Positions 1 through 64,000 of a stretch of DNA of 64,000 bases are shown here, piece after piece (position 1 is the first letter of the stretch; each line of letters opens with the position of its first letter). The DNA comes from an uncultured Phascolarctobacterium sp. (GTDB lineage Bacteria; Bacillota; Negativicutes; Acidaminococcales; Acidaminococcaceae). The notes below the pieces were generated by a model, which saw only the letters and a list, made by a program, of their open reading frames with translations, had not been told where the DNA came from and made no database searches. The DNA lies in NCBI GenBank assembly GCA_949285135.1, contig CASDXO010000008.1:124001-188000 (forward strand). Reading direction: 5' to 3'. The position numbers and the translations under genes are program-made.

Positions 1-1226
1 TCAGAATTAGTAAGTGTATTAAGTAAGGTGGATTTACCTGCATTGGTATAACCCACTAAGCTTACTGTAGGTACAGAAGCTTTGCTGCGCCCTGCTCTAT
101 GCAACGTACGTACACTTTTTACCTTACTGATGCACTCTTTTAAGTACGCAATGCGATCCCTTATTCTGCGGCGATCTACTTCCAGTTTGGTTTCACCTGG
201 GCCTCGAGTACCAATCCCGCCGCCTAAACGAGAAAGGCTGAGCCCTTTGCCCATGATGCGTGGCAGGGTATATTGAAGCTGTGCAAGTTCAACCTGCAGC
301 TTACCTTCATTTGTATGAGCTCTTTGGGCAAAGATATCCAGAATAAGTGCTGTTCTGTCAAGTACACGAATACCCATCGCCTGCTCAATATTACGCTGCT
401 GTGCGGGTGAAAGTTCATCATCAAAAATGCAGAGGTCAATATTTTCCTGCTGCACATAAAGCGCCAGCTCCTGAACCTTTCCCTTGCCTATAAAGAAGGC
501 CGGGTCTGGTTTGGGACGTTTCTGGATAAATTTAGCTACTACTACGGCACCGGCAGTATCGGCAAGCTGTTTTAATTCTTCCACAGAATCTTCAATATTC
601 CAGCCTGAAACATTAAAAAGTCCATTATATTCCATGCCTACCAAAATTGCTCTTTCGGCAGTCTGTGCTAAAGCTGTACTGTCTGACTGTTTGTCCAATA
701 TACGTTCGACGGTATTTACCAGATTGGGGAAATAGATATTTTCAGTTTCTGCAAGTTCCAAGGGACCATATGTTTCGGTTATATACTGTTCGTTTTCATC
801 AAGTCCCACAATCATGCCGAAGCTGACGGTTGAAGCAGCATAATCAGGAGACACCACGCCGATAGCAATCATGGCATCAAAGCGATTATTTTTCAGTGCA
901 GATATATCTACACCACTGAGTGCGGAATTACCGTTAGGATGAGTATGGACGCATCTTATACCGTTTAAACGGCTGCTCTTGCGCCGACCATCTACGCCCG
1001 GCAAATCAACACTTTCATTATTTCCTACTGCTACGCTTAAAACCTGTCCGCTACGGTTTATATAAACAGAAATTTCTCTGTTGATAAATTCTGTAATATC
1101 TGCAAGCTTTAAGGCCAGTTCAGCAGTTAAAAGCTGCCCTGAGGACAGCTTAAAATCGTAAATAGTTTTTAATTCATCAATGACGGAGTTTCTGATACCT
1201 TTAAGATTACCTAAAATTTCTTTCAT
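1..1226 (-). CDS. hflX: GTPase HflX (partial, C-terminus beyond left edge)
   Basis: HflX is a ribosome-associated GTPase that splits or rescues stalled ribosomes. Translating the minus strand from the ATG at 1224-1226 (preceded by GGAGATGAGCATA) gives about 408 residues before the edge. The HflX N-domain (EYNGLFNVSGW, then FIGKGKVQEL and FDDELSPAQQRN), the glycine-rich linker (GGGIGTRGPGETKLE) and the G1 loop GYTNAGKST are all visible. The GTPase domain beyond G1 lies outside the window. About 170 residues precede the usual HflX start, and this extension carries E51 and H94-T-H96-x7-S104-x2-D107, which fits the JAMM metalloprotease signature. The family assignment is secure; the meaning of the extension is inference. 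A DEAD-box helicase gene lies 31 bp upstream in the same direction. Confidence 0.95.
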   Translation of the reverse strand, partial: MKEILGNLKGIRNSVIDELKTIYDFKLSSGQLLTAELALKLADITEFINREISVYINRSGQVLSVAVGNNESVDLPGVDGRRKSSRLNGIRCVHTHPNGNSALSGVDISALKNNRFDAMIAIGVVSPDYAASTVSFGMIVGLDENEQYITETYGPLELAETENIYFPNLVNTVERILDKQSDSTALAQTAERAILVGMEYNGLFNVSGWNIEDSVEELKQLADTAGAVVVAKFIQKRPKPDPAFFIGKGKVQELALYVQQENIDLCIFDDELSPAQQRNIEQAMGIRVLDRTALILDIFAQRAHTNEGKLQVELAQLQYTLPRIMGKGLSLSRLGGGIGTRGPGETKLEVDRRRIRDRIAYLKECISKVKSVRTLHRAGRSKASVPTVSLVGYTNAGKSTLLNTLTNS

Positions 1227-1257
1227 TATGCTCATCTCCAAAGCATCGTGTACGCTG

Positions 1258-2850
1258 TTATCTTCTTACACGTGCGGGCTCTACATTGATTTTGAAACCT
1301 TTGATAGTATTGCGGTGCATAGCTCCCAGAACTTTTTCTGCCACATCTTCAGGAACCTCTACAAAAGAGAATTTATCATAGATATTGATGAGGCCGATAT
1401 CGCGTGCAGGGATGTCGGCTTCAATAGCGATAGTGCTTACAATATCTTTTACTGTAATTTTCTGTCCGCGGCCGATATTCATAAACAGACGCACCATTCC
1501 CGGACGTGCACCAGTATTTTTAAGTTCTGCAGCAATATCATCTTCCTGCGGTGCTTCCAGAGCTTTAATACCCTCCTGCATAAGCTTTAAGGCAGCTGCA
1601 GCGACTTCTTCAGCAGAATAATCATCAAGCAGGCTCTCAGCAATAGGCATATAATCATGGTAATTATTTAATTCCAGTACAGTCTGCATTTTGGAAATAA
1701 TCTGTTCTCGTTGACGCTCAATAACATTGGCAGCAGTAGGCAGCTGACGACGTACAATTCTGGTTTTAACGGTTCGTTCAATAAGCTTCAACTGACGGAA
1801 TTCACGCGGAGTAATAAATGTCATGGCAACACCGGTATTGCCGGCACGTCCAGTACGGCCGATACGATGAACGTAGCTTTCCGGATCCTGAGGAATATCA
1901 AAATTAATGACATGCGTGATATTGTCTATATCAATGCCGCGTGCAGCAACATCAGTTGCAATAAGGATGTCTACTGAACCTTCACGGAATTTCTTCATGA
2001 CCCTGTCGCGCTGATTCTGACTGAGATCACCATGTAAGCCTTCTGCCATATAACCACGGCTGGAAAGCGCGATAGACAAATCATCTACACCTTTTTTCGT
2101 ACGACAGAAAATAATTAATTTACCGTCAATTTCAGCATCTAAAAGACGGCACAGTCCTTCTACCTTATCTTTAGTCTCAAAATAATACTGCTCAATAAGA
2201 GGTACAGTAAGCTCTTCCTTAGTAATGGTTACAGATTTAGGAGCCTTCATATATTTTTTTGTAAGGCTCAAAATAGGTCTCGGCATAGTTGCAGAAAACA
2301 GCAGGGTTTGTCTTTCAGCAGGAAGATTTTTCATAATTTCTTCCATGTCGTCAACAAAACCCATATCAAGCATTTCGTCTGCTTCATCCAGTACCAGAAA
2401 TTTTATATGGTCCAGTTTTATAGTGTGCCTGTTGATATGATCTATCAATCTGCCTGGTGTACCGATAACAATTTGTACATTATTTTTTAAGGCACGAATC
2501 TGACGCTCAATAGGCTGTCCGCCATAAACAGGAAGTGCTCTTACGCGGGTAGTTCTGCCAATCTTGCCCACTTCTTCGGCTACCTGGATAGCCAGTTCGC
2601 GAGTAGGCGTCATAATCAAAGCCTGTATATGACGATGATCGGTGATGCTTTGTACCAAAGGTATACCAAAAGCCGCAGTCTTGCCTGTACCCGTCTGGGC
2701 CTGGCCAATTATATCATTGCCTTCCAGTACAAGAGGAATAGTTGCAGCCTGAATAGGAGAAGGTTCCTCAAATCCCATATCCGTAAGGGCAGCAACTATC
2801 TTTTTATCAAGCAGTAATTCACCGAAATTTTCTTTTTGAGTATTTGACAT
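1258..2850 (-). CDS. DEAD-box ATP-dependent RNA helicase, DbpA/CshA type
   Basis: ATP-dependent RNA unwinding enzyme of 530 residues. Both RecA-like domains are complete: motif I AQTGTGKT, PTRELA, DEAD in VLDEADEML, SAT in LFSATMP, and motif VI HRIGRTGRAG. A C-terminal DbpA-like RNA-binding domain follows at roughly residues 455-530 (RLFMNIGRGQK, then FSFVEVP). That domain directs DbpA-type helicases to structured rRNA, so a role in ribosome assembly or cold-type RNA remodelling is likely. The ATG follows GGAGG at a 9-base spacing. The gene sits 5 bp after cinA and ahead of hflX, in a likely RNA/translation operon. The C-terminal domain resembles DbpA and the core resembles CshA/DeaD, so no symbol is assigned. 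Confidence 0.93.
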   Translation of the reverse strand: MSNTQKENFGELLLDKKIVAALTDMGFEEPSPIQAATIPLVLEGNDIIGQAQTGTGKTAAFGIPLVQSITDHRHIQALIMTPTRELAIQVAEEVGKIGRTTRVRALPVYGGQPIERQIRALKNNVQIVIGTPGRLIDHINRHTIKLDHIKFLVLDEADEMLDMGFVDDMEEIMKNLPAERQTLLFSATMPRPILSLTKKYMKAPKSVTITKEELTVPLIEQYYFETKDKVEGLCRLLDAEIDGKLIIFCRTKKGVDDLSIALSSRGYMAEGLHGDLSQNQRDRVMKKFREGSVDILIATDVAARGIDIDNITHVINFDIPQDPESYVHRIGRTGRAGNTGVAMTFITPREFRQLKLIERTVKTRIVRRQLPTAANVIERQREQIISKMQTVLELNNYHDYMPIAESLLDDYSAEEVAAAALKLMQEGIKALEAPQEDDIAAELKNTGARPGMVRLFMNIGRGQKITVKDIVSTIAIEADIPARDIGLINIYDKFSFVEVPEDVAEKVLGAMHRNTIKGFKINVEPARVRR

Positions 2851-2855
2851 TAAAT

Positions 2856-4109
2856 TTATTCCTCCAAGTCATTTTCTTGATTTATCTTATTCAGCAGCAT
2901 GGATATTGCAGTTAAAGCAATACGCAATTTGTTTTCTACCCTGCTGTGATGAAAATAATGTTCCTGGCAGTATACAACCTTTTCTGTTGCTACCGCTATA
3001 TATACAAGGCCAACAGGCTTGTTTTCACTTTCACCTGGACCGGCGTTGCCTGTAATACTGACACCATAGTCACTGGTAAACAGCTTGCGTGCTCCTACGG
3101 CCATTTCACATGCAGTTTCACGACTGACAGCCCCAAACTCCTGCAATGTTTCCTGCTGCACATTTAGCAACCTGTTTTTTATCTCATTAGTATAAGTTAC
3201 GGCAGAACCAAGTAAATATTCCGAGCTTCCAGGAATATCAGTTACGAGGCTGCTGGCAAGTCCGCCAGTACATGATTCGGCAAAAGCAACAGTCTTCTTA
3301 TTTTCCAGAAGCTTTCTGCCTAATATGGCTGGCAACGATTCGTCATCAACGCCATATATATACTGAGGCAGACGTTTACGTATAAGCTTTTCATAATCAT
3401 CCAGCATAGCACCGGCAATCTGTCGAGTTTCTGCTTTTGCTGTCAGACGTATAAGTATTTCACCATGTCTTGCATAGATAGCGATAGTAGGATTAGATTG
3501 TTCGATTATGAGGTCATCAATTTTTTCTGCTGTGAGAGATTCACCAATACCACGAAGGTGCAGCGTACGTGAGAGAATGATTCCCTGGCTGCCAAATTTT
3601 TTCTCTAACAATGGCCAAAGCTGCTTTTCGCACATATCTGTCATTTCGGCAGGAGGCCCGGGCAGCAGTATCAGATATTTATTCTGATAACAAATAAAAA
3701 GACCTGGAGCGGTACCAACATCATTTTGTAATATCTCTGCCCCTACTGGAATCATGGCCTGTTTGTCGTTATTGGCAGGAACGCAGGAACCTTTTTTGGT
3801 AAAAAACGCATCTATTCTGCCCCATGTATCAAGATCAAGATAGCATTCCAGGCCGCATATTTCGACAATGGTATCTTTTGTTATATCTCCGCGTGTTGGA
3901 CCAAGGCCACCCGTAATAATGATGATATCCGCACGTTCCAATGCATGCAATACACTTTGCTTCATGCGCGGAGCATTATCTCCCACAGTGGTCTGATACA
4001 ATACATCAAAACCCATGTTATTAAGATGCCTGGAAAGATATTGAAAGTTGGTATTAAGTATTTCCCCTAATAATAATTCTGTGCCTGTATTGATAACCTC
4101 GACAATCAT
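2856..4109 (-). CDS. cinA: CinA, nicotinamide-nucleotide amidase / competence-damage inducible protein
   Basis: 417 residues, normal length for two-domain CinA. The N-terminal MoaB/MogA-like domain (start IVEVINTGTELLLGEI, then TGGLGPTRGDITKD near residue 65, and LLPGPPAEM) is associated with ADP-ribose pyrophosphatase activity. The C-terminal PncC-like domain (AESCTGG near residue 280, SVTGNAGPG near 355) is associated with deamidation of nicotinamide mononucleotide, which recycles pyridine nucleotides. The ATG follows GGAGGCAGTAAA. The gene lies 19 bp downstream of rimO and immediately upstream of the helicase, consistent with one operon. Activities are from family knowledge; the sequence shows only intact motifs. 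Confidence 0.95.
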   Translation of the reverse strand: MIVEVINTGTELLLGEILNTNFQYLSRHLNNMGFDVLYQTTVGDNAPRMKQSVLHALERADIIIITGGLGPTRGDITKDTIVEICGLECYLDLDTWGRIDAFFTKKGSCVPANNDKQAMIPVGAEILQNDVGTAPGLFICYQNKYLILLPGPPAEMTDMCEKQLWPLLEKKFGSQGIILSRTLHLRGIGESLTAEKIDDLIIEQSNPTIAIYARHGEILIRLTAKAETRQIAGAMLDDYEKLIRKRLPQYIYGVDDESLPAILGRKLLENKKTVAFAESCTGGLASSLVTDIPGSSEYLLGSAVTYTNEIKNRLLNVQQETLQEFGAVSRETACEMAVGARKLFTSDYGVSITGNAGPGESENKPVGLVYIAVATEKVVYCQEHYFHHSRVENKLRIALTAISMLLNKINQENDLEE

Positions 4110-4128
4110 TTTACTGCCTCCTCGGCTT

Positions 4129-5454
4129 TTAAACCCTTTCTGCTACCATTTCATAAGTAAAACCCTGTACGATACGTACTTTGACAAAATCGCCTATGTG
4201 CAGGTTGGCAGCATTTTCAACGAATATATTACCGTCTATTTCAGGGGCTTCACGGTAAGAACGGGCAACTGCCAGAGAACTGTTTTCCTCATCAAATCCT
4301 TCGATAACAACCTCAAGCTCAGTTTCCTCAAGCTCCTGATGAAGTTCTTCAGATATCTCTGCCTGTAAAGCCATTAATTCATGGTATCTGTTTTCTTTAA
4401 TTTCTTCCGGAATCTGATTGGGCATCTCCCCTGCCACAGTGCCTTCTTCCTGAGAGTATTTAAACACACCGGCATTTTCAAATCGCTGCCCGGCAACAAA
4501 TTCCTTGAGTTCCGCAAAATCTTCATCCGTTTCACCGGGAAACCCAACTATGAAAGTAGTTCTGATGACAATACCTGGTATCCTTGTACGCAGTTTTTCC
4601 AGTAGCACACATACTTCTTCTTTAGTGTCATAACGGTTCATACTGGCAAGCAGACGATTACTTGCATGCTGTAAAGGTAAATCGATATATTTGCATACCT
4701 TTGGCAGAGTAGCAAAAGCTTCAATTAACTCATCCGTAAAATTATTAGGATAACAATACATGACACGAATCCATTCAATACCGTCAATGGCATTCAAATC
4801 TTTCAGCAGCTGCGGCAGCATCAGTTTGCCGTACAAGTCTTCACCATATCTGGTAGTATCTTGTGCCACTACGATTATTTCCTTGATGCCGCCTGCTGCC
4901 AGTTCCTTTGCTTCAGCTATTACCGTTTCATAAGGTCTGCTGGTGTACGGACCGCGCAGCTTAGGTATAATACAATAGGAACAGCAATTATCACAGCCTT
5001 CAGCAATTTTCAGATAAGCCATATATTCAGGAGTAGTCAGCATGCGTGGCATTTCTGCCTGTTGTTCAGTATCTTTTCGTATCATATGTTGAACTTTCCT
5101 GCCTGCCATTACCTGTTCAATAACCCAGCCTATTTCAGTGAAGCAGTTGGTACCGACAAAAGCATCAACCTCAGGAATGCTTTGTGACAATTCTGCCGCA
5201 TAACGCTGACTCAGGCAGCCGGTAACTATAAGGTAATGACAAGTTCCCTGCGTCTTATATTCACTCATCTGTAATATTGTATTTATTGACTCTTCCTTAG
5301 CGGACTCAATAAATCCGCAGGTGTTGACAATAATAATATCCGCTTCGGCTGGATCGTTTGTAACAGTAAAATTATTTTCTCTGATAATTCCAAGCATTAC
5401 TTCTGAATCCACAAGGTTTTTAGGGCAACCAAGACTGACCATGCCTAATTTCAT
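4129..5454 (-). CDS. rimO: Ribosomal protein S12 methylthiotransferase RimO
   Basis: Radical SAM enzyme that adds a methylthio group to an aspartate of ribosomal protein S12. 441 residues in the order UPF0004 domain, radical SAM barrel, TRAM domain. The auxiliary cluster cysteines C10, C46 and C80 are present (SLGCPKN, VNTCGF, VTGCLSQ). The SAM cluster motif CxxxCxxC is C154, C158 and C161 (GCDNCCSYC). The C-terminal 65 residues (DGNIFVENAANLHIGDFVKV) form the TRAM domain. The MVSLGCPKNLVDSE start and overall length favour RimO over the tRNA enzyme MiaB. The ATG follows AGGAGG. It sits between a lipoprotein gene 12 bp upstream and cinA. Confidence 0.95.
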   Translation of the reverse strand: MKLGMVSLGCPKNLVDSEVMLGIIRENNFTVTNDPAEADIIIVNTCGFIESAKEESINTILQMSEYKTQGTCHYLIVTGCLSQRYAAELSQSIPEVDAFVGTNCFTEIGWVIEQVMAGRKVQHMIRKDTEQQAEMPRMLTTPEYMAYLKIAEGCDNCCSYCIIPKLRGPYTSRPYETVIAEAKELAAGGIKEIIVVAQDTTRYGEDLYGKLMLPQLLKDLNAIDGIEWIRVMYCYPNNFTDELIEAFATLPKVCKYIDLPLQHASNRLLASMNRYDTKEEVCVLLEKLRTRIPGIVIRTTFIVGFPGETDEDFAELKEFVAGQRFENAGVFKYSQEEGTVAGEMPNQIPEEIKENRYHELMALQAEISEELHQELEETELEVVIEGFDEENSSLAVARSYREAPEIDGNIFVENAANLHIGDFVKVRIVQGFTYEMVAERV

Positions 5455-5466
5455 TCAACAGTCCTC

Positions 5467-6450
5467 CTATTTATCATTACTGAATCGTACAAGATCCAGC
5501 CATTTTCTATTCAGCTTTTCCTGTTCCGGATAGGACAGGTACGCAGTGTTTAACCACAGCTTTTTCGGGTTTGCTGCAGAGCCATCTATTCCCTGAGGCA
5601 GCAGAAACATAAATCCTGTATTCTTTTCCAGAGAGATGCGCTTGACGGCATCAGCAGTGATAAGCCAGTCAATAAAATCAGCGCCGGCAGTTGCTTTCTT
5701 ACTGGTTGCAAAAACAGCAGCACCGTACAGATTAACTGGTGTTCCTTCTTCAGGATAAACTACATACGCTGGGAAATTATTCTCTAAATATTTAAATACG
5801 TAGCTTTGACGAGTCAAAGCTATATCTGCATCACCGACAGCGGTCATACGAATCGGAGTAAAAGGAAACTTTGCGTATTGACCAATAAATCTATTGATAT
5901 TCCATAAATAATTAAGAGAAATACTTTCACCAAGATGAGAAGCAAACGCACCTAAAAAATTTTGAGTGCTATTACTGTTTGACAGATTTTCCAGTGCAAT
6001 ACGTATATCCGTACGGTCTTCCAAATCACGCCAACCTTTAATATTTTCCTGCCCTATATTTCTGGCATAACGCTGGTTAATAAGAAAAACAGTTGGATCG
6101 TAAAATATACCGTACCAATAATCAGCACTATTTTTAAATTCTGACGGCAATCTATCTCCAGCACTGCAAATCACAGGCTGCAGTTTGCTGTCTGACATAA
6201 AACCATTTAGTGTACGTGTTCCGCAAAGCACAATATCCGGATCAATATCTTTCAGCTCATAAATAGCGGTTACTGCAACACCACTGTCTGTAGTTTTATT
6301 GTATTCTTTAATGATACTTTCAGTAAACTCAGCATCAATTTCTGAATATAGGATAAGATTTTTACGTTCTAAAGTATTGCTGTCATTGCCACAACCATAA
6401 CAAAACGGCAGACAAAGCAACAATACCATAAATATTAAATGACGTAACAT
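5467..6450 (-). CDS. Extracellular solute-binding lipoprotein (periplasmic-binding type 2)
   Basis: 327-residue lipoprotein of the type used by ABC importers. The N-terminus is a hydrophobic signal ending in a weak lipobox (PFCYGC, cysteine near residue 20). The mature part reads NLILYSEIDAEFTESIIKEY, as in ferric-iron/thiamine-type binding proteins, followed by WYGIFYDPTVFLINQ and GWRDLED, the usual core of this fold. The start is the ATG at 6450, 7 bases after GGAGG; an in-frame TTG just before it is too close. No ABC permease or ATPase gene lies nearby: the neighbours are ygiQ and rimO. Either the permease is elsewhere or this is a sensor or orphan subunit. Ligand unknown; iron or a small anion is a guess. 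Confidence 0.75.
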   Translation of the reverse strand: MLRHLIFMVLLLCLPFCYGCGNDSNTLERKNLILYSEIDAEFTESIIKEYNKTTDSGVAVTAIYELKDIDPDIVLCGTRTLNGFMSDSKLQPVICSAGDRLPSEFKNSADYWYGIFYDPTVFLINQRYARNIGQENIKGWRDLEDRTDIRIALENLSNSNSTQNFLGAFASHLGESISLNYLWNINRFIGQYAKFPFTPIRMTAVGDADIALTRQSYVFKYLENNFPAYVVYPEEGTPVNLYGAAVFATSKKATAGADFIDWLITADAVKRISLEKNTGFMFLLPQGIDGSAANPKKLWLNTAYLSYPEQEKLNRKWLDLVRFSNDK

Positions 6451-6463
6451 CAATGGGCCTCCA

Positions 6464-8314
6464 TTATTTACGCTTGCCTTTTACCATGCGTACGGATTTT
6501 CCGTGAAATTCCCTGCTGCGGCCATCATCAATAAGACACTTAGGTGCAGCACCAATTAAATCAGTACGTCCACTAAGACGCAAAGCTTCCAAAACGAGTG
6601 CTTTATTGCGTGGATTTTTATATTGCATAAGTGCCCTTTGCATGGCTTTCTCATGTGGATTATGGGCAGTAAAGACTTTTTTTCCCGTATCCGGATCAAC
6701 CCCGGAATAATACATGGCAGTTGACGCACTGCCAGGTGTAGGTATGAAATCTTGTACCTGCTGTGGATGATGTTTGATGTCACGCAAAAATTCAGCTAAC
6801 TCTATGGCATTGTCAAGAGTGCAGCCGGGATGACTGGAAATAAAATAGGGCACCAGATATTGCGGAAGACCTATTTCTTTATTCTTTTTATCAAACTGAC
6901 GCATAAACTTTAAATAAACATTTTTCCCCGGCTTTTTCATTTGTCGAAGCACCGGCGGTGAAATGTGCTCAGGAGCAATTTTAAGCTGTCCACTAACATG
7001 ATAACGACATAATTCATCAAGAAACTCCTGCTTTTTATCAGCAAGCAGATAATCATAACGAATTCCACTGCGTATAAATACTTTTTTTATTCCAGGCAGA
7101 CTGCGGATTTGTCTCAGCAACGAGATATAATCACTGTGATCAGCATCAATATTGGGACATGGCTCCGGAAACAGGCACTGCCTGTCTTTGCACACACCTG
7201 CCTTTAATTGCTTGGCGCAGGACGGATGTCGAAAATTAGCAGTGGGCCCACCAACATCATGTATATAGCCTTTAAAACCAGGTAATCCTGTTATAATTTT
7301 TGCTTCACGCAATATGGAAGCATGACTGCGCGACTGAATAATTCTGCCCTGATGAGCATGAATTGCACAGAAAGAACAGCTGCCAAAACAACCGCGGCAG
7401 CTGACAATACTGAACTGTACTTCCTCCAAAGCGGGAACACCACCCATTTCTTTATAGGACGGATGGCAGTCACGCATATAATCCAAATCGTAGATAGCGT
7501 CCATTTCTTCCTGCGATAAAGGATATGTTGGCGGATTTTGCACAATATATTTTTTCACACCTTTTTGCAGCACATATTTACCATAAAAAGGGTCTTGTTC
7601 CTGACTTTGAAGTTTATAGGCACGCGCAAACAATTCACGGTTCTTTTGTATTCCTGCCAACCCGGGCAATTCCACAGTTTCATCCTGCTCCAAGTCAGGT
7701 CTCCTGTCAGCAGCATAGGCAGTTCCACGTATGTACAGCATATCACTGATATCAGCACCACCTGCCAGATAATCAGCAATTTCCACAACCTGCTGCTCTC
7801 CCATGCCGTAAACCAAAAGGTCGGCATTGCTTGTTTCAAGAATTGACGGTAACAGTTTGTTTTCCCAGTAATCGAAATGTACAAAACGACGCAGACTTGC
7901 TTCAATGCCGCCAATAATTACAGGCATTTTAGGCCAGAGTTTCTTAACCTGCTGCGCATAAACAACTGTTGCATGATCCGGGCGTTTACCTATAACACCA
8001 CCAGGAGTATATTTATCCTCACTGCGCGGTTTCTTAGCTGCTGTATAATGGCAAAGCATGGAGTCAAGATTGCCGCCTGAAATCATTACTCCAAGACGAG
8101 GTTTTCCTAAAACAGCAAAATTTTGTGGCTTATGCCAGTCGGGCTGACACAGTAAAGCTACTTTATAACCTTTCGATTCCAAAACACGGCAAATTACAGC
8201 TGGTCCAAAAGAAGGGTGATCCACATAAGCATCGCCGCTTATAAAAAGAAAATCTATTTGCTCCCAGCCACGGGTGCGTATTTCTTCAGGCGATATTGGT
8301 AAAAAGTCTTTCAT
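6464..8314 (-). CDS. YgiQ family radical SAM protein
   Basis: 616-residue radical SAM protein of the YgiQ (UPF0313) family. An N-terminal B12-binding-like region (DFLFISGDAYVDHPSFG) precedes the cluster motif CFGSCSFC in the stretch SCRGCFGSCSFCAIHAHQ. Additional conserved cysteines follow (PSCAKQLKAGVCKDRQCLFPEPCPN), then a C-terminal DUF3362-like region (DFIPTPGSASTAMYYSG, YKNPRNKALVLEALR). The substrate is not established for the family. The ATG follows GGAGAACGTGGA. The gene lies 15 bp after the RodZ-like gene in the same direction. The family call is firm; the function is unknown. Confidence 0.92.
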   Translation of the reverse strand: MKDFLPISPEEIRTRGWEQIDFLFISGDAYVDHPSFGPAVICRVLESKGYKVALLCQPDWHKPQNFAVLGKPRLGVMISGGNLDSMLCHYTAAKKPRSEDKYTPGGVIGKRPDHATVVYAQQVKKLWPKMPVIIGGIEASLRRFVHFDYWENKLLPSILETSNADLLVYGMGEQQVVEIADYLAGGADISDMLYIRGTAYAADRRPDLEQDETVELPGLAGIQKNRELFARAYKLQSQEQDPFYGKYVLQKGVKKYIVQNPPTYPLSQEEMDAIYDLDYMRDCHPSYKEMGGVPALEEVQFSIVSCRGCFGSCSFCAIHAHQGRIIQSRSHASILREAKIITGLPGFKGYIHDVGGPTANFRHPSCAKQLKAGVCKDRQCLFPEPCPNIDADHSDYISLLRQIRSLPGIKKVFIRSGIRYDYLLADKKQEFLDELCRYHVSGQLKIAPEHISPPVLRQMKKPGKNVYLKFMRQFDKKNKEIGLPQYLVPYFISSHPGCTLDNAIELAEFLRDIKHHPQQVQDFIPTPGSASTAMYYSGVDPDTGKKVFTAHNPHEKAMQRALMQYKNPRNKALVLEALRLSGRTDLIGAAPKCLIDDGRSREFHGKSVRMVKGKRK

Positions 8315-8329
8315 TCCACGTTCTCCGTA

Positions 8330-9085
8330 TTATCTGGTATAGGTTTTCACTGCTACGCCATGCTCTCCTTGAAGATTTACAGGAGCGCCATTAACAATGA
8401 GATTCATAACTCCTATATTACCGTATTTTACTATTAGTTTATCTTTAGCCTCAAACGTTTTCTTATCGTTAGCCTGCAGCATACCGACAAAAACTTCTTT
8501 TCCGTCTGCAGTTACTTCAAGCCAGCATGAACCGTTGGCAGTCATTTCTACGGTAATTTTATCAGCTTTTACAGCAGATTTTTCAGCTGGTACAGGCATA
8601 TTATGCTTAGTTTCTTCTGTAACAGTTGCTCCAGAAGGCAGCAAATCCATAATTTTAGGTACCGCAAAATACCCAGCCCCCAGGACAGCCAGCAAAACTA
8701 TTCCGGCAGCAATCTGCTTAAATGGGATATGCAGAGATGAGAAAGAAAAGTCTGTGCCGCTGCCGAGACTCCTTTGCTGTTTCAGTGAAATATTTAACTT
8801 TACGTTATTAACTTCACGAATACCTTCACTTTTAATTTCTTCTATTTCTGCACCCATCTTTTGCGCTTTATATATATCGACCAGTTCGGCCCCATTTAAT
8901 CCCAGAAAATTTCCGTAAGTACGGATAATGCCTTTTACAAAGACCTCACCGGGAGCTTTATTATATTCGTCATTTTCTATTACTTCAATATAGATTCGAC
9001 GTATGCTCGTTCCTTTTTCTATATCATCAACAGATAGGGCTTTGGCGATACGTGCCGCTTTTAAAATCTGACCAACGCTTTCCAT
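8330..9085 (-). CDS. RodZ-like membrane protein (HTH plus DUF4115)
   Basis: 251 residues. An N-terminal Xre-type helix-turn-helix (residues 1-80: GQILKAARIAKALSVDDIEKGT) is followed by a linker, one transmembrane segment around residues 123-145 (QIAAGIVLLAVLGAGYFAV) and an extracytoplasmic DUF4115 beta domain (GSCWLEVTADGKEVFVGML). This layout is that of RodZ, which ties MreB to the membrane and supports rod shape. In Firmicutes such proteins commonly sit next to ftsK and radical SAM genes, as here: ftsK is 15 bp upstream. The ATG follows GGAGGAAG. Short for RodZ because the periplasmic linker is brief. Confidence 0.85.
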   Translation of the reverse strand: MESVGQILKAARIAKALSVDDIEKGTSIRRIYIEVIENDEYNKAPGEVFVKGIIRTYGNFLGLNGAELVDIYKAQKMGAEIEEIKSEGIREVNNVKLNISLKQQRSLGSGTDFSFSSLHIPFKQIAAGIVLLAVLGAGYFAVPKIMDLLPSGATVTEETKHNMPVPAEKSAVKADKITVEMTANGSCWLEVTADGKEVFVGMLQANDKKTFEAKDKLIVKYGNIGVMNLIVNGAPVNLQGEHGVAVKTYTR

Positions 9086-9100
9086 AAAACTTCCTCCGTA

Positions 9101-11632
9101 CTACTCATGCTTAAAAAAACGCTCTTCTATTTCCTGACGGGACATGATAACTTCTCGTGGCTTACTGCCTGCTGATTGACCAACGATGCCAAGTTCCTCC
9201 ATCATATCTACAAGACGCGCTGCTCTGGTATATCCAATTCTGAATCTACGCTGCAACATGGAAGACGATGCCTGCCCCATATCTAAAACCAGCTGAACAG
9301 CATCTTCAAATAATTCGTCTTCATAATAATCATTGCCATTACTTTCACTGACACTGTTATTTTTATTTTCACATTCTAAAGCCTGCGTTGTAACTTCTTC
9401 ACTGTAATTTACAGGTATGGACTGTTTAACGATAAAGTCAACAATTCTATTCAACTCAGCATCACTGACAAACGCACCCTGCACACGTACCGGTTTATTA
9501 TACCCGATTGGATAAAATAGCATGTCACCTTTACCAAGAAGTTTCTCTGCTCCGCCCATATCTAATATGGTACGCGAGTCAGTTTGTGAAGAAACGGCAA
9601 AAGCTATCCTGGAAGGAATATTGGCTTTAACAATACCGGTAATTACATCTACCGACGGTCGTTGCGTTGCCAGAATAAGGTGAATACCAGCAGCACGTGC
9701 TTTCTGCGCCAGTCGCAAAATGGCATCTTCCACATCAACCTTAGCTACCATCATAAGGTCAGATAATTCGTCAATTATAATTACTATGAACGGCATTTTT
9801 TCTTCTGCCTGCTGATTGTAACTGTTAATTTCACGTACATGGCTATCAGCAAACATTTTATATCTGCGTTCCATTTCGGCAACGGCCCAGTGCAACGCTG
9901 ATGCAGCTTTTTTGGCATCAGTAACAACAGGCGTCAGCAAGTGTGGAATTCCGTTATAATTTGACAGTTCAACCACTTTAGGGTCAACAAGTATGAGCTT
10001 AACTTCTGTTGGGCTTGCTTTATATAACAGCCCGGTAATAATGGTATTTATGCATACGGATTTACCGGAACCTGTAGAACCGGCTACCAGTAAATGTGGC
10101 ATTTTTGCTAAATCAGCCGTAATGATATTACCGCTGATATCTTTACCAAGACCGATGCAGAGCTTCGATTCAGCATTTTGTACTGTGCAATTATCAACTA
10201 CTTCCCGGAAATATACAGGGTCATTTTTTATGTTAGGTACCTCTATACCTATAGCTGCTTTTCCTGGAATAGGCGCTTCTATACGTACTCCGGATGCTGC
10301 CAGCTTCAATGCTATATCATCTGCAAGGTTTACAACGGAACTTACCTTAACACCCGGAGCAGGTTCAAGCTCAAATCTGGTAACGGAAGGGCCTCTGGTT
10401 ACCGCAACAACTTTGGCTTTGACCTTAAAATCAGCAAGAGTCTGTTCTAATATGGAACACTGATGCATAATATCATTTTCGTAAGAAACAGGATCCGTAA
10501 GCTTAGGAACATCAAGTAATTCAAAATGCGGAAATCTGTAGTCGCATCCCTGCTGTACAGATTCCGGCAACCTGTTTTGCGTCAAATTTACATTCTCTGC
10601 AGAACAATTACTTTGATATTGCTTTTCAGCACTGTCATAAATAGTTACGTCGACATGTTCTTCAACCGGGGTAATTGTTTCCACTGCATTACTTGCAGCA
10701 GGTTGCACCTGTGCCTGCTGCCGATAGTCCCGATAAGGATTATGTACAATTATATTATCACTCTTTTTATAAGAGTCTTCCTGTAATGACTCAGGCTTTT
10801 CTGCTCTAACTTTTGCTTCGTAATCAATGATGGGACGAACAATAACTGGTTTGCTTTCCTGTTCCCATTCAGGTAATTCTACAGGATTTTCTCTGATGGC
10901 TTCCTGTACTTCCTTTTTTTCATAAACATTTTTATGACCGAAATTTAATATACGTTTAAATGAACGTTTATTATTTATGCCGTCCGTAAAAGCAGCAAAC
11001 TCCTCCTGATTATATATGCTTCCTGATTTATCTGAAGACTTTTTCAGCGGTATGTGATTTACCTTGAATATTTTTCGTTCCTGCGGTTCTGTCATATGCT
11101 GATGTGAAGCATCATGGTTTATATCTTTGTTCTTTTTAAAAAGCTTGTTCACGATACTTTTTACAGGCATAACAGTATATATTAATACGAACCAGCCAAG
11201 AGCCAGAATAATCCAAGTACCTGTCATACCGCTGATGCGATGCAATGGTAAAACAATAATTCCACCGATAAGGCCGCCGCCGTTTAACATCTGTTGGGGA
11301 TAAAGTTCTTCGTTCACCGGCACGAAAATATTATGCGCTGTAGCCAGCAGACACAGCACAAATAATAATAAAGCACACAGCCTGCCTGTGGTAAAAAAAG
11401 ATAACTTATCAGCAGCAGAAAGTTTAATTCCTGCGGCTATCAACAGAAGCGGCAGCATAAAAGCGCCTCGCCCAAAAAAATATTGCTGGAATGTGTCAAT
11501 TTCTGAGCTGAAAGGAAGAGCCAATAGACCCCAATACGACAAAAAGGCATAAAGTCCAGCTAAGCAAAAAGCTATGCCGCTGATACGTTTTAAGGCTGTA
11601 TTATTTTTTTCATTCTTTTTTTTCCTGAGCAA
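9101..11632 (-). CDS. ftsK: DNA translocase FtsK/SpoIIIE
   Basis: 843-residue septal DNA pump that clears chromosome termini at division. The N-terminus has about four transmembrane segments (for example LAGLYAFLSYWGLLALPF and LCALLLFVLCLLATA, residues 20-150). A low-complexity linker runs to about residue 385, then the alpha domain (LEPAPGVKVSSVVNL) and RecA-like motor with Walker A AGSTGSGKS near residue 515 and Walker B VIIIDELSDLM. The C-terminal gamma winged helix (MLQRRFRIGYTRAARLVDMME) would read polar DNA motifs. The apparent start is TTG at 11632 with GGAG 9 bases upstream. The gene follows RNase J by 22 bp. Length matches SpoIIIE-type rather than the much longer proteobacterial FtsK. 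Confidence 0.93.
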   Translation of the reverse strand: MLRKKKNEKNNTALKRISGIAFCLAGLYAFLSYWGLLALPFSSEIDTFQQYFFGRGAFMLPLLLIAAGIKLSAADKLSFFTTGRLCALLLFVLCLLATAHNIFVPVNEELYPQQMLNGGGLIGGIIVLPLHRISGMTGTWIILALGWFVLIYTVMPVKSIVNKLFKKNKDINHDASHQHMTEPQERKIFKVNHIPLKKSSDKSGSIYNQEEFAAFTDGINNKRSFKRILNFGHKNVYEKKEVQEAIRENPVELPEWEQESKPVIVRPIIDYEAKVRAEKPESLQEDSYKKSDNIIVHNPYRDYRQQAQVQPAASNAVETITPVEEHVDVTIYDSAEKQYQSNCSAENVNLTQNRLPESVQQGCDYRFPHFELLDVPKLTDPVSYENDIMHQCSILEQTLADFKVKAKVVAVTRGPSVTRFELEPAPGVKVSSVVNLADDIALKLAASGVRIEAPIPGKAAIGIEVPNIKNDPVYFREVVDNCTVQNAESKLCIGLGKDISGNIITADLAKMPHLLVAGSTGSGKSVCINTIITGLLYKASPTEVKLILVDPKVVELSNYNGIPHLLTPVVTDAKKAASALHWAVAEMERRYKMFADSHVREINSYNQQAEEKMPFIVIIIDELSDLMMVAKVDVEDAILRLAQKARAAGIHLILATQRPSVDVITGIVKANIPSRIAFAVSSQTDSRTILDMGGAEKLLGKGDMLFYPIGYNKPVRVQGAFVSDAELNRIVDFIVKQSIPVNYSEEVTTQALECENKNNSVSESNGNDYYEDELFEDAVQLVLDMGQASSSMLQRRFRIGYTRAARLVDMMEELGIVGQSAGSKPREVIMSRQEIEERFFKHE

Positions 11633-11654
11633 AATAACACACTCCAGATTAAAA

Positions 11655-13319
11655 TCAGATTTCCATAATAATAGGCAGAATCATGGGACGACGGCGGGTT
11701 TTTTCATACAGGAATCTGCCCAGAGAATCTCGGATGGCAGATTTAATGGAAGACCATTCAGAAACACCATTTTCTTCACATTTATCCAGTGCTGCCTGCA
11801 CTTTATCGCGTGCGTTATCCATAAGTCCTTCTGCCTCACGCACATATACAAAACCACGGGATACAATATCAGGACCTGATACGACACGACAGGTTTCTTT
11901 TTCAATTGTCACAACGACAATCATAATACCATCCTGTGAAAGCTGTCTGCGATCACGTAAAACGATATTGCCTACGTCACCGACACCGAGTCCATCAACA
12001 AGCACTTTGCCTGCAGGAATTCTGCCGGCGATACCGATGCTGTTTCTGGTCAGTTCAACAACACAGCCGTTTTCAGCAATCACAATATTTTCCTTCGGCA
12101 TACCAAGATCCTGAGCAAGGCCGGCATGTTTAATCAGATGACGATATTCGCCATGAACAGGCATAAAAAATTTCGGCCTTACAAGGTTATGCATAAGTTT
12201 AATTTCTTCGCGGCTGGCGTGGCCGGAAACATGTACGCCGTTAGATTTTTCATAGATAACATCTGCACCAAGTTTGTACAGATGATCTATTGTTCGTGCT
12301 ACAAGTTTTTCGTTGCCGGGAATAGGAGTTGCAGAGATAATGACGGTATCACCCGGCATAATATCCACTTTTTTATGGTCGTTCATTGCCATACGTGTCA
12401 AAGCAGACATAGGCTCGCCCTGACTGCCGGTAGTGATAATAACAATTTTATCAGCAGTATAGTTGTTAGTTTCGTCTATATCGATCAGCACGCCTTCAGG
12501 AGCTTTCAAATAGCCAAGTTCCAACGCAATATTAACAACATTGACCATGCTGCGGCCAATAACGGCAACTTTACGTTTATATTTTACCGCACTGTCAATA
12601 ACCTGCTGAATTCTGTGTACGTTAGATGAGAATGTAGCAACGATAATTCTGTTTTTAGCGTATCTGAATTCATCGTCAAAAGTCTGTCCCACCATCTTTT
12701 CACTTGGTGTTACGCCGGGACGTTCTGCATTAGTACTGTCTGCAAGCAATGCCAGCACGCCGCGATCGCCATATTCAGCAAATTTATTGAATTCTGTTAC
12801 CTGTCCATCAACAGGCGTATGGTCAAATTTAAAATCGCCGGTATGAATAATAGTACCAATAGGAGTATTGATTACGATTGATATTGCATCAGGGATACTG
12901 TGATTTACACGGATAAATTCAAGGTTAAATGCTCCGGCCTTTACTTTGTCACCGGGCTTAATAATATGCATTCCTTCTGAGGAAACACCATTTTCTTTCA
13001 AGCGTCCTTCAAGAATACCAAGAGTAAGCGCAGTACCGTAAACGGGAACATCTATTTGCTTCAAGACATATGGTAAAGCACCAATATGGTCTTCATGTCC
13101 ATGAGTAAGAAAAATAGCTTTTACTTTATCTTTATTTTCAATCAGATAGGTAAAATCAGGAATGACCAAATCAATGCCCAGCATATCATCTTCCGGGAAC
13201 ATAAGACCTGCATCAATAAGGATAATATCCTCTCCATATTTAAATACGGTCATATTTTTACCGATTTCACCCAAGCCTCCAAGAGGAATAATTTGAACTT
13301 TACTTTGATTTTTTGCCAA
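11655..13319 (-). CDS. rnj: Ribonuclease J
   Basis: 554-residue metallo-beta-lactamase fold RNase with endonuclease and 5'-to-3' exonuclease activity in mRNA turnover, as known for the family. The zinc motif H73-G-H75-E-D77-H78 (LTHGHEDHIG) is intact. The beta-CASP part (STNAERPG, VATFSSNVHRIQQ, TTGSQGEPMSALTRM, HVSGHASREE, PVHGEYRH) is complete, followed by a C-terminal domain. The start is a TTG at 13319, 9 bases after GGAGGTG and a run of T. A TRAP transporter operon lies upstream behind a terminator, and a promoter-like sequence sits at 13400-13427. Only one paralogue is visible, so J1 versus J2 is not assigned. Confidence 0.95.
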   Translation of the reverse strand: MAKNQSKVQIIPLGGLGEIGKNMTVFKYGEDIILIDAGLMFPEDDMLGIDLVIPDFTYLIENKDKVKAIFLTHGHEDHIGALPYVLKQIDVPVYGTALTLGILEGRLKENGVSSEGMHIIKPGDKVKAGAFNLEFIRVNHSIPDAISIVINTPIGTIIHTGDFKFDHTPVDGQVTEFNKFAEYGDRGVLALLADSTNAERPGVTPSEKMVGQTFDDEFRYAKNRIIVATFSSNVHRIQQVIDSAVKYKRKVAVIGRSMVNVVNIALELGYLKAPEGVLIDIDETNNYTADKIVIITTGSQGEPMSALTRMAMNDHKKVDIMPGDTVIISATPIPGNEKLVARTIDHLYKLGADVIYEKSNGVHVSGHASREEIKLMHNLVRPKFFMPVHGEYRHLIKHAGLAQDLGMPKENIVIAENGCVVELTRNSIGIAGRIPAGKVLVDGLGVGDVGNIVLRDRRQLSQDGIMIVVVTIEKETCRVVSGPDIVSRGFVYVREAEGLMDNARDKVQAALDKCEENGVSEWSSIKSAIRDSLGRFLYEKTRRRPMILPIIMEI

Positions 13320-13399
13320 AAAAAAACACCTCCAAATTTTTAGTTACGTACAAATATATAATTGATTACAATATTGTGCCCGAACCACACTTACTCTTC

Positions 13400-13427
13400 A
13401 TTATATTATACACTAAATATTATACAA
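13400..13427 (-). promoter_or_regulatory. Likely sigma-70 promoter of the rnj-ftsK operon
   Basis: On the minus strand, TTGTAT at 13422-13427 and TATAAT at 13400-13405 are separated by 16 bases. Initiation would fall about 75 bases ahead of the RNase J start. The surroundings are very AT-rich, and a second TATAAT at 13405-13410 overlaps, so the exact -10 is uncertain. Confidence 0.45.
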
Positions 13428-13461
13428 AAAAAATAGAAAACTATATTTTTTATAAAATATT

Positions 13462-13505
13462 GGATAAAAAGAACACCTGAACCAGTTTAACCTGATTCAG
13501 GTGTT
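13462..13505 (-). terminator. Rho-independent terminator after the TRAP permease gene
   Basis: A near-perfect stem of 13472-13485 with 13491-13505 around a 5-base loop is followed on the minus strand by TTTTT (13466-13470). It lies about 10 bases after the TRAP permease stop and separates that operon from rnj. Confidence 0.9.
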
Positions 13506-13515
13506 GAATCTTTAT

Positions 13516-15468
13516 TTATAAATCTGATTTATCATCCTGGACAATTGCACCTTTGATTTTATTGGTACGCTGCCACAGGAACGCCAGTACCAGCAAGGTT
13601 ACACCGGCAAGATCAGTAAATACCCCGGGGATAATCATGCAAATACCGCCTGCAAAGAACATCAGTCTTTGCGGGTAGTTAAGCACATTCTGACAGAAAC
13701 CAATCATTGCTATTGATGCACCCCACATACCTACAAGTGCAGTAAGTGTACTGTAAAGAATTGTGAGGCCGGTCGCATTGATCATCAGCAGTTCAGGTGA
13801 AAGTACAAAAACATAAGGAACAATAAAAGCGGCAATCGCAAGTTTTGCTGCAATAACGCCAGTTCGCATGGGGTTAGCACCGGCAATACCTGCTCCGGCA
13901 TATGCTGCTAATGCTACAGGTGGAGTTACGTCAGCAACAATACCGAAGTAAAAAGCAAACATATGAGCTGCCAAAACAGGAATACCCATCTGGATAAGCG
14001 CCGGAGCAGCGATTGTGGAAGTTATAACATAGTTTGCCGTAGTCGGAACACCCATACCTAAAATTAAGGATGTAACCATGGTAAAGAACATTGCCGGCAA
14101 CAGCTGACCACCTGAGAGATCCAGTAATGCAGTAGCGATTTTCAGGCCCACACCGGTCTTGGTAACTACACCAATGATGATGCCGGCAGTAGCGCAGGCA
14201 ATCAATACGCCCAGAACACCTTTCGAGCCATCAATAAGTCCCTGAATAATCTGTTTAAAGCTGATTCTGGTAGACTTACGCAGACATGCACACACAATAC
14301 TGAGCCCAATCGCAGCAAGTGCTGCACGCATCGGAGTATAACCACTGACAAGCAGATATATGATGACAATCAACGGAATGGCAAGATGGCCTTTTTCCAT
14401 AAACAATGTTTTGAACTTAGGCAATTCTTCTCGCGGAGTACCTTTCAGTCCATATTTTTTTGCTTCATAATGTACACCAAGCCATACGCCAATATAGTAC
14501 AGTAAAGCCGGTATTACAGCGGCCTTGACAACATCAAAATACGGGACACCTACAAATTCTGCCATTAAAAATGCAGCAGCACCCATTACCGGAGGCATCA
14601 GCTGTCCGCCTGTTGATGCAGCAGCCTCTACAGCGCCGGCAAATTCAGGTCTGTAGCCGAGCTTTTTCATCATCGGAATAGTAAAAGCACCGGTACCTGC
14701 AACGTTGCCTACCGAGCTGCCGGATACTGTGCCCATAAGGCCGGAGGAAAGTACGGCTACCTTTGCGGGTCCGCCAGCTGCCCAGCCTGCAATGGCATTG
14801 GCAAGGTCAATGAAAAATTTACCGAGTCCGGTAGTTTCCAAATAAGCACCGAACAGTATGAAAAGATAAATAAAGGTTGAAGAAACACCCATAGGTGTAC
14901 CAAAAATACCTTCTGTGGTGAAAAACAAATGGTCGAACATTTCCTGAACACCAACACCGCGATGTGCTAAAATACCTGGTACATATGAACCGAAGAAAGC
15001 ATATGCCATGAAGACAAGGGCAACGGTAATCATTGGCCAGCCGACAACACGACGTGCTGCTTCAAAGACCAGTAACGTACCGATAACACCGACAATAAAA
15101 TCGGTCTCGTTATTCATACCGGCACGTTTTACCAGTTCCTGATAGTTGAGTACAATGTAAAGAGTGCTGGCTGCACCTACCAGGGCAAAAAGCACGTCTA
15201 AAGGATGCATGGAATCACGCGACCAGCTGTGACGTGCAGGATACAACAGAAAGATCAGCAAAAAGCCGAACATAAGATGAATTGCACGCTGCAAATGTGC
15301 GTCCAGAATGCCAAAGGTAGCAGTATATAACTGAAAAATTGCAAAAACAATACAAATGGCCGAAATTATAATATTCCATAAGCCTTTTAATTCTCGTTTG
15401 TCTGATTCTTTATCAAATTTTTGCAGGACTTCTTCCGCAGAAAGTTCTCTGATTTCTTTTGCAGACAT
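13516..15468 (-). CDS. TRAP transporter fused permease (4TM/12TM, TAXI type)
   Basis: 650-residue integral membrane protein in which the small (DctQ-like) and large (DctM-like) TRAP subunits are fused, the usual form in TAXI systems. The first third has about four to six helices (HLMFGFLLIFLLYPARHSW). The rest is DctM-like with glycine-rich motifs GTVSGSSVGNVAGTGAFTIP and GMGVPTTANYV. It would work with the TAXI binding protein at 16047-17015, driving uptake with an ion gradient. The ATG follows GGGGAG. The DUF1850 gene is 29 bp upstream. The substrate is unknown; C4-dicarboxylates or glutamate-like acids are typical guesses for TAXI systems. Confidence 0.93.
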   Translation of the reverse strand: MSAKEIRELSAEEVLQKFDKESDKRELKGLWNIIISAICIVFAIFQLYTATFGILDAHLQRAIHLMFGFLLIFLLYPARHSWSRDSMHPLDVLFALVGAASTLYIVLNYQELVKRAGMNNETDFIVGVIGTLLVFEAARRVVGWPMITVALVFMAYAFFGSYVPGILAHRGVGVQEMFDHLFFTTEGIFGTPMGVSSTFIYLFILFGAYLETTGLGKFFIDLANAIAGWAAGGPAKVAVLSSGLMGTVSGSSVGNVAGTGAFTIPMMKKLGYRPEFAGAVEAAASTGGQLMPPVMGAAAFLMAEFVGVPYFDVVKAAVIPALLYYIGVWLGVHYEAKKYGLKGTPREELPKFKTLFMEKGHLAIPLIVIIYLLVSGYTPMRAALAAIGLSIVCACLRKSTRISFKQIIQGLIDGSKGVLGVLIACATAGIIIGVVTKTGVGLKIATALLDLSGGQLLPAMFFTMVTSLILGMGVPTTANYVITSTIAAPALIQMGIPVLAAHMFAFYFGIVADVTPPVALAAYAGAGIAGANPMRTGVIAAKLAIAAFIVPYVFVLSPELLMINATGLTILYSTLTALVGMWGASIAMIGFCQNVLNYPQRLMFFAGGICMIIPGVFTDLAGVTLLVLAFLWQRTNKIKGAIVQDDKSDL

Positions 15469-15497
15469 TGAATAAAAACTCCCCTTTCAGAAAAAAT

Positions 15498-16037
15498 TTA
15501 GAACAAATATTCAAACCAATATTGATAACGATACATAGTTTTTATTTCAATCAAAGTTCCCTGACCATACATATCGCATAAATCATAAACCGTATTATCA
15601 TGGATTATACACGGTCTGGCCTGAACCGCAATTCGTAATTTTACCGTCTTGTACGGTCTGTTCATAATCAGCTCAAATCTGCCGTCATCAGTCTGGCTGA
15701 TTTTACCATCCACAGGAGAATAAGGAAAACCCCATCCGAATGATTCAAAACGTGTATGAGTCATTGTCAGATCATCTATACCATTAACAGTGAAATATTC
15801 TTCCACCGGCGTTTTTTCAACTGAATGTGTAAAACGGATCTGCCATCCTTCCCCTCTCTGCGTTGAAAAACTGCAAGGTTTCCTGTCACCTTCCGGTATT
15901 ATAACAGTCACTATCTGCAGAGCATACCATACAAGTATTACGGCAGCCATCAATGCGCAGAGGAAAAGGTATTTGTTTTTTAAAAAAGACCGGAAACCGG
16001 TAAAAACCGGATTCCGGTCTTTCAGGTCTTGCGTCAT
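15498..16037 (-). CDS. DUF1850 domain-containing membrane-anchored protein
   Basis: 179 residues with one N-terminal membrane anchor (residues 25-48, LFLCALMAAVILVWYALQIV) and an extracytoplasmic domain matching DUF1850 (GWQIRFTHSVEKTPVEEYF, TRFESFGWGFPY). DUF1850 proteins are commonly encoded beside TAXI TRAP transporters, as here between binding protein and permease; no biochemical role is known to me. The ATG at 16037 follows AAGG at an 8-base spacing. The first 17 codons form a strong hairpin plus T run (see terminator at 15981-16021). If that hairpin is only a terminator, the real start could be an internal codon near the membrane segment, though no ribosome site is visible there. Confidence 0.82.
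   Translation of the reverse strand: MTQDLKDRNPVFTGFRSFLKNKYLFLCALMAAVILVWYALQIVTVIIPEGDRKPCSFSTQRGEGWQIRFTHSVEKTPVEEYFTVNGIDDLTMTHTRFESFGWGFPYSPVDGKISQTDDGRFELIMNRPYKTVKLRIAVQARPCIIHDNTVYDLCDMYGQGTLIEIKTMYRYQYWFEYLF
15981..16021 (-). terminator. Terminator-like hairpin inside the start of the DUF1850 gene
   Basis: On the minus strand, GACCGGAATCCGG (16007-16019) can pair with CCGGTTTCCGGTC (15988-16000) with a single mismatch across a TTTTTA loop, followed by TTTTTT (15982-15987). This is a textbook intrinsic terminator shape, placed 26-66 bases after the TAXI binding-protein stop and overlapping codons 6-19 of the DUF1850 frame. It would let the binding protein be made in excess of the permease. 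Confidence 0.75.
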
Positions 16038-16046
16038 TGCAAAGCC

Positions 16047-17015
16047 TTATTTTTCTTTCAGGAATTTATCTGCGCCGGGTGCAAGATCAATGGACATACC
16101 TTCAAGAGCAGTTGCCTTGGAAATTACATTTGCTGCGGAGTGAGCTGCTTTCAGACGATCAAGGTTATTGAAAATAGCCTTGGTGATGTCATAGGCAGTA
16201 TTGGCATCCATTTTATCGGTAACTGCCAGCATGCAGCGTACTGCAACTGCGGGAACATTATCGCTCTGTTTTGCATAGGTATTAGCATTGATGGTTACTT
16301 TGGTGTAGAACGGATATTTTTTAATCAAAGCATCAGCTTTATCGCTATCTACAGGAACCAATACGATTTCATTTTGAGTAGCAATATCCTGAATTGCTGC
16401 AGTAGGATGACCTGCAGTAACAAATGCAGCGTCAACATTGCCGTCTTTCAGTGCACTGGAAGCTTCGCCAAAAGACAGATACTGAGCATCAATATCTTTG
16501 TAGGTCATGCCATATACTTCCAGAATCTGGCGGGCATTGGCTTCAGTACCGGAACCAGCAGCACCTACAGCAATACGTTTGCCTTTGAAATCAGCAATAG
16601 ATTTAATGCCAGATTTTTTCAATGTTACGATTTGAATAGTTTCAGGATACAGGGTTGCAATGCCCTGCAAGCCATTAACTTTTTTATCTTTAAACATTTC
16701 AGTGCCGTTAGCAGCATAATAAGCAATATCGTTTTGCACAAAGGCAATTTCAACTTTGCCCTGCTGAAGCAGGTTGATATTTGCTACAGCAGCACCGGTA
16801 GATTGAGCAGAAGCGTTGCAGCCAGGAATATTCTTGTTAAGAATATCGGCAATGGCACCACCTAAAGGGAAATATGTACCGGAAGTACCACCGGTAGCAA
16901 TATTAATGAATTTTTGTGCTGCAGGTTTCTTATCTCCGTCGTTTCCACCGCCGCAACCGGAAATCATGACTGCCAGCATCATGATACCCATGAGAAAAGC
17001 TAATAGTTTTTTCAT
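16047..17015 (-). CDS. TAXI family TRAP transporter solute-binding lipoprotein
   Basis: 322-residue substrate-binding subunit. The N-terminus is a lipoprotein signal (MLAVMISGCGGG, lipid cysteine near residue 21). The mature domain shows TAXI hallmarks: FINIATGGTSGTYFPLGGAIAD, EIAFVQNDIAYYA and RIAVGAAGSGTEANARQIL. It binds ligand outside the cytoplasmic membrane and delivers it to the fused permease encoded downstream. The ATG follows AAGGAGGGG. It is the first gene of the three-gene transporter unit, and the hairpin 26 bases after its stop suggests it is the most abundant product. Confidence 0.95.
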   Translation of the reverse strand: MKKLLAFLMGIMMLAVMISGCGGGNDGDKKPAAQKFINIATGGTSGTYFPLGGAIADILNKNIPGCNASAQSTGAAVANINLLQQGKVEIAFVQNDIAYYAANGTEMFKDKKVNGLQGIATLYPETIQIVTLKKSGIKSIADFKGKRIAVGAAGSGTEANARQILEVYGMTYKDIDAQYLSFGEASSALKDGNVDAAFVTAGHPTAAIQDIATQNEIVLVPVDSDKADALIKKYPFYTKVTINANTYAKQSDNVPAVAVRCMLAVTDKMDANTAYDITKAIFNNLDRLKAAHSAANVISKATALEGMSIDLAPGADKFLKEK

Positions 17016-17229
17016 AAAAATCCCCTCCTTAATAATTGCATATGCGCTAAATTAAAAATCTTTGGGCAGCATATTTACAGTGTTATTTTTTCGTGGAAAA
17101 ATAAAAAAATCCTGCTTAAATATTCAAATTACTGTATGTATACAAAATACTTTTCTTGTTTTGCTTATTTGTGTTTAATATGTAACATAAAGATAACTTT
17201 TTTCTTTCTTTTTTACTCTTTCTTTTCTT

Positions 17230-17258
17230 TTGCCTAAAAAGATTGTTTATGTTAAAAT
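17230..17258 (+). promoter_or_regulatory. Likely promoter of the EF-hand-like small protein gene
   Basis: TTGCCT at 17230-17235 and TAAAAT at 17253-17258 are separated by 17 bases. AAGGAG follows at 17275-17280, ahead of the ATG at 17292. A polypyrimidine tract (17197-17231, one interrupting A) lies directly upstream. Confidence 0.5.
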
Positions 17259-17291
17259 AAAAAGTAAATTTGTTAAGGAGTGTGTAAAAAT

Positions 17292-17651
17292 ATGAGTTCT
17301 GGAGCTTATACATTACGTTTGGCACGTACTCTGTATAATGAAGTTTATCGTGCCATGCTTTATAACGAAAATCAGCAGCCTATTGCCAAACTGCGCGTTG
17401 TTCCTAATATTCCCATGGATCGCAGCCAGGTTCCTGAAGATGCACCTGTAGTACCTGCTTTCCTGCTTGTAATTGTTGATGATGCAGATATCAATAAAGA
17501 CAACCTTATTGATTTTGAAGAACGCGCTTCCTATGCTTTACTGAAACGCTTTTCTACCGAAGTAATCAGCTTTCAGCATTGCCAATTCTATTATCCTTCT
17601 CCGGCATTTATTTTTGAACAGCCGGATGCAGTTAATAACCCTGTAATGTAA
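17292..17651 (+). CDS. Small conserved-type protein with an EF-hand-like loop
   Basis: 119 residues from the ATG at 17292, 11 bases after AAGGAG; an upstream in-frame GTG overlaps that site and is rejected. I do not recognise the family. Residues 66-77 (DINKDNLIDFEE) fit a canonical 12-residue EF-hand calcium loop: D1, N3, D5, I8, D9 and E12. It is flanked by a hydrophobic strand (VPAFLLVIVDDA) and a helix-like stretch (RASYALLKRFSTEV). There is no signal peptide or membrane segment, so the protein is probably cytoplasmic. One of few plus-strand genes, with its own promoter and a terminator shared with the opposing Asp23-fusion gene. Calcium binding is inference from the motif alone. Confidence 0.75.
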   Translation: MSSGAYTLRLARTLYNEVYRAMLYNENQQPIAKLRVVPNIPMDRSQVPEDAPVVPAFLLVIVDDADINKDNLIDFEERASYALLKRFSTEVISFQHCQFYYPSPAFIFEQPDAVNNPVM

Positions 17652-17657
17652 CAAAAA

Positions 17658-17690
17658 AGCACTTAAGATTATAATAAAATCTTAAGTGCT
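17658..17690. terminator. Bidirectional intrinsic terminator
   Basis: AGCACTTAAGATT (17658-17670) pairs perfectly with AATCTTAAGTGCT (17678-17690). An A run precedes and a T run follows, so it works on both strands. It ends the plus-strand EF-hand gene and the minus-strand Asp23-fusion gene, whose stop abuts it. Confidence 0.92.
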
Positions 17691-17694
17691 TTTT

Positions 17695-18525
17695 TTATTG
17701 CTTCCTTACAGAAAGACTGCGAATGGAAACATTAACATTTTTTACTTGCATAGCAGTCATATACTCTACTTTTTCCTTTACTTTTGCCTGCAGCTGTTTG
17801 GTAACTTCAAATATCTGCACACCGTAAAAAAGTACTACTTCGATAGCAATGACAATGCCTTTGCTGTTATCGCTGCGTCTTCTGACCTTGATATCGGTTA
17901 CTTTATCGATACCAAGCATTTTTTTGCCAATAATCAGGATAATATCTTCTATTGCTTTATCAGCAATCAGTAATTTACCGTAAAAACTGAAAGCAGGACG
18001 GACAATGGAACGATCTGCATCTTTTTCCTTACGTCTGTGACGGGAAAAAATATTATAAGGAAGATTGGCAAAATATCCTGTAAAATGAGGTTTTAACTCT
18101 ACGGATGGTACAGGAACTATATGTTTGCCGTCATGCAGCCTGGAATAACGGGCTTTTTTTATTTCCTGTTTAGTGGCAATCTGATTAATATAAACGGTCT
18201 TACTCGGAGCTGGCAACTCCAGCCTGCCGACTATTTTTTTTATCATATTGTCAGAAGTGGCAATAATAAGCAGCCTTTTAATCGTGCTTTTCTGTAAAGC
18301 TTCACGTACAGAGCGTGCATGTTCATCATCTGTAAAAATAGCGCGCTTAACAGCCTGTATTCTGTTATCTTCATTTTTAGCCGACGTACCGGCAAGAATT
18401 TTTGTACCTTTGATTAAAATACCATCATCAATAATAGCATCGCATTTATTATCGAAGGCAACCCCTATCGCTCTATGGCTTTTACCGGTACCGCTTGGCC
18501 CAACAAAAGCAACAACTTCAATCAT
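17695..18525 (-). CDS. P-loop ATPase domain fused to an Asp23/Gls24-like domain
   Basis: 276 residues. Residues 1-110 form a small P-loop NTPase with Walker A G9-P-S-G-T-G-K15-S16 and a hydrophobic strand IKRLLIIATSD that could carry Walker B or sensor residues. From about residue 168 the sequence (SFYGKLLIADKAIEDIILIIGKK, VVLFYGVQIFEVTKQLQ, VNVSIRSLSV) matches the Asp23/Gls24 alkaline-shock fold. Those proteins coat the inner face of the Firmicute membrane and affect envelope stress. The start ATG is 11 bases after AAGGAG. Next upstream, 27 bp away, is the PHP gene. What the ATPase acts on is unknown. Confidence 0.8.
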   Translation of the reverse strand: MIEVVAFVGPSGTGKSHRAIGVAFDNKCDAIIDDGILIKGTKILAGTSAKNEDNRIQAVKRAIFTDDEHARSVREALQKSTIKRLLIIATSDNMIKKIVGRLELPAPSKTVYINQIATKQEIKKARYSRLHDGKHIVPVPSVELKPHFTGYFANLPYNIFSRHRRKEKDADRSIVRPAFSFYGKLLIADKAIEDIILIIGKKMLGIDKVTDIKVRRRSDNSKGIVIAIEVVLFYGVQIFEVTKQLQAKVKEKVEYMTAMQVKNVNVSIRSLSVRKQ

Positions 18526-18552
18526 AACTCAGCCAACTCCTTTAACTGTGAG

Positions 18553-19368
18553 CTATCTGTAATTTATTATACCACCTATGGCTTCCGCCCTAATTTTAAA
18601 TATTCCCAGTTTTGCTGGAAATCTGTCTGGAATACCATGAAAATCACTGCCGCCGCTTATATGTAATTTATATTTTTGTGCTAACTGCTGCCAGTATTGC
18701 TGCGCGTTTGCATCTGCGCTGGGATGATAAACTTCGATACCATCGAAAGCATAGTTTTTTAGCAGCTCTTCGACAAGTTTTACATCGTTTATTTCGCTGG
18801 GATGCGCCAGAACAGCAATACCATTTGCCTCATGTATAAGTTCTATAGCCTCCTGCGGCAAAAGTTTCGGCTGTGGCACATATGCCGGTGCACCCCTTTT
18901 AAGCAAGACATCAAAAACATCCTGCACAGTCGAAAAATACCCTGCGGCTACCAGTGCTTTTGCGACATGCGGTCTGCCTACAGCCCTGTTCTTAGGATCA
19001 CAGGCATCTACACTGATATTATAGCCGAGCTGGTGTAATTTATCGAGCATTTTATACAGACGGCGCTCTCTGGCAAAACGCATTTCATGCATCTTTTCCA
19101 GCAACGGTTCATATTGCATGTCAATATAATATCCTAATATATGAATACTGTTATCCAGTAATTGTGTTCCCAGTTCTACACCTGGAATTACTTTAATCTT
19201 TCCTTTGTATTTCTCAGAAGCGGCAAGAGCTTCACTGACACCATTCCAGGAATCATGATCAGTAAGTGACAAAAAGCCAATATTTGCTTTTACAGCCTCG
19301 TCAACCAGCTGCTCCGGGGTATATTTGCCGTCAGAATATGTACTGTGTGTATGTAAGTCTGCCAGCAT
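18553..19368 (-). CDS. PHP domain phosphoesterase (RNase AM / nucleoside bisphosphate phosphatase type)
   Basis: 271-residue PHP metal-dependent phosphoesterase. Motifs HTHSTYSDG (residues 6-14), SLTDHDSW (34-41), GVELGT and the C-terminal SGGSDFHG supply the trinuclear metal site. Length and motif order match the YciV/RNase AM group, which removes 3'-phosphates from adenosine 3',5'-bisphosphate and trims short RNA 5' ends. The exact substrate here is inference. The ATG follows the pepA stop with no gap and uses GGAG inside the end of pepA, so translation is probably coupled. Confidence 0.9.
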   Translation of the reverse strand: MLADLHTHSTYSDGKYTPEQLVDEAVKANIGFLSLTDHDSWNGVSEALAASEKYKGKIKVIPGVELGTQLLDNSIHILGYYIDMQYEPLLEKMHEMRFARERRLYKMLDKLHQLGYNISVDACDPKNRAVGRPHVAKALVAAGYFSTVQDVFDVLLKRGAPAYVPQPKLLPQEAIELIHEANGIAVLAHPSEINDVKLVEELLKNYAFDGIEVYHPSADANAQQYWQQLAQKYKLHISGGSDFHGIPDRFPAKLGIFKIRAEAIGGIINYR

Positions 19369-20856
19369 TTACAGCATCTCCGCCAGTTTTATCAGCGTCA
19401 TGGTACCAAAGCCGGTACCGCCTTTAACCTTAAAGCCGGAAGTTTTATCGGCCGTGGAAGTGCCGCCGATATCAATATGCGCCCATTCCACACCATTAGC
19501 GATAAATTCGCCGATAAATAAACCTCCTGTAATGCAGCCTCCTGGGCGACCGGCACTGTTCAGCAAATCAGCTACATCACTTTTCAGGGCTTCCCTGCAT
19601 TCCGGCAGCGACGGCAGCTGCCAGTAGCTTTCACCTTTCAGCTTGCCTGCTTTGATAATATTTTGTGCCAGCTGGTCATTATTAGCTATTACTGCAGCAG
19701 TTTCCTTCCCTAAAGCGATAATTACCGCACCTGTAAGTGTTGCAACATCTACCACGCGGACAGCATTTTGCCTGCAGGCGTACCAAACTGCGTCTGCCAG
19801 AACCATCCTCCCTTCTGCGTCAGTAGAAACTACTTCGATAGTTTTTCCATTGGCTGCTTGAACAATATCTCCAGGTCTCTGAGCATTACCGTCCGGCATA
19901 TTTTCAGCACACGCCAATATTGCCATTACATTACATTTTAACTTTAATGCAGCAATAGCCTTGATTGCGCCAAGTACGGCTCCTGCACCTGACATATCAT
20001 CTTTCATCTCTCCCATATTATCATCAGGCTTAATAGAAATACCGCCGCTGTCAAAGGTAATACCCTTACCAACAAAAGCTGTAAAAGGACTGTTGCCAGC
20101 CCCCTGATATTTAAGGGTTATAAGACATGGCTTATGACAGCTTCCCTGTCCAACTGCCAAAATGGCGTTCATATTATTGGCAGCAAGCATCTGTTCATCA
20201 AGAATCTCAATATAAAGGTTATATTCTTTTGCAGCTTTTTCCGCTTCGCTGATCATAATTTCCGGTGTTATTACATTGCCGGGACGGTTGATGAGGTTTC
20301 TTGTATAGGATACGCTTTCTGCTATGATTGCCGCATTATCAATAACTTTTTGTCCATCTTCTATATTGCTGGCAATAGTAATAGCACAAACTTTTACTTC
20401 TTTGCTGTCACTTTTAAATTCTTGAAAAGTATAAGCACCAAGGTAAAGTCCTTCTGTTAATGCCTGCAGATAATGACTTCTTGTTGCATTCAAAAGCAGA
20501 GGGGCAATAGCAAGAACATTACGGCAATGTAATTTTCTAATTTCCCGTATGGCAGAACCGGCAGCTTTACGAAAATTATTAGGTGAACATTCTTTACCAT
20601 TACCGCAGCCAACCAGGAGCAGTTGCTGCAGTTTGTCATTTTCCAGTACTGTCAGATAATGAATTTCGCCCACATCGTAAATATCAGGATTATTCGCCAA
20701 ATAAAGTGCAATGCTTTTTTGCGCAGCTTCAGTAAGCTGTAGTTTTTTTACAACCGGCTGACACTCCTTACATAAAAACAGAGCGATACAATCCGGAGCA
20801 TTATAGTCGATGTCAGCAAATTTACTGTTAAAACACTCAATATTATTAATAACCAT
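19369..20856 (-). CDS. pepA: Leucyl aminopeptidase (M17)
   Basis: 495-residue cytosolic metallopeptidase that removes N-terminal residues from peptides. The N-terminal macrodomain-like part is followed by the catalytic domain with GKGITFDSGGISIKP (metal-binding lysine and aspartate) and STDAEGRMVLADA, the M17 signature with serine in place of the usual asparagine. The start is the ATG at 20856, directly behind AAGGAG; an in-frame codon 14 residues further upstream would overlap the preceding gene. It follows the SH3-NlpC/P60 gene by 10 bp and precedes the PHP gene. Confidence 0.95.
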   Translation of the reverse strand: MVINNIECFNSKFADIDYNAPDCIALFLCKECQPVVKKLQLTEAAQKSIALYLANNPDIYDVGEIHYLTVLENDKLQQLLLVGCGNGKECSPNNFRKAAGSAIREIRKLHCRNVLAIAPLLLNATRSHYLQALTEGLYLGAYTFQEFKSDSKEVKVCAITIASNIEDGQKVIDNAAIIAESVSYTRNLINRPGNVITPEIMISEAEKAAKEYNLYIEILDEQMLAANNMNAILAVGQGSCHKPCLITLKYQGAGNSPFTAFVGKGITFDSGGISIKPDDNMGEMKDDMSGAGAVLGAIKAIAALKLKCNVMAILACAENMPDGNAQRPGDIVQAANGKTIEVVSTDAEGRMVLADAVWYACRQNAVRVVDVATLTGAVIIALGKETAAVIANNDQLAQNIIKAGKLKGESYWQLPSLPECREALKSDVADLLNSAGRPGGCITGGLFIGEFIANGVEWAHIDIGGTSTADKTSGFKVKGGTGFGTMTLIKLAEML

Positions 20857-20866
20857 AGTATTCTCC

Positions 20867-22156
20867 TTATTTAAACACTTTTGCAGTAGTAAGATCATTT
20901 AAAAAACTTATTCCGCTGGAACGCAGCAGGCTAAGATCGCTGACAACCACTTTCATAGCCGTTATTCTCCTGCCGTCGTTATAATAACTGCCTAAAGCGT
21001 GGATTACATACGGAACGTCGTTAGACTGTCCAAGGTAAATAACACAGTGCCCATCCATATATAAAGGTGCACCAGGTGGTAGCGACGCAATAGTACTGTT
21101 ACGTGTACTTTCGCTCATGCTGTTTAATTTATAGCTTATTCCTGCAGTACGTTCCTGCTCATCAGCATTACGAGGCAAAATAATACCAACACTGCGGTAA
21201 ATATTATACACCAGACTGGAACAATCCACACTGTTTTTCAGACCACCCCAACCATAAGGACTGCCATAGAATTTAAAGGCTCCTGCAATAAGATTATTGG
21301 AGGTATATGGCAGATATCCATAATTTACGGCAGGATTGTTCTTTCTGATAAATAATTTTACCGGCGCAAGTTTTCCGTTACTGCCACGAACGGGAGCATC
21401 AATAACATAGGTATCGCTCTGAATATTTTGAACCGGAATACGGGCTCCAAGCTGATAGCTGACAAATTCACCGGCAGTTTTTAATTTCAATTCTTTATCT
21501 TTAACAACCAGAAATTTTTCCGGCGCAGCATATTTCATCCAGGTATTTTTATCAGTAAAAGCAATATCATACTTGCTGATCCAGCCACTGTAGTTCACAG
21601 ACTGCACATAGTAAAAATAACCATTAGCACTAAAATGTAATACAATTACTGGCTCTCCGGGATCCAGAGAAGTTTCCTGCAATGCATCAAAATCTCTGTC
21701 AGCAGCAAAGTAAAATAGGCCTTCACCTGTAGGCAGGTTGCGCAGGCTGCAACGTCGTACAGTTACAGCATACTGCACATTCACTTTATCCGCAATTGCA
21801 GCAATATTAGTCTGTTTGCGCAGTAAATTTTTATAGTTATCACTTACCCTGTTACCGTGCAGGTATAAGTCATCCTCTAAAACAGCATAATTCATTATTT
21901 TTGTTTTCAGTGAATCCCCGCTTATATTTGCAGGATATCTTTTTAAATCAACAACTGTTGGAGATGCAGCAATGATTTTTTTATTAAATGATGCAACTGC
22001 CTCCTGACTCATAATAATATCATTTCCGGAAGGATTATTTTTAATCCAGTAATCAGCATTTACCAGCGCAGGAAAATTTGTTACACCCGCAGCCAATGCG
22101 CTGCTTGTCATTGTCGCCAGAAAGCATAAGCACACCAATAAATATTTGAACTTCAT
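20867..22156 (-). CDS. SH3-domain and NlpC/P60 secreted cell-wall hydrolase
   Basis: 429 residues. A signal peptide (YLLVCLCFLATMTSSALA) is followed by an N-terminal stabilising region, SH3-like domains (YAVTVRRCSLRNLPTGEG) and a C-terminal NlpC/P60 domain. The catalytic cysteine is in KNSVDCSSLVYN and the histidine in DGHCVIYLG. The arrangement is that of YkfC/SH3_6-SH3_7-NlpC enzymes, which cut gamma-D-Glu-diamino-acid bonds in muropeptides. It is exported and probably recycles or remodels peptidoglycan. The ATG at 22156 is 9 bases after AAAGGAG; the earlier in-frame ATG is too close. The lysine/DAP operon lies upstream behind a terminator. Confidence 0.9.
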   Translation of the reverse strand: MKFKYLLVCLCFLATMTSSALAAGVTNFPALVNADYWIKNNPSGNDIIMSQEAVASFNKKIIAASPTVVDLKRYPANISGDSLKTKIMNYAVLEDDLYLHGNRVSDNYKNLLRKQTNIAAIADKVNVQYAVTVRRCSLRNLPTGEGLFYFAADRDFDALQETSLDPGEPVIVLHFSANGYFYYVQSVNYSGWISKYDIAFTDKNTWMKYAAPEKFLVVKDKELKLKTAGEFVSYQLGARIPVQNIQSDTYVIDAPVRGSNGKLAPVKLFIRKNNPAVNYGYLPYTSNNLIAGAFKFYGSPYGWGGLKNSVDCSSLVYNIYRSVGIILPRNADEQERTAGISYKLNSMSESTRNSTIASLPPGAPLYMDGHCVIYLGQSNDVPYVIHALGSYYNDGRRITAMKVVVSDLSLLRSSGISFLNDLTTAKVFK

Positions 22157-22221
22157 TCTTTGCATCTCCTTTCATAATAAATAATAAATTCTTTAAAATT
22201 CGTAAAATTCCTGCCACAAAA

Positions 22222-22246
22222 GAAAAAAGGACGGCTGTCGCCGTCC
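22222..22246 (-). terminator. Terminator of the dapB-asd-lysC-dapA operon
   Basis: GGACGGC (22229-22235) pairs with GCCGTCC (22240-22246) across a TGTC loop, with TTTTTTCT following on the minus strand. It starts 10 bases after the dapA stop. Confidence 0.92.
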
Positions 22247-22256
22247 CTGATAAAGC

Positions 22257-23150
22257 TCAGATAAGCTTATATTCTTTTAAAACTGCATCAAGTTTTGCTT
22301 CCGCAGCAGCACTGATCGGAGTGAGCGGTAACCGCGGATTTCCTGCTGGAATACCGGTAACCTTGGTAACGGCAGCTTTAACCGGAATCGGATTACTTTC
22401 AATAAATAATGCTTTTGCCAGCGGCAGCATTTTTGTGTTCAAATCGGCCGCATCTTTAACTCTGCCTTCACTATACGCCTGCATCAAATCCTGCAACAAA
22501 CCGCCGCCAATATTTGACAGTACAGAAATCAAACCGGTAGCGCCAACAGACATAAACGGTAAAATCAAACTGTCATCGCCACTGTAAATCGTAAAATCTT
22601 CGGGAAGCAGACTATAAAGTTCTGCAACTTGTGCAACATTGCCTGCTGCCTCTTTAATAGCAACGATATTGGGAAAATCTTTTGCCAGACGCGCAACTGT
22701 TGCAGGAGCAATATTAGAGCCAGTGCGCCCCGGAACATTGTAAACAATGATGGGAAGGCTGGTAGCTTGTGCAACAGCAGCAAAATGCTGATAATAACCT
22801 TCCTGGGTAGGCTTATTATAATATGGGCCAACCACAAGTAAACCATCCACACCAACTTTTTCCATATCATGCACCAAATCTATGGTTGTTGCAGTGCAGT
22901 TAGTACCAGCACCGACAACAACAGGCACGCGTTTATTTATACGTTTTACTATGGCTTCAACAAAAGCCAGTTTTTCATCTCCATACATGGTAGCTGCCTC
23001 ACCGGTAGAGCCTTCTACTACCAATGCATTACTGCCATTATTAATAAGCCATTCAGCAAAATCAGCACCAGCTTCACAGTTGACACTGCCATCTTCGTTA
23101 AACGGAGTTACCATTGCTGTAAGTAATCTGCCAAAGTACGGATTTTTCAT
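22257..23150 (-). CDS. dapA: 4-hydroxy-tetrahydrodipicolinate synthase
   Basis: 297-residue enzyme that condenses pyruvate with aspartate semialdehyde, the first committed step to diaminopimelate and lysine. Visible are GSTGEAATM, the tyrosine-bearing IVYNVPGRTGSN and the Schiff-base lysine in NIVAIKEAAGN. The ATG at 23150 is 6 bases after GAAGGTG; an earlier GTG overlaps that site. Last gene of the operon controlled by the L-box riboswitch, 27 bp after lysC. Confidence 0.97.
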   Translation of the reverse strand: MKNPYFGRLLTAMVTPFNEDGSVNCEAGADFAEWLINNGSNALVVEGSTGEAATMYGDEKLAFVEAIVKRINKRVPVVVGAGTNCTATTIDLVHDMEKVGVDGLLVVGPYYNKPTQEGYYQHFAAVAQATSLPIIVYNVPGRTGSNIAPATVARLAKDFPNIVAIKEAAGNVAQVAELYSLLPEDFTIYSGDDSLILPFMSVGATGLISVLSNIGGGLLQDLMQAYSEGRVKDAADLNTKMLPLAKALFIESNPIPVKAAVTKVTGIPAGNPRLPLTPISAAAEAKLDAVLKEYKLI

Positions 23151-23177
23151 ATCAAACACCTTCTTTTCAAGATTCAG

Positions 23178-24398
23178 TTACAATTTAAACGCCTGATGCA
23201 GAGCTTTAACTGCTTCCACCAGATGCTCCTCTTTAATGATTGCAGAAATAGTTGTATCAGAGTCAACCGTCTGTAAAATACCAATCTTCTTACCTGCCAG
23301 TGCAGCAACAAAGTTAGCCATAATACCTGGTACCCCACGCATCGCACTACCTACTACAGAAACTTTCGCACAGCCCTCGTTTAAAACATATTTAAACCCT
23401 GTTTCTTCCAATACCTTGCAGGTATGAGCAACGTCAGGAGAAAATACGGCAAACATAGCTTCTTTCTCTGATAAATTCAGGCAGCCAACACTGATGCCGG
23501 CGTCAGCTAAATCTTCAAAAAGCATTCTTCCTGCAGCCATATCTTCAGGATTTAATTCTATACGGAACTGAGCCAAATCGCACAGATGGGCAACACCGCT
23601 TGCAAGATGTTCGTCGATGCTGATATCACTGCCACAGCTGCAGTCGCTGCGTTCATTGGTAATCAGCGTACCAGGAGCATCGCTGAAAGTGGATTTTACA
23701 TATACGGGAATATTTTTACTCATGGCAATTTCTACAGCACGGGGATGAATAACTTTCGCACCGTTTTGCGCCATCTGACAAACTTCTGCATAGGTAATCT
23801 GATGCAGAATATTGGCTTCGGCTACAATACGCGGATCGGCTGTCATAATACCTTCAACATCGGTATATATTTCAACAAACTCTGCATGCAGAGCAGCACC
23901 CAGCGCAGCTGCAGAGGTATCACTGCCGCCACGGCCCAAAGTAGTGAACTTATAGTTATTTTCGGTCTCTCCCTGGAACCCGCACACTACCGGAATAATG
24001 CCGGATTCCAACAGATGATGCAGATTAGACACATTGATATTTTTAATACGCGCAGCACCGAACTGTGAATCTGTAATTATACCAGCCTGTCCGCCAGTCA
24101 GGGCCATAGCGTTAATCCCAAATTTTTGCAGAGTCGCTGCCATAACGCAGGCAGAAATAATTTCTCCGCAGCACATCATTGCATCTAATTCACGTACATT
24201 AACTGAAATATTTTCCTTCTTCAGCACGTCAATCAGTGTGTCGGTGGCATATGGGGCTCCCTTACGCCCCATGGCAGATACTACTACTACAGGCGAAAAA
24301 CCTTTACGGATTGCCTGCTGCACTTTATCTTTTACGGCAATACGTGCTTCCTGTGTTGCCACAGAAGTTCCCCCAAATTTCTGTACGATTATTTTCAT
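23178..24398 (-). CDS. lysC: Aspartate kinase
   Basis: 406-residue enzyme that phosphorylates aspartate at the head of the lysine/threonine/methionine pathway. The kinase domain begins KIIVQKFGGTSVA and includes TTLGRGGSDTSA and YTDVEGIMTADPR. Two C-terminal ACT-type regulatory segments (around residues 265-405, including CAKVSVVGSAMRGVPGI) suggest lysine or threonine feedback. The ATG at 24398 is 7 bases after GGGAAG. It sits between asd and dapA. Confidence 0.96.
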   Translation of the reverse strand: MKIIVQKFGGTSVATQEARIAVKDKVQQAIRKGFSPVVVVSAMGRKGAPYATDTLIDVLKKENISVNVRELDAMMCCGEIISACVMAATLQKFGINAMALTGGQAGIITDSQFGAARIKNINVSNLHHLLESGIIPVVCGFQGETENNYKFTTLGRGGSDTSAAALGAALHAEFVEIYTDVEGIMTADPRIVAEANILHQITYAEVCQMAQNGAKVIHPRAVEIAMSKNIPVYVKSTFSDAPGTLITNERSDCSCGSDISIDEHLASGVAHLCDLAQFRIELNPEDMAAGRMLFEDLADAGISVGCLNLSEKEAMFAVFSPDVAHTCKVLEETGFKYVLNEGCAKVSVVGSAMRGVPGIMANFVAALAGKKIGILQTVDSDTTISAIIKEEHLVEAVKALHQAFKL

Positions 24399-24423
24399 TA
24401 AAAGTCTTCCCTTCACAAGCTGC

Positions 24424-25455
24424 TCAGAGCCAGTTATTTTTTATCATTGTTTCAGCTATCTGCAGAGTATTGAGAGCCGCACCTTTGCGAATCTGGTCAC
24501 CTACTACCCACATATTGAAAGTGTTTTCATTAGATTCATCACGACGCAGGCGTCCAACATATACGTCGTCTTTTTCAGAAGTATAAAGCGGCATCGGATA
24601 AACCTGTTCCTGCGGATTATCTATCACCTGTACGCCAGGAAAAGCACCCAAAGCTTTTTGCATTTCTCCAAGATCAAGGTCGTGTTCAAATTCCACATTT
24701 ACAGACTCGCTGTGGCTGCGATAGACAGGTACACGAACTGTAGTAGCAGTAATACGCATATCGTAATCGTCAAAAATCTTTCTGGTCTCATTAACCATTT
24801 TCATTTCTTCTTTGGTATAAAGGTTATCCATGAACACATCAATCTGAGGAATCAGGTTAAAAGCAATGGGATAATGTTTTGCAAGACTGGCGGACGGAAG
24901 GATATTGGCTACCATTTCTTTGCCTTCTGCAAAATCTCGTACCTGATCGGTTAGCTCATCAATACCTTCTTTACCTGCTCCGGAAACAGCCTGATAAGTA
25001 GATACAACTATACGTTTAATTTTAGCCAGATCATACAGTGGTTTCAAAGCCATGACCATGATAATAGTTGAGCAGTTAGGATTTGCAATAATACCTTTAT
25101 GCTTTAAAATAGCCTGCGGATTAACTTCCGGAACAACCAGCGGCACTTCAGGATCCATTCTGAAAGCACTGGAGTTATCAATAACGACAGCTCCGGCATT
25201 TACTGCGTAAGGAGCAAATTCCTTTGAAACACTGCCGCCGGCAAAAAGAGCGATATCAATACCGGCAAAAGAATCTTTTGTTGCTTCCTGCACAGTATAT
25301 GTTTTACCCATGAATTCAATCTGTTTACCGGCGCTGCGTTTAGATGCCAGCAATCTCAGTTCTGCATAAGGAAAATTTCTTTCTTCAATAAGCTTCAGAA
25401 ATTCAGTGCCAACAGCTCCGGTAGCTCCAAGTATTGCAACATTATATTTTTTCAT
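24424..25455 (-). CDS. asd: Aspartate-semialdehyde dehydrogenase
   Basis: 343 residues; reduces aspartyl phosphate to aspartate semialdehyde with NADPH. Visible are the nucleotide-binding start YNVAILGATGAVGTEFL, the active-site cysteine in IANPNCSTI and the histidine region VPVYRSHSESVNVEFE. The ATG at 25455 lies 8 bases after GGAGG, better than the upstream in-frame ATGs. It follows dapB by 23 bp. Confidence 0.97.
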   Translation of the reverse strand: MKKYNVAILGATGAVGTEFLKLIEERNFPYAELRLLASKRSAGKQIEFMGKTYTVQEATKDSFAGIDIALFAGGSVSKEFAPYAVNAGAVVIDNSSAFRMDPEVPLVVPEVNPQAILKHKGIIANPNCSTIIMVMALKPLYDLAKIKRIVVSTYQAVSGAGKEGIDELTDQVRDFAEGKEMVANILPSASLAKHYPIAFNLIPQIDVFMDNLYTKEEMKMVNETRKIFDDYDMRITATTVRVPVYRSHSESVNVEFEHDLDLGEMQKALGAFPGVQVIDNPQEQVYPMPLYTSEKDDVYVGRLRRDESNENTFNMWVVGDQIRKGAALNTLQIAETMIKNNWL

Positions 25456-25478
25456 ATCCAGCTCCTCCATCTCCATGC

Positions 25479-26252
25479 TTAGAGTAATTGATCCAGACCA
25501 TATACCAGTCCGCTTCTGCCCATTATTTTACGACAGCCAAGCGCAACTCCAGGCATATAGCATTCACGGTTAATAGGTTCAGTGCAAATGCGCAAAATCT
25601 CGCCTTGCCCGCCAAAGATAACTTCCTGAGAAGCAACATAGCCTGGCAAACGTACACTGTGAATTTTCATTCCTTCATAATCTGCACCGCGTGCACCAGC
25701 CATAGTCTCTTTTTCGTCAGGATTTCCCTGCTGCATCTTTTCTCTTACTTCGCTAATCTTCTGTGCAGTGATTATAGCTGTACCGGAAGGTGCATCAAGC
25801 TTTTTGTCATGGTGCTTTTCGATAATTTCTGCATGAGGAAAATATTTTGCTGCTTCACAAGCCAGCTTCATCATTACTACGGCACCTAACGCAAAATTGG
25901 GAGCAATCAATACAGCAGTATTATTTTCCCGTGCAAGCCGGTCAACTTCCTGCAGGTCAGTTTGCGTAAAGCCTGTTGTTCCAACTACTGCGTGTACACC
26001 CATACCAAGCACGATGCGCAGATTATTCATAACGGCATCCGGTCTGGTAAAATCAACGACCACATCCGGCTGCGCTTCTTTAATTGCTGCTGCAAGATCT
26101 GTAGTTACCTGATATGTATTATCATCAACAGTCAGTGTTCCAGCTTTTATATCAACTGCAGCCGCAACAGTCAAATCCTTTTCAGCTGTTACCTTTTTTA
26201 CTACCTCGCTGCCCATTCTGCCCAGTGCTCCATTTATCAATACCTTAATCAC
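25479..26252 (-). CDS. dapB: 4-hydroxy-tetrahydrodipicolinate reductase
   Basis: 257-residue NAD(P)H-dependent reductase of the DAP pathway. The N-terminal LINGALGRMGSEV is the nucleotide fold, and EKHHDKKLDAPSGTA is the conserved substrate and catalytic loop. The start is taken as GTG at 26252, 8 bases after GGAGG; the upstream ATG is part of the ribosome site. First gene of the operon, 32 bases after the riboswitch terminator. Confidence 0.96.
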   Translation of the reverse strand: MIKVLINGALGRMGSEVVKKVTAEKDLTVAAAVDIKAGTLTVDDNTYQVTTDLAAAIKEAQPDVVVDFTRPDAVMNNLRIVLGMGVHAVVGTTGFTQTDLQEVDRLARENNTAVLIAPNFALGAVVMMKLACEAAKYFPHAEIIEKHHDKKLDAPSGTAIITAQKISEVREKMQQGNPDEKETMAGARGADYEGMKIHSVRLPGYVASQEVIFGGQGEILRICTEPINRECYMPGVALGCRKIMGRSGLVYGLDQLL

Positions 26253-26283
26253 TGTTACTACCTCCATCCAGATAAAAATTAAA

Positions 26284-26484
26284 CCGTTGAGACTACTATC
26301 TCAACGGCAATCCAGACATTACAGTATGAGATAGCACTCCGCTGCTGCTGCAGCGACAGTCCGTCAATTATTCACTGACAGCCCAGCATACCAGCATGGC
26401 TGCTGATAAACTTCGGCGCTAACCCTTTCACCTGTTTCTACACTCCCGCTCCGCAGGTTACTATTGTTTCGCGCTCCTCTATCC
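26284..26484 (-). promoter_or_regulatory. Lysine riboswitch (L-box) with transcription terminator
   Basis: The minus-strand leader of dapB shows lysine aptamer landmarks in order: ATAGAGGAGCGC, GGGAGTGTAG, GGTGAAAGGGTTAGCGCCGAAG and GGTATGCTGGGCTG. The expression platform is an intrinsic terminator, stem 26284-26292 with 26299-26307, followed by TTTAATTTTT. An upstream CTATCTCA (26327-26334) is complementary to TGAGATAG in the terminator's 5' arm and can form a competing antiterminator. High lysine should therefore stop transcription of dapB-asd-lysC-dapA. Confidence 0.93.
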
Positions 26485-26504
26485 TAAATTCATTTATTGT
26501 ATTG

Positions 26505-26533
26505 ATTATATTACCTATGTATACTATTGTCAA
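26505..26533 (-). promoter_or_regulatory. Near-consensus promoter of the L-box/lysine operon
   Basis: TTGACA (26528-26533) and TATAAT (26505-26510) on the minus strand, exactly 17 bases apart. Transcription would begin about 15 bases before the riboswitch aptamer. This is the best promoter in the window. Confidence 0.88.
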
Positions 26534-26587
26534 ATAATAAAAAATTATTTTAATGCACATAGCATAAACTGTAAATATTGTACAATA

Positions 26588-27040
26588 TTATTTGTTTGTG
26601 CTGCCAAAGCCTCCGCTGCGCACGGCTTTAGAGGCAGAAATGTCATCATCAGCAGTAAGATATTTATAAAATATACCCTGAGCAATTCGTTCATTTTTCT
26701 GCAGTGTTACTGCATTTTTACTCATGTTAAGTAATGCCAGCATAATATGGCCTTCATTATCGGCATTATTATAATAGTCTGCGTCGATGATGCCGACATT
26801 ATTGACCAGGATAATATTTTTCTTTACTGCCATACTGCTGCGAATATGTACACCAAGAAATTCATCCTGCTGCATATAAGCCTTTACACCGGTAGGTACC
26901 AGCTTTAATACGTTTGGTTCCAAGGTAACTTCTTCCGGAACACAGATATCATAACCTGCAGAACACTGTGTCTTACGCTCAGGCATAGTAAATTCAATAT
27001 TTTCGTAGATGCTGATTTTTTCAAATCCTCTGACTTTCAT
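26588..27040 (-). CDS. dut: dUTP diphosphatase
   Basis: 150-residue dUTPase, which hydrolyses dUTP to dUMP and pyrophosphate to keep uracil out of DNA and feed dTMP synthesis. Conserved motifs run in order: AGYDICVPE, IRSSMAVK, NNVGIIDADYYN with NEGHI, ERIAQGIF and the C-terminal RSGGFGST that closes over the nucleotide. The motif-3 form (IDADY rather than IDSDY) is common in Firmicutes. The ATG follows AGGTGATAAA. It stands alone between pnp and the lysine operon promoter. Confidence 0.93.
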   Translation of the reverse strand: MKVRGFEKISIYENIEFTMPERKTQCSAGYDICVPEEVTLEPNVLKLVPTGVKAYMQQDEFLGVHIRSSMAVKKNIILVNNVGIIDADYYNNADNEGHIMLALLNMSKNAVTLQKNERIAQGIFYKYLTADDDISASKAVRSGGFGSTNK

Positions 27041-27054
27041 TTTATCACCTATAA

Positions 27055-27084
27055 AGAATATCCCGCCGAAAAATTCAGCGGGAT
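27055..27084 (-). terminator. Probable terminator after pnp
   Basis: ATCCCGC (27060-27066) pairs with GCGGGAT (27078-27084), about 17 bases after the pnp stop. The minus-strand T stretch (TATTCTTT) is imperfect; a better T run lies on the plus side, where no gene needs it. Confidence 0.6.
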
Positions 27085-27101
27085 CTATTTTTTAGCTTGG
27101 C

Positions 27102-29189
27102 TTATTTTTCAAAGCCTTTGGTAAGAACAGCCTTTCTGGACAGGTTGATGCGGCCTTTATTGTCGATTTCAGTTACTTTGACAACGATTTCATCGCCTAC
27201 AGAAACAACATCTTCAACTTTTTCTACACGCTCGGTAGACAGTTGAGAAATATGCACCAGACCTTCCTTGCCAGGAAGAATTTCAACAAAAGCACCGAAA
27301 TTCATCAGACGGGTTACTTTGCCGGTGTAGATTTTGCCTACTTCGGCATCGGCAACAATACCTTGAATCATATCAATCGCCTTGTTGGCAGCCTCTGTGT
27401 TGACAGCTGCGATATATACCTTACCGGAATCTTCGATATCAATTTTAGCACCGGTTTCTTCAATAATCTTTTTAACAGTTTTGCCGCCAGGACCAATTAC
27501 CTTGCTGATTTTTTCAGGATCAACATGGATAGTAGTAATCTTAGGAGCATAAGGAGACAATTCCTGACGCGGCTGGTTAATGCATTCCATCATTTTGCCC
27601 ATGATAAATTCACGACCGCGTTTTGCCTGTGCCAGTGCCTGAGTGAAGATATCTTTATTAATACCGTCAATCTTGATGTCCATCTGGATAGCAGTGATAC
27701 CTTTATCAGTACCTGCTACTTTAAAGTCCATATCACCCAGGGCATCTTCCAGACCTTGGATATCAGTCAGAATGGTGAAATATTCGCCATCTTTTACCAA
27801 ACCCATAGCAACACCTGCAACAGGAGCCTTAATAGGAACGCCTGCATCCATCAAAGACAGAGTACTTGCACATACGCTACCCATGGAAGAAGAACCATTG
27901 GATTCCAGCACTTCGGAAACAAGACGGATTGCATACGGGAATTCTTCTTCAGAAGGAATTACCGGCAGCAAAGCGCGTTCAGCCAAGGCACCATGACCAA
28001 TTTCACGACGTCCGGGGCTGCGCAGCGGTTTGGTTTCACCAACACTGTACGGCGGGAAGTTGTAATGATGAATATAACGTTTGGTATCTTCTGCACCTAA
28101 TCCGTCAAGAGTCTGTGCTTCACGCAGCGGAGCAAGTGCCAGAACATTCAAAATCTGAGTCTGTCCACGGGTAAAAAGTGCACTGCCATGCGGACGCGCT
28201 AACAGGCCTACTTCGCAGGATACAGGACGTACTTCGTCCAGCTGACGTCCGTCAGGACGAATCTTATCCACAGAAATAGTGCGACGAACAATCTTTTTAA
28301 CCAGTTTTTGGGTAATATAAGCAACATCCTTAGCATTGTCAGGGTATTTTTCCAGGAATACTTCTGCGATTTCTGCCTTAACCTTGGCAACGTTTTCTTC
28401 ACGTTCCAGTTTATTGGCATCCATCAGTGCATCTTTCAATTTTTGCGCACCGTATTCTTCGATTTCAGCTACCAGTTCTTCAGGCGGTGCGTAGAACGGA
28501 ACTTCCATTTTTTCCTTACCGATTTCAGCAACAATTTTTTCCTGGAATTCAACCAGTTGTTTGATTACGCCATGACCGAACCAGATGGCATCCAGCATAA
28601 CTTCTTCAGATACTTCTTTAGCACCTGCTTCAACCATGAGGATTGCGTCTTTAGTACCAGCAACAGCAAGGTTCAAAGAACTTACTTTTGCCTGTTCAAC
28701 AGTAGGATTGATAATAAATTCTCCGTCAATCATACCTACACGTACGCCTGCAATAGGACCTTCAAAGGGGATATCGGAAATAGAAAGCGCACAGGATGCG
28801 CCAACCATAGCCGGCATATCCGGTGCATTGTCCGGATCAACGGAAACTGCGGTAGCAACGATTTGAACATCGTTATGGTATCCTTCCGGGAACATGGGAC
28901 GGATAGGACGGTCAATCAGACGGCTGGTTAAAATAGCCTGCTCACTGGGACGACCTTCACGTTTTATAAAACCACCGGGGATTTTGCCCACGGCATACAT
29001 TTTTTCTTCAAAATCAACTGTCAGAGGGAAAAAGTCCACTCCCTCACGCGGTGTCTTGGTACCGGTAACAGCAACAACGACTGCGGTGTCACCGTAACGA
29101 ACTAAAACTGCTCCATTAGCCTGTTTGGCAATCTTGCCGGCTTCAATGGTAAGAGTTCTTCCGCCAAGATCCATGCTGTAACTATGCAT
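27102..29189 (-). CDS. pnp: Polyribonucleotide nucleotidyltransferase (PNPase)
   Basis: 695-residue 3'-to-5' phosphorolytic exoribonuclease. Two RNase PH-like domains are evident ([31 protein letters not shown]; then [33 protein letters not shown]). A KH domain ([20 protein letters not shown], about residues 555-615) and an S1 domain ([20 protein letters not shown], about 620-690) follow. The ATG is preceded by GAGGAGG. The 95-base leader holds nothing I can name; a PNPase leader hairpin for autoregulation is not obvious. Confidence 0.98.
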
Positions 29190-29284
29190 ATTATTATGCC
29201 TCCTCTATTTTTTCACATTTTGTGTACCTAATTTATATTCGCTGCTTTTGCAAAAACTCCTTTTATTTTGTAAAAATAATTTTT

Positions 29285-29665
29285 TCACATAAACAGGCGC
29301 AGCAGAAAAACTACTACTGCTCCAACAGCAGCAAAAACTAAAAATGCCGGCAGCAGGAAGAAAAACAACGCAAGTATGCCGCCAATAATCAGTAAAGTCA
29401 TTAAAATACCACTGCTGATATTAACTGTCTTTACTTTAATCTGAGGTCCTGTCTGCCTGCTTGTTTCATAGCTGCCATACCTGCTTTTCTGTTCAGTAGT
29501 TCTTTCAGAGCTGCTGGTGCTGCCATCTTCTTCTATTGTTATACCTTCAAAAGTATCACGTTCGTCAGGCGATAAAACTTGTGTTTCCTTTTTTAGCTGA
29601 TAATGACAGTAGGGACATTCCGTTACTCTTTCCTCTACTTCGCGTCCGCAAAAATCACATTTCAT
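29285..29665 (-). CDS. Zinc-ribbon membrane protein
   Basis: 126 residues. The N-terminus is a zinc ribbon with two CxxC knuckles (MKCDFCGREVEERVTECPYC). A polar serine/threonine-rich linker follows, then about 45 hydrophobic residues at the C-terminus (ILMTLLIIGGILALFFFLLPAFLVFAAVG) that form one or two membrane helices. I do not recognise a function; such proteins are often of unknown role. The ATG follows AAAGGAG. It lies 15 bp after the large hypothetical gene and 95 bp before pnp. Confidence 0.82.
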   Translation of the reverse strand: MKCDFCGREVEERVTECPYCHYQLKKETQVLSPDERDTFEGITIEEDGSTSSSERTTEQKSRYGSYETSRQTGPQIKVKTVNISSGILMTLLIIGGILALFFFLLPAFLVFAAVGAVVVFLLRLFM

Positions 29666-29680
29666 ATATTTACTCCTTTA

Positions 29681-31222
29681 TTATGACAAAAGCATCAATA
29701 AAAGTCCTTCTTCGTTTATATAGCGTGGATCATGTGCTTCAATACGCAGCATTTCTCCTATTTGTCCGGCCTTTTGTTTTATAACTGGTTCCGGTATATT
29801 GTGACACATTTCAGATACGGCAGCTGCATCATAATTATAAACCCCGTTAGCAGAAATAAAATTACTGATAATGCCGGCTGCCCAAAGCTCAGGCAATTTA
29901 ACCGGCAGTTGATATACGGCCAGAAAATCACTCCACATTGTCTGGGCAAGGAAAATGTCATAGGCTGTAAAGGCATAGGGGCGCATCATTTCTTTTATCA
30001 GCTGACACACCCTGTCGTCATTATTAATACTCTGAGGATGATACCCCGTAATATTATGAGTATAATTAAAGCCATCCAGTTTTACATAAGCCGAATAAAT
30101 CAGCGAACAATGTCGCACAAACATACTGTTACGCCTGATGAATTCTTCCCAGCTAAGATTCCCACCATAACGCACCGCCATCCATTGACGGGCTTTTTCC
30201 ATTACCTGCAGCAGCTTTTTCTGAGCACTTTTGGGAATAAGCATGCCGCGCACAAAATTCATTACCATACTTCTGTTATAGAAAATATGCCCTAAAAAAA
30301 GAAAAGCATCTTTATCTATATCTTCTTCTACCGGCAGCAGCAGACTGTAATTTTCCCCTGTCAGAAAATCACGGCACAGATACATGCCGTCATCAGATGT
30401 TTCTTTAATAGAAAAAAGTACCAGCTGTGCTTTCAGCAACTCTTCCAACACATCTTTATTGACTTTTCCTTCTGCACTGAATTGTCCGGCACAGATTTCA
30501 TCATAAAAATACTGCAGCGGATTTTTATCTGCATCAATCATTATGTAATCGAACAGAAAATAATCCCAGAAACACTGTGCGTATTCCTCCGTGCCAGGTT
30601 TTTCATCAGCTCCGCCGCTTAGAAAAATCCCACTGTATAAAAAAGCTGCACGCTCAATATCTCTGTGATATTTTTTGTCCGCAAAAAAAGTTCGCAGCGC
30701 TTCCAGTAAATTTTGCAGCCTGTCACCAATATTAAGAAATATTTTTGCTGGCAAATCCTCAGTGGCATTACGGTTATATTCTGCATATTTATCGTAAAAA
30801 TGCCCCTCAGCATCAAGCATAATCATTTTACCATTGCTGAAAAGCTTTTCTTGTGCCAGCACAGGAGCATCAGAATTAGTAATAATATGTTTGGCGGCAA
30901 GATAATTGTACAGTTTGGTCATTGTTGCAAAAAAGCCAAGCACTTCATCATCCTGCAAAGAAAACTCGGAAACATTGCGCCCGCACCAGGCAACACAGTC
31001 AATAAAATCATCCGGCGACATATCACCCAGATAATTTTCGGCATTACCCAAGTATAGGCACAGCATGGTCATATGGTCCCAATACTTTACCAGCGTATCA
31101 TTATCAGCTCCTTGCCAGGCACAGGAACGTAAAAAACTTTCAGCATATTTTTGCTGCAGTACTGTATTCCAATCTTCATCCTGATTATAAAAATCTGTTA
31201 CCAGATCAAAGACATTATTCAT
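29681..31222 (-). CDS. Uncharacterised 513-residue protein
   Basis: I do not recognise this protein. The start is the ATG at 31222, five bases after GGAG; an in-frame codon 8 residues earlier lacks a ribosome site. The product is cytoplasmic by appearance (no signal or clear membrane segment), acidic, and rich in aromatic residues and helix-like stretches (FWDYFLFDYIMIDADKNPLQYFYDE, LLKAQLVLFSIKE). No nucleotide-binding loop or metal motif stands out. It is separated from the downstream zinc-ribbon gene by 15 bp, so the two are probably co-expressed. Confidence 0.75.
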   Translation of the reverse strand: MNNVFDLVTDFYNQDEDWNTVLQQKYAESFLRSCAWQGADNDTLVKYWDHMTMLCLYLGNAENYLGDMSPDDFIDCVAWCGRNVSEFSLQDDEVLGFFATMTKLYNYLAAKHIITNSDAPVLAQEKLFSNGKMIMLDAEGHFYDKYAEYNRNATEDLPAKIFLNIGDRLQNLLEALRTFFADKKYHRDIERAAFLYSGIFLSGGADEKPGTEEYAQCFWDYFLFDYIMIDADKNPLQYFYDEICAGQFSAEGKVNKDVLEELLKAQLVLFSIKETSDDGMYLCRDFLTGENYSLLLPVEEDIDKDAFLFLGHIFYNRSMVMNFVRGMLIPKSAQKKLLQVMEKARQWMAVRYGGNLSWEEFIRRNSMFVRHCSLIYSAYVKLDGFNYTHNITGYHPQSINNDDRVCQLIKEMMRPYAFTAYDIFLAQTMWSDFLAVYQLPVKLPELWAAGIISNFISANGVYNYDAAAVSEMCHNIPEPVIKQKAGQIGEMLRIEAHDPRYINEEGLLLMLLS

Positions 31223-31373
31223 TATTTCTCCAACATCTATATTCAATAATAGCTTATTATACCATACCCAACGTTAAAAAAATACTTATCCTATCCATCC
31301 CTGTGTATAAAAGCGTAAAAAATGTGTAAACAACTTTTATGCCAACAGCTTTTTCGCTGATGAATTACTGTTT

Positions 31374-31853
31374 TTACTGATCACCGTTATTCAAAAGTTT
31401 AAAATCCAGATTCAAGGTGTTAAGAGCAATCAGTGACGGCATAAAAATTTTAATATCTCCTGCCAGCTCTGCTAACGTAAACCACCTTACTGTGCTCATT
31501 TCCTTATCCATTAGTTCCGGCATTATTGTTATTTGTTGTTTACCGTCAATTTCCAGATAAAAAATATCACTGAGTATTGTCCGCCTGCTAACGGCTTTAC
31601 TGTATCTGTCAACATGCCTGTATTGGCATAAAATTGTTTTATGGAAACGTATCTGCTTTTGCATTATTTCAGACAGAATCACACCAAATTCTTCACGCAG
31701 CTCCCGTAAAGCCGTATCTAAAAGATTAACATCGCCTATTTCCTGCTTACCGGCGGCAAAGCCCCATCCCTGCCCGTCAGACCTGAGACCCATTAAAAAA
31801 GACCTGCTTTGACCTTCAAAAATAATGATGCCCGCTGCTCTTCTTGCTTCCAT
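31374..31853 (-). CDS. Nudix hydrolase
   Basis: 159 residues. The catalytic Nudix helix is present as RELREEFGV, with the preceding GKQEIGD. One extra residue separates this glycine-acidic part from the helix compared with the classical spacing, and the usual glutamate of the GE pair is aspartate. The start strand (AAGIIIFEGQSRSFLMGLR) and GWGFAAGKQEIG fit the fold. Members hydrolyse nucleoside diphosphates linked to another group; the substrate is unknown. The ATG follows GGAGG at 12 bases. It is divergent from the alcohol dehydrogenase gene. Confidence 0.85.
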   Translation of the reverse strand: MEARRAAGIIIFEGQSRSFLMGLRSDGQGWGFAAGKQEIGDVNLLDTALRELREEFGVILSEIMQKQIRFHKTILCQYRHVDRYSKAVSRRTILSDIFYLEIDGKQQITIMPELMDKEMSTVRWFTLAELAGDIKIFMPSLIALNTLNLDFKLLNNGDQ

Positions 31854-32012
31854 AACACTTTAAACCTCCAGCCTAAGTTTTTTCTGACAATATCATAACA
31901 TATACCATGCTTCCTTAAACGCTCTGATGGTAAAATATTTAAATATAAAGGATTTTATTTTCTGACGGCGAAAATTTTATAATAAATATTATTTCAAAAG
32001 GTGGTATTATTC

Positions 32013-33053
32013 ATGCTTACATATACCTATGAAGGACCCGATAATTTTATTCTGAAAGAAAAGCCTGTACCGATTATTCTTGATTCACGAGACGCTATTG
32101 TCAAAGTTACATTAGCGAGTATTTGCACCAGTGATCTTCATATCAAACACGGCAGTGTTCCGCGTGCTGTACCTGGTATTACTGTAGGCCATGAAATGGT
32201 TGGCATTGTCAAAGAAATCGGTGCCGAAGTTCACAACGTTAAACCAGGCGACCACGTTGCTGTAAATGTTGAAACTTTTTGTGGCAGCTGTTTTTTCTGT
32301 CAACATGGCTTTGTCAATAATTGTCAGGATATCAATGGTGGCTGGGCTCTCGGCTGCCGTATTGACGGCGGGCAGGCTGAATACGTACGTGTACCATATG
32401 CCGATCAGGGACTCAGCAAGATTCCTGATAATGTAACTGACAAACAGGCATTGTTTACTGGAGACATTCTGGCAACAGGTTACTGGGCGGCAAAAATAGG
32501 TGAAATAACTTCTGAAAATACTGTGTTCATCATCGGTGCTGGCCCTACAGGAATATGTACACTGTTATGCACCTTACTAAAAAATCCGGCGCAAATTATC
32601 ATCTGTGATATAGACGAAAGCCGTTTGGAATTTGTACGTCAGCATTATCCGCAAGTGCTTACGGTAAATCCACGGCAAACAAATCCCGAGCATTTTGTCA
32701 GGAAGCATTCTGCTCATGGCGGTGCTGATGTGGTTATGGAAGTTGCCGGCAGTGATGAAAGCTTTGCCATGGCCTGGAAATGTGCTCGTCCAAATGCTAT
32801 CGTGGTCATTGTTGCTTTATACAATAGTGCCCAAAGTTTGCCTTTACCAGACATGTATGGCAAAAATCTCATTTTTAAAACCGGCGGTGTTGATGGATGT
32901 GACTGTGATACAATACTGCAGCTAATTGCTGAAGGCAAAATTGATACTACTCCACTTATCACTCATACTTTCTCTTTGAAAAATATTGCTGCGGCCTATG
33001 AAATTTTTGAACAACACAAAGACAATGTAATAAAGATAGCTGTTAAACCATGA
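32013..33053 (+). CDS. Zinc-dependent alcohol dehydrogenase
   Basis: 346-residue medium-chain dehydrogenase. Catalytic zinc ligands are suggested by CTSDLH (cysteine near residue 39) and GHEMVG (histidine near 60). The structural zinc lobe is intact, with four cysteines in CGSCFFCQHGFVNNC. The NAD(P) fold shows FIIGAGPTGIC, followed by an acidic residue in IICDIDESR, which favours NAD. The ATG at 32013 follows AAAGGTGG (31997-32004). A TATAAT lies at 31978-31983 but the -35 is poor. The substrate is unknown. It runs on the plus strand and ends at a shared bidirectional terminator. Confidence 0.92.
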   Translation: MLTYTYEGPDNFILKEKPVPIILDSRDAIVKVTLASICTSDLHIKHGSVPRAVPGITVGHEMVGIVKEIGAEVHNVKPGDHVAVNVETFCGSCFFCQHGFVNNCQDINGGWALGCRIDGGQAEYVRVPYADQGLSKIPDNVTDKQALFTGDILATGYWAAKIGEITSENTVFIIGAGPTGICTLLCTLLKNPAQIIICDIDESRLEFVRQHYPQVLTVNPRQTNPEHFVRKHSAHGGADVVMEVAGSDESFAMAWKCARPNAIVVIVALYNSAQSLPLPDMYGKNLIFKTGGVDGCDCDTILQLIAEGKIDTTPLITHTFSLKNIAAAYEIFEQHKDNVIKIAVKP

Positions 33054-33066
33054 TAAACCCTATAAA

Positions 33067-33105
33067 AAACAGCCTCGTTCGCGTATATACACGATGAGGC
33101 TGTTT
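33067..33105. terminator. Bidirectional terminator between alcohol dehydrogenase and alpha/beta hydrolase genes
   Basis: AACAGCCTC (33068-33076) pairs with GAGGCTGTT (33096-33104) around a partly paired 19-base loop, with A and T runs outside. It serves convergent genes on both strands. Confidence 0.88.
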
Positions 33106-33117
33106 TACTTTTATAGA

Positions 33118-33945
33118 TTAATTATTACATGCAAGCACAAAATCTTTTACAAGTGCATTAAATTTATCTGCTTCCTCATAAAATAACATATGTCCGCTTT
33201 CAGTGAAAGCTTCAAAGCGTCCCTGAGGTATTTGCGAAGCAATATATCTGCCTTGATTAATTCCGTCAGTAAACACCGGCCCATTAGCATTTACAACCAG
33301 AACCGGCAGACTAATCTGCGGTAAAATTCCTGTATAATCACTGGAAAGATAATCGGAATAAATTGCAGCAGAAATCCAAGGCGGTAATTTTTTAAATTCG
33401 TCAATTACCCAATCAGTATCAGCAGGTCTCACACCGTTTCTGAATATATTTGCAGCAAAAGTTTCAAAATAAGCCAGTCTGTCATGAATCAATTTGTTTA
33501 CCTGCGCATTAAAACCATCTATATTATAGCCGTGCAAACCTTGCGTATTCCACTTTTCAGGACTGAAAGGAAACGGAGTCATATCAATCAGGCCTAAACC
33601 ATTTAAATGCTCGCAGCCAAATTGCTGATAATATGATAAAACAGTCGGTCCACCCATAGACCAGCCCATTAAAACCACATTATCAATACCAAGAAACTCA
33701 ATTAAATCATGAATATCTCTGGCAAACTGCTTTATTGTGATTCCGTGTAATCCTTTGGAAGAATTACCATGTCCACGTAAATCTAATGTAACTACGCAAA
33801 AATCACGCGCTAATTCGTCAACATTTTTCTGCCAGAAAACATGTGAACATTGCCAGCCGTGAACAAGCAGCAAAGCATTACCTGTACCTCTCACTTCATA
33901 ATAAAGATGCGCATCATCATTGGTGTGGAAATAACCGTTTTTCAT
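33118..33945 (-). CDS. Alpha/beta hydrolase
   Basis: 275-residue alpha/beta-fold hydrolase. The oxyanion region LLLVHGWQCS, the nucleophile elbow GWSMGG (serine near residue 96) and the C-terminal histidine in TESGHMLFYEE complete a catalytic set, with an acid probably near VVNANGPVFTDG. The overall look is of the non-haem chloroperoxidase/esterase group, but substrate and reaction cannot be read from sequence. No signal peptide. The ATG follows GAGGTGAG. Confidence 0.9.
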   Translation of the reverse strand: MKNGYFHTNDDAHLYYEVRGTGNALLLVHGWQCSHVFWQKNVDELARDFCVVTLDLRGHGNSSKGLHGITIKQFARDIHDLIEFLGIDNVVLMGWSMGGPTVLSYYQQFGCEHLNGLGLIDMTPFPFSPEKWNTQGLHGYNIDGFNAQVNKLIHDRLAYFETFAANIFRNGVRPADTDWVIDEFKKLPPWISAAIYSDYLSSDYTGILPQISLPVLVVNANGPVFTDGINQGRYIASQIPQGRFEAFTESGHMLFYEEADKFNALVKDFVLACNN

Positions 33946-34107
33946 AATAATCTCACCTCACATATTATAATACCTATATTAATTATAACATCTGATGTCG
34001 TTATTTGCCTCTTTTTAAACAATTACTGCAATCAATCTATAATTGTTGTAAAGAGATTTACACAACATATTTACGATATTTTTATCATGCATAATCTGTT
34101 TCTTAAA

Positions 34108-34138
34108 ACAAAAAACGCTGTAGCCTAAGCTACAGCGT
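34108..34138 (-). terminator. Terminator after tRNA-Asn
   Basis: ACGCTGTAGC (34115-34124) and GCTACAGCGT (34129-34138) form a perfect 10-bp stem with a 4-base loop. On the minus strand TTTTTTGTTTT follows. It lies about 10 bases after the tRNA 3' end. Confidence 0.93.
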
Positions 34139-34147
34139 GATTTTTAC

Positions 34148-34223
34148 TGGCTCCCCGAGTAGGACTCGAACCTACGACGCCCTGATTAACAGTCAGGTGT
34201 TCTACCGGCTGAACTATCGGGGA
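34148..34223 (-). tRNA. tRNA-Asn(GTT)
   Basis: 76 nucleotides including an encoded CCA (34148-34150). The acceptor pairs TCCCCGA with TCGGGGA. The anticodon stem-loop CCTGACTGTTAATCAGG carries GTT, and the T arm GTAGGTTCGAGTCCTAC is canonical. It stands alone between cbiC and the alpha/beta hydrolase gene, with its own terminator. Confidence 0.97.
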
Positions 34224-34280
34224 ATTATCAGTTAACGAAAAATATTATAACAATATGACTGATAAAAGTCAAGGTGTAAT

Positions 34281-34910
34281 TTATTTTCTGGTCAGCTTAT
34301 AAATGAGCGCATTACAGATAGCTGCTGCAACGTTACTGCCGCCTTTTCTACCACGTGCCACAATATAGGGAATTCCTGTTTTCATAATGATTTCTTTAGA
34401 TTCCACAACATTAACAAAACCAACAGGGACACCTATAACAAGCTCAGGTTTGATCTTACCTTCTTGTACAAGCTCGTCTAAACGCACCAAGGCTGTCGGG
34501 GCATTACCAACGGCAATAATTACAGGCCCCTCTATAGTGCAGGCTTTTTCCATACATGCTGCAGCACGGGTGGAACCTGCTTCTTTCGCACGTGCAGCCA
34601 CATCTGCATCAGCCATGAAGCATACCGCTTTTGCGCCCAGCTTGCTCAATCCCATTTTATTTATACCAGTACATGCCATATTGGTATCAGTAACAATGGT
34701 AGCACCCTTTTTTAATGCCGCCAAAGCCTTTTCAACTGCACCTTCAGAAAAATGCAGTGTACGCGCATAATCAAAATCAGCAGAGGTATGAATAACACGT
34801 TTAACTATATCTATTTTTTCAGGGTCAATATGTACTTCGCCCAATTCTTCACCAATAATTTCCATGCTGCGTTTCTCAATATCCGCAGGCAATACATTTT
34901 GTAACTGCAT
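34281..34910 (-). CDS. cbiC: Cobalt-precorrin-8 methylmutase
   Basis: 209-residue CbiC/CobH. It moves the C11 methyl to C12 of the corrin ring to give cobyrinic acid. Recognised by RSMEIIGEELG, RVIHTSADFDY (the catalytic histidine), VTDTNMACTGI and GVPVGFVNVVESK. The ATG follows AAAGGTAGG. Last gene of the cobalamin operon, 9 bp after cobO. Confidence 0.96.
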   Translation of the reverse strand: MQLQNVLPADIEKRSMEIIGEELGEVHIDPEKIDIVKRVIHTSADFDYARTLHFSEGAVEKALAALKKGATIVTDTNMACTGINKMGLSKLGAKAVCFMADADVAARAKEAGSTRAAACMEKACTIEGPVIIAVGNAPTALVRLDELVQEGKIKPELVIGVPVGFVNVVESKEIIMKTGIPYIVARGRKGGSNVAAAICNALIYKLTRK

Positions 34911-34919
34911 TTTAATAAC

Positions 34920-35450
34920 CTACCTTTCTACCCCTGTACGTGCAGGAATGCCTTTATCAAAAGGATGTTTGCGTTTACATATTTCAGAAACATAATCTGC
35001 CATGTCAATCAGCTCTGCCGCAGGATTACGTCCTGTCAGCACTACCTCCATTGCAGCCGGCTTATTATTCAGAAAACCAATTAAAGCTTGTAAGTCAAAA
35101 ACACCAGTATTGCAGGCTCCGATAACCTCGTCTAAAATAAGTAGATCAACTTTTTCCTGTCTGCATTTTTTCTGTACTTTGACAAACAGTTCCATATGAT
35201 TATGTAAAACTGCTGCTTTTTCTTCATCCGTCATCTGAAAAGTAAATTTATGATTTTCTTTACCACGTAAAATTTCAATATTAGGCAGCAATGACAACGA
35301 TTGAAGTTCTCCGGTTGGACGACTTTTTAAAAACTGCACCAACAGCACTTTATTGCCACGTCCGGAACAACGGACAGCCAAACCAACAGCTGCCGTAGTT
35401 TTACCTTTGCCATCCCCACAATAAATATGTATCAGCCCGCCATCTTTCAT
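34920..35450 (-). CDS. cobO: Cob(I)yrinic acid a,c-diamide adenosyltransferase (CobA/CobO/BtuR type)
   Basis: 176 residues. It transfers the adenosyl group of ATP to cob(I)alamin precursors to form the Co-C bond. The N-terminal P-loop GDGKGKTT (G12-T18) is the special ATP site of this family, followed by VQFLKSRPTGE, LLILDEVIGACNTG and VVLTGRNP. The ATG directly follows the cbiP stop, so translation is probably coupled. Confidence 0.94.
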   Translation of the reverse strand: MKDGGLIHIYCGDGKGKTTAAVGLAVRCSGRGNKVLLVQFLKSRPTGELQSLSLLPNIEILRGKENHKFTFQMTDEEKAAVLHNHMELFVKVQKKCRQEKVDLLILDEVIGACNTGVFDLQALIGFLNNKPAAMEVVLTGRNPAAELIDMADYVSEICKRKHPFDKGIPARTGVER

Positions 35451-36971
35451 TTAGACACCAGCTTCCAGGATAGCATAGATTTTTTTCATATCCAGATTCC
35501 GTCTGATACTGTCTGCAAGGATATCATACTGCTGCTTTTTATACTCAGCAAAGTTTACTGTTTTGATATCCTCCATTTTCATACCTTTTTTGGCCAGCAA
35601 AGCCTCAACAACTGTTGCTGCAATGCCTTCACCATCAAAAATACCATGAACATAAGTACCGTAAACATTCATCTTGCAGGAAACATTTTGTGAGCCTTCC
35701 AGCATCATTTCTCCAGCCTCATAAATGGGTTGGATTTCAGTCATCGCGCTGTCTGGAGCAAAATTGGTGACGCCAGAGTGTATTTCATATCCCACAAGAG
35801 GTCTGCCACTTAGTTTTGCAAAAATCCCCTGAACTATACCAAATTTTCCGGACATCTGTATGGTACGTTTTTTCTCAGCAAAAATCGTTTCCACATCTAA
35901 CAGTCCTATGCCAGGGGTATCGCCACCTTCTTCTACTCCATAAGGATCCGCAAGATTTCTGCCCAGCATCTGATAACCGCCGCAGACACCAAAAATTACG
36001 GTTCCTTCGCTTGCTTTTTTCTTGATTTCGGCTTCCAATCCGCTCTGACGCAGCCATTTTAAATCGCCAATAGTATTTTTTGTGCCAGGAATAATAATCA
36101 TATCAGGATTACCAAGTTCACGAACAGAATTTACATAACGCAGTGATACACCTGGAATAAGCTCAAATACATTAAAATCAGTATAATTGGACATACGTGG
36201 TATTCTTACGACAGCAATATCAACCAGTTTTACTTCAGTATGTGCAGTAAGTCTTTCAGACAAGCTGTCTTCGTCCTCTATATCTACATGCAGCATTGGC
36301 AGCACACCGACAACAGGAACTCCAGTTTTCTCTTCTATCATTTCCAACCCAGGACGAAGTATATCCACATCCCCGCGGAATTTATTAATGATAACTCCTT
36401 TAACCATAGCTCGTTCGTCTTCATCCATCAGCATCAAAGTGCCGTAAATAGATGCAAATACACCGCCGCGATCAATATCTGCTACCAAAAGCACAGGAGC
36501 CTTGGCCATTTTAGCCATTCCCATATTAACGATGTCCTGCGTTTTCAGATTAATTTCTGCCGGACTGCCAGCGCCTTCCAGCACGATAATATCATAAGTA
36601 GCATCCAGCTGGTTATAGGCTTTCATTATATCAGGAATAAGATTAGTCTTAAACTTAAAATATTCAGCCGCGGTCATGGTTCCGATAGCTTCACCATTGA
36701 CAATAACCTGAGAGCCACTGTCACTGGTGGGTTTCAGCAGTATTGGATTCATCAAAGCACTTGGCTCTATATTAGCAGCTTCAGCCTGAACAACCTGTGC
36801 TCGACCCATCTCCGCGCCTTCACGGGTAATAAAGGAATTCAAAGCCATATTTTGTGATTTAAACGGAGCAACTTTACTGCCATCCTGATTAAAAACACGG
36901 CATAAGCCGGCAGTAACCAGACTTTTTCCTGCATTGGACATTGTTCCCTGAACCATTATTGCTTTTGCCAC
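35451..36971 (-). CDS. cbiP: Cobyric acid synthase
   Basis: About 506 residues; amidates four side chains of adenosylcobyrinic a,c-diamide using glutamine. The N-terminal ATPase part reads AIMVQGTMSNAGKS (P-loop), VLEGAGSPAEINL and DIDRGGVFAS. The C-terminal glutamine amidotransferase part shows IPGTKNTIGDL, the nucleophile cysteine in IFGVCGGYQMLG and the histidine in VHGIFD. The start is taken as GTG at 36971, one base after the upstream gene's TGA, to give the usual family N-terminus; a GTG at 36980 is possible. Confidence 0.95.
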   Translation of the reverse strand: MAKAIMVQGTMSNAGKSLVTAGLCRVFNQDGSKVAPFKSQNMALNSFITREGAEMGRAQVVQAEAANIEPSALMNPILLKPTSDSGSQVIVNGEAIGTMTAAEYFKFKTNLIPDIMKAYNQLDATYDIIVLEGAGSPAEINLKTQDIVNMGMAKMAKAPVLLVADIDRGGVFASIYGTLMLMDEDERAMVKGVIINKFRGDVDILRPGLEMIEEKTGVPVVGVLPMLHVDIEDEDSLSERLTAHTEVKLVDIAVVRIPRMSNYTDFNVFELIPGVSLRYVNSVRELGNPDMIIIPGTKNTIGDLKWLRQSGLEAEIKKKASEGTVIFGVCGGYQMLGRNLADPYGVEEGGDTPGIGLLDVETIFAEKKRTIQMSGKFGIVQGIFAKLSGRPLVGYEIHSGVTNFAPDSAMTEIQPIYEAGEMMLEGSQNVSCKMNVYGTYVHGIFDGEGIAATVVEALLAKKGMKMEDIKTVNFAEYKKQQYDILADSIRRNLDMKKIYAILEAGV

Positions 36972-36972
36972 A

Positions 36973-38100
36973 TCAACCACTCACTCTCATTAAAAAGTTT
37001 AATATATCTCTATATGATTTAATGCATATATTCTCTGAACAAGAGTTTATAACACCTGCAACTACAGGCACTGCTCCCCTTCCATGCTTACCGCTTACAG
37101 AGCTTGTCACATGATCGCCACAGACCACTATTTTCAGAGGCTGAACATATTCCTTCATTATTCTGCCCAAAAACTGTTCGTCTATCTGCTCAATAAAGCG
37201 CTTTTTGCCTTCGGCATCATATCGATGTGAAGCTTCATCACTGCCGTTGAAATGAGCTAAAATAAAATCGTTTTCCTGTAATAAGCTCATTGCAGCATCA
37301 GCTTTAGCTGTAATATCAGTATCAATATCCCCTGTTGCATTTGACGGCACCTTTACTGCCATATTTAACGCTTTAGCAATCCCTGCAACTATCTCCGCCT
37401 TACATGCTGCGGCTCCTTGCATTTTGTGCAGTATGGAAAACGATGGTAATACACATCTGTCTGCAGCTCCCCAAGGATAGAGCATATAATGCATACCATT
37501 ACTACTAAACTTCTGGAGCTTTGCCGCTGACTTTTCAAGAAAATATTTCATTGCCAATGATCTGTCGCAAAGCTCTGATAACAAATGAAAAATATTCTCG
37601 CCTACATTTTCATGCGGAGGAGGGACCTGACAGCTTAAAACCTTTTGCTCTTTATTTAAAATTAGAAGATTACGATATTCTGACAAATGGATAAATTCGA
37701 CATCTTTTAAGATATCATCACATACGGCAGCAGCAGCCTGCATCTGTTCGGCACTTAGCCCGGCACCATTAAATGCCGTCATAATACCATTTTTATCTAC
37801 GGCCACCAGATTACATCTCAGCACCATTTCAAATTCAGAAATATCTCTGCCATTAGCCAAAAGTTCCAAATAGGAACGACTGCGGGGAATAAATTTATTT
37901 TCTACGCCAAGCAAACGTAAAATACAACTGCAGCTTTCAGGAACAAGATCATTTTCACAGATAGATATTTCTGCAGCCGTACCATGAGCCAGTAATTTAT
38001 CAATATTAACATGTCGCGCCTGCTGAAAAGGAGTCTTTCCCTGCCAGCCGGGAATAGGTTCATCACCTAACCCATCAATAAGTACCAGTAATGAGCGCAT
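36973..38100 (-). CDS. ApgM-like alkaline-phosphatase-superfamily protein, candidate L-threonine kinase
   Basis: 375 residues of the archaeal-type cofactor-independent phosphoglycerate mutase family. Metal and catalytic residues are visible: D9 (LVLIDGLGDEP), the candidate nucleophile S56 in VPESCSCILRLLG, RCNLVAVD, the aspartate and histidine in GSDEASHRYD, GDHVTS and GKHGRGAVPVV. Relatives have been proposed as homoserine kinases, so the family is not restricted to glycolysis. Here it overlaps cobD by 26 bases inside a cobalamin operon. CobD needs L-threonine phosphate and no PduX-type threonine kinase is visible. An alpha-ribazole-phosphate phosphatase is the main alternative. The family call is firm; the kinase role is inference. 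Confidence 0.8.
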   Translation of the reverse strand: MRSLLVLIDGLGDEPIPGWQGKTPFQQARHVNIDKLLAHGTAAEISICENDLVPESCSCILRLLGVENKFIPRSRSYLELLANGRDISEFEMVLRCNLVAVDKNGIMTAFNGAGLSAEQMQAAAAVCDDILKDVEFIHLSEYRNLLILNKEQKVLSCQVPPPHENVGENIFHLLSELCDRSLAMKYFLEKSAAKLQKFSSNGMHYMLYPWGAADRCVLPSFSILHKMQGAAACKAEIVAGIAKALNMAVKVPSNATGDIDTDITAKADAAMSLLQENDFILAHFNGSDEASHRYDAEGKKRFIEQIDEQFLGRIMKEYVQPLKIVVCGDHVTSSVSGKHGRGAVPVVAGVINSCSENICIKSYRDILNFLMRVSG

Positions 38101-39163
38101 TTTTTCTTGCTTCCTTAATCGCTTTAATCAATCCGCGGTTCAGCACTCTCGTTTTAACCGCAATCCTGTAATATCCATCACCCAGATTATGATAATTAGC
38201 ACAGGAACGAATCATATATCCCTGTTCATATAGTAATTCTTTAAGCTGGGCAGGTTTTTCCATATAAAAGAAAATATAATTTGCATGAGAGCCGTAAACA
38301 TCAGCTCCCAGTGCTTTTAACTGATTAATAAGATAGTGTCTTTCTTCTTTAATCAGCATGAAAGATTCATTAAGATATTCTCTTTCCTGCAATGCCGCAC
38401 ATCCTGCCTCCTGCGCCAGAACTGAAACACTCCAGTCCTGTCCGCTTTCATGCAGCAGTTTATGCAAAGTTGCATCTGCATTCATACAGTAACCTAATCT
38501 TACACCGGGAATAGCAAAAGTCTTAGTAAAGGCTTTTAAAATAATCAAATTAGGATTATCTGCCAGTAAATGTCGCATACTGTAAGCTTTCTCAGCATCA
38601 ACAAAATCCATGAAACATTCATCAACCAACAGATAAGCATTTACTTCCCTGCATCTTGCCAGCACCGCTTCAAGCAGGGATCTGTCCATAAGCTGTCCAG
38701 TAGGATTATTTGGGTTACAGATTACAACCATATCCGTTCTGGCAGTTATTCTGTGCAAAATATCTTTCTGAACAGTAAAATCATATTTTGACTGCAGCTT
38801 GTAATAGTTAATTCCACAATTAACAGAACGCAGAGCTTTTTCATAATCAGCAAACGTTGGTGCCAGCAGCAATGCTCTCTTAGGCTTTAATGACAAAGCC
38901 AGACGAAAAAGCACATCAGCAGCACCATTACCGAAAAATAAGTAATCTTTATTTATCTGCAAAAATTCTGCTGTTGCCTGCGCCAGTTCTCTGCAAAACG
39001 GATCAGGGTAATTAACACATTTTCTCACAGCATTTTTTAATGCTTTTTTCACACCTACCGGCAAACCTAACGGATTAATATTAGCAGAAAAATCAATCAT
39101 AGTTTTTCCGTCAGCAGTATTTTTTTGCGTGTAGATATCCCCACCATGAACATAAGTATACAT
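38075..39163 (-). CDS. cobD: L-threonine-O-3-phosphate decarboxylase
   Basis: 362-residue PLP-dependent enzyme making (R)-1-amino-2-propanol phosphate, the linker of the nucleotide loop. The N-terminus YVHGGDIYTQKN and DFSANINPLGLP are typical of CobD. PLP contacts include NPNNPTGQL, VDECFMDF and the lysine in FTKTFAIPGVRLGY. This distinguishes it from HisC mainly by the N-terminus and context. The ATG at 39163 is 8 bases after AAGGA. The 3' end overlaps the ApgM-like gene by 26 bases. Confidence 0.93.
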   Translation of the reverse strand: MYTYVHGGDIYTQKNTADGKTMIDFSANINPLGLPVGVKKALKNAVRKCVNYPDPFCRELAQATAEFLQINKDYLFFGNGAADVLFRLALSLKPKRALLLAPTFADYEKALRSVNCGINYYKLQSKYDFTVQKDILHRITARTDMVVICNPNNPTGQLMDRSLLEAVLARCREVNAYLLVDECFMDFVDAEKAYSMRHLLADNPNLIILKAFTKTFAIPGVRLGYCMNADATLHKLLHESGQDWSVSVLAQEAGCAALQEREYLNESFMLIKEERHYLINQLKALGADVYGSHANYIFFYMEKPAQLKELLYEQGYMIRSCANYHNLGDGYYRIAVKTRVLNRGLIKAIKEARKNALITGTY

Positions 39164-39183
39164 AGCTTCCATCCTTAATAAAT

Positions 39184-40152
39184 TCAGGCTGCCATAAATA
39201 TTTCCAGCAGATAAATTAATGCAAAAAATAAAATGCTTATCACAGCCGACATGTATAGTAAATTATTTACGGCAACAATATCTTCAGCTACTACTTCCCT
39301 GATATTATCGCCAATAGTATCTTTCGGAACCCATTTGCCGAAATAAAAATGACCGCCGCCTAACTGAATGTTAAGCGCACCTGCAGCAACCGATTCAGTC
39401 ATAGCAGAGTTTGGACTCAGATGATTGTATCTGTCTCGCCAAAAAGTTTTCCAAGCCTGTTTACTGTCAAGATTAAGTAAATAAGCCGCCAGTAACATAA
39501 CAAGACCCGAAATACGCGCCGGAATAAAATTAGCTAAATCGTCTAATTTGGCAGCACATCTGCCAAAATACAGATATTTGTCATTTTTATAACCTACCAT
39601 AGAATCCATGGTATTGATTCCTTTGTATAAAAAAGCAAGTGGAGCCCCACCGATAAACATATAGAACATCGGAGCAATTACTCCATCTGCAGTATTTTCT
39701 GCAACAGTTTCTACTGCACCCTTGGTTACTTCTTCACCAGTCAGATTTTTGGTATCACGCCCTACTATCCAGGACAACTTTATTCTGGCATCAGCAAGAT
39801 CACCTTTCTTTAGGGCATCATAGACCTTCATACTTTCTTCCCGCAGACATTTGGTGGCAAAAATCTGGTAGAACATAATCGTTTCTAAAGCAAAAGCAAG
39901 CCAAACACTTATTTTTTCTGCTTCCAGCAGGATAAAATACGGCACAAAATATGTGAGCAAAAGCACGATAACAACCATAAAACCCCCGCTCAATAAAAGA
40001 GCAGTATTGCTAAAAGAAAATATTCTGCGCAGATGCTTTTCTAAAAAACCTATAAGGTTGCCTATTAAACATATAGGATGCGGCAGCCAGTGCGGATCAC
40101 CAAACATAAGATCCAAAATAAAGCCTGCCGTAATGGCAGCTAATGTCATCAT
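39184..40152 (-). CDS. cbiB: Adenosylcobinamide-phosphate synthase
   Basis: 322-residue integral membrane protein that joins the aminopropanol phosphate from CobD to adenosylcobyric acid. Hallmarks are FILDLMFGDPHWLPHPICLIG, VEKGAVETVAENTADG in the form GAVETVAENTADGVIAPM, and SPNSAMTESVAAGALNIQLGG. Several membrane segments are clear. The ATG at 40152 is 9 bases after AAGGGG. It sits between cbiA and cobD, matching the reaction order. Confidence 0.96.
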   Translation of the reverse strand: MMTLAAITAGFILDLMFGDPHWLPHPICLIGNLIGFLEKHLRRIFSFSNTALLLSGGFMVVIVLLLTYFVPYFILLEAEKISVWLAFALETIMFYQIFATKCLREESMKVYDALKKGDLADARIKLSWIVGRDTKNLTGEEVTKGAVETVAENTADGVIAPMFYMFIGGAPLAFLYKGINTMDSMVGYKNDKYLYFGRCAAKLDDLANFIPARISGLVMLLAAYLLNLDSKQAWKTFWRDRYNHLSPNSAMTESVAAGALNIQLGGGHFYFGKWVPKDTIGDNIREVVAEDIVAVNNLLYMSAVISILFFALIYLLEIFMAA

Positions 40153-40173
40153 AAACAAAATCCCCTTGAACTG

Positions 40174-41547
40174 TCAGACCTGTGATTTTTGCTGCTGATA
40201 TTCACAGCAGCGCGCAACAAAATTGCGCGCAAACACGGGATTGCCCCAAAGATGTATATGTGGATAACCAGCATATATATTTGCTCCTGCATGAGCACAT
40301 TCCCATGTTCCCTTACCTGAAGCTTTAGCAGCAACAAAACTGCTGCCATTATTACTGCTGTCCGAATAGTGAAATTCATGCCCGTTGATTTGTTCCCCTT
40401 TGGTACAAAGCATATTATCACTCTGTGCCGTAAGATGAATATAGCCAAATCTGGTCAGTTTTTTAGTCATAACAGTTTCACCTTCAATGGCCCCGACCCA
40501 GCGATATATATCAACTTCGTCACGATAGCGTTCTAAAAGATACATAAAGCCACCGCACTCGGCAAAACACGGCAGACCATTTTTCAAGGCCGTTCTTATT
40601 TCATCCAGCATGGAATGATTATCAGCTAACTGTTGGGCATAGATTTCCGGATAACCTCCACCCAAAATCAAACCATTACAACTTTCTGGAAGGCAGCTAT
40701 CAGTAAGCGGGCTGAACGGTACAAGCTCTGCTCCCAGTTCAGTCAATAAATCCAGCGCATCCTGATAATAAAAACAAAACGCTTTATCATAAGCTACTGC
40801 GATACGAACCTTTCCTATTTTTTCAACCTTCTGCGGCAGAAATTGCATCGGCTCAGCCTGACGCGCAATCTCAAGAAGTGTCAGCATATCGACAGATTTT
40901 GCAGCCTGCACGGCAAGTCTGTCAACAATAGCCTGTAAATCTCCAATTTCTTCTGCAGTAATAAGCCCTAAATGACGACTTTCAAAATTACAGTCCTCCA
41001 TAACAGGAAAATATCCCAACAGCTTAACGCCTGTTTCTTTCTCTATAACATCCTTATAGAAGTGATAGCTCATCGGATTTACATTATTGATAACAGCACC
41101 AACAATATGACTGTCCGGACGGAAATCTTTAAAACCTTTGATCTGTGCTGCCAGTGAAAGCGCAGCTCCTTTGCCATTGACAACCAGAATAACCGGAACA
41201 TCACAGCAGCAGGCCAGCTCATAAGCACTTGCTTCAGATGTTTTGCCCATTCCGTCATAAAAGCCCATTGCTCCTTCAAAAACAGCAATATCAGCATCTG
41301 CAGAATTTTTTGCAGCCAAATATTTCGCCGTTTCGTGGCCAAGCATAAAAAGGTCAAGATTTCTTGACTTGGCACCTATTACTTTAGAATGAAACATAGG
41401 ATCAATATAATCAGGTCCGGATTTGAATGCCGCCGGCTTTAACCCCATATTCATCAGTGCTTTAAGCAGTCCGCAAACAATAGTTGTTTTTCCACTGCCG
41501 CTGCCTGGAGCGCTTATCATAATGCGTGGTATCCGTAATTCAGCCAT
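40174..41547 (-). CDS. cbiA: Cobyrinic acid a,c-diamide synthase
   Basis: 457 residues; amidates the a and c side chains of cobyrinic acid. The N-terminal ATPase part has ISAPGSGSGKTT and VFEGAMGFYDG. The C-terminal amidotransferase part has LILGGGYPEIYA, the nucleophile cysteine in CFAECGGFMYL and the histidine in GHEFHYS. The ATG at 41547 is one base after the cbiET stop; an earlier in-frame ATG overlaps the ribosome site. Confidence 0.96.
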   Translation of the reverse strand: MAELRIPRIMISAPGSGSGKTTIVCGLLKALMNMGLKPAAFKSGPDYIDPMFHSKVIGAKSRNLDLFMLGHETAKYLAAKNSADADIAVFEGAMGFYDGMGKTSEASAYELACCCDVPVILVVNGKGAALSLAAQIKGFKDFRPDSHIVGAVINNVNPMSYHFYKDVIEKETGVKLLGYFPVMEDCNFESRHLGLITAEEIGDLQAIVDRLAVQAAKSVDMLTLLEIARQAEPMQFLPQKVEKIGKVRIAVAYDKAFCFYYQDALDLLTELGAELVPFSPLTDSCLPESCNGLILGGGYPEIYAQQLADNHSMLDEIRTALKNGLPCFAECGGFMYLLERYRDEVDIYRWVGAIEGETVMTKKLTRFGYIHLTAQSDNMLCTKGEQINGHEFHYSDSSNNGSSFVAAKASGKGTWECAHAGANIYAGYPHIHLWGNPVFARNFVARCCEYQQQKSQV

Positions 41548-41548
41548 T

Positions 41549-42763
41549 TTATTCATCCTTCTTTAACGCTGTCATAACATAAACAGGATTTTGAGCCATC
41601 ATAAGATTATAGCTGCCAAGTTTCCTGCTGCGTGCTACACACACATTTACTATCTCCAGTGCATAATTCTTATGCATTCTGTAATAGTTAGCTGCTTCTG
41701 CCAATGTTTCAACAGTAATTGCATTGATTACTACACGGCAATTTGCGTTTTTTGCATAAATAATGTCAAGCATTTCGCATAAATCACCGCCGCTGCCGCC
41801 AACAAACACACAGTCCGGAGCAGGCATGCTTTTTATATTTTCCAGTGCCTCACCGGCAATAACTTCCAGATTATCAATATTAAACAATGCTTTATTTTTA
41901 TAAATAAGCTCCACAGCTTCCGGATTACGTTCAAATGCCCATACTTTACCTTGGTTAGCCAATAATGCTAATTCAACAGAACAGGACCCAGTACCAGCTC
42001 CGATATCATAAATTACATCTGTAGCTTTTGGCATCAGTTTAGACATGGAAATACTGCGTACCTCCTGCTTAGTCATAGGTACTTTACTGCGTGTAAACAA
42101 ATCATCTGCCAATCCATGTACGACAGGGTGATATTTAGCAGCCTGCTCATTTATAATCATCATTACTGAAAGAGAAGGAAAAGTCTGTTTGCTGATTTCA
42201 GCTGCAGTACCTGCAGTAATCTTTTCTTCCGGATAAGAAAGATTCTCGCCTACATAAACCTGTACCTCGGATAGCCCATGCTTACAAAGCTGTGTACACA
42301 GCATCTGCGGGGTATGCTCACCGCCGGTAAGAGAAAAAACCTTTTTATTTTCTGCCACAGCAGCAACAAGATTCTGTCTTCTGCCGTGCATACTTACAAT
42401 TCTGGCATCATCCCAGGACATCTGCAGCTGAGATGCAAAATAAACAAGGCTGCTTATACCGCTGTAACGAACGCATTCACAATCCGGCAACTTACCGCTG
42501 ATAGTCTTTGCCAGACTAAAAAAGCCCACGTCTCCGGAAACAAGCACTGCGACAACGTCTTTTTCCGGATTAGCTACTGCTGCTATTTCAACAATGTCAG
42601 CAGTCTTAATAGTTGGATAAAGCTTTTTGCCTTGCTCTGCAAATGCCTCAAGCATACGCCTATCACCAATAAGGATATTACTGTTTTCTATAGCTTTAAC
42701 TGCAGCACCGGTAAGCAGTTCCGGATTTCCTGGTCCGATACCTACAATATTAACTCGCAGCAT
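41549..42763 (-). CDS. cbiET: CbiE-CbiT fusion, cobalt-precorrin-7 C5 / -6B C15 methyltransferase-decarboxylase
   Basis: 404 residues with two methyltransferases in one chain, as in CobL. Residues 1-200 are the CbiE tetrapyrrole methylase (NIVGIGPGNPELLTGAAVKAIE, VLVSGDVGFFSLAKTI). Residues about 215-400 are CbiT, with the SAM motif VIYDIGAGTGSCSVELA, ending DCVFVGGSGGDL. The two add methyls at C5 and C15 and decarboxylate the C12 acetate. The ATG follows AAAGGAG. It is followed by cbiA with a one-base gap. Confidence 0.95.
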   Translation of the reverse strand: MLRVNIVGIGPGNPELLTGAAVKAIENSNILIGDRRMLEAFAEQGKKLYPTIKTADIVEIAAVANPEKDVVAVLVSGDVGFFSLAKTISGKLPDCECVRYSGISSLVYFASQLQMSWDDARIVSMHGRRQNLVAAVAENKKVFSLTGGEHTPQMLCTQLCKHGLSEVQVYVGENLSYPEEKITAGTAAEISKQTFPSLSVMMIINEQAAKYHPVVHGLADDLFTRSKVPMTKQEVRSISMSKLMPKATDVIYDIGAGTGSCSVELALLANQGKVWAFERNPEAVELIYKNKALFNIDNLEVIAGEALENIKSMPAPDCVFVGGSGGDLCEMLDIIYAKNANCRVVINAITVETLAEAANYYRMHKNYALEIVNVCVARSRKLGSYNLMMAQNPVYVMTALKKDE

Positions 42764-42778
42764 AAATACAGCACTCCT

Positions 42779-43546
42779 TTATGAAAGTTTTGTATCAGCA
42801 TACTGCCGATACAGGAAATTTAATACATCACTATAACCGGAGCCTTCTTCCGGCTCTCTGCCAATCACCAGCAGTTTTGCACCTGCCGCAGCTGCTGCTT
42901 CAACCTTTTCATCAAAACCGCCTGCTGCCCCGGAGTCTTTTGTAACCATAAACTTACTATGGAACTTTTTGAGCATGGCAATATTCAACTCTTTAGAAAA
43001 AGGCCCCTGCATGCAGACAATATTGGCAGGTTTATAACCAAGCTGCAAAGCATTCTGCAACGAATTTTCCATTGGCAGTATACGCAATGCAATTCTGTCA
43101 GCATAACCTCTGACTGCAGTAAAATCTTTCAGATTTTTGCTGCCAGTAGTCAGAAAGATATTACCATCCATATGATTAAGGAGCTCCACAGCTTCTGCAA
43201 AATCAGTAACTGTTATATAATCTCCACTTTCGCTGGACGGACGTAAGAGACGCATATAATGGCACTCTTCCAGAGAGCATGCTTCTTTAACTGTAGCCGT
43301 TACCACAGTTGCATATGGATGCGTAGCATCGATAACACACTCTGGTTTATGCTGCTTTAGAAAATCTCTCATCGCAGTCAAGTCCATTCTTGCCGCCATT
43401 ACTCTGATATTACTTTGCTTTTCTATCAGTCCAGCACCATACTCTGTAGCAACGGAAACAAAAATGTCTATATCAAAACCGGCCAAAGCCTTTAAAAGAT
43501 TTCTGCCTTCGCTGGTACCGCCAATAATCCAGATTACCGGTCTCAT
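42779..43546 (-). CDS. cbiJ: Cobalt-precorrin-6A reductase
   Basis: 255-residue NAD(P)H-dependent reductase of the corrin ring. Recognised by VIWIIGGTSEGRNLLKAL, VIDATHPYATVVTATVKEAC, TGSKNLKDFTAV and TKDSGAAGGFDEKVEAA. Its start overlaps the cbiH stop (ATGA), which indicates translational coupling. Confidence 0.94.
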   Translation of the reverse strand: MRPVIWIIGGTSEGRNLLKALAGFDIDIFVSVATEYGAGLIEKQSNIRVMAARMDLTAMRDFLKQHKPECVIDATHPYATVVTATVKEACSLEECHYMRLLRPSSESGDYITVTDFAEAVELLNHMDGNIFLTTGSKNLKDFTAVRGYADRIALRILPMENSLQNALQLGYKPANIVCMQGPFSKELNIAMLKKFHSKFMVTKDSGAAGGFDEKVEAAAAAGAKLLVIGREPEEGSGYSDVLNFLYRQYADTKLS

Positions 43547-44274
43547 ACCAGTTTATAGCCTCTTGGGGTAACAAGTCTTCCGTTGATTACCTGAGTCTGA
43601 GAATTACCTATAATAACGGTAGAGAACATGTCTACCTGTTTATCACGCAGCTCACGTAAGGTCGTCAGTTCATAGCTTTCGCCTTCACGCCCGATATTAC
43701 GCACAATACCCGCCGGCACATCACCACTCTGGTTTTTCAGCATGATATCACATGCTTTCTGCAGATAGTCATGGCGCTTAATGCTGGAAGGGTTATACAA
43801 ACAGATGCAGAAATCTGCCTGAGAAGCGCAATCAAGTCGTTTTTCTATTTTTTCCCAGGGAGTAAGCAAATCGCTTAAAGAAACAAGACAGAAATCACTG
43901 ATAAGCGGTGCACCTAAAACTGCCGCACCAGAGCAGGCTGCGGTAATACCAGGCACTACTTCTATTTCGACTTCAGGGTGATCAGCCGCTACCTGAAACA
44001 TAATACCGGCCATGCCATAAACTCCGGCATCACCGCTGGAAATCATAGCAACAGTTTTACCTTTAAGTGCTTCATCAAGAGCCAGCTTGCAGCGATCTAC
44101 TTCCTTACGCATACCGGTAGAAAGAAATTCTTTTTCCTTGAAATCTTCCTTAATCAGATTTACATACACATGATAGCCTGCAATAACATCGCAGGACTGC
44201 AGCGCATCGTAAGCTCTTTTCGTCATTTGCTCTACGCCACCCGGTCCAAGACCAACAACATACAATTTAGACAT
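43543..44274 (-). CDS. cbiH: Cobalt-precorrin-3 C17-methyltransferase
   Basis: 243-residue tetrapyrrole methylase that methylates C17 and triggers ring contraction. Signature parts are LYVVGLGPGGVEQMT, SSGDAGVYGMAG, EVVPGITAACSGAAVLG, LSDLLTPWEKIEKR and LYNPSSIKR. The ATG at 44274 fits AAGGATG better than the upstream in-frame ATG. It overlaps cbiJ by 4 bases. Confidence 0.95.
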   Translation of the reverse strand: MSKLYVVGLGPGGVEQMTKRAYDALQSCDVIAGYHVYVNLIKEDFKEKEFLSTGMRKEVDRCKLALDEALKGKTVAMISSGDAGVYGMAGIMFQVAADHPEVEIEVVPGITAACSGAAVLGAPLISDFCLVSLSDLLTPWEKIEKRLDCASQADFCICLYNPSSIKRHDYLQKACDIMLKNQSGDVPAGIVRNIGREGESYELTTLRELRDKQVDMFSTVIIGNSQTQVINGRLVTPRGYKLV

Positions 44275-44295
44275 ATATCTAACCATCCTTATTAT

Positions 44296-45366
44296 TTATT
44301 CAGTTCTTAAACCTGTTTTCAAAAAATCAATAACTATATCTTCTGCGGCTACTGCTAAAGTAACACCATCTTTACTAATCTTTCGCAATAGCAGCTTTCC
44401 GCCGCAGCTGTCCTTTACAGCACTGCGCTCGCAGACATTATCAACACCTACTACGCCTCTGACAAAACTTGACGGTGTAAAATCACCTGCCACGGCATTA
44501 AGTTCATCAGCCGTATAAAAATGCGCCTTCCAGCCATTTTTTGCAGCAAATTGCAATAGCCCCTGTTCATCTTGTTTTAAATCGACAGAAGCAACACTGC
44601 AAACAGCACGCCTGTCAATACCAAGGCGTTTCAGTTGCGGTAATACGAGTGCGGCAATCTTTTCACACTCCGTACCACGCCTGCAGCCAATACCCAGGTG
44701 AACGATACGAGGAATAAGATTCAGTGTAGATCTAAACGGTTTCTTACCTGCATCCAATGCTATTACAAGTCCTACATCATCTTTTGTATCTTCCTGCTGC
44801 AACCGCATCCCAGGAGGTAGCTGACTGCTTACAGGAAAATCGCTGACTAAACCTGCTTGCTTCTCAGCAACAAGAGCAGCTGCAAAATCTTTAGCAGCTT
44901 TCATCGAAGTTATAACCATATTGTTACGAGCAGCCCATTCATCAACAGCAAACAGACCGTTTACATCAGTCGCTGTTGTTACACAGGCAACCGCACCCAG
45001 ATATTCAGCCAGATGACGTGCCATTTCATTGGCGCCACCTATGTGCCCGGCCAGAAGCGGGATAACAAAATTGGCTTTCTCGTCAACAGAGATAACGGCA
45101 GGATCAGTAAGTTTACTTTTAATAAAAGGAGCTATGGTTCGTACCGCGATACCTGTCGCTCCCACAAATACAATAATGCCGGCAGTTTTAAAAGCAGCAC
45201 CACAGGCAGTTTTATAGTCCGGTAACATTACTCCAATCCCAGCTTTTTCTGCATATTTAGACAGAGTCTGTGCACAGGCATCATAGCCAGTTTTTATAAA
45301 AAACTCACATATCTTTTTGCTGAGTTCAGCACCACGCTGTGAAAAGGAATAAATAACCGCCTGCAT
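44296..45366 (-). CDS. cbiG: Cobalt-precorrin 5A hydrolase
   Basis: 356 residues; opens the lactone ring of cobalt-precorrin-5A and releases acetaldehyde. The N-terminal and central parts (FVGATGIAVRTIAPFIKSK, FVIPLLAGHIGGANEMAR) and the C-terminal CbiG domain (HLGIGCRRGTECEKI, VASVDLKQDEQGLLQFA) are complete. The start directly follows the cbiF region, ATG after AGAGGTAAAATAA. Confidence 0.95.
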   Translation of the reverse strand: MQAVIYSFSQRGAELSKKICEFFIKTGYDACAQTLSKYAEKAGIGVMLPDYKTACGAAFKTAGIIVFVGATGIAVRTIAPFIKSKLTDPAVISVDEKANFVIPLLAGHIGGANEMARHLAEYLGAVACVTTATDVNGLFAVDEWAARNNMVITSMKAAKDFAAALVAEKQAGLVSDFPVSSQLPPGMRLQQEDTKDDVGLVIALDAGKKPFRSTLNLIPRIVHLGIGCRRGTECEKIAALVLPQLKRLGIDRRAVCSVASVDLKQDEQGLLQFAAKNGWKAHFYTADELNAVAGDFTPSSFVRGVVGVDNVCERSAVKDSCGGKLLLRKISKDGVTLAVAAEDIVIDFLKTGLRTE

Positions 45367-46152
45367 TTATTTTACCTCTGGTTTCAAATTAAGTTTTTCC
45401 GGATCGGCCTCTCTGTATCCATGAGCAAAAGTTGGATTATACAGTTCGCTGCGATCATATTCACTGCCCAGGAAATTGCCTACAGTAATAAGCGCTGTCT
45501 TGGTAATATTGTATTTGGCAGCACTTTCAGCAAGCGTACCAACGGTGCAGCGTACAACTTTTTCATCCGGCCAGGATGCTTTATAAACAATAGCAGCCGG
45601 AGTATCAGCAGTATAACCGCCTTTAATCAGCTCGCCCTGCAGTTTCTCCAACATGCCTGAACTGAGGAAAATAACCATAGTAGCCTTATGTGCTGCATAA
45701 TCCGCTATTTTCTGTTTGCTGGGAACAGGAGTACGGCCTTCCATGCGTGTGATGATTACGGATTGGCTGACATTAGGCAAAGTGTATTCTGCATCAAGAG
45801 CTGCTGCTGCAGCACAGAAAGAGCTGACACCAGGAACTATTTCAAAATCAAGATTATAGCTGCGCAGCATATCAATCTGCTCACGATGTGCGCCATAAAC
45901 ACTGGGGTCGCCGGTATGCAGACGTACTACAAGTTTTCCTTCCTGAGCCGCCGGTACCATAGCTGCGATAACTTCTTCCAGAGTCATTTTGGCACTGTCC
46001 ATGATTACACATTCCGGTTTTGCATATTGCAGCAGTCCGGGATTTACAAGGGAGCCAGCATAAATAATCAAATCTGCTTTTTCAAGCAGTTCTTTGCCTT
46101 TTACAGTAATTAAATCAACAGCACCAGGTCCTGCACCAATAAAATAAATCAT
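45367..46152 (-). CDS. cbiF: Cobalt-precorrin-4 C11-methyltransferase
   Basis: 261-residue tetrapyrrole methylase. Evidence is IYFIGAGPGAVDLITVKG, IYAGSLVNPGLL, RLHTGDPSVYGAHREQ, EIVPGVSSFCAAAAAL and TRMEGRTPVPSKQK, all typical of CbiF/CobM. The start ATG overlaps the cbiL stop (TAATG), with GGAG just upstream inside cbiL. Confidence 0.96.
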   Translation of the reverse strand: MIYFIGAGPGAVDLITVKGKELLEKADLIIYAGSLVNPGLLQYAKPECVIMDSAKMTLEEVIAAMVPAAQEGKLVVRLHTGDPSVYGAHREQIDMLRSYNLDFEIVPGVSSFCAAAAALDAEYTLPNVSQSVIITRMEGRTPVPSKQKIADYAAHKATMVIFLSSGMLEKLQGELIKGGYTADTPAAIVYKASWPDEKVVRCTVGTLAESAAKYNITKTALITVGNFLGSEYDRSELYNPTFAHGYREADPEKLNLKPEVK

Positions 46153-46853
46153 TATTTATCAAACTCCTTTTCTTTGACCAGTATAACAGAGAAGTAACTG
46201 CTGTTAGGATCAATCTGTTCCAAGTCACGATAACCCTTTTCACCCGGAAGACCACAGCGTTCAACCATCGCAGCATTGGCAATCAGTCCGCGTTCTCTGA
46301 GTTCTTCACGCACGCGACCTATTTCACTGGCAGATTTCATCAGCACCTTATTTCCGGGGCCATCAAGGAATTTTGCAGCTTCTTTATAACTGCCAGGCAG
46401 AATAATCAGTGGTTCAGCACGTTCGCACAAAGATGTATTTAATCTTGCAGCAACAGCGCATATGGAGGTTACACCTGCAACAAGTTCTGCATCATATCCG
46501 GCAGCCAGTACCAACTTATGAACATAAATGCAGGTAGCATATACTGTGGGACAGCCTAAAGTTATGAAAACAACATTCTTACCTTCATCTAACAGTTTCA
46601 TAACTGCTTCAGCACCTTCGCGATGAGCTTTGTCCATTGCAGCCATATCTTTTGTCATAGGCATGTAGATTATAAGCTGTTCCTTTTCATCAAGATTAAC
46701 AACCTGATTAACAATGTTTTTTGCTGTCATTACATCAGTATCACCTTTTGGCAATGCAACAACATCACATTCTTTTAACAAACGTACAGCTTTTAATGTC
46801 AACAGCTCCGGATCGCCAGGGCCAATACCCACACTGTAAAGTTTACCTCTCAT
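46152..46853 (-). CDS. cbiL: Cobalt-precorrin-2 C20-methyltransferase
   Basis: 233-residue tetrapyrrole methylase acting first after cobalt insertion. Evidence is KLYSVGIGPGDPELLTLKAVRLL, VALPKGDTDVM, ITLGCPTVYATCIYV and GVTSICAVAARLN. The ATG lies 13 bases after AAGGAG. It sits between cbiD and cbiF. Confidence 0.96.
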   Translation of the reverse strand: MRGKLYSVGIGPGDPELLTLKAVRLLKECDVVALPKGDTDVMTAKNIVNQVVNLDEKEQLIIYMPMTKDMAAMDKAHREGAEAVMKLLDEGKNVVFITLGCPTVYATCIYVHKLVLAAGYDAELVAGVTSICAVAARLNTSLCERAEPLIILPGSYKEAAKFLDGPGNKVLMKSASEIGRVREELRERGLIANAAMVERCGLPGEKGYRDLEQIDPNSSYFSVILVKEKEFDK

Positions 46854-46860
46854 ATTTCTC

Positions 46861-47997
46861 TCATTCTCCTTTTTTTACATGTAGTTTGATAAGTTCTTCC
46901 GCATGCTCAGTTTTACCCAAAACACCGTATACATTGGAAAACATAAGAGCGGCGGTTTTTATTTTGCCATGCACGCGATGCTGCATGTAAAAATCAATTT
47001 TATCAGAAATTTCCTTAATTACCTGCTGCTGCAGATTTTCACGCTGCAGCACCTTTATCACTTCATCAGTTGTCAGGCATTTATAGATTTCCTGACCTAC
47101 TTCAACAGAAGCGCCATAAAACATTGCCTGCAGCGCTAAAAGTTCCGTACGGCAATCTGCGTATTTGGAATGAGTATTCATTACACCTTGTGCCAGTTTT
47201 ACCAGCTTGCCGGAATGGCCTATCAGAAGCAGGCTTTCAAAACCACAAAATACAGCATAATCCAAAAGTTCCCCGACAAAATTACTGCAGGTAACTGCAT
47301 CTGTAAGGTCAAGCTTCAGTACATCACGGGTAAAATCTTCACCATAATTTCCAAAAAATACCAAAAGATTCTTATTGCCTTTTGCTTTTTGAGCATTCAT
47401 CTCCACATACATTGTTTCAATCAGAGCTTTATCACTCATAGGCTCCACAATTCCACTGGTACCAAGGACTGATAATCCTCCAACAATGCCAAGTCGTGGA
47501 TTAAAAGTTTTTTTGGCAATTTCAACACCTTCCGGAATGGAAATGATTATCTTCAGGGCTCCTTTATATCCTGCAGCAGTCGCTGCTGCATTCACTTCGG
47601 CAGTAATCATTTTTCTTGGCGTAGGGTTTATAGCCGGGCCGCCAACAGCACACGCAAGTCCAGGCTTAGTAACGCGCCCTACTCCTACACCCCCGTCAAT
47701 CTCAATGCCCGAACCGGCAGCTTTTTCTACCCGTGCATAAACTAATATTCCATTTGTATCATCAGGATCGTCACCAGAATCTTTTCTTATGGCACAAACC
47801 GCATATTCAGGAGTAATTTCAACATGCAAAGGTTCCAATTCCAATACTATGCCTTTAGGAGTATCAATCTTGACCGTATCAACTCTTTTACCACTCAGCA
47901 GCATAACTGCAGCAGCTTTGGAAGCTGCTGTCGCGCAACTTCCGGTCGTATATCCGCAGCGCAAATTTTTCCCTTGAGAAAACTGGTATTCTTCCAC
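46861..47997 (-). CDS. cbiD: Cobalt-precorrin-5B C1-methyltransferase
   Basis: About 378 residues; methylates C1 of the corrin ring in the anaerobic pathway. Recognised by NLRCGYTTGSCATAASKAA, GDDPDDTNGI, GVGVGRVTKPGLACAVGGPAINPTPR and FFGNYGEDFTRDVL. The start is taken as GTG at 47997, 8 bases after AAAGGAG; an upstream in-frame codon at 48051 would begin inside the riboswitch terminator region. First gene of the operon behind the cobalamin riboswitch. Confidence 0.95.
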   Translation of the reverse strand: MEEYQFSQGKNLRCGYTTGSCATAASKAAAVMLLSGKRVDTVKIDTPKGIVLELEPLHVEITPEYAVCAIRKDSGDDPDDTNGILVYARVEKAAGSGIEIDGGVGVGRVTKPGLACAVGGPAINPTPRKMITAEVNAAATAAGYKGALKIIISIPEGVEIAKKTFNPRLGIVGGLSVLGTSGIVEPMSDKALIETMYVEMNAQKAKGNKNLLVFFGNYGEDFTRDVLKLDLTDAVTCSNFVGELLDYAVFCGFESLLLIGHSGKLVKLAQGVMNTHSKYADCRTELLALQAMFYGASVEVGQEIYKCLTTDEVIKVLQRENLQQQVIKEISDKIDFYMQHRVHGKIKTAALMFSNVYGVLGKTEHAEELIKLHVKKGE

Positions 47998-48054
47998 AGC
48001 CACAACTCCTTTCAGTAATTTCTGTACAGCAAAATATTGACGGATAAACACAAA

Positions 48055-48262
48055 AGACTTCTGCCAGTTACGACAGAAGTCTCAAAGACACCATTAACCT
48101 GCAACTGCTAACATGCAGCCGCGATGTATCATTGCTGCCTCCATCGCTCGTGGATTATAGCTGTATATATGAGTTGGCTGCTGACTTAAGCTAAAGCTTG
48201 CACAGCGGCGGGACCGTAACGATTTGTAAATCTTCTCACCATTTAAGCTAAAAGCACTCATA
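48055..48262 (-). promoter_or_regulatory. Cobalamin riboswitch with intrinsic terminator
   Basis: The minus-strand leader shows AATGGTGAGAAGAT, then GGTCCCGCCGCTGTG (48201-48215) and the B12-box-like AAGTCAGCAGCCAACTC (48171-48187), the order found in adenosylcobalamin aptamers. The expression platform ends in a terminator: AGACTTCTG (48055-48063) with CAGAAGTCT (48074-48082) and TTTTGTGTTT after it. High cobalamin should terminate transcription ahead of cbiD. The core differs from consensus at several positions, so a model search would refine its limits. Confidence 0.88.
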
Positions 48263-48279
48263 TAATAAATTACTTTGAT

Positions 48280-48307
48280 ATTATATCATATAAGTCGCAA
48301 AAAACCA
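48280..48307 (-). promoter_or_regulatory. Likely promoter of the cobalamin operon
   Basis: TATAAT (48280-48285) with TTGGTT (48302-48307) 16 bases away on the minus strand. The -10 is perfect and the -35 weak. It lies just upstream of the riboswitch. Confidence 0.5.
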
Positions 48308-48364
48308 ATATCACAGAAAAATTTTAATCATACATTTAAAGATGCGTATCAACAAGTTTAAACG

Positions 48365-48394
48365 AAAAAAGCAGACAGGCTTTGCCTGTCTGCT
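48365..48394 (-). terminator. Terminator after the NlpC/P60 gene
   Basis: AGCAGACAGGC (48370-48380) and GCCTGTCTGCT (48384-48394) form a perfect 11-bp stem with a 3-base loop, followed by TTTTTTCGTTT on the minus strand, 7 bases after the stop codon. Confidence 0.95.
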
Positions 48395-48401
48395 CAAACA
48401 C

Positions 48402-49076
48402 TTATAAAATTCTGCAAGCTCCGTAATAACGAGCTCCCCAATAACCAGTAAAAGCAGAAGCAACAGTTACACCAGTGCTCGTACCAGCATGGATAAAATT
48501 ACCATTACCAACATAAATTCCGCAATGTGATGCACCAGGTTCATAAGTCGTAAAGAAGATTAAATCTCCCACACGCAAATTATCCATGGAAACACGACGA
48601 CCATAATATAACTGGCTGTCTGCTGTTCTGGGAATAGAAATACCAGCCTGTGCAAAAGCATACTGGGTAAACCCTGAGCAGTCAAAACCATAAGGAGAGG
48701 TGCCGCCAAATACATATGGAGTACCAATGACGCTATAAGCTGCGCTTAAAACGCGGCGTACAACAGAACTTCTGCCACGATTGGGAGGAATATCCCTGTT
48801 CATTAATGCTCTGTATGTATCAGGTCCAATCACGCCGTCAACTTCAAGACCTCTGTCCGCCTGGAATTGTCGAACAGCATTTTCAGTTTCAGGGCCAAAA
48901 TCACCATCTATATTAGTAATAGTGTAGCTTAATTCTACCAAACGCTTCTGAATCGCCATTACTTCCTGACCGTCATCTCCACGCTCAAAAGAAGCAAATG
49001 CAGCAACAGCGTTAGTTAAAGAAAACAAAAGAGTAAAAGTTAAAACGATAAACAGTTTCTTTTTTCCCAAAGGCAT
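48402..49076 (-). CDS. Secreted peptidoglycan-binding and NlpC/P60 hydrolase
   Basis: 224 residues. A signal peptide (LFIVLTFTLLFSLTNAVAAFA) precedes a peptidoglycan-binding domain (GDDGQEVMAIQKRLVELSY, VRQFQADRGLEVDGVIGP, about residues 32-92). A C-terminal NlpC/P60 domain follows, with the catalytic cysteine in YGFDCSGFTQ and the histidine in GASHCGIYVG. This is a cell-wall endopeptidase acting outside the cytoplasmic membrane, probably in growth or separation. The ATG at 49076 is 6 bases after GAGAGG. It stands as a single gene between terminators. Confidence 0.93.
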   Translation of the reverse strand: MPLGKKKLFIVLTFTLLFSLTNAVAAFASFERGDDGQEVMAIQKRLVELSYTITNIDGDFGPETENAVRQFQADRGLEVDGVIGPDTYRALMNRDIPPNRGRSSVVRRVLSAAYSVIGTPYVFGGTSPYGFDCSGFTQYAFAQAGISIPRTADSQLYYGRRVSMDNLRVGDLIFFTTYEPGASHCGIYVGNGNFIHAGTSTGVTVASAFTGYWGARYYGACRIL

Positions 49077-49140
49077 CCACATCCTCTCCGGCTATTACAA
49101 ACTTATTTTATCACAAAAAAGCCTCACTGTAAAATAAAAA

Positions 49141-50067
49141 TCATTTTTTCAGGTGTTTTGACACTAAATAAAGTGGTCTATGCTTGATTTCTTCAAATAT
49201 ACGGCCTATATATTCGCCTAATATACCAATTCCCACAAGCTGAATACCACCCAGAAACAATACACTTACCGTAGTTGTTGCCCATCCCGGGACAGCATCG
49301 TCACTGATAAATTTGACATAAAAGACGTGACCCAGCAAAAGCAGACTGCATAAGCCAAAAAAAAGTCCCAGATAAAAGGCCCAGCGCAGCGGCAAATTGG
49401 AAAATGCCGTTATTCCATCAAGAGCAAAATGAAGCATTTTATGCAGATTAAATTTAGAATGACCTGCAAAACGAGGCGGAGCCACAAATTCTACTACTGA
49501 TACATTAAAACCAAGCGTACTGACCATACCGCGAATAAAACGGGCTCGTTCACGGTATAATCTGAAAGCTTCTACTGTCTTTTTGTCCATCAGACGAAAA
49601 TCTGAACCACCTGGAGTAATTTCAACTTTTGACAGAATATTAATAAGCTTATAGTAGACAGAAGACGTAATATTTTTCAGAAATCCGGCATCTTCCGTTG
49701 CCAGACGTTTAGTCATCACTATTTCGCTGCCATGTTCCCACAGACTGATAAGTTTAGGCAAGAGTTCCGGCGGATGCTGCAAGTCGCCATCCATGGTAAT
49801 AACTGCATCTCCGTCCGCATTATCCAGGCCACAGGTAAGCGCCATCTGATGACCATAATTGCGTGAAAGAAGGTAAGCTTCCACATGTGTATCTTTCTCA
49901 ACAAGCTGGTTTAAGATTAAAGCACTACCGTCCTTTGAACCGTCATCAACAAAAATCAGATTATAATCATAATCAGTTGCAATCATTACGGCAGTAATAC
50001 GTTTATAAAATTCATGTAAATTATCCTGTTCATTATATACAGGAACAACGACTGAAATTTTTTTCAT
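49141..50067 (-). CDS. GT2 family glycosyltransferase (DPM1/GtrB-like)
   Basis: 308 residues. The GT-A fold starts ISVVVPVYNEQDNL, with FVDDGSKDGS and the metal-binding DGDLQHPPE. Two C-terminal membrane segments (WAFYLGLFFGLCSLLLLG, VSVLFLGGIQLVGIGILGEYIG) end with the GRIFEEIKHRP tail. This is the layout of undecaprenyl-phosphate glucosyl- or arabinosyl-type transferases that load sugars on a lipid carrier. Sugar and acceptor are not readable. The ATG follows GGTGAAGTGGA. It stands alone upstream of the NlpC/P60 gene. Confidence 0.92.
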   Translation of the reverse strand: MKKISVVVPVYNEQDNLHEFYKRITAVMIATDYDYNLIFVDDGSKDGSALILNQLVEKDTHVEAYLLSRNYGHQMALTCGLDNADGDAVITMDGDLQHPPELLPKLISLWEHGSEIVMTKRLATEDAGFLKNITSSVYYKLINILSKVEITPGGSDFRLMDKKTVEAFRLYRERARFIRGMVSTLGFNVSVVEFVAPPRFAGHSKFNLHKMLHFALDGITAFSNLPLRWAFYLGLFFGLCSLLLLGHVFYVKFISDDAVPGWATTTVSVLFLGGIQLVGIGILGEYIGRIFEEIKHRPLYLVSKHLKK

Positions 50068-50178
50068 TCCACTTCACCACAATGAATAAGATTTCGGATA
50101 AAAAATCCGTTACAGAAAATTATAGCTTGTAACTCTTAAACATAACTTAAACGAGTAAATCTGCCTTGAGAAAAACAC

Positions 50179-50205
50179 GAAAAAGACACGTGAAAACACG
50201 TGTCT
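50179..50205 (-). terminator. Terminator after RNase P RNA
   Basis: AGACACGTG (50184-50192) pairs perfectly with CACGTGTCT (50197-50205) over an AAAA loop; TTTTTCGTG follows on the minus strand. It starts 15 bases past the rnpB 3' end. Confidence 0.93.
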
Positions 50206-50219
50206 CAAATTGCATTTAT

Positions 50220-50566
50220 GAGTGCTCAGTAAGCCGAGTTCTGTTCCGCCAAGCGGTGATAATCATTTATCTAGGCCTGTAATTACTCACAGGCTCAAGC
50301 GACACAACCCGGAAGGATCAGCGGGCCGCTTCATCCCTTCCCTATTTGGTCTTGCTCCGAATGGGGTTTACCTAGCCAGCCGGTTACCCGACTGCTGGTG
50401 CGCTCTTACCGCACCGTTCCACCCTTACCTGCAATGCAGGCGGTACACATTTCTGTGGCACTCTCCCTGAGGTTACCCTCGCCGGACGTTATCCGGCATC
50501 CTGCCCTGTGGAGCTCGGACTTTCCTCATCTGGCCTGTAGCCAGCCGCGATTATCTTTCACACTCA
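50220..50566 (-). ncRNA. rnpB: RNase P RNA (type A)
   Basis: About 347 nucleotides of the ribozyme that cuts tRNA 5' leaders. The ends pair as P1 (GAGTG near 50565 with CACTC near 50220). The conserved core reads GAGGAAAGTCCGAGCTCC near the 5' end, GGTAACCTCAGGGAGAGTGCCACAGAAA in two blocks, GGGTAAACCCC in the form GTAAACCCCATTCGGAGCAAG, and near the 3' end ATGATTATCACC and ACAGAACTCGGCTTA. Helices are those of the ancestral type A rather than the Bacillus type B form. It has its own promoter and terminator. Confidence 0.96.
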
Positions 50567-50574
50567 TATTTATT

Positions 50575-50603
50575 AGTTTATCACATTTATAAATATAAGT
50601 CAA
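50575..50603 (-). promoter_or_regulatory. Promoter of rnpB
   Basis: TTGACT (50598-50603) and TAAACT (50575-50580) on the minus strand, 17 bases apart. Initiation would fall about 7 bases downstream, at the rnpB 5' end. It sits just after the 5'-nucleotidase stop. Confidence 0.8.
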
Positions 50604-50610
50604 ACCAGTA

Positions 50611-52227
50611 CTATTTTATAATAATTCTGCCATTACCATGGGGATCTGCATATTGCCTATCAATAACTGCATTCAAATGATTTTGAACATATTCAATAAC
50701 AGCATCACTTTCACTGATGACCGCATCCTGCAATATACGCGCCTCTTTAAACATACTCATACCATTGCCGCCTGATTTAAGAATATAAGAAGTACCTCCT
50801 AAAATATATTTTTGATCGAATTTAACAGGTTTGCCTGCCACCATAACATTTCGCACACGATATCTGCCATTGACCCCAATAAAATTACCTTTTGCATCTT
50901 TCAACACAGAAGATGGTATACCGCTGTCAATAGTATAAGAAATACCTGCAACCTGCAAAAAAGCACCGCTTTCCTGAGGATAATCAGCCGCGCCAAGTTC
51001 CAGAGCATCTACAAGCTGCTGACCGGTAACTTCCAATACGGTACACATATTGCCAAATGGTAATACCTTCAATACATCATTGTAATTGAATATACCTTTT
51101 TGAAAATCATTACGCAGTCCGCCACCGTTAACTATTGCGGCATCTGTTTTCAAAACAGCCCTATAAGCATCTGCAACAAAATCTCCCATACTGCATTCTC
51201 TGCTGCGCACCATCCGTACACCTGTTACCGGATCATTGACATACAGCGGTACCATAGCCCTGCCTATAGATTCCTGCAACAACGGCTTATAAACCGCATT
51301 TTCACTCTCAATCAGTTTCTTTATGTCATCATCAGCTGATACAATATTTTTTATCAGATTATAGCTTATTCTGCCATCAACAGATATATTCAGTTGTCCT
51401 ATATTCTGCATTTTTGTACCGGTCTGTCCAAGAATAACAGCATTCCCATTTTTATCTGTCACACTTCTGCCAGCAATCTGCTCATGAGAATGGCCGTCCA
51501 ATACAGCAGTAAGCCCGGTAGTATTATGTATTACTGCCTCACTGCTGTATTGCGGCAAAGAACCGTTCACGCCAAGATGTCCTACTAAAATTACATATTC
51601 TGCACCCTGTGCTTTTGCCTCGTCAATATACTTTTGCAGTTGTCTGTACAACCTTCTGCCATCAGCACTTTCGTGAAAACCGTAAATAAACTTCCCGTTA
51701 TCATCCTGAAAATACGTCGGTGTAGACGAAACAAGGGTTTCTGGCGTAGTAGCACCCAGAAAAGCTATCTTAATGCCTGCAATATCAAATATCTTATAAG
51801 GCGGCAGAACAAGTTTGCCTGTATCCAAATCCAGCAGATTTGCACTGTAATATCCGCATGACAGCTGCTGAGAAATCTGAAGAAACCTTTCCATACCATA
51901 ATCAAATTCATGGTTTCCCGGCACAGCAAAATCATATTCTGCAGCATTCATTACCTTAATTATTGCGCTTCCCTCTGACAGTTTTCCTATTGGCGCACCT
52001 TGAATTGCATCACCAGAATCCACTAACAGCACATAAGCATCATCACTTAAGGCCTTTTTATAATATGACAGCGCTGCCATACCTATATTATCTTCAATAC
52101 CGCAATGAATATCATTAGTATGTAAAATAATTATATTTCTCTCAGCCGCTAAGACCAGCAATGGCCACAATATAACACTGGCAGATATAACTAACGGCAA
52201 TATAAATCTGCCAATAACCTTCTTCAT
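50611..52227 (-). CDS. Secreted 5'-nucleotidase / UDP-sugar hydrolase family protein
   Basis: 538 residues. A signal peptide (FILPLVISASVILWPLLVLAA) precedes a calcineurin-like metallophosphatase domain with all motifs: LHTNDIHCGI, VDSGDAIQG, PGNHEFDYG, LVGHLG and LDGHSHEQ. A C-terminal 5'-nucleotidase domain follows (NGGGLRNDFQKGIFNYNDVLKVLPFGN), supplying nucleotide stacking residues. It probably dephosphorylates nucleotides outside the cytoplasmic membrane for nucleoside and phosphate salvage. The ATG at 52227 is 6 bases after AAAGGTG; the earlier GTG overlaps that site. Confidence 0.93.
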   Translation of the reverse strand: MKKVIGRFILPLVISASVILWPLLVLAAERNIIILHTNDIHCGIEDNIGMAALSYYKKALSDDAYVLLVDSGDAIQGAPIGKLSEGSAIIKVMNAAEYDFAVPGNHEFDYGMERFLQISQQLSCGYYSANLLDLDTGKLVLPPYKIFDIAGIKIAFLGATTPETLVSSTPTYFQDDNGKFIYGFHESADGRRLYRQLQKYIDEAKAQGAEYVILVGHLGVNGSLPQYSSEAVIHNTTGLTAVLDGHSHEQIAGRSVTDKNGNAVILGQTGTKMQNIGQLNISVDGRISYNLIKNIVSADDDIKKLIESENAVYKPLLQESIGRAMVPLYVNDPVTGVRMVRSRECSMGDFVADAYRAVLKTDAAIVNGGGLRNDFQKGIFNYNDVLKVLPFGNMCTVLEVTGQQLVDALELGAADYPQESGAFLQVAGISYTIDSGIPSSVLKDAKGNFIGVNGRYRVRNVMVAGKPVKFDQKYILGGTSYILKSGGNGMSMFKEARILQDAVISESDAVIEYVQNHLNAVIDRQYADPHGNGRIIIK

Positions 52228-52309
52228 ATACTTCACCTTTTAATGGCTAAATTTTCTTTCAGCTTATTACTTCACACATGAGTCAACTTTTCGATAGTTA
52301 AATCATATC

Positions 52310-53194
52310 TTATTCAATTCCCTTACACAAATCAATAAACAGTTGCACTAAAGGGCTAATCCACTTGTTTTTATGATGCGCACATACAGCCTTAATATAG
52401 GGATGTGAAACAGCCGTTGGCAATTCTACCAACTCTCCTGCTGCTAATTCCCCGGCAACTGCAAAACGCGGCAGGTAAGAAATGCCTACATCACTTTTGA
52501 CTAAATTCTTAATTGTCGGTATGCTCCAAAGCTCAATTGTATGATCCAGTATCAGCGACTTTTCTTTCAAATAATCTTCAAATATCTGACGAAAAATACA
52601 GTTAGTCTCATTTATTATAAAAGAAACAGGTATTCTTCTGTCCCCTGTTATAAAGTCACTATATTCTTTACCCATATCCGGAGAAGCAACCAATACCAAT
52701 GGATATTCTCCACAAGGATAAACAGTAAGATTGGAACCAAAGCCACCTACATCTTCATAAAAAACACCAAGATCAAGGCTTCCGTTAAGCAGCTCATCAC
52801 GTATATCATAACAATTCATGGATTGCAGATGCAGCTTCGCTTTGGGCGCCTGTTGATGAAACTCTTTCAATACAGCAGGCAATTTATAACACAGCAACGT
52901 TTCACCTGCGCCAATATATAAATCACCCTGACACTGCTGCAAATCATTATGAAAAGCATACAGCTTATCTACGGAAGCAAATACCTCATTAACATATGGT
53001 ACCAAAAGCTTTCCAGCCTGTGTAAGTACCATGTTTCGGCCTGCTTTTTCAAAAAGTTGCGTATCCAGTTCTTTTTCCAGCTGGCTCATCTGAAAAGTAA
53101 TTGCCGACTGCGTATAATTAAGCCTATCAGCCGCTTTAACAAAGCTTCCCATTTCAACAACGGCACGAAAAGTGTTAAGATATTTTAAATCCAT
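52310..53194 (-). CDS. LysR family transcriptional regulator
   Basis: 294 residues. The N-terminal winged helix (YLNTFRAVVEMGSFVKAADRLNYTQSAITFQMSQLEKEL, in blocks) and linker helix are typical. The rest is a periplasmic-binding-type effector domain (LYIGAGETLLCYKLPAVLKEF, SLDLGVFYEDVGG). It is divergent from the GNAT gene with a 169-base shared upstream region, so it may control that gene and itself. Effector unknown. The ATG at 53194 is preceded by GGGGAAAGAAC. Confidence 0.94.
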   Translation of the reverse strand: MDLKYLNTFRAVVEMGSFVKAADRLNYTQSAITFQMSQLEKELDTQLFEKAGRNMVLTQAGKLLVPYVNEVFASVDKLYAFHNDLQQCQGDLYIGAGETLLCYKLPAVLKEFHQQAPKAKLHLQSMNCYDIRDELLNGSLDLGVFYEDVGGFGSNLTVYPCGEYPLVLVASPDMGKEYSDFITGDRRIPVSFIINETNCIFRQIFEDYLKEKSLILDHTIELWSIPTIKNLVKSDVGISYLPRFAVAGELAAGELVELPTAVSHPYIKAVCAHHKNKWISPLVQLFIDLCKGIE

Positions 53195-53255
53195 GTTCTT
53201 TCCCCAATACTCCAATACTTAAAAATATTAAAAGCATTATGTTAAAAATCAAAAA

Positions 53256-53284
53256 TTGTTTTTAAGTTTTTGTAATGTTATTAT
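53256..53284 (+). promoter_or_regulatory. Likely promoter of the GNAT gene
   Basis: TTGTTT (53256-53261) and TATTAT (53279-53284), 17 bases apart on the plus strand, within the LysR-GNAT divergent region where a LysR operator would be expected. Confidence 0.5.
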
Positions 53285-53363
53285 AAAAAATAATTCAGAA
53301 AGCTGCAATCATTATTTCACCGCCTTTCTGAAATTATTTATCTTACAACAAGGAGAATATATA

Positions 53364-53876
53364 ATGGAAACTCTCACCCCAGCACAGATAGACGAAATAG
53401 ACATCTGCGTACAAATCATCAATGATGGCAAAATTTTTCAGCATGAACAAGGTTTTACTCAATGGACAGACGATTATCCCAATCGTAAAACACTTCTTGA
53501 CGACATTCACAAGCAGAAAGGTTACGTCCTCAAAATAGATGGAAGCATTGCTTGTTATATGTGTATTGATTTTGATGGAGAGCCTGCTTATCAAAATATT
53601 AAAGGCAAATGGCTGACTGCATCTGAATCTTACGCAGTGATTCATCGTATGGCCTTTGGTCATACTTTCAGAAACAGCGGACTTACTGCAGTAGTTCTTC
53701 CTCTCATCGAAGAATTTTGCCTGTCTAAAAATATCGGCAGCATCCGAGTCGATACAGACTTTCCTAACAAAAGAATGCAGCATATATTGAAAAAACATGG
53801 CTTTATTTATTGTGGAACAGTTGTTTTCCAGGGAAGTGATAAACTTGCGTATGAAAAAATCCTTAATTCTAAGTAA
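53364..53876 (+). CDS. GNAT family N-acetyltransferase
   Basis: 170 residues from the ATG at 53364, directly after AAGGAG. The acetyl-CoA fold is seen in YVLKIDGSIACYMCIDFDG, HRMAFGHTFRNSGLTAVVLP and IGSIRVDTDFPNKRMQHILKKHGF followed by YCGTVVF (quoted in parts). Related proteins act on small amines or protein N-termini; the substrate is unknown. It is divergent from a LysR regulator and ends at an intrinsic terminator. It is the last host-like gene before the prophage-like region. Confidence 0.9.
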   Translation: METLTPAQIDEIDICVQIINDGKIFQHEQGFTQWTDDYPNRKTLLDDIHKQKGYVLKIDGSIACYMCIDFDGEPAYQNIKGKWLTASESYAVIHRMAFGHTFRNSGLTAVVLPLIEEFCLSKNIGSIRVDTDFPNKRMQHILKKHGFIYCGTVVFQGSDKLAYEKILNSK

Positions 53877-53929
53877 ATTACTTACATTTTGAAAATCAAA
53901 TATCATTTTAAACTATTTACTGAAATAAA

Positions 53930-53952
53930 AAATCCACCTATACGGTGGATTT
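53930..53952 (+). terminator. Terminator after the GNAT gene
   Basis: AAATCCACC (53930-53938) pairs with GGTGGATTT (53944-53952) over a 5-base loop, then TTTTATTTC. It also has an A run upstream, so it could work in both directions. Confidence 0.9.
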
Positions 53953-54246
53953 TTTATTTCAGTGCTTTTTACTTGTCTTTAATTTTTAATTACTATTTTT
54001 TCACGTATAATCAGCACTTGAAAATATTTGTGTAAAATCCGTGTAATTGATTATTTTTCATCTATTTTTTAGCAAATAAAAAAAGCGGTTCTAACTCTGT
54101 AGAACCGCATATTTCCTTGGTGCCGAAGGCTCCTGTCTTAACAAGGAGCAAACAAGAAAAATAATTGAGATAAGCCGCGATGAATTAATTAAAAGGATAG
54201 CTTAATATTTTAATTTAGCCTATCTAAAATATTATTAATTTAAATT
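53953..54246. other. Gene-free boundary region with hairpins and a possible coding remnant
   Basis: No complete gene. It contains TTTGTGTAAAATCCGTGTAA (about 54029-54048, repeated GTGTAA), a terminator at 54078-54108, and a nested hairpin region with TCCTTG near 54113 and CAAGGA near 54139 enclosing GCCGAAGGC. It also holds an open plus-strand stretch ending in TAA near 54200 whose translation (LGAEGSCLNKEQ then ISRDELIKRIA) looks like a protein C-terminus without a start. An AT-rich inverted repeat (54204-54212 with 54225-54233) lies just after the STAND gene stop. Given the host genes to the left and phage genes to the right, the prophage attachment site is probably in here; this is inference. 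Confidence 0.45.
54078..54108 (-). terminator. Terminator downstream of the Mrr-STAND gene
   Basis: GCGGTTCTA (54085-54093) pairs with TAGAACCGC (54100-54108) over a 6-base loop. On the minus strand TTTTTTTATTTG follows. It lies about 140 bases after the STAND gene stop, so the transcript would have a long structured 3' end, or a small RNA may end here. Confidence 0.85.
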
Positions 54247-56637
54247 TCAATAAGCAAATAGTTTTTCTAACATTCTTTTTTGAACAAATTCATCTATATT
54301 ATTATTTTCTTCATCTATTTCTATTTGATTATCTAAATATTCGCTTATCTCACTTTTTATTACATCAGTATAATCATCTAAAGATATATCTTCATAAGCT
54401 TCCATTAATTTTTCTTTTAAAAAATTCCATTCTATATCTTCAATTGTTTTTAAAACTTCTTCATAACATTCATCTGCAATTGAATTATTAATTTCGTTGA
54501 TTAATGACGCATTCTTTATAACACTATACCCCTCAGATAAAATTTCTGAAGAATAATATTCTATTTTATCACTAATATATATATTATTATCTTGATAATC
54601 ACGCGCTGCATCTTCTAAAGTATCTGATATGATAGAGGCAACTTCTTGCATATCTATTTCATCTTTATATTTCAATAAAAACTTATATAATTTATTACTA
54701 AGAATATTAAACTCATCTAAAGAGATATTTTTAAACCATTTACGCAATATATTATAGTCCAATATAATTTCTTTTATATTATAAAATTCAAATATTTCTT
54801 TATCAAATACTAAAAAAATATTATATTTGGTGGCAGATATAAAAGTATCAGGATTATTATAATCAATCAATCTCCTACCTATATACTTGACTGTATTATT
54901 ATAAGTATGTGGATAATTTTTAAGAAAATCTAAAATTACATCTCTATATATATCGTTTTTAATTCTATATTTTGTAATAATATATATCAAAACACGTAAC
55001 TTTTCATATTTATCATTGAAATATAAATTTAAAATGGTTTGATTGATGGTTTTCTTTAACAATTCTTTTTCAAGTTCTTCAGTTGAATATAGTCTACACA
55101 TTTGTTGATAAGAAAATATAGATTTTTTTTGAAGTTCTTGTTCTACTTTATTACAATTTAATTCATTTTTTAAAAAATCATTAACTGACGGATTTATTAC
55201 TCCTATCACTTTTTCACCTGAAAAATCAATTATCTTAATAAACGAATTAAGTAATCTTTTCAAAACAGCATCAAAAACATTTAACGTCGTGTCAATATTG
55301 CTGCAATGACCTTGATTTAATCTAATATTAAAATATGTTTTTAATAATTCAACATCAACATGTATATTAGTAAAAGAATACAATGTAAGTAAAAATAATC
55401 TATCTTCAGCTTTAATACAATTATTAAATTCATTACCCCAAACATCTTGTGGATTGTTTAATAAAGACATAATGTAAGCAAAATATTCATTACTTTTAAC
55501 TTTTTTAAAAATATGTTTCATTGTAGCATATTCAATAATTCTAGGATTAAAATTACTATGTTCAACAATTTTTAAATAATTTCTATTATTTGATACTGCT
55601 TTAAAATAATCAATATTAAATTCCGGATCATCATTGTTTTTAAAATATAAATGGTTATATAAAATTCTACCTTTATCTAAAATATTTTGTTTATCTAAAT
55701 TAATTAACTTAATAGCAATACTTTCCGACTCTTCTATCTTTTTTAAATCGTTAATCAACCCCTTTGCTTCATTAAAAATAGTAATACGTGAATTTAAAAT
55801 TAATTTTTTATTTTTCCTTAATTTAAAATACTTTATCAATGCAATTAACTGCTTTGCATTATCATATTTCAAATTAAAATAATGCTGTCCAAAACAATCA
55901 TCTAAAAAAATTATTTCTTTTTCATCTGAATTCGGTGAAATAGATTTTTTAATTGCCGATATATCGCTGTCTGAAGAATATTTAACTTTATAATCCATTG
56001 CAGCATAATAAGCTACAAGCATTTTAGAAGTCATAGTTTTTCCAACACCAGGAGCTCCTATTAACATTAATATATTTTCTTTTTCAAGTATTGAAAGACA
56101 ATTTCTATATATATCTGTCTCTACAAAATATTTTATATCTTCCATAATATCTAATTGTAATATTTCACTATCCATAAAAACATCTTGATTTTGAATTAAA
56201 TTTAAAACTTTTGAAGAAGTTAACCATAATTTTGTATTTTTGTGCAAAACATCTATATTTTTATCATCCTCTAAGAAATCATTAATTTCTTTTAATGTTA
56301 TAACATTATCATAAGACTTCATATATGGGGAAAACATTTCAAATATCTTCTCAACATTACTATGTGTAAGTTCTTTACTACAAACAACAAAATAATCCTT
56401 AGGATTAAATCTCTCTACTTTTGGAATTTCATTTCTTAAATCCGATAAGAGTTTATTCACACTCGTTTTAGAATAATGCTTTACTTGAACAACTATTCTT
56501 TCTTCCCAATAATATAAATCTATTCCATTATCTCTACCTGAAGTATATGTCCGAAAATTTTTACCATATTTTTTGCACATTATATCTTTAACTAACTCTT
56601 CGAACTCTAAGTCATTTAAGTTATTATAATTAAACAA
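54247..56637 (-). CDS. Mrr-like nuclease fused to a STAND NTPase, candidate anti-phage defence protein
   Basis: 796 residues. Residues 1-120 form an Mrr-type restriction endonuclease fold: FEELVKDIM helix, GRDNGID40LYYW and VVQ51VK53HY supply the D-QxK active site. Residues about 175-300 are a P-loop ATPase: Walker A GAPGVGKT (194-201), Walker B EIIFLDD (241-247) and LILNSR (279-284, sensor arginine), as in STAND proteins. From 300 on the chain is helical, with no repeat I can name, and could be the sensor. Base composition is far more AT-rich than any neighbour, a sign of transfer. It has its own RBS (GGAG) and -10 after a terminator. This is the pattern of nuclease-STAND immune proteins (AVAST-like, but much shorter). 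The target is unknown. Confidence 0.85.
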   Translation of the reverse strand: MFNYNNLNDLEFEELVKDIMCKKYGKNFRTYTSGRDNGIDLYYWEERIVVQVKHYSKTSVNKLLSDLRNEIPKVERFNPKDYFVVCSKELTHSNVEKIFEMFSPYMKSYDNVITLKEINDFLEDDKNIDVLHKNTKLWLTSSKVLNLIQNQDVFMDSEILQLDIMEDIKYFVETDIYRNCLSILEKENILMLIGAPGVGKTMTSKMLVAYYAAMDYKVKYSSDSDISAIKKSISPNSDEKEIIFLDDCFGQHYFNLKYDNAKQLIALIKYFKLRKNKKLILNSRITIFNEAKGLINDLKKIEESESIAIKLINLDKQNILDKGRILYNHLYFKNNDDPEFNIDYFKAVSNNRNYLKIVEHSNFNPRIIEYATMKHIFKKVKSNEYFAYIMSLLNNPQDVWGNEFNNCIKAEDRLFLLTLYSFTNIHVDVELLKTYFNIRLNQGHCSNIDTTLNVFDAVLKRLLNSFIKIIDFSGEKVIGVINPSVNDFLKNELNCNKVEQELQKKSIFSYQQMCRLYSTEELEKELLKKTINQTILNLYFNDKYEKLRVLIYIITKYRIKNDIYRDVILDFLKNYPHTYNNTVKYIGRRLIDYNNPDTFISATKYNIFLVFDKEIFEFYNIKEIILDYNILRKWFKNISLDEFNILSNKLYKFLLKYKDEIDMQEVASIISDTLEDAARDYQDNNIYISDKIEYYSSEILSEGYSVIKNASLINEINNSIADECYEEVLKTIEDIEWNFLKEKLMEAYEDISLDDYTDVIKSEISEYLDNQIEIDEENNNIDEFVQKRMLEKLFAY

Positions 56638-56672
56638 TCATATCACTCCAAACAAAAGTTCTGTTATCTTTT

Positions 56673-56678
56673 ATTATA
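56673..56678 (-). promoter_or_regulatory. Candidate -10 element of the Mrr-STAND gene
   Basis: TATAAT on the minus strand 36 bases ahead of the start codon, placed between the lysis-gene terminator and the STAND gene. The -35 would overlap the terminator stem and is not consensus. This supports separate transcription from the phage late genes. Confidence 0.45.
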
Positions 56679-56690
56679 ATATAACACAAA

Positions 56691-56725
56691 AAGCCTGCCG
56701 ATACACCCAATGTATCGACAGGCTT
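56691..56725 (-). terminator. Terminator of the phage lysis/late operon
   Basis: A 14-bp stem (56691-56704 with 56712-56725, one wobble pair) is followed by TTTTTGTG on the minus strand, immediately after the stop of the spanin-like gene. Confidence 0.94.
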
Positions 56726-56728
56726 TTT

Positions 56729-57190
56729 CTATTTACTATCTTTATAAATATACCCTACAACTACCCCTGCTACAAAACCCCAGAAGGCATTTTGCCGAGC
56801 ATTTAGTTTTGCTTTACTTCTCTCCTGCTGCAGCTGCACCTTCAATTCGCTGCACAAGGTTGATACTTTCCTGATTTCTTCTGATGCATTCGTTAATGAG
56901 CGATTGGATTCTGTCAATTCGCTCTGCGCTTTCTGCAGCTGCTCTCTGGCTGCTTTCAAGTTCTGCATCAGCTCGGCTGATGGCGTTTTGAGCAGCGTTA
57001 TTTCTTCCTGCAGCATCAGCAATGTCACCTGCTGCTCCTGCAGCTGTTGTTTCAATGCATCCCACTGTTCTATCTGCACTGTTATCGTCTGCTGCTTTAT
57101 CTCGGAAGCATGAGTTTCCGATAAAGGCCAAAACCAGGATAACAAGCAAAGCAATCCACAAAAAGCTATTACTAGATTTTTTCTTAACAT
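56729..57190 (-). CDS. Coiled-coil envelope protein with spanin-like topology
   Basis: 153 residues. A signal-like segment (VIAFCGLLCLLSWFWPLSETHA) is followed by about 95 residues of glutamine/leucine/glutamate-rich coiled coil (LKQQLQEQQVTLLMLQEE, LKAAREQLQKAQSELTES). A C-terminal membrane segment (AFWGFVAGVVVGYIYKDSK) ends the chain. Two membrane anchors separated by a periplasmic coil recall unimolecular spanins that disrupt the outer membrane in phage lysis. That would make sense in a diderm Negativicute host. The ATG is 9 bases after GAGG. It lies in the lysis cassette after the endolysin and a 32-residue protein. The cysteine in the signal is not a convincing lipobox, so the spanin role is inference. 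Confidence 0.72.
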   Translation of the reverse strand: MLRKNLVIAFCGLLCLLSWFWPLSETHASEIKQQTITVQIEQWDALKQQLQEQQVTLLMLQEEITLLKTPSAELMQNLKAAREQLQKAQSELTESNRSLTNASEEIRKVSTLCSELKVQLQQERSKAKLNARQNAFWGFVAGVVVGYIYKDSK

Positions 57191-57194
57191 TCAT
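56814..57194 (-). CDS. Overlapping reading frame, possible second lysis/spanin protein
   Basis: 126 codons from an ATG at 57194, only 4 bases before the coiled-coil gene's ATG and sharing the same GAGG, but in another frame. The predicted product has an N-terminal membrane segment (FLWIALLVILVLAFIGNSC) and an alanine-rich helical remainder (ADAELESSQRAAAESAERIDRIQ). Embedded gene pairs are known for Rz/Rz1 spanins. However, a shifted Q/L/E coiled coil naturally reads as an Ala/Ser-rich frame, and T-rich signal codons stay hydrophobic when shifted, so this may be a shadow. The membrane protein topology and near-full overlap are the only support. Confidence 0.35.
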   Translation of the reverse strand: MNVKKKSSNSFLWIALLVILVLAFIGNSCFRDKAADDNSADRTVGCIETTAAGAAGDIADAAGRNNAAQNAISRADAELESSQRAAAESAERIDRIQSLINECIRRNQESINLVQRIEGAAAAGEK

Positions 57195-57227
57195 ATTTAC
57201 CTCATAAAAAGTGCATAAAATGAATAA

Positions 57228-57321
57228 CATCTCCATATTGTCGCTATGATCTGATTTTATTAGTGCATAGTTTTGTATACGTCACTCATAAAAACAGGCT
57301 CAGGAACGAAATATGGAGATG
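57228..57321. repeat. 12-bp perfect inverted repeat around a 70-bp spacer
   Basis: CATCTCCATATT (57228-57239) and AATATGGAGATG (57310-57321) are exact reverse complements. They flank the gene-free stretch between the 32-residue gene and the spanin-like gene; TTTTTT follows the right copy on the plus strand. It could be a regulatory stem in the late transcript or a remnant of an inserted element. No gene is visible between the arms. Confidence 0.7.
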
Positions 57322-57334
57322 CTTTTTTAGCTAA

Positions 57335-57433
57335 TTACAGTCCGAAATAGTGATGCATTGCTCCAAGAGCAAAACCGATTACCATACCAGTCCAAAACTG
57401 TTTACTGGTTACATAAGCTTTAATATTTTCCAT
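57335..57433 (-). CDS. 32-residue phage membrane protein
   Basis: A short gene: ATG at 57433, RBS GGGGGTGAG overlapping the endolysin stop, TAA at 57335-57337. The product starts MENIKAYVTSKQFW and has one membrane segment (WTGMVIGFALGAM) ending in HHYFGL. The FW-x-G-x-V-x-G pattern resembles the C-terminal membrane segment of the coiled-coil protein two genes on (FWGFVAGVVVGY). It sits in the lysis cassette, so a holin accessory or spanin partner is possible; I do not recognise the family. Confidence 0.72.
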   Translation of the reverse strand: MENIKAYVTSKQFWTGMVIGFALGAMHHYFGL

Positions 57434-57437
57434 ATTC

Positions 57438-57986
57438 TCACCCCCTTTGCCAAAAGTCTGTAATACCGCACGCAATAGCACGCGCGAAATCATCCAGGTT
57501 ATTCATGAGCAGCTGCGCATCATCATCATTACTGATGAACGCCATTTCAACCAATACAGCAGGCATAACAGTATTTTCCAATACACACAGATTAGGATTC
57601 TCTTTAACTTTCCTATCTGTGGTATGCAGCGTATCAACAACGCGCTGCTGGATGCACTGTGCCAACTCACCGGCCCTGCTCCATTTGTTATGAACCAGAA
57701 CTTCTGTACCATTAGGAGCAGAATCTGCTACAGAGTTACAATGCAGGCTAATAAAAATGTCTGCTGGCCAGTGATTAGCGGCATAGCAGACATTCGGATA
57801 ATCAGGTTCTTCACCATTTAAGTTATGAGATTGTAAGAGTTTTACTTCACAGCCTGCAGCTTCCAGGTATTGCTGCACCAGCTTACCGGCACTTAAAGCA
57901 ATGTCCGCTTCATTGATGCCAAACTTTTCATTTACTGTGCCTGGATCTACGCCAGGCATATGACCAGGATTAACAAACACTTTCAT
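57438..57986 (-). CDS. Phage endolysin, N-acetylmuramoyl-L-alanine amidase (Amidase_3)
   Basis: 182 residues made almost entirely of the zinc amidase domain. Metal ligands are seen in FVNPGHMPG (histidine 8), an early glutamate in KFGINEADIA, and SLHCNSV (histidine); the catalytic glutamate is in LVEMAFISND. It cleaves the amide bond between muramic acid and the stem peptide. There is no signal peptide, so export depends on the holin encoded just upstream. The ATG follows AAGGTGAAATAAA, one base after the holin stop. Confidence 0.94.
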   Translation of the reverse strand: MKVFVNPGHMPGVDPGTVNEKFGINEADIALSAGKLVQQYLEAAGCEVKLLQSHNLNGEEPDYPNVCYAANHWPADIFISLHCNSVADSAPNGTEVLVHNKWSRAGELAQCIQQRVVDTLHTTDRKVKENPNLCVLENTVMPAVLVEMAFISNDDDAQLLMNNLDDFARAIACGITDFWQRG

Positions 57987-57987
57987 T

Positions 57988-58467
57988 TTATTTCACCTTC
58001 AGCTTTCCTTCTTCTGCTTTTTCTGTCAGCCTTGCCAACGCGTTCCGGATAACATCCGGAATATATTGACCGTAACCGGCACGGTCAATATTCTCAACAA
58101 TGCTGCCAGCTTCATTTAAGGCATAAGCACAAATCGCCATTTGTCTTAAAATATGCATACCCATAGCTGTATCAATGCAGTTGCAAAGAGCAACAACAGC
58201 GAAAATCACAAACTTCTTTAAAATACCGCGGAAGCCTGTGCTACTGTCCCATTGTCCCGTTTTAAAGGCGGTGAACATGCCGGTAATATAGTCAACGATG
58301 CACAAAGCAATCAAAGCATAAATCATGCTGTCCATACCGCCGATGGAAACACTAAATACTAGGCCAATAACCGCGCCAATAGACATAAGATACTGCTCAG
58401 CTCCTGTCGGTTTTAAATAGATAAGGAAATCTACGATACTATCCTTAATTTGAATAAAGGTGTTCAT
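57988..58467 (-). CDS. Phage holin (toxin secretion/phage lysis holin family)
   Basis: 159 residues with two to three membrane segments (YLMSIGAVIGLVFSVSIGG, MIYALIALCIVDYITGM, KFVIFAVVALCNCID). The DYITGMFTAFKTGQWDS stretch is typical of the holin family found with Clostridia and Negativicutes phages. It forms the membrane hole that lets the amidase reach the wall. Its ATG overlaps the upstream tail gene stop (ATGA) and precedes the endolysin, giving a holin-endolysin cassette. Confidence 0.93.
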   Translation of the reverse strand: MNTFIQIKDSIVDFLIYLKPTGAEQYLMSIGAVIGLVFSVSIGGMDSMIYALIALCIVDYITGMFTAFKTGQWDSSTGFRGILKKFVIFAVVALCNCIDTAMGMHILRQMAICAYALNEAGSIVENIDRAGYGQYIPDVIRNALARLTEKAEEGKLKVK

Positions 58468-59108
58468 GATGCTTCTCCAATCTCATCTGTAATGTCTTTC
58501 CAATATTCTTCACCAACAACGCCAGGTTCCCAGACATTGGCACCATCGTAGGTAGATTCATAATACCTTCCGTTATGCTTTACTCTGTCGCCGAGCTTAT
58601 AAGCATTGGTAGGCAATGGCTGCTCCCATTCCGGAATTTCGCCGCTGATGGAAGAAATTACTTTGGCATATTCAGATGGCGTAATATCCGGCTTCCAGTT
58701 TTCCTGCGAAACGTGTTCTTTAATAACTTCATATAAAACTCCATTGTACTGAACTCTCTTGCCTTCTTCGTATTTCACACCGGCACCGCTCCACAAAAGG
58801 AACATATCAACCATGTATAAAGCAACATCATTGGTAACAGAATCTAATTCTGCCTGATATTCTTTCTGCAGCGCAGATACCTCGCTGCTGCTATTGAGAA
58901 TAAGCATCATGGAATCTAATGCTTTTTGCTGCAGCTTGCTTTTCATATCTGCAGCTTCTCTTTGGTTGGCATATTCAGGAGGTTCTACATTAGTATACTT
59001 ATCCCAAAGCTTATTCCAGGGATAATATGGGCGTTCATTATCAGCTGATGGATAATCTGCATTTATAATGTTTATAATTTTATTGTTTTCGTCTACTATA
59101 CAAATCAT
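58464..59108 (-). CDS. Phage tail-associated protein with two carbohydrate-binding-like modules
   Basis: 214 residues. The N-terminal half (MICIVDENNKIINI, then a helical stretch LQQKALDSMMLILNSSSEV) is of the kind found in small tail or host-specificity proteins. The C-terminal half has two CBM5/12-like modules: VQYNGVLYEVIKEH with the following WKPDITPSEY, and VKHNGRYYESTYDG with NVWEPGVVGEEYWKDI. Such modules bind chitin-like or cell-wall glycans. It lies between the glycine-rich tip and the holin. The receptor role is inference. Confidence 0.8.
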   Translation of the reverse strand: MICIVDENNKIINIINADYPSADNERPYYPWNKLWDKYTNVEPPEYANQREAADMKSKLQQKALDSMMLILNSSSEVSALQKEYQAELDSVTNDVALYMVDMFLLWSGAGVKYEEGKRVQYNGVLYEVIKEHVSQENWKPDITPSEYAKVISSISGEIPEWEQPLPTNAYKLGDRVKHNGRYYESTYDGANVWEPGVVGEEYWKDITDEIGEAS

Positions 59109-59111
59109 CTT

Positions 59112-60191
59112 TCACTCTCCTAACTCAATAATTTTTATTATCCCAATTTCTCCATTTACAGCAGACCCCCCTTGAATGCCACCAGATACATCCATAGTTT
59201 CTTTGCCTGTAATTCTATTAGCTATAGCGATAATAGCACCACCACCACCTCCTCCGCCGCCAGTAGAGTTACTCCCAATACCAGCACCACCATTACCACC
59301 TTTTGCAGTTATATTACCAATATTATTCACTTCTGATGCCATAATATATATACAACCGCCACCATTTCCACCATCTCCACCTTGTTTGGTAGAACCGCCT
59401 TGACCTCCTCCACCTCCTGATGCTCCTAAAAGTACATATGGAGTATAATCAACAACTTTAATCATCTCTTTCCCGTAGTTAAACCCATCAATGTAGTATC
59501 CAGCACCTCCTGCTGAATTTCCTCCTGCACCACCATTACCAGCACCACCATTAACCCCAGGTGTAGAACTTGAAGATGATCCTATTCCACCTTTACCTCC
59601 AGGCATGCCTTTAGCATCAGCTGTAATAACACCTTCATTAACAAAAGCACCTTGACACCTGATATATACGTAAGGATTTATTGTTACTGTCACTCCTTCT
59701 TTAATAAATACACTTTTATAATTCTTAACGCCGCTGATAGTAGTGTTTTCTGTTGGCACAAAATCACCATCACTGCCATCGCCGCGGTCTGTATACCAGC
59801 TTGGCCAGTGATTACTGTTTACACCTGCAAGCGTACCGGTTCCGGTATAAGTTACCTGCACAATCTTACCGGCATCAGAAGCCGAAAACTCAATAAGTCC
59901 GGTATTCCAGGTTTTATCATCTAAGGCATTAGTAGAATAATCCGGTCTGAACTCTCCCTGTCCAGGCGTAGCAGCTACTTCAGTAAGCGTATTTTCTGTG
60001 GCAGCTCCTGTTGCACTGTCTACATAAACCATTTTCATATTACTCGGATCTTGCTTTTCCGGAACTTCATTCAGCCGGATAACGTATGGACTGTTAGCCG
60101 GAATAATATGCTTTTCAGTCAGTTCAACATAGTTAGTTGCACCGCCAGTACTGGTAAATGGATTAACCCTTATATTAGATGGTTCAGCCAT
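59112..60191 (-). CDS. Glycine-rich phage tail-tip protein, putative receptor binding
   Basis: 359 residues. Residues 1-130 look like a phage structural head domain (HIIPANSPYVIRLNEVPEKQ, ALDDKTWNTGLIEFS). A central part (TISGVKNYKSVFIKEGVTVTI in pieces) leads to long glycine-rich runs: GGAGNGGAGGNSAGGAGYY near residue 220, GGGGQGGSTKQGGDGGNGG near 270 and GGGGGGGGA near 315. Polyglycine loops of this type form receptor-binding tips in gp38-like adhesins. Codon use shifts to more A/T in the glycine block, suggesting exchange of this segment. The start overlaps the upstream stop (TAATG) with AAAGGAGG. Confidence 0.82.
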   Translation of the reverse strand: MAEPSNIRVNPFTSTGGATNYVELTEKHIIPANSPYVIRLNEVPEKQDPSNMKMVYVDSATGAATENTLTEVAATPGQGEFRPDYSTNALDDKTWNTGLIEFSASDAGKIVQVTYTGTGTLAGVNSNHWPSWYTDRGDGSDGDFVPTENTTISGVKNYKSVFIKEGVTVTINPYVYIRCQGAFVNEGVITADAKGMPGGKGGIGSSSSSTPGVNGGAGNGGAGGNSAGGAGYYIDGFNYGKEMIKVVDYTPYVLLGASGGGGGQGGSTKQGGDGGNGGGCIYIMASEVNNIGNITAKGGNGGAGIGSNSTGGGGGGGGAIIAIANRITGKETMDVSGGIQGGSAVNGEIGIIKIIELGE

Positions 60192-61444
60192 TAAACATTA
60201 CCTCCTTTTAGTTGTTCATTAGCAGCCTGCTGCATCAGCTCATTATTTTTAGAGTTTCTATGCAGCTTTAAAAAATAATCTGAAATCGGCGGTTCCGGCT
60301 GCTGCCCTAATTCCAGATCACACTTGATACCTTTATCACCGGATACAGTGTATTTAATCTTAGTTATCGGATATTTTCTTAAATTACCATCTAAATCAGT
60401 TATAGCAGCCTGTCCATCAGGAGATAATCTGCGTACCCAGAACACGCCATCGGGTTTAGGATAAGGCAGCCACAGTCCGGAAAGCTTAGCCGATAACTTA
60501 GGCTGCGAATTACTTGTAATCTGATACTCTCCCCAGCGCTGCGCATCTGCAGCATCATAAGCTGATGGCAGCGACAAGACTGCTTCTGATCTGCCGTATT
60601 CTTCCTGGCTTTCCTTATCCTCTACCTCGCAAAGCCATTGCTCACCGCTTTCATCCAGAGCAGCGCCTTTGATTTTCGCGTAATTGTACAGCTTATCAAT
60701 GGACTGCGACGGTTCAAAGCCGCTGCAGTGAGTACCTACCCAGATGCGCGCCTCTTCGTTGATATCCTCATTTATCTGTTTGAAATAGAATTCTCTATAC
60801 TCATCTACGCCATAAATGAAGTTCAAAGCAAACTCTGAAAGCTCATCCAGTGCTTCTTTGGCACTGACACCATCAAATTTGATATGAGTTACAGAGTAGC
60901 CTACGTTATAAATCTTTGAATCGTTATAGACGATGCCGGTATTAGCTTCTACTGTTCTGGCGATATCTTTGACAATAGCAGCTATATCTACATTTTTATA
61001 TTCCTTGCCAAACAGCATGATTTTATCCAGTTTTTCATAAAGGCCATGACAGGTTATTTCAAACTTATCTGCCGTGCCGCCGCTGTCCGGACGTGTAAGA
61101 ACAGTACCGCTCCACCACGGCCTGTTATCACCGAACAGATATACGTCAATTCTCTGACCATACCTTATTTCAGTAAAAGAAGGAAATTTATTAAATACCA
61201 GCTTGCCGTTACTGCAGCCATTTTCGTTTATTTCAAAAGACAGTTCTTTGAAAGGCAGGTTTTCCGTATCATTGGAAAAGATGGCTGTTTTAGTACCGTC
61301 TTTGTTAAAGAAAATAACCTGTACCAGTCCAGGAATATAACTTACATCAGTAGGCTCAGGACCAGGCCCACTACCGCTCTTAGGTATCGAACCTGCCCAG
61401 ATATATCGTCCAAATCTGTATTTACCAAAGATAAGATTACTCAT
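60191..61444 (-). CDS. Siphovirus tail hub / Tal-like baseplate protein
   Basis: 417 residues. The first 35 residues are a short linker with GSGPGPEP. The remainder resembles the gp27/Tal hub fold: FEINENGCSNGKLVF, YGQRIDVYLFGDNRPWWSGTVL, ITCHGLYEKLDK, DIARTVEANTG and the late DLELGQQPEPPISDYF. In such phages it forms the ring at the tail tip and anchors the receptor-binding parts. The start ATG at 61444 overlaps the stop of the upstream Dit fragment (ATGA), with AGGTGG before it. No peptidase motif is visible. Confidence 0.78.
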   Translation of the reverse strand: MSNLIFGKYRFGRYIWAGSIPKSGSGPGPEPTDVSYIPGLVQVIFFNKDGTKTAIFSNDTENLPFKELSFEINENGCSNGKLVFNKFPSFTEIRYGQRIDVYLFGDNRPWWSGTVLTRPDSGGTADKFEITCHGLYEKLDKIMLFGKEYKNVDIAAIVKDIARTVEANTGIVYNDSKIYNVGYSVTHIKFDGVSAKEALDELSEFALNFIYGVDEYREFYFKQINEDINEEARIWVGTHCSGFEPSQSIDKLYNYAKIKGAALDESGEQWLCEVEDKESQEEYGRSEAVLSLPSAYDAADAQRWGEYQITSNSQPKLSAKLSGLWLPYPKPDGVFWVRRLSPDGQAAITDLDGNLRKYPITKIKYTVSGDKGIKCDLELGQQPEPPISDYFLKLHRNSKNNELMQQAANEQLKGGNV

Positions 61445-62225
61445 ACCAGCCACCTGTCTGTCCAACCTATTTTCACATTACCAACGCTGCAGGTAAGCTT
61501 ATAGGTATTATTACCAGGAAGCGCAGTCAAAAACTGACCGCTGAAAAAGTTGATTGCATTATAAGTATCTCTGCGCACAGTACCTGCTTTTGTATCCACA
61601 GTAAGAGTTGCCGGATTAGTCAGCAAGGTATCAGCTATACGCATGGACTTTCCGGTTTCAACATGCTTTACTGTTATATCATTCATAGTAGCTGAAGGAA
61701 TAAAGGTAAAACAAGTGGTGTCATTGCACTGCCGGTATTATTGATTTTAAATTCCAGTTCTTTAGCCGGAACATCCACATCAATTAATTCTTCATGTAAT
61801 GAGCCATACCTAAACGGATCAGAAAGCAGAAGCGATGCAGTAACATCCGCTTTAATAAACTGGTAGCCTTCAATAAACTTACTTGTTATCTTACTCAGGC
61901 CAGCTACATTCCAATAGGTTTCATTACCAACAGACAGCTTATAATCTGTGGCATATAGCTTAGCGTACAGATCATTCACCTTAGCGTTATAATCGTCCTG
62001 ATTAGTTCCGGATATATGAAACGTCAGCTTTATCGTCTTACCATCAATATATCCGTCACCTGTAAGCGTGCTGCCATGCGAATAAGCACGCTTTTCAGTC
62101 TTACTTCTTACTGAAACATCTCCGGAACTTTCTAGCTTAAACTTATACGGTAAGCTCTCCCCGTTGATATAAAGCTGATGCTGTGGTTCATTAGGATATT
62201 TAGGATAGAATTCTTCTCTAATCAA
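61441..62225 (-). pseudogene. Distal tail protein (Dit) split by a -1 frame break
   Basis: Two frames together make one Dit-like tail protein. The first, from TTG at 62225 to a stop at 61683, gives 180 residues (LYINGESLPYKFKLESSGD, SLLLSDPFRYGS). The second continues to 61441 (ITVKHVETGKSM, TLTVDTKAGTV, FFSGQFLTALPGNNTY, IGWTDRWL), the normal C-terminus of Dit. Near the TTTT at 61708-61711 the frames join as TPLV then FTFIPSATMNDI if one T is added or the ribosome slips back one base. The second frame's own ATG (61686) has no ribosome site. Hence a one-base deletion, an assembly error or programmed frameshifting. The usual neighbours (tape measure, hub) are in place. Confidence 0.75.
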
Positions 62226-64000
62226 AATATTCTTACACCTCTCATTCCGGCAGCCACAACGCTGTTTACATCGCCCATAAACTCTTCATAATCACTACCG
62301 GTATTGATATCACCGTAATTATTGAATGTCATAACAGCACTGCTCAGATTTTGGTTTTCTTCATTGCCATACATAAAACCAGCAATAGCCTCCAGCACGC
62401 TGCTGCGTAAGGGAATAACAGCTTCCGGATAAGACTTTTCACCGATAAGCGCATGAACAGGGCCAGTAATGATACCGCCAGCAGCAAGATGTGGTTCCTT
62501 ATAACCGAAGTCTATACCATCACCACCGGAACCATAGCTCATAGACTTTGCGTCACTACCTAGGTTAGTAACAGCACCGCTGGCTGCACCTATACTGGCA
62601 GCACCACTCAACCCTGCTGTCAAAAGGCCTGTAGCAACACCGGCAGCTCCCGGATTAAGAACTAATTTCTCCCATGTCGCCGGTGCTAAAGATTCTGCCA
62701 TCGCAGCTCCCTGTGCTGCAATAGCAGCTGTTTCTTTACCCATTAAGGCTTTACTTAATGCAGCTGCAGCAATTCTTTGTACCTGCCATTGCAGGAACAT
62801 CTTGACGATTTCCTTGCCAAGATTCTGCAGCGTTTTACCAAAGTTCTGACCTGAAACAATGGCATTGGCAAAGCCTTGCGCCAAACCATCTTTTAAGGTA
62901 TTTGCTGCCTCTAAAGCAAAAGAAGCGTAGCTTTGTTCAGCTTCCAGCCGCCAGTCGTAATACTGCTGCATAAGCTCCTGCTGCTCCAGCTGATTCTGCA
63001 TGAAGGCAGCCTTTTCCTCAGTAAGATATTCCATGTAGCGTTCAAGCTCGCCTTGCTTCTGCATCTCATCCAGCTCAGCCTTATAAGCCTGCATCAAAGT
63101 TTCCTGTGATAACAGCTGGTCATTCATCTGCTGGTTAATCATTAAACGGTTTTGTGCAGCTTGACTCGCTGCATCTGCTTCCATAGCCTTGCGCTGTTCA
63201 AGCATAGCTGCTGCAGAAGCAATAACATTAGCATCACCAGTCTGCATAGCTCTTTCATACAGCTGCTGTGCCTCTGTTGTAGCATTGGCAAATTTATCCT
63301 GCCATTCCTGTACAGCGTCAATCCTTTGGTCACGTTCTTTTACGATACCTGCATAAACCTTATCAAATTCAGAAAGGCCCTCAATCTGGATATCCATAGA
63401 GAAATTCTTATAATCTCTTTGTAAGTCAATAGTCCTGTCTTTAGCTTCATTCAGCTGCTCATTAATACGGTCAATCTCTCTGGCAATTTTATTTACCCCT
63501 TTGGAGGTTTGCCCACTGTCACCTGCGCCAGTTTCTGCAGGCGCACTGGATTTTAAGCCCAGGTTATCTACATCAGCACTTTTAAAATCATTGACAATAT
63601 CTGTAGGAGCATTTTCTGATTCATAACGGAATTTAAGTTTTACCAGGTTGCTGTCAGCAATCTGCTGATTAGCCTTAGCAGCTTCAATGGTAGCCTGCGC
63701 GCCTTTTTGTACATTATCTGCCCATTCTTTAGCCTGATTGGCAAGGTCACTGCTTGCACCAACCAAAGCCATCAAATTATTAAGACCGGAAGCTGCGCTG
63801 CTTACCATTTCGGCAAACGCATTCTTTATTTCAGCTTCAGCACCGAGAACGCTATTCTGCATGGTTATACAGAAATAATCCCATTGCACAACAAGCCAGT
63901 CCCAATTCTGCCAGATAAGATACGCTGCTGCACCAATACCGGCCGCAGCCAATGCAATCGGGCCAGTTATGCCAGCAAAAGCTGCCGCAGTACTCGCAGC
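62222..64000 (-). CDS. Phage tail tape measure protein (partial, N-terminus beyond right edge)
   Basis: At least 593 codons remain open to the right edge, so the in-frame TTG at 63952 is not the true start. The visible part has Ala-rich membrane-like segments (GIGAAAYLIWQNWDWLVV), long coiled coils (ELDEMQKQGELERYMEYLTEEKA and neighbouring stretches) and a C-terminal region typical of tape measure ends (AAGGIITGPVHALIGEKSYPEAVIPL). The protein sets siphovirus tail length. The stop overlaps the Dit start. Confidence 0.9.
   Translation of the reverse strand, partial: AASTAAAFAGITGPIALAAAGIGAAAYLIWQNWDWLVVQWDYFCITMQNSVLGAEAEIKNAFAEMVSSAASGLNNLMALVGASSDLANQAKEWADNVQKGAQATIEAAKANQQIADSNLVKLKFRYESENAPTDIVNDFKSADVDNLGLKSSAPAETGAGDSGQTSKGVNKIAREIDRINEQLNEAKDRTIDLQRDYKNFSMDIQIEGLSEFDKVYAGIVKERDQRIDAVQEWQDKFANATTEAQQLYERAMQTGDANVIASAAAMLEQRKAMEADAASQAAQNRLMINQQMNDQLLSQETLMQAYKAELDEMQKQGELERYMEYLTEEKAAFMQNQLEQQELMQQYYDWRLEAEQSYASFALEAANTLKDGLAQGFANAIVSGQNFGKTLQNLGKEIVKMFLQWQVQRIAAAALSKALMGKETAAIAAQGAAMAESLAPATWEKLVLNPGAAGVATGLLTAGLSGAASIGAASGAVTNLGSDAKSMSYGSGGDGIDFGYKEPHLAAGGIITGPVHALIGEKSYPEAVIPLRSSVLEAIAGFMYGNEENQNLSSAVMTFNNYGDINTGSDYEEFMGDVNSVVAAGMRGVRIF

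Follow-up and report, generated by a model that had tools for sequence, protein, structure and literature searches.

The known systems closest to the protein reported here include immune proteins that couple an effector to a STAND NTPase. Avs5, the type 5 AVAST system, carries the PF20720 NTPase domain, senses phage through its variable C-terminus, and requires Walker A, Walker B, a conserved arginine and the C-terminal repeat region for defence (PMC12931631). Mrr_cat–STAND proteins with C-terminal repeats were described in 2022 from the hotspots of P4-like satellites by Rousset et al., and the gpA–gpQ hotspot of P2-like phages was shown to hold anti-phage systems (PMC9122126). SIR2–STAND proteins, also with nSTAND3, have likewise been described from phage satellites and from AVAST. 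In addition, a guilt-by-embedding approach has yielded a catalogue of PDCs, putative single-gene candidates most of which lack experimental validation (PMC12988326). Here we describe a prophage-borne member of one such family, PDC-S73, encoded in a 64,000-nt stretch of DNA (the window, G000:C8:124001-188000).

A PDC-S73 protein with Mrr nuclease and nSTAND3 domains

The gene occupies 54247..56637 and encodes 796 residues, as the earlier note had proposed; it lies on the minus strand, starts with TTG, is open throughout with no internal stop, and is present as a single copy in the genome. The product matches the PADLOC-DB model of PDC-S73 (PDLC05079) over residues 2-780, corresponding to model positions 4-744 of 752 (E 3.4e-110), and all 11 rows of our alignment A1 also match this model. 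Judged by its sequence, the protein belongs to this already catalogued single-gene defence candidate, from which it differs in nothing essential, being an AT-rich, prophage-borne member. A Pfam search of the N-terminal and NTPase regions, a check suggested in the earlier note, matched Mrr_cat at residues 6-69 (E 2.5e-6) and nSTAND3 at residues 171-332 (E 6.4e-36), both above the curated cut-offs.

Conservation was assessed in two alignments of 11 and 14 rows, which together comprise 24 different sequences including the protein itself. The Mrr-type PD-(D/E)xK nuclease domain (residues 1-150; 56188..56637, minus strand) has the Mrr-type signature D...QxK with its preceding Glu; D40, Q51 and K53 are invariant in both alignments, and E13 is invariant or nearly so. 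In the nSTAND3 P-loop NTPase (PF20720, residues 171-332; 55642..56127, minus strand), G194, P196, G197, G199 and K200 of the Walker A motif (194-201) are invariant in both alignments, as are D246 and R284, while D247 of the acidic pair (DD 246-247) is invariant in one of them and nearly invariant in the second. The active site and the STAND ATPase read from the sequence in the earlier note are thus both borne out. The NTPase is followed by a STAND helical and winged-helix part (residues 333-505; 55123..55641, minus strand), delineated from AlphaFold2 secondary structure and conservation, in which H360, P365, R366, W400, P483 and D487 are invariant. All STAND features are present, namely the P-loop, the Walker B acidic pair, the conserved Arg and the helical and winged-helix part after the P-loop fold.

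An AlphaFold2 model was built from 14 sequences; its mean pLDDT is 67, with high confidence in the nuclease and the STAND core and poor values, mostly under 50, past about residue 510. Structure prediction, also proposed earlier, delivered the two expected folds and left the C-terminus below pLDDT 60 on average. In a Foldseek search against the PDB, the top match was Avs4 bound to portal (8dgf, E 1e-8), and further matches were SAMD9, the AVAST5 filament (9nc9), EfAvs5 (9jap), CED-4, Avs3 and the plant NRC NB-ARC. Because the TM-scores were low, perhaps from differing domain orientations, these matches back the fold class and not close kinship. The VIA-align rows, in which EfAvs5 appears at Z 13.2, do not discriminate, as they are mostly generic AAA+ proteasome ATPases.

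The earlier estimate of about 500 unnameable C-terminal residues does not hold, since these include the STAND helical and winged-helix parts to about residue 505, leaving a presumed sensor of about 290 residues. This region (residues 506-784; 54286..55122, minus strand) is all-helical in the model and fast-evolving, sharing 13-14% identity with homologues as against 28-35% for the nuclease and NTPase. In Pfam, residues 333-796 matched no repeat family and no DNA-recognition domain. Folded alone, the C-terminus reached pLDDT 53 and gave no significant Foldseek match; hits to de novo repeats, TPR and HEAT-like structures were set aside, the best E being 0.2. We use the term sensor by analogy, since the C-terminal fold is poorly modelled and has no significant structural match.

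A tail motif, LEKLF (residues 790-794; 54256..54270, minus strand), is kept though residues 506-780 hardly align. Its pattern, [ILV]xx[LMIY]F, occurs within the last 25 residues in 21 of the 24 sequences, against 0.84 expected by shuffling and a maximum of 5 in 1000 shuffles, a comparison that somewhat overstates the significance because the pattern was picked after the alignment had been inspected. F794 is invariant in alignment A1. A sliding-clamp motif of the QxxLF type was rejected as an explanation because the first position is I or L, not Q, and an SSB-like tip because residues continue past the Phe. Longer relatives of 1,036-1,182 aa (L101:1745-5293, L102:1720-5148, L103:2194-5304) share the nuclease–nSTAND3 start and have a larger, different C-terminus without the tail motif, an arrangement that suggests sensor swapping.

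Distribution of the family and prophage setting of the gene

With the single protein as query, sequence-pattern searches returned no relatives from genome or viral contigs; an alignment query was required to retrieve them. The nearest one found shares about 43% identity over the N-terminal ~500 residues. Full matches, counted at E<1e-90 only because most of the remainder were brief hits to the P-loop of unrelated ATPases and were set aside, are rare and patchy, with 4 in 398 phylum genomes and 2 in 100 relatives, the protein's own genome being included in both counts. Homologues also occur in chromosomes of Bacteroidota, Pseudomonadota and Actinomycetota, on plasmids of several phyla and in viral contigs. 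In the tree, the protein forms a group of four (100/100) with homologues from the gut phage contig L062 and from two genomes, one of the same class (L002) and one of the same phylum (L032).

In one viral contig (L089), which the terminase (phrog_74/5751), portal (phrog_68) and nicking protein (phrog_91) genes mark as a P2-like phage, the PDC-S73 gene (32% GC in a 55% GC background) is flanked by the portal gene on one side and by gpA, the replication initiator, on the other; this locus is the gpA–gpQ hotspot of PMC9122126. One homologue adjoins a type I R-M operon (L079) and another an AriA-like gene (L084), and a named defence gene was confirmed beside only some homologues. The earlier note had set its proposal against the case in which homologues always sit in non-defence, non-mobile contexts; with plasmids, a P2-like phage hotspot and a type I R-M neighbour among them, they do not. 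On a Priestia megaterium plasmid (L061:8001-10338), the homologue is annotated as a pair of neighbouring ORFs (one of 228 aa, the other an ATPase) split within the NTPase, and is probably a frameshifted copy.

The left prophage end is marked by a 13-nt att core, TGGTGCCGAAGGC (54118..54130). Its second copy, C8:214577-214589, forms the 3' end of tRNA-Leu(CAA), a gene adjoined by a serine integrase (Resolvase/Recombinase/Zn-ribbon). Between the two copies are genes for terminase, portal, tail, holin and endolysin, which together with the integrase indicate a prophage of ~36.5 kb. The gene is the first one inside the left end, 117 bp from the attachment site. On its upstream side, all on the minus strand, are the prophage holin (57988..58467) and endolysin (Amidase_3; 57438..57986), assigned by profile matches, and overlapping Rz-like spanin candidate genes of the lysis cassette (56729..57236) with weak PHROG spanin matches. 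A terminator-like hairpin with a T-run (56688..56728, minus strand) closes the lysis operon and separates the gene from it. A promoter-like site, TCGGCA-17-TATAAT (56673..56701, minus strand; TATAAT at 56678-56673), is a consensus match only, of a kind common in this AT-rich region, and a ribosome-binding site, GGAGTG (56644..56649, minus strand), lies 6 nt 5' of the TTG. Beyond the gene come the att site and then a host GNAT gene, so that with the terminator upstream the layout is that of a single gene. Another terminator-like hairpin (54085..54108, minus strand) is situated past the att core, in host DNA, and would have followed tRNA-Leu before integration; by its position it is therefore most likely the original host tRNA-Leu terminator, now serving the cargo gene. 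The lysis terminator, TATAAT and ribosome-binding site claimed in the earlier note are thus present, while the downstream terminator most likely came from the host. At the other end, the prophage seems to supply its own hairpin and T-run 3' of the split-off tRNA-Leu (C8:214530-214576).

In a sister genome of the same genus, the gene is absent and about 1 kb separates the two host flanks. The tRNA-Leu of that genome (L096, G001:C17:18000-22500) is accompanied by a serine integrase remnant only and is not a clean empty att site, implying that more than one element has used this site. With its place inside an att-bounded prophage, its own transcription signals, its deviating composition and its absence from a related genome, the gene has the features of prophage cargo (a moron), as had been suggested, and we infer that it is expressed during lysogeny. 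Neither viral contigs nor phage records yielded close relatives of the prophage by which the cargo slot could be tested; the holin hits obtained, at family level, were too remote for this use. Domains, intact motifs, family membership and prophage position can all be read from the sequence itself.

The gene has a GC content of 22.3% (GC3 14%), compared with 42% in the neighbouring phage DNA and a mean of 41.3% (sd 1.6%, lowest 35.2%) in other segments of the same length, in agreement with the foreign composition noted earlier. As GC is below that of the own flanks in 21 of 23 homologues, a low GC content is the rule in the family and no peculiarity of this phage.

The same prophage carries, near the integrase and outside the window, a four-gene operon (G000:C8:206729-211853; L072:11729-16853) encoding an N6-adenine methyltransferase, a protein of 783 aa carrying two GHKL ATPase domains (HATPase_c_3 and HATPase_c), a REC-like protein and an HNH nuclease (PtuB-like). 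No PADLOC model matched the GHKL and REC proteins. A module of GHKL, REC-sized protein, HNH and methylase recurs, with the methylase last, on Bacteroides and Salipiger plasmids (L107, L108), GHKL relatives occur in 97 plasmid records, and the operon may be a defence system of an undescribed kind, restriction- or phosphorelay-like. Directly after it lies a gene for a Fic protein (G000:C8:211869-212612; L072:16869-17612) that matches PADLOC PDC-S04 (E 2e-42). Taking the cargo gene, the operon and the Fic gene together, the prophage holds at least three defence-like modules, located at both ends.

Proposed immune function and alternative explanations

The protein is probably a single-protein NLR-like anti-phage immune receptor of the PDC-S73 family, carried as lysogenic-conversion cargo. 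An immune role is predicted with good support: from the family match, the invariant catalytic and nucleotide-binding residues and the structural matches to Avs proteins, SAMD9, CED-4 and NB-ARC; the fast divergence of the C-terminus, as in Avs5 with its phage-sensing variable C-terminus; and the patchy distribution of homologues, found on plasmids, beside defence genes and in a phage hotspot. Anti-phage activity would on this proposal involve oligomerisation, DNA cleavage and an abortive outcome. In the resting state, the STAND core would hold nucleotide and the nuclease would be inactive. Recognition of a product of the invading phage by the helical, fast-evolving C-terminus would then allow the STAND module to swap nucleotide and oligomerise via K200, D246 and R284, and the oligomer would cluster the Mrr-type nuclease domains (E13/D40/Q51/K53), which could cut DNA and stop the phage, with the host cell probably damaged or killed. 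We know of no tested member of the PDC-S73 family, and the literature searched described no functional tests of PDC-S73 or Mrr–STAND proteins.

The main rival to the immune reading is a DNA-sensing, type IV-like restriction enzyme, in which the C-terminus would bind modified or foreign DNA directly, with no phage-protein trigger, and, as in McrBC, the NTPase would drive assembly or movement. Classical Mrr proteins are modification-dependent, and the presence of an Mrr-type domain agrees with such a function, as does the occurrence of the same N-terminal module in Aga and TIR proteins, which indicates that the module is not tied to one sensing mode. We consider this explanation improbable, because the NTPase is an nSTAND3 domain with structural matches to Avs4, Avs5, CED-4 and NB-ARC, and because the C-terminus diverges fast and matches no DNA-recognition domain in Pfam.

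It is very improbable that nuclease and STAND parts have here been built into a non-defence prophage gene, such as one for prophage maintenance or a moron contributing to host fitness: homologues from at least four phyla, carried by chromosomes, plasmids or unrelated phages, indicate a role that is not tied to this phage, although the site itself, following the lysis cassette at the att end, is one where many unrelated morons are found. The extreme AT content, with GC3 at 14%, and the TTG start could also point to a decayed relic without present function. With a full-length frame, intact motifs, a ribosome-binding site, the conserved tail motif and an AT-richness shared by most homologues, we find such decay hardly believable.

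Within the immune reading, PDC-S73 may constitute a mechanistically distinct, compact NLR-like class, defined jointly by the Mrr nuclease, the nSTAND3 core, a non-TPR sensor of ~290 residues and a distinct tail and trigger, a suggestion that we put forward tentatively and with considerable doubt. The amphipathic [ILV]xx[LMIY]F tail might then serve as an autoinhibitory latch or assembly plug, such a role being a guess, and the trigger would, as part of the same joint claim, be something other than terminase, portal or the jumbo-phage protein JADA. The catalogued candidate is now placed in two unrelated temperate phages, in one of them at a known defence hotspot, which makes the case for inter-phage defence stronger. 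As a single compact protein with its catalytic, nucleotide-binding and tail residues mapped, it also makes the family directly testable.

Comparison with known systems

With Avs5, the protein shares the NTPase family PF20720, similar total length (833 residues for Avs5 in 9jap), a variable helical C-terminus and a structural match (9nc9, 9jap), and the NTPase elements corresponding to those required in Avs5 are conserved. The effector differs, being an Mrr-type nuclease instead of the SIR2 of Avs5 (no SIR2 match in Pfam). Avs5 has C-terminal TPR/Sel1/PPR-like repeats; no Pfam repeat family was matched here, in a C-terminus whose models are poor. No Avs-named PADLOC model was among the matches at E<=1. 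Since Avs5 is about equally long, the short length, which the earlier note took as unusual among nuclease–STAND AVAST proteins, is not special. Avs4 has the same nuclease–STAND order and matches at the fold level only (8dgf); its chain is about 1,540 residues in 8dgf versus 796, and its C-terminal portal sensor is not alignable.

The N-terminal nuclease module of ~150 aa is also found in the Argonaute-associated Aga_TIR-PNTD1-PNTD2 and Aga_REase-TIR proteins of PADLOC (E 2e-22), although the Aga example protein (642 aa, with a TIR domain) lacks both the STAND NTPase and the PDC-S73 C-terminus. On rhizobial plasmids, a TIR protein covered by Aga models in PADLOC (L106:3995-5923) begins with the same module, in which the catalytic D and the QxK are retained, implying module exchange between immune systems.

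The Mrr_cat–STAND proteins of P4 hotspots likewise combine Mrr_cat, STAND and a C-terminal part and reside on phage-related elements, but are described with C-terminal repeats, and the likeness to PDC-S73 is seen in the domain description. With nuclease–STAND proteins known from Avs4 and these hotspots and the exact family catalogued, the protein is of a known kind, and the novelty claimed earlier is weakened; what is new relative to these systems is the second PDC-S73 copy in a P2-like phage hotspot, the conserved C-terminal tail motif and the presumed ~290-residue sensor.
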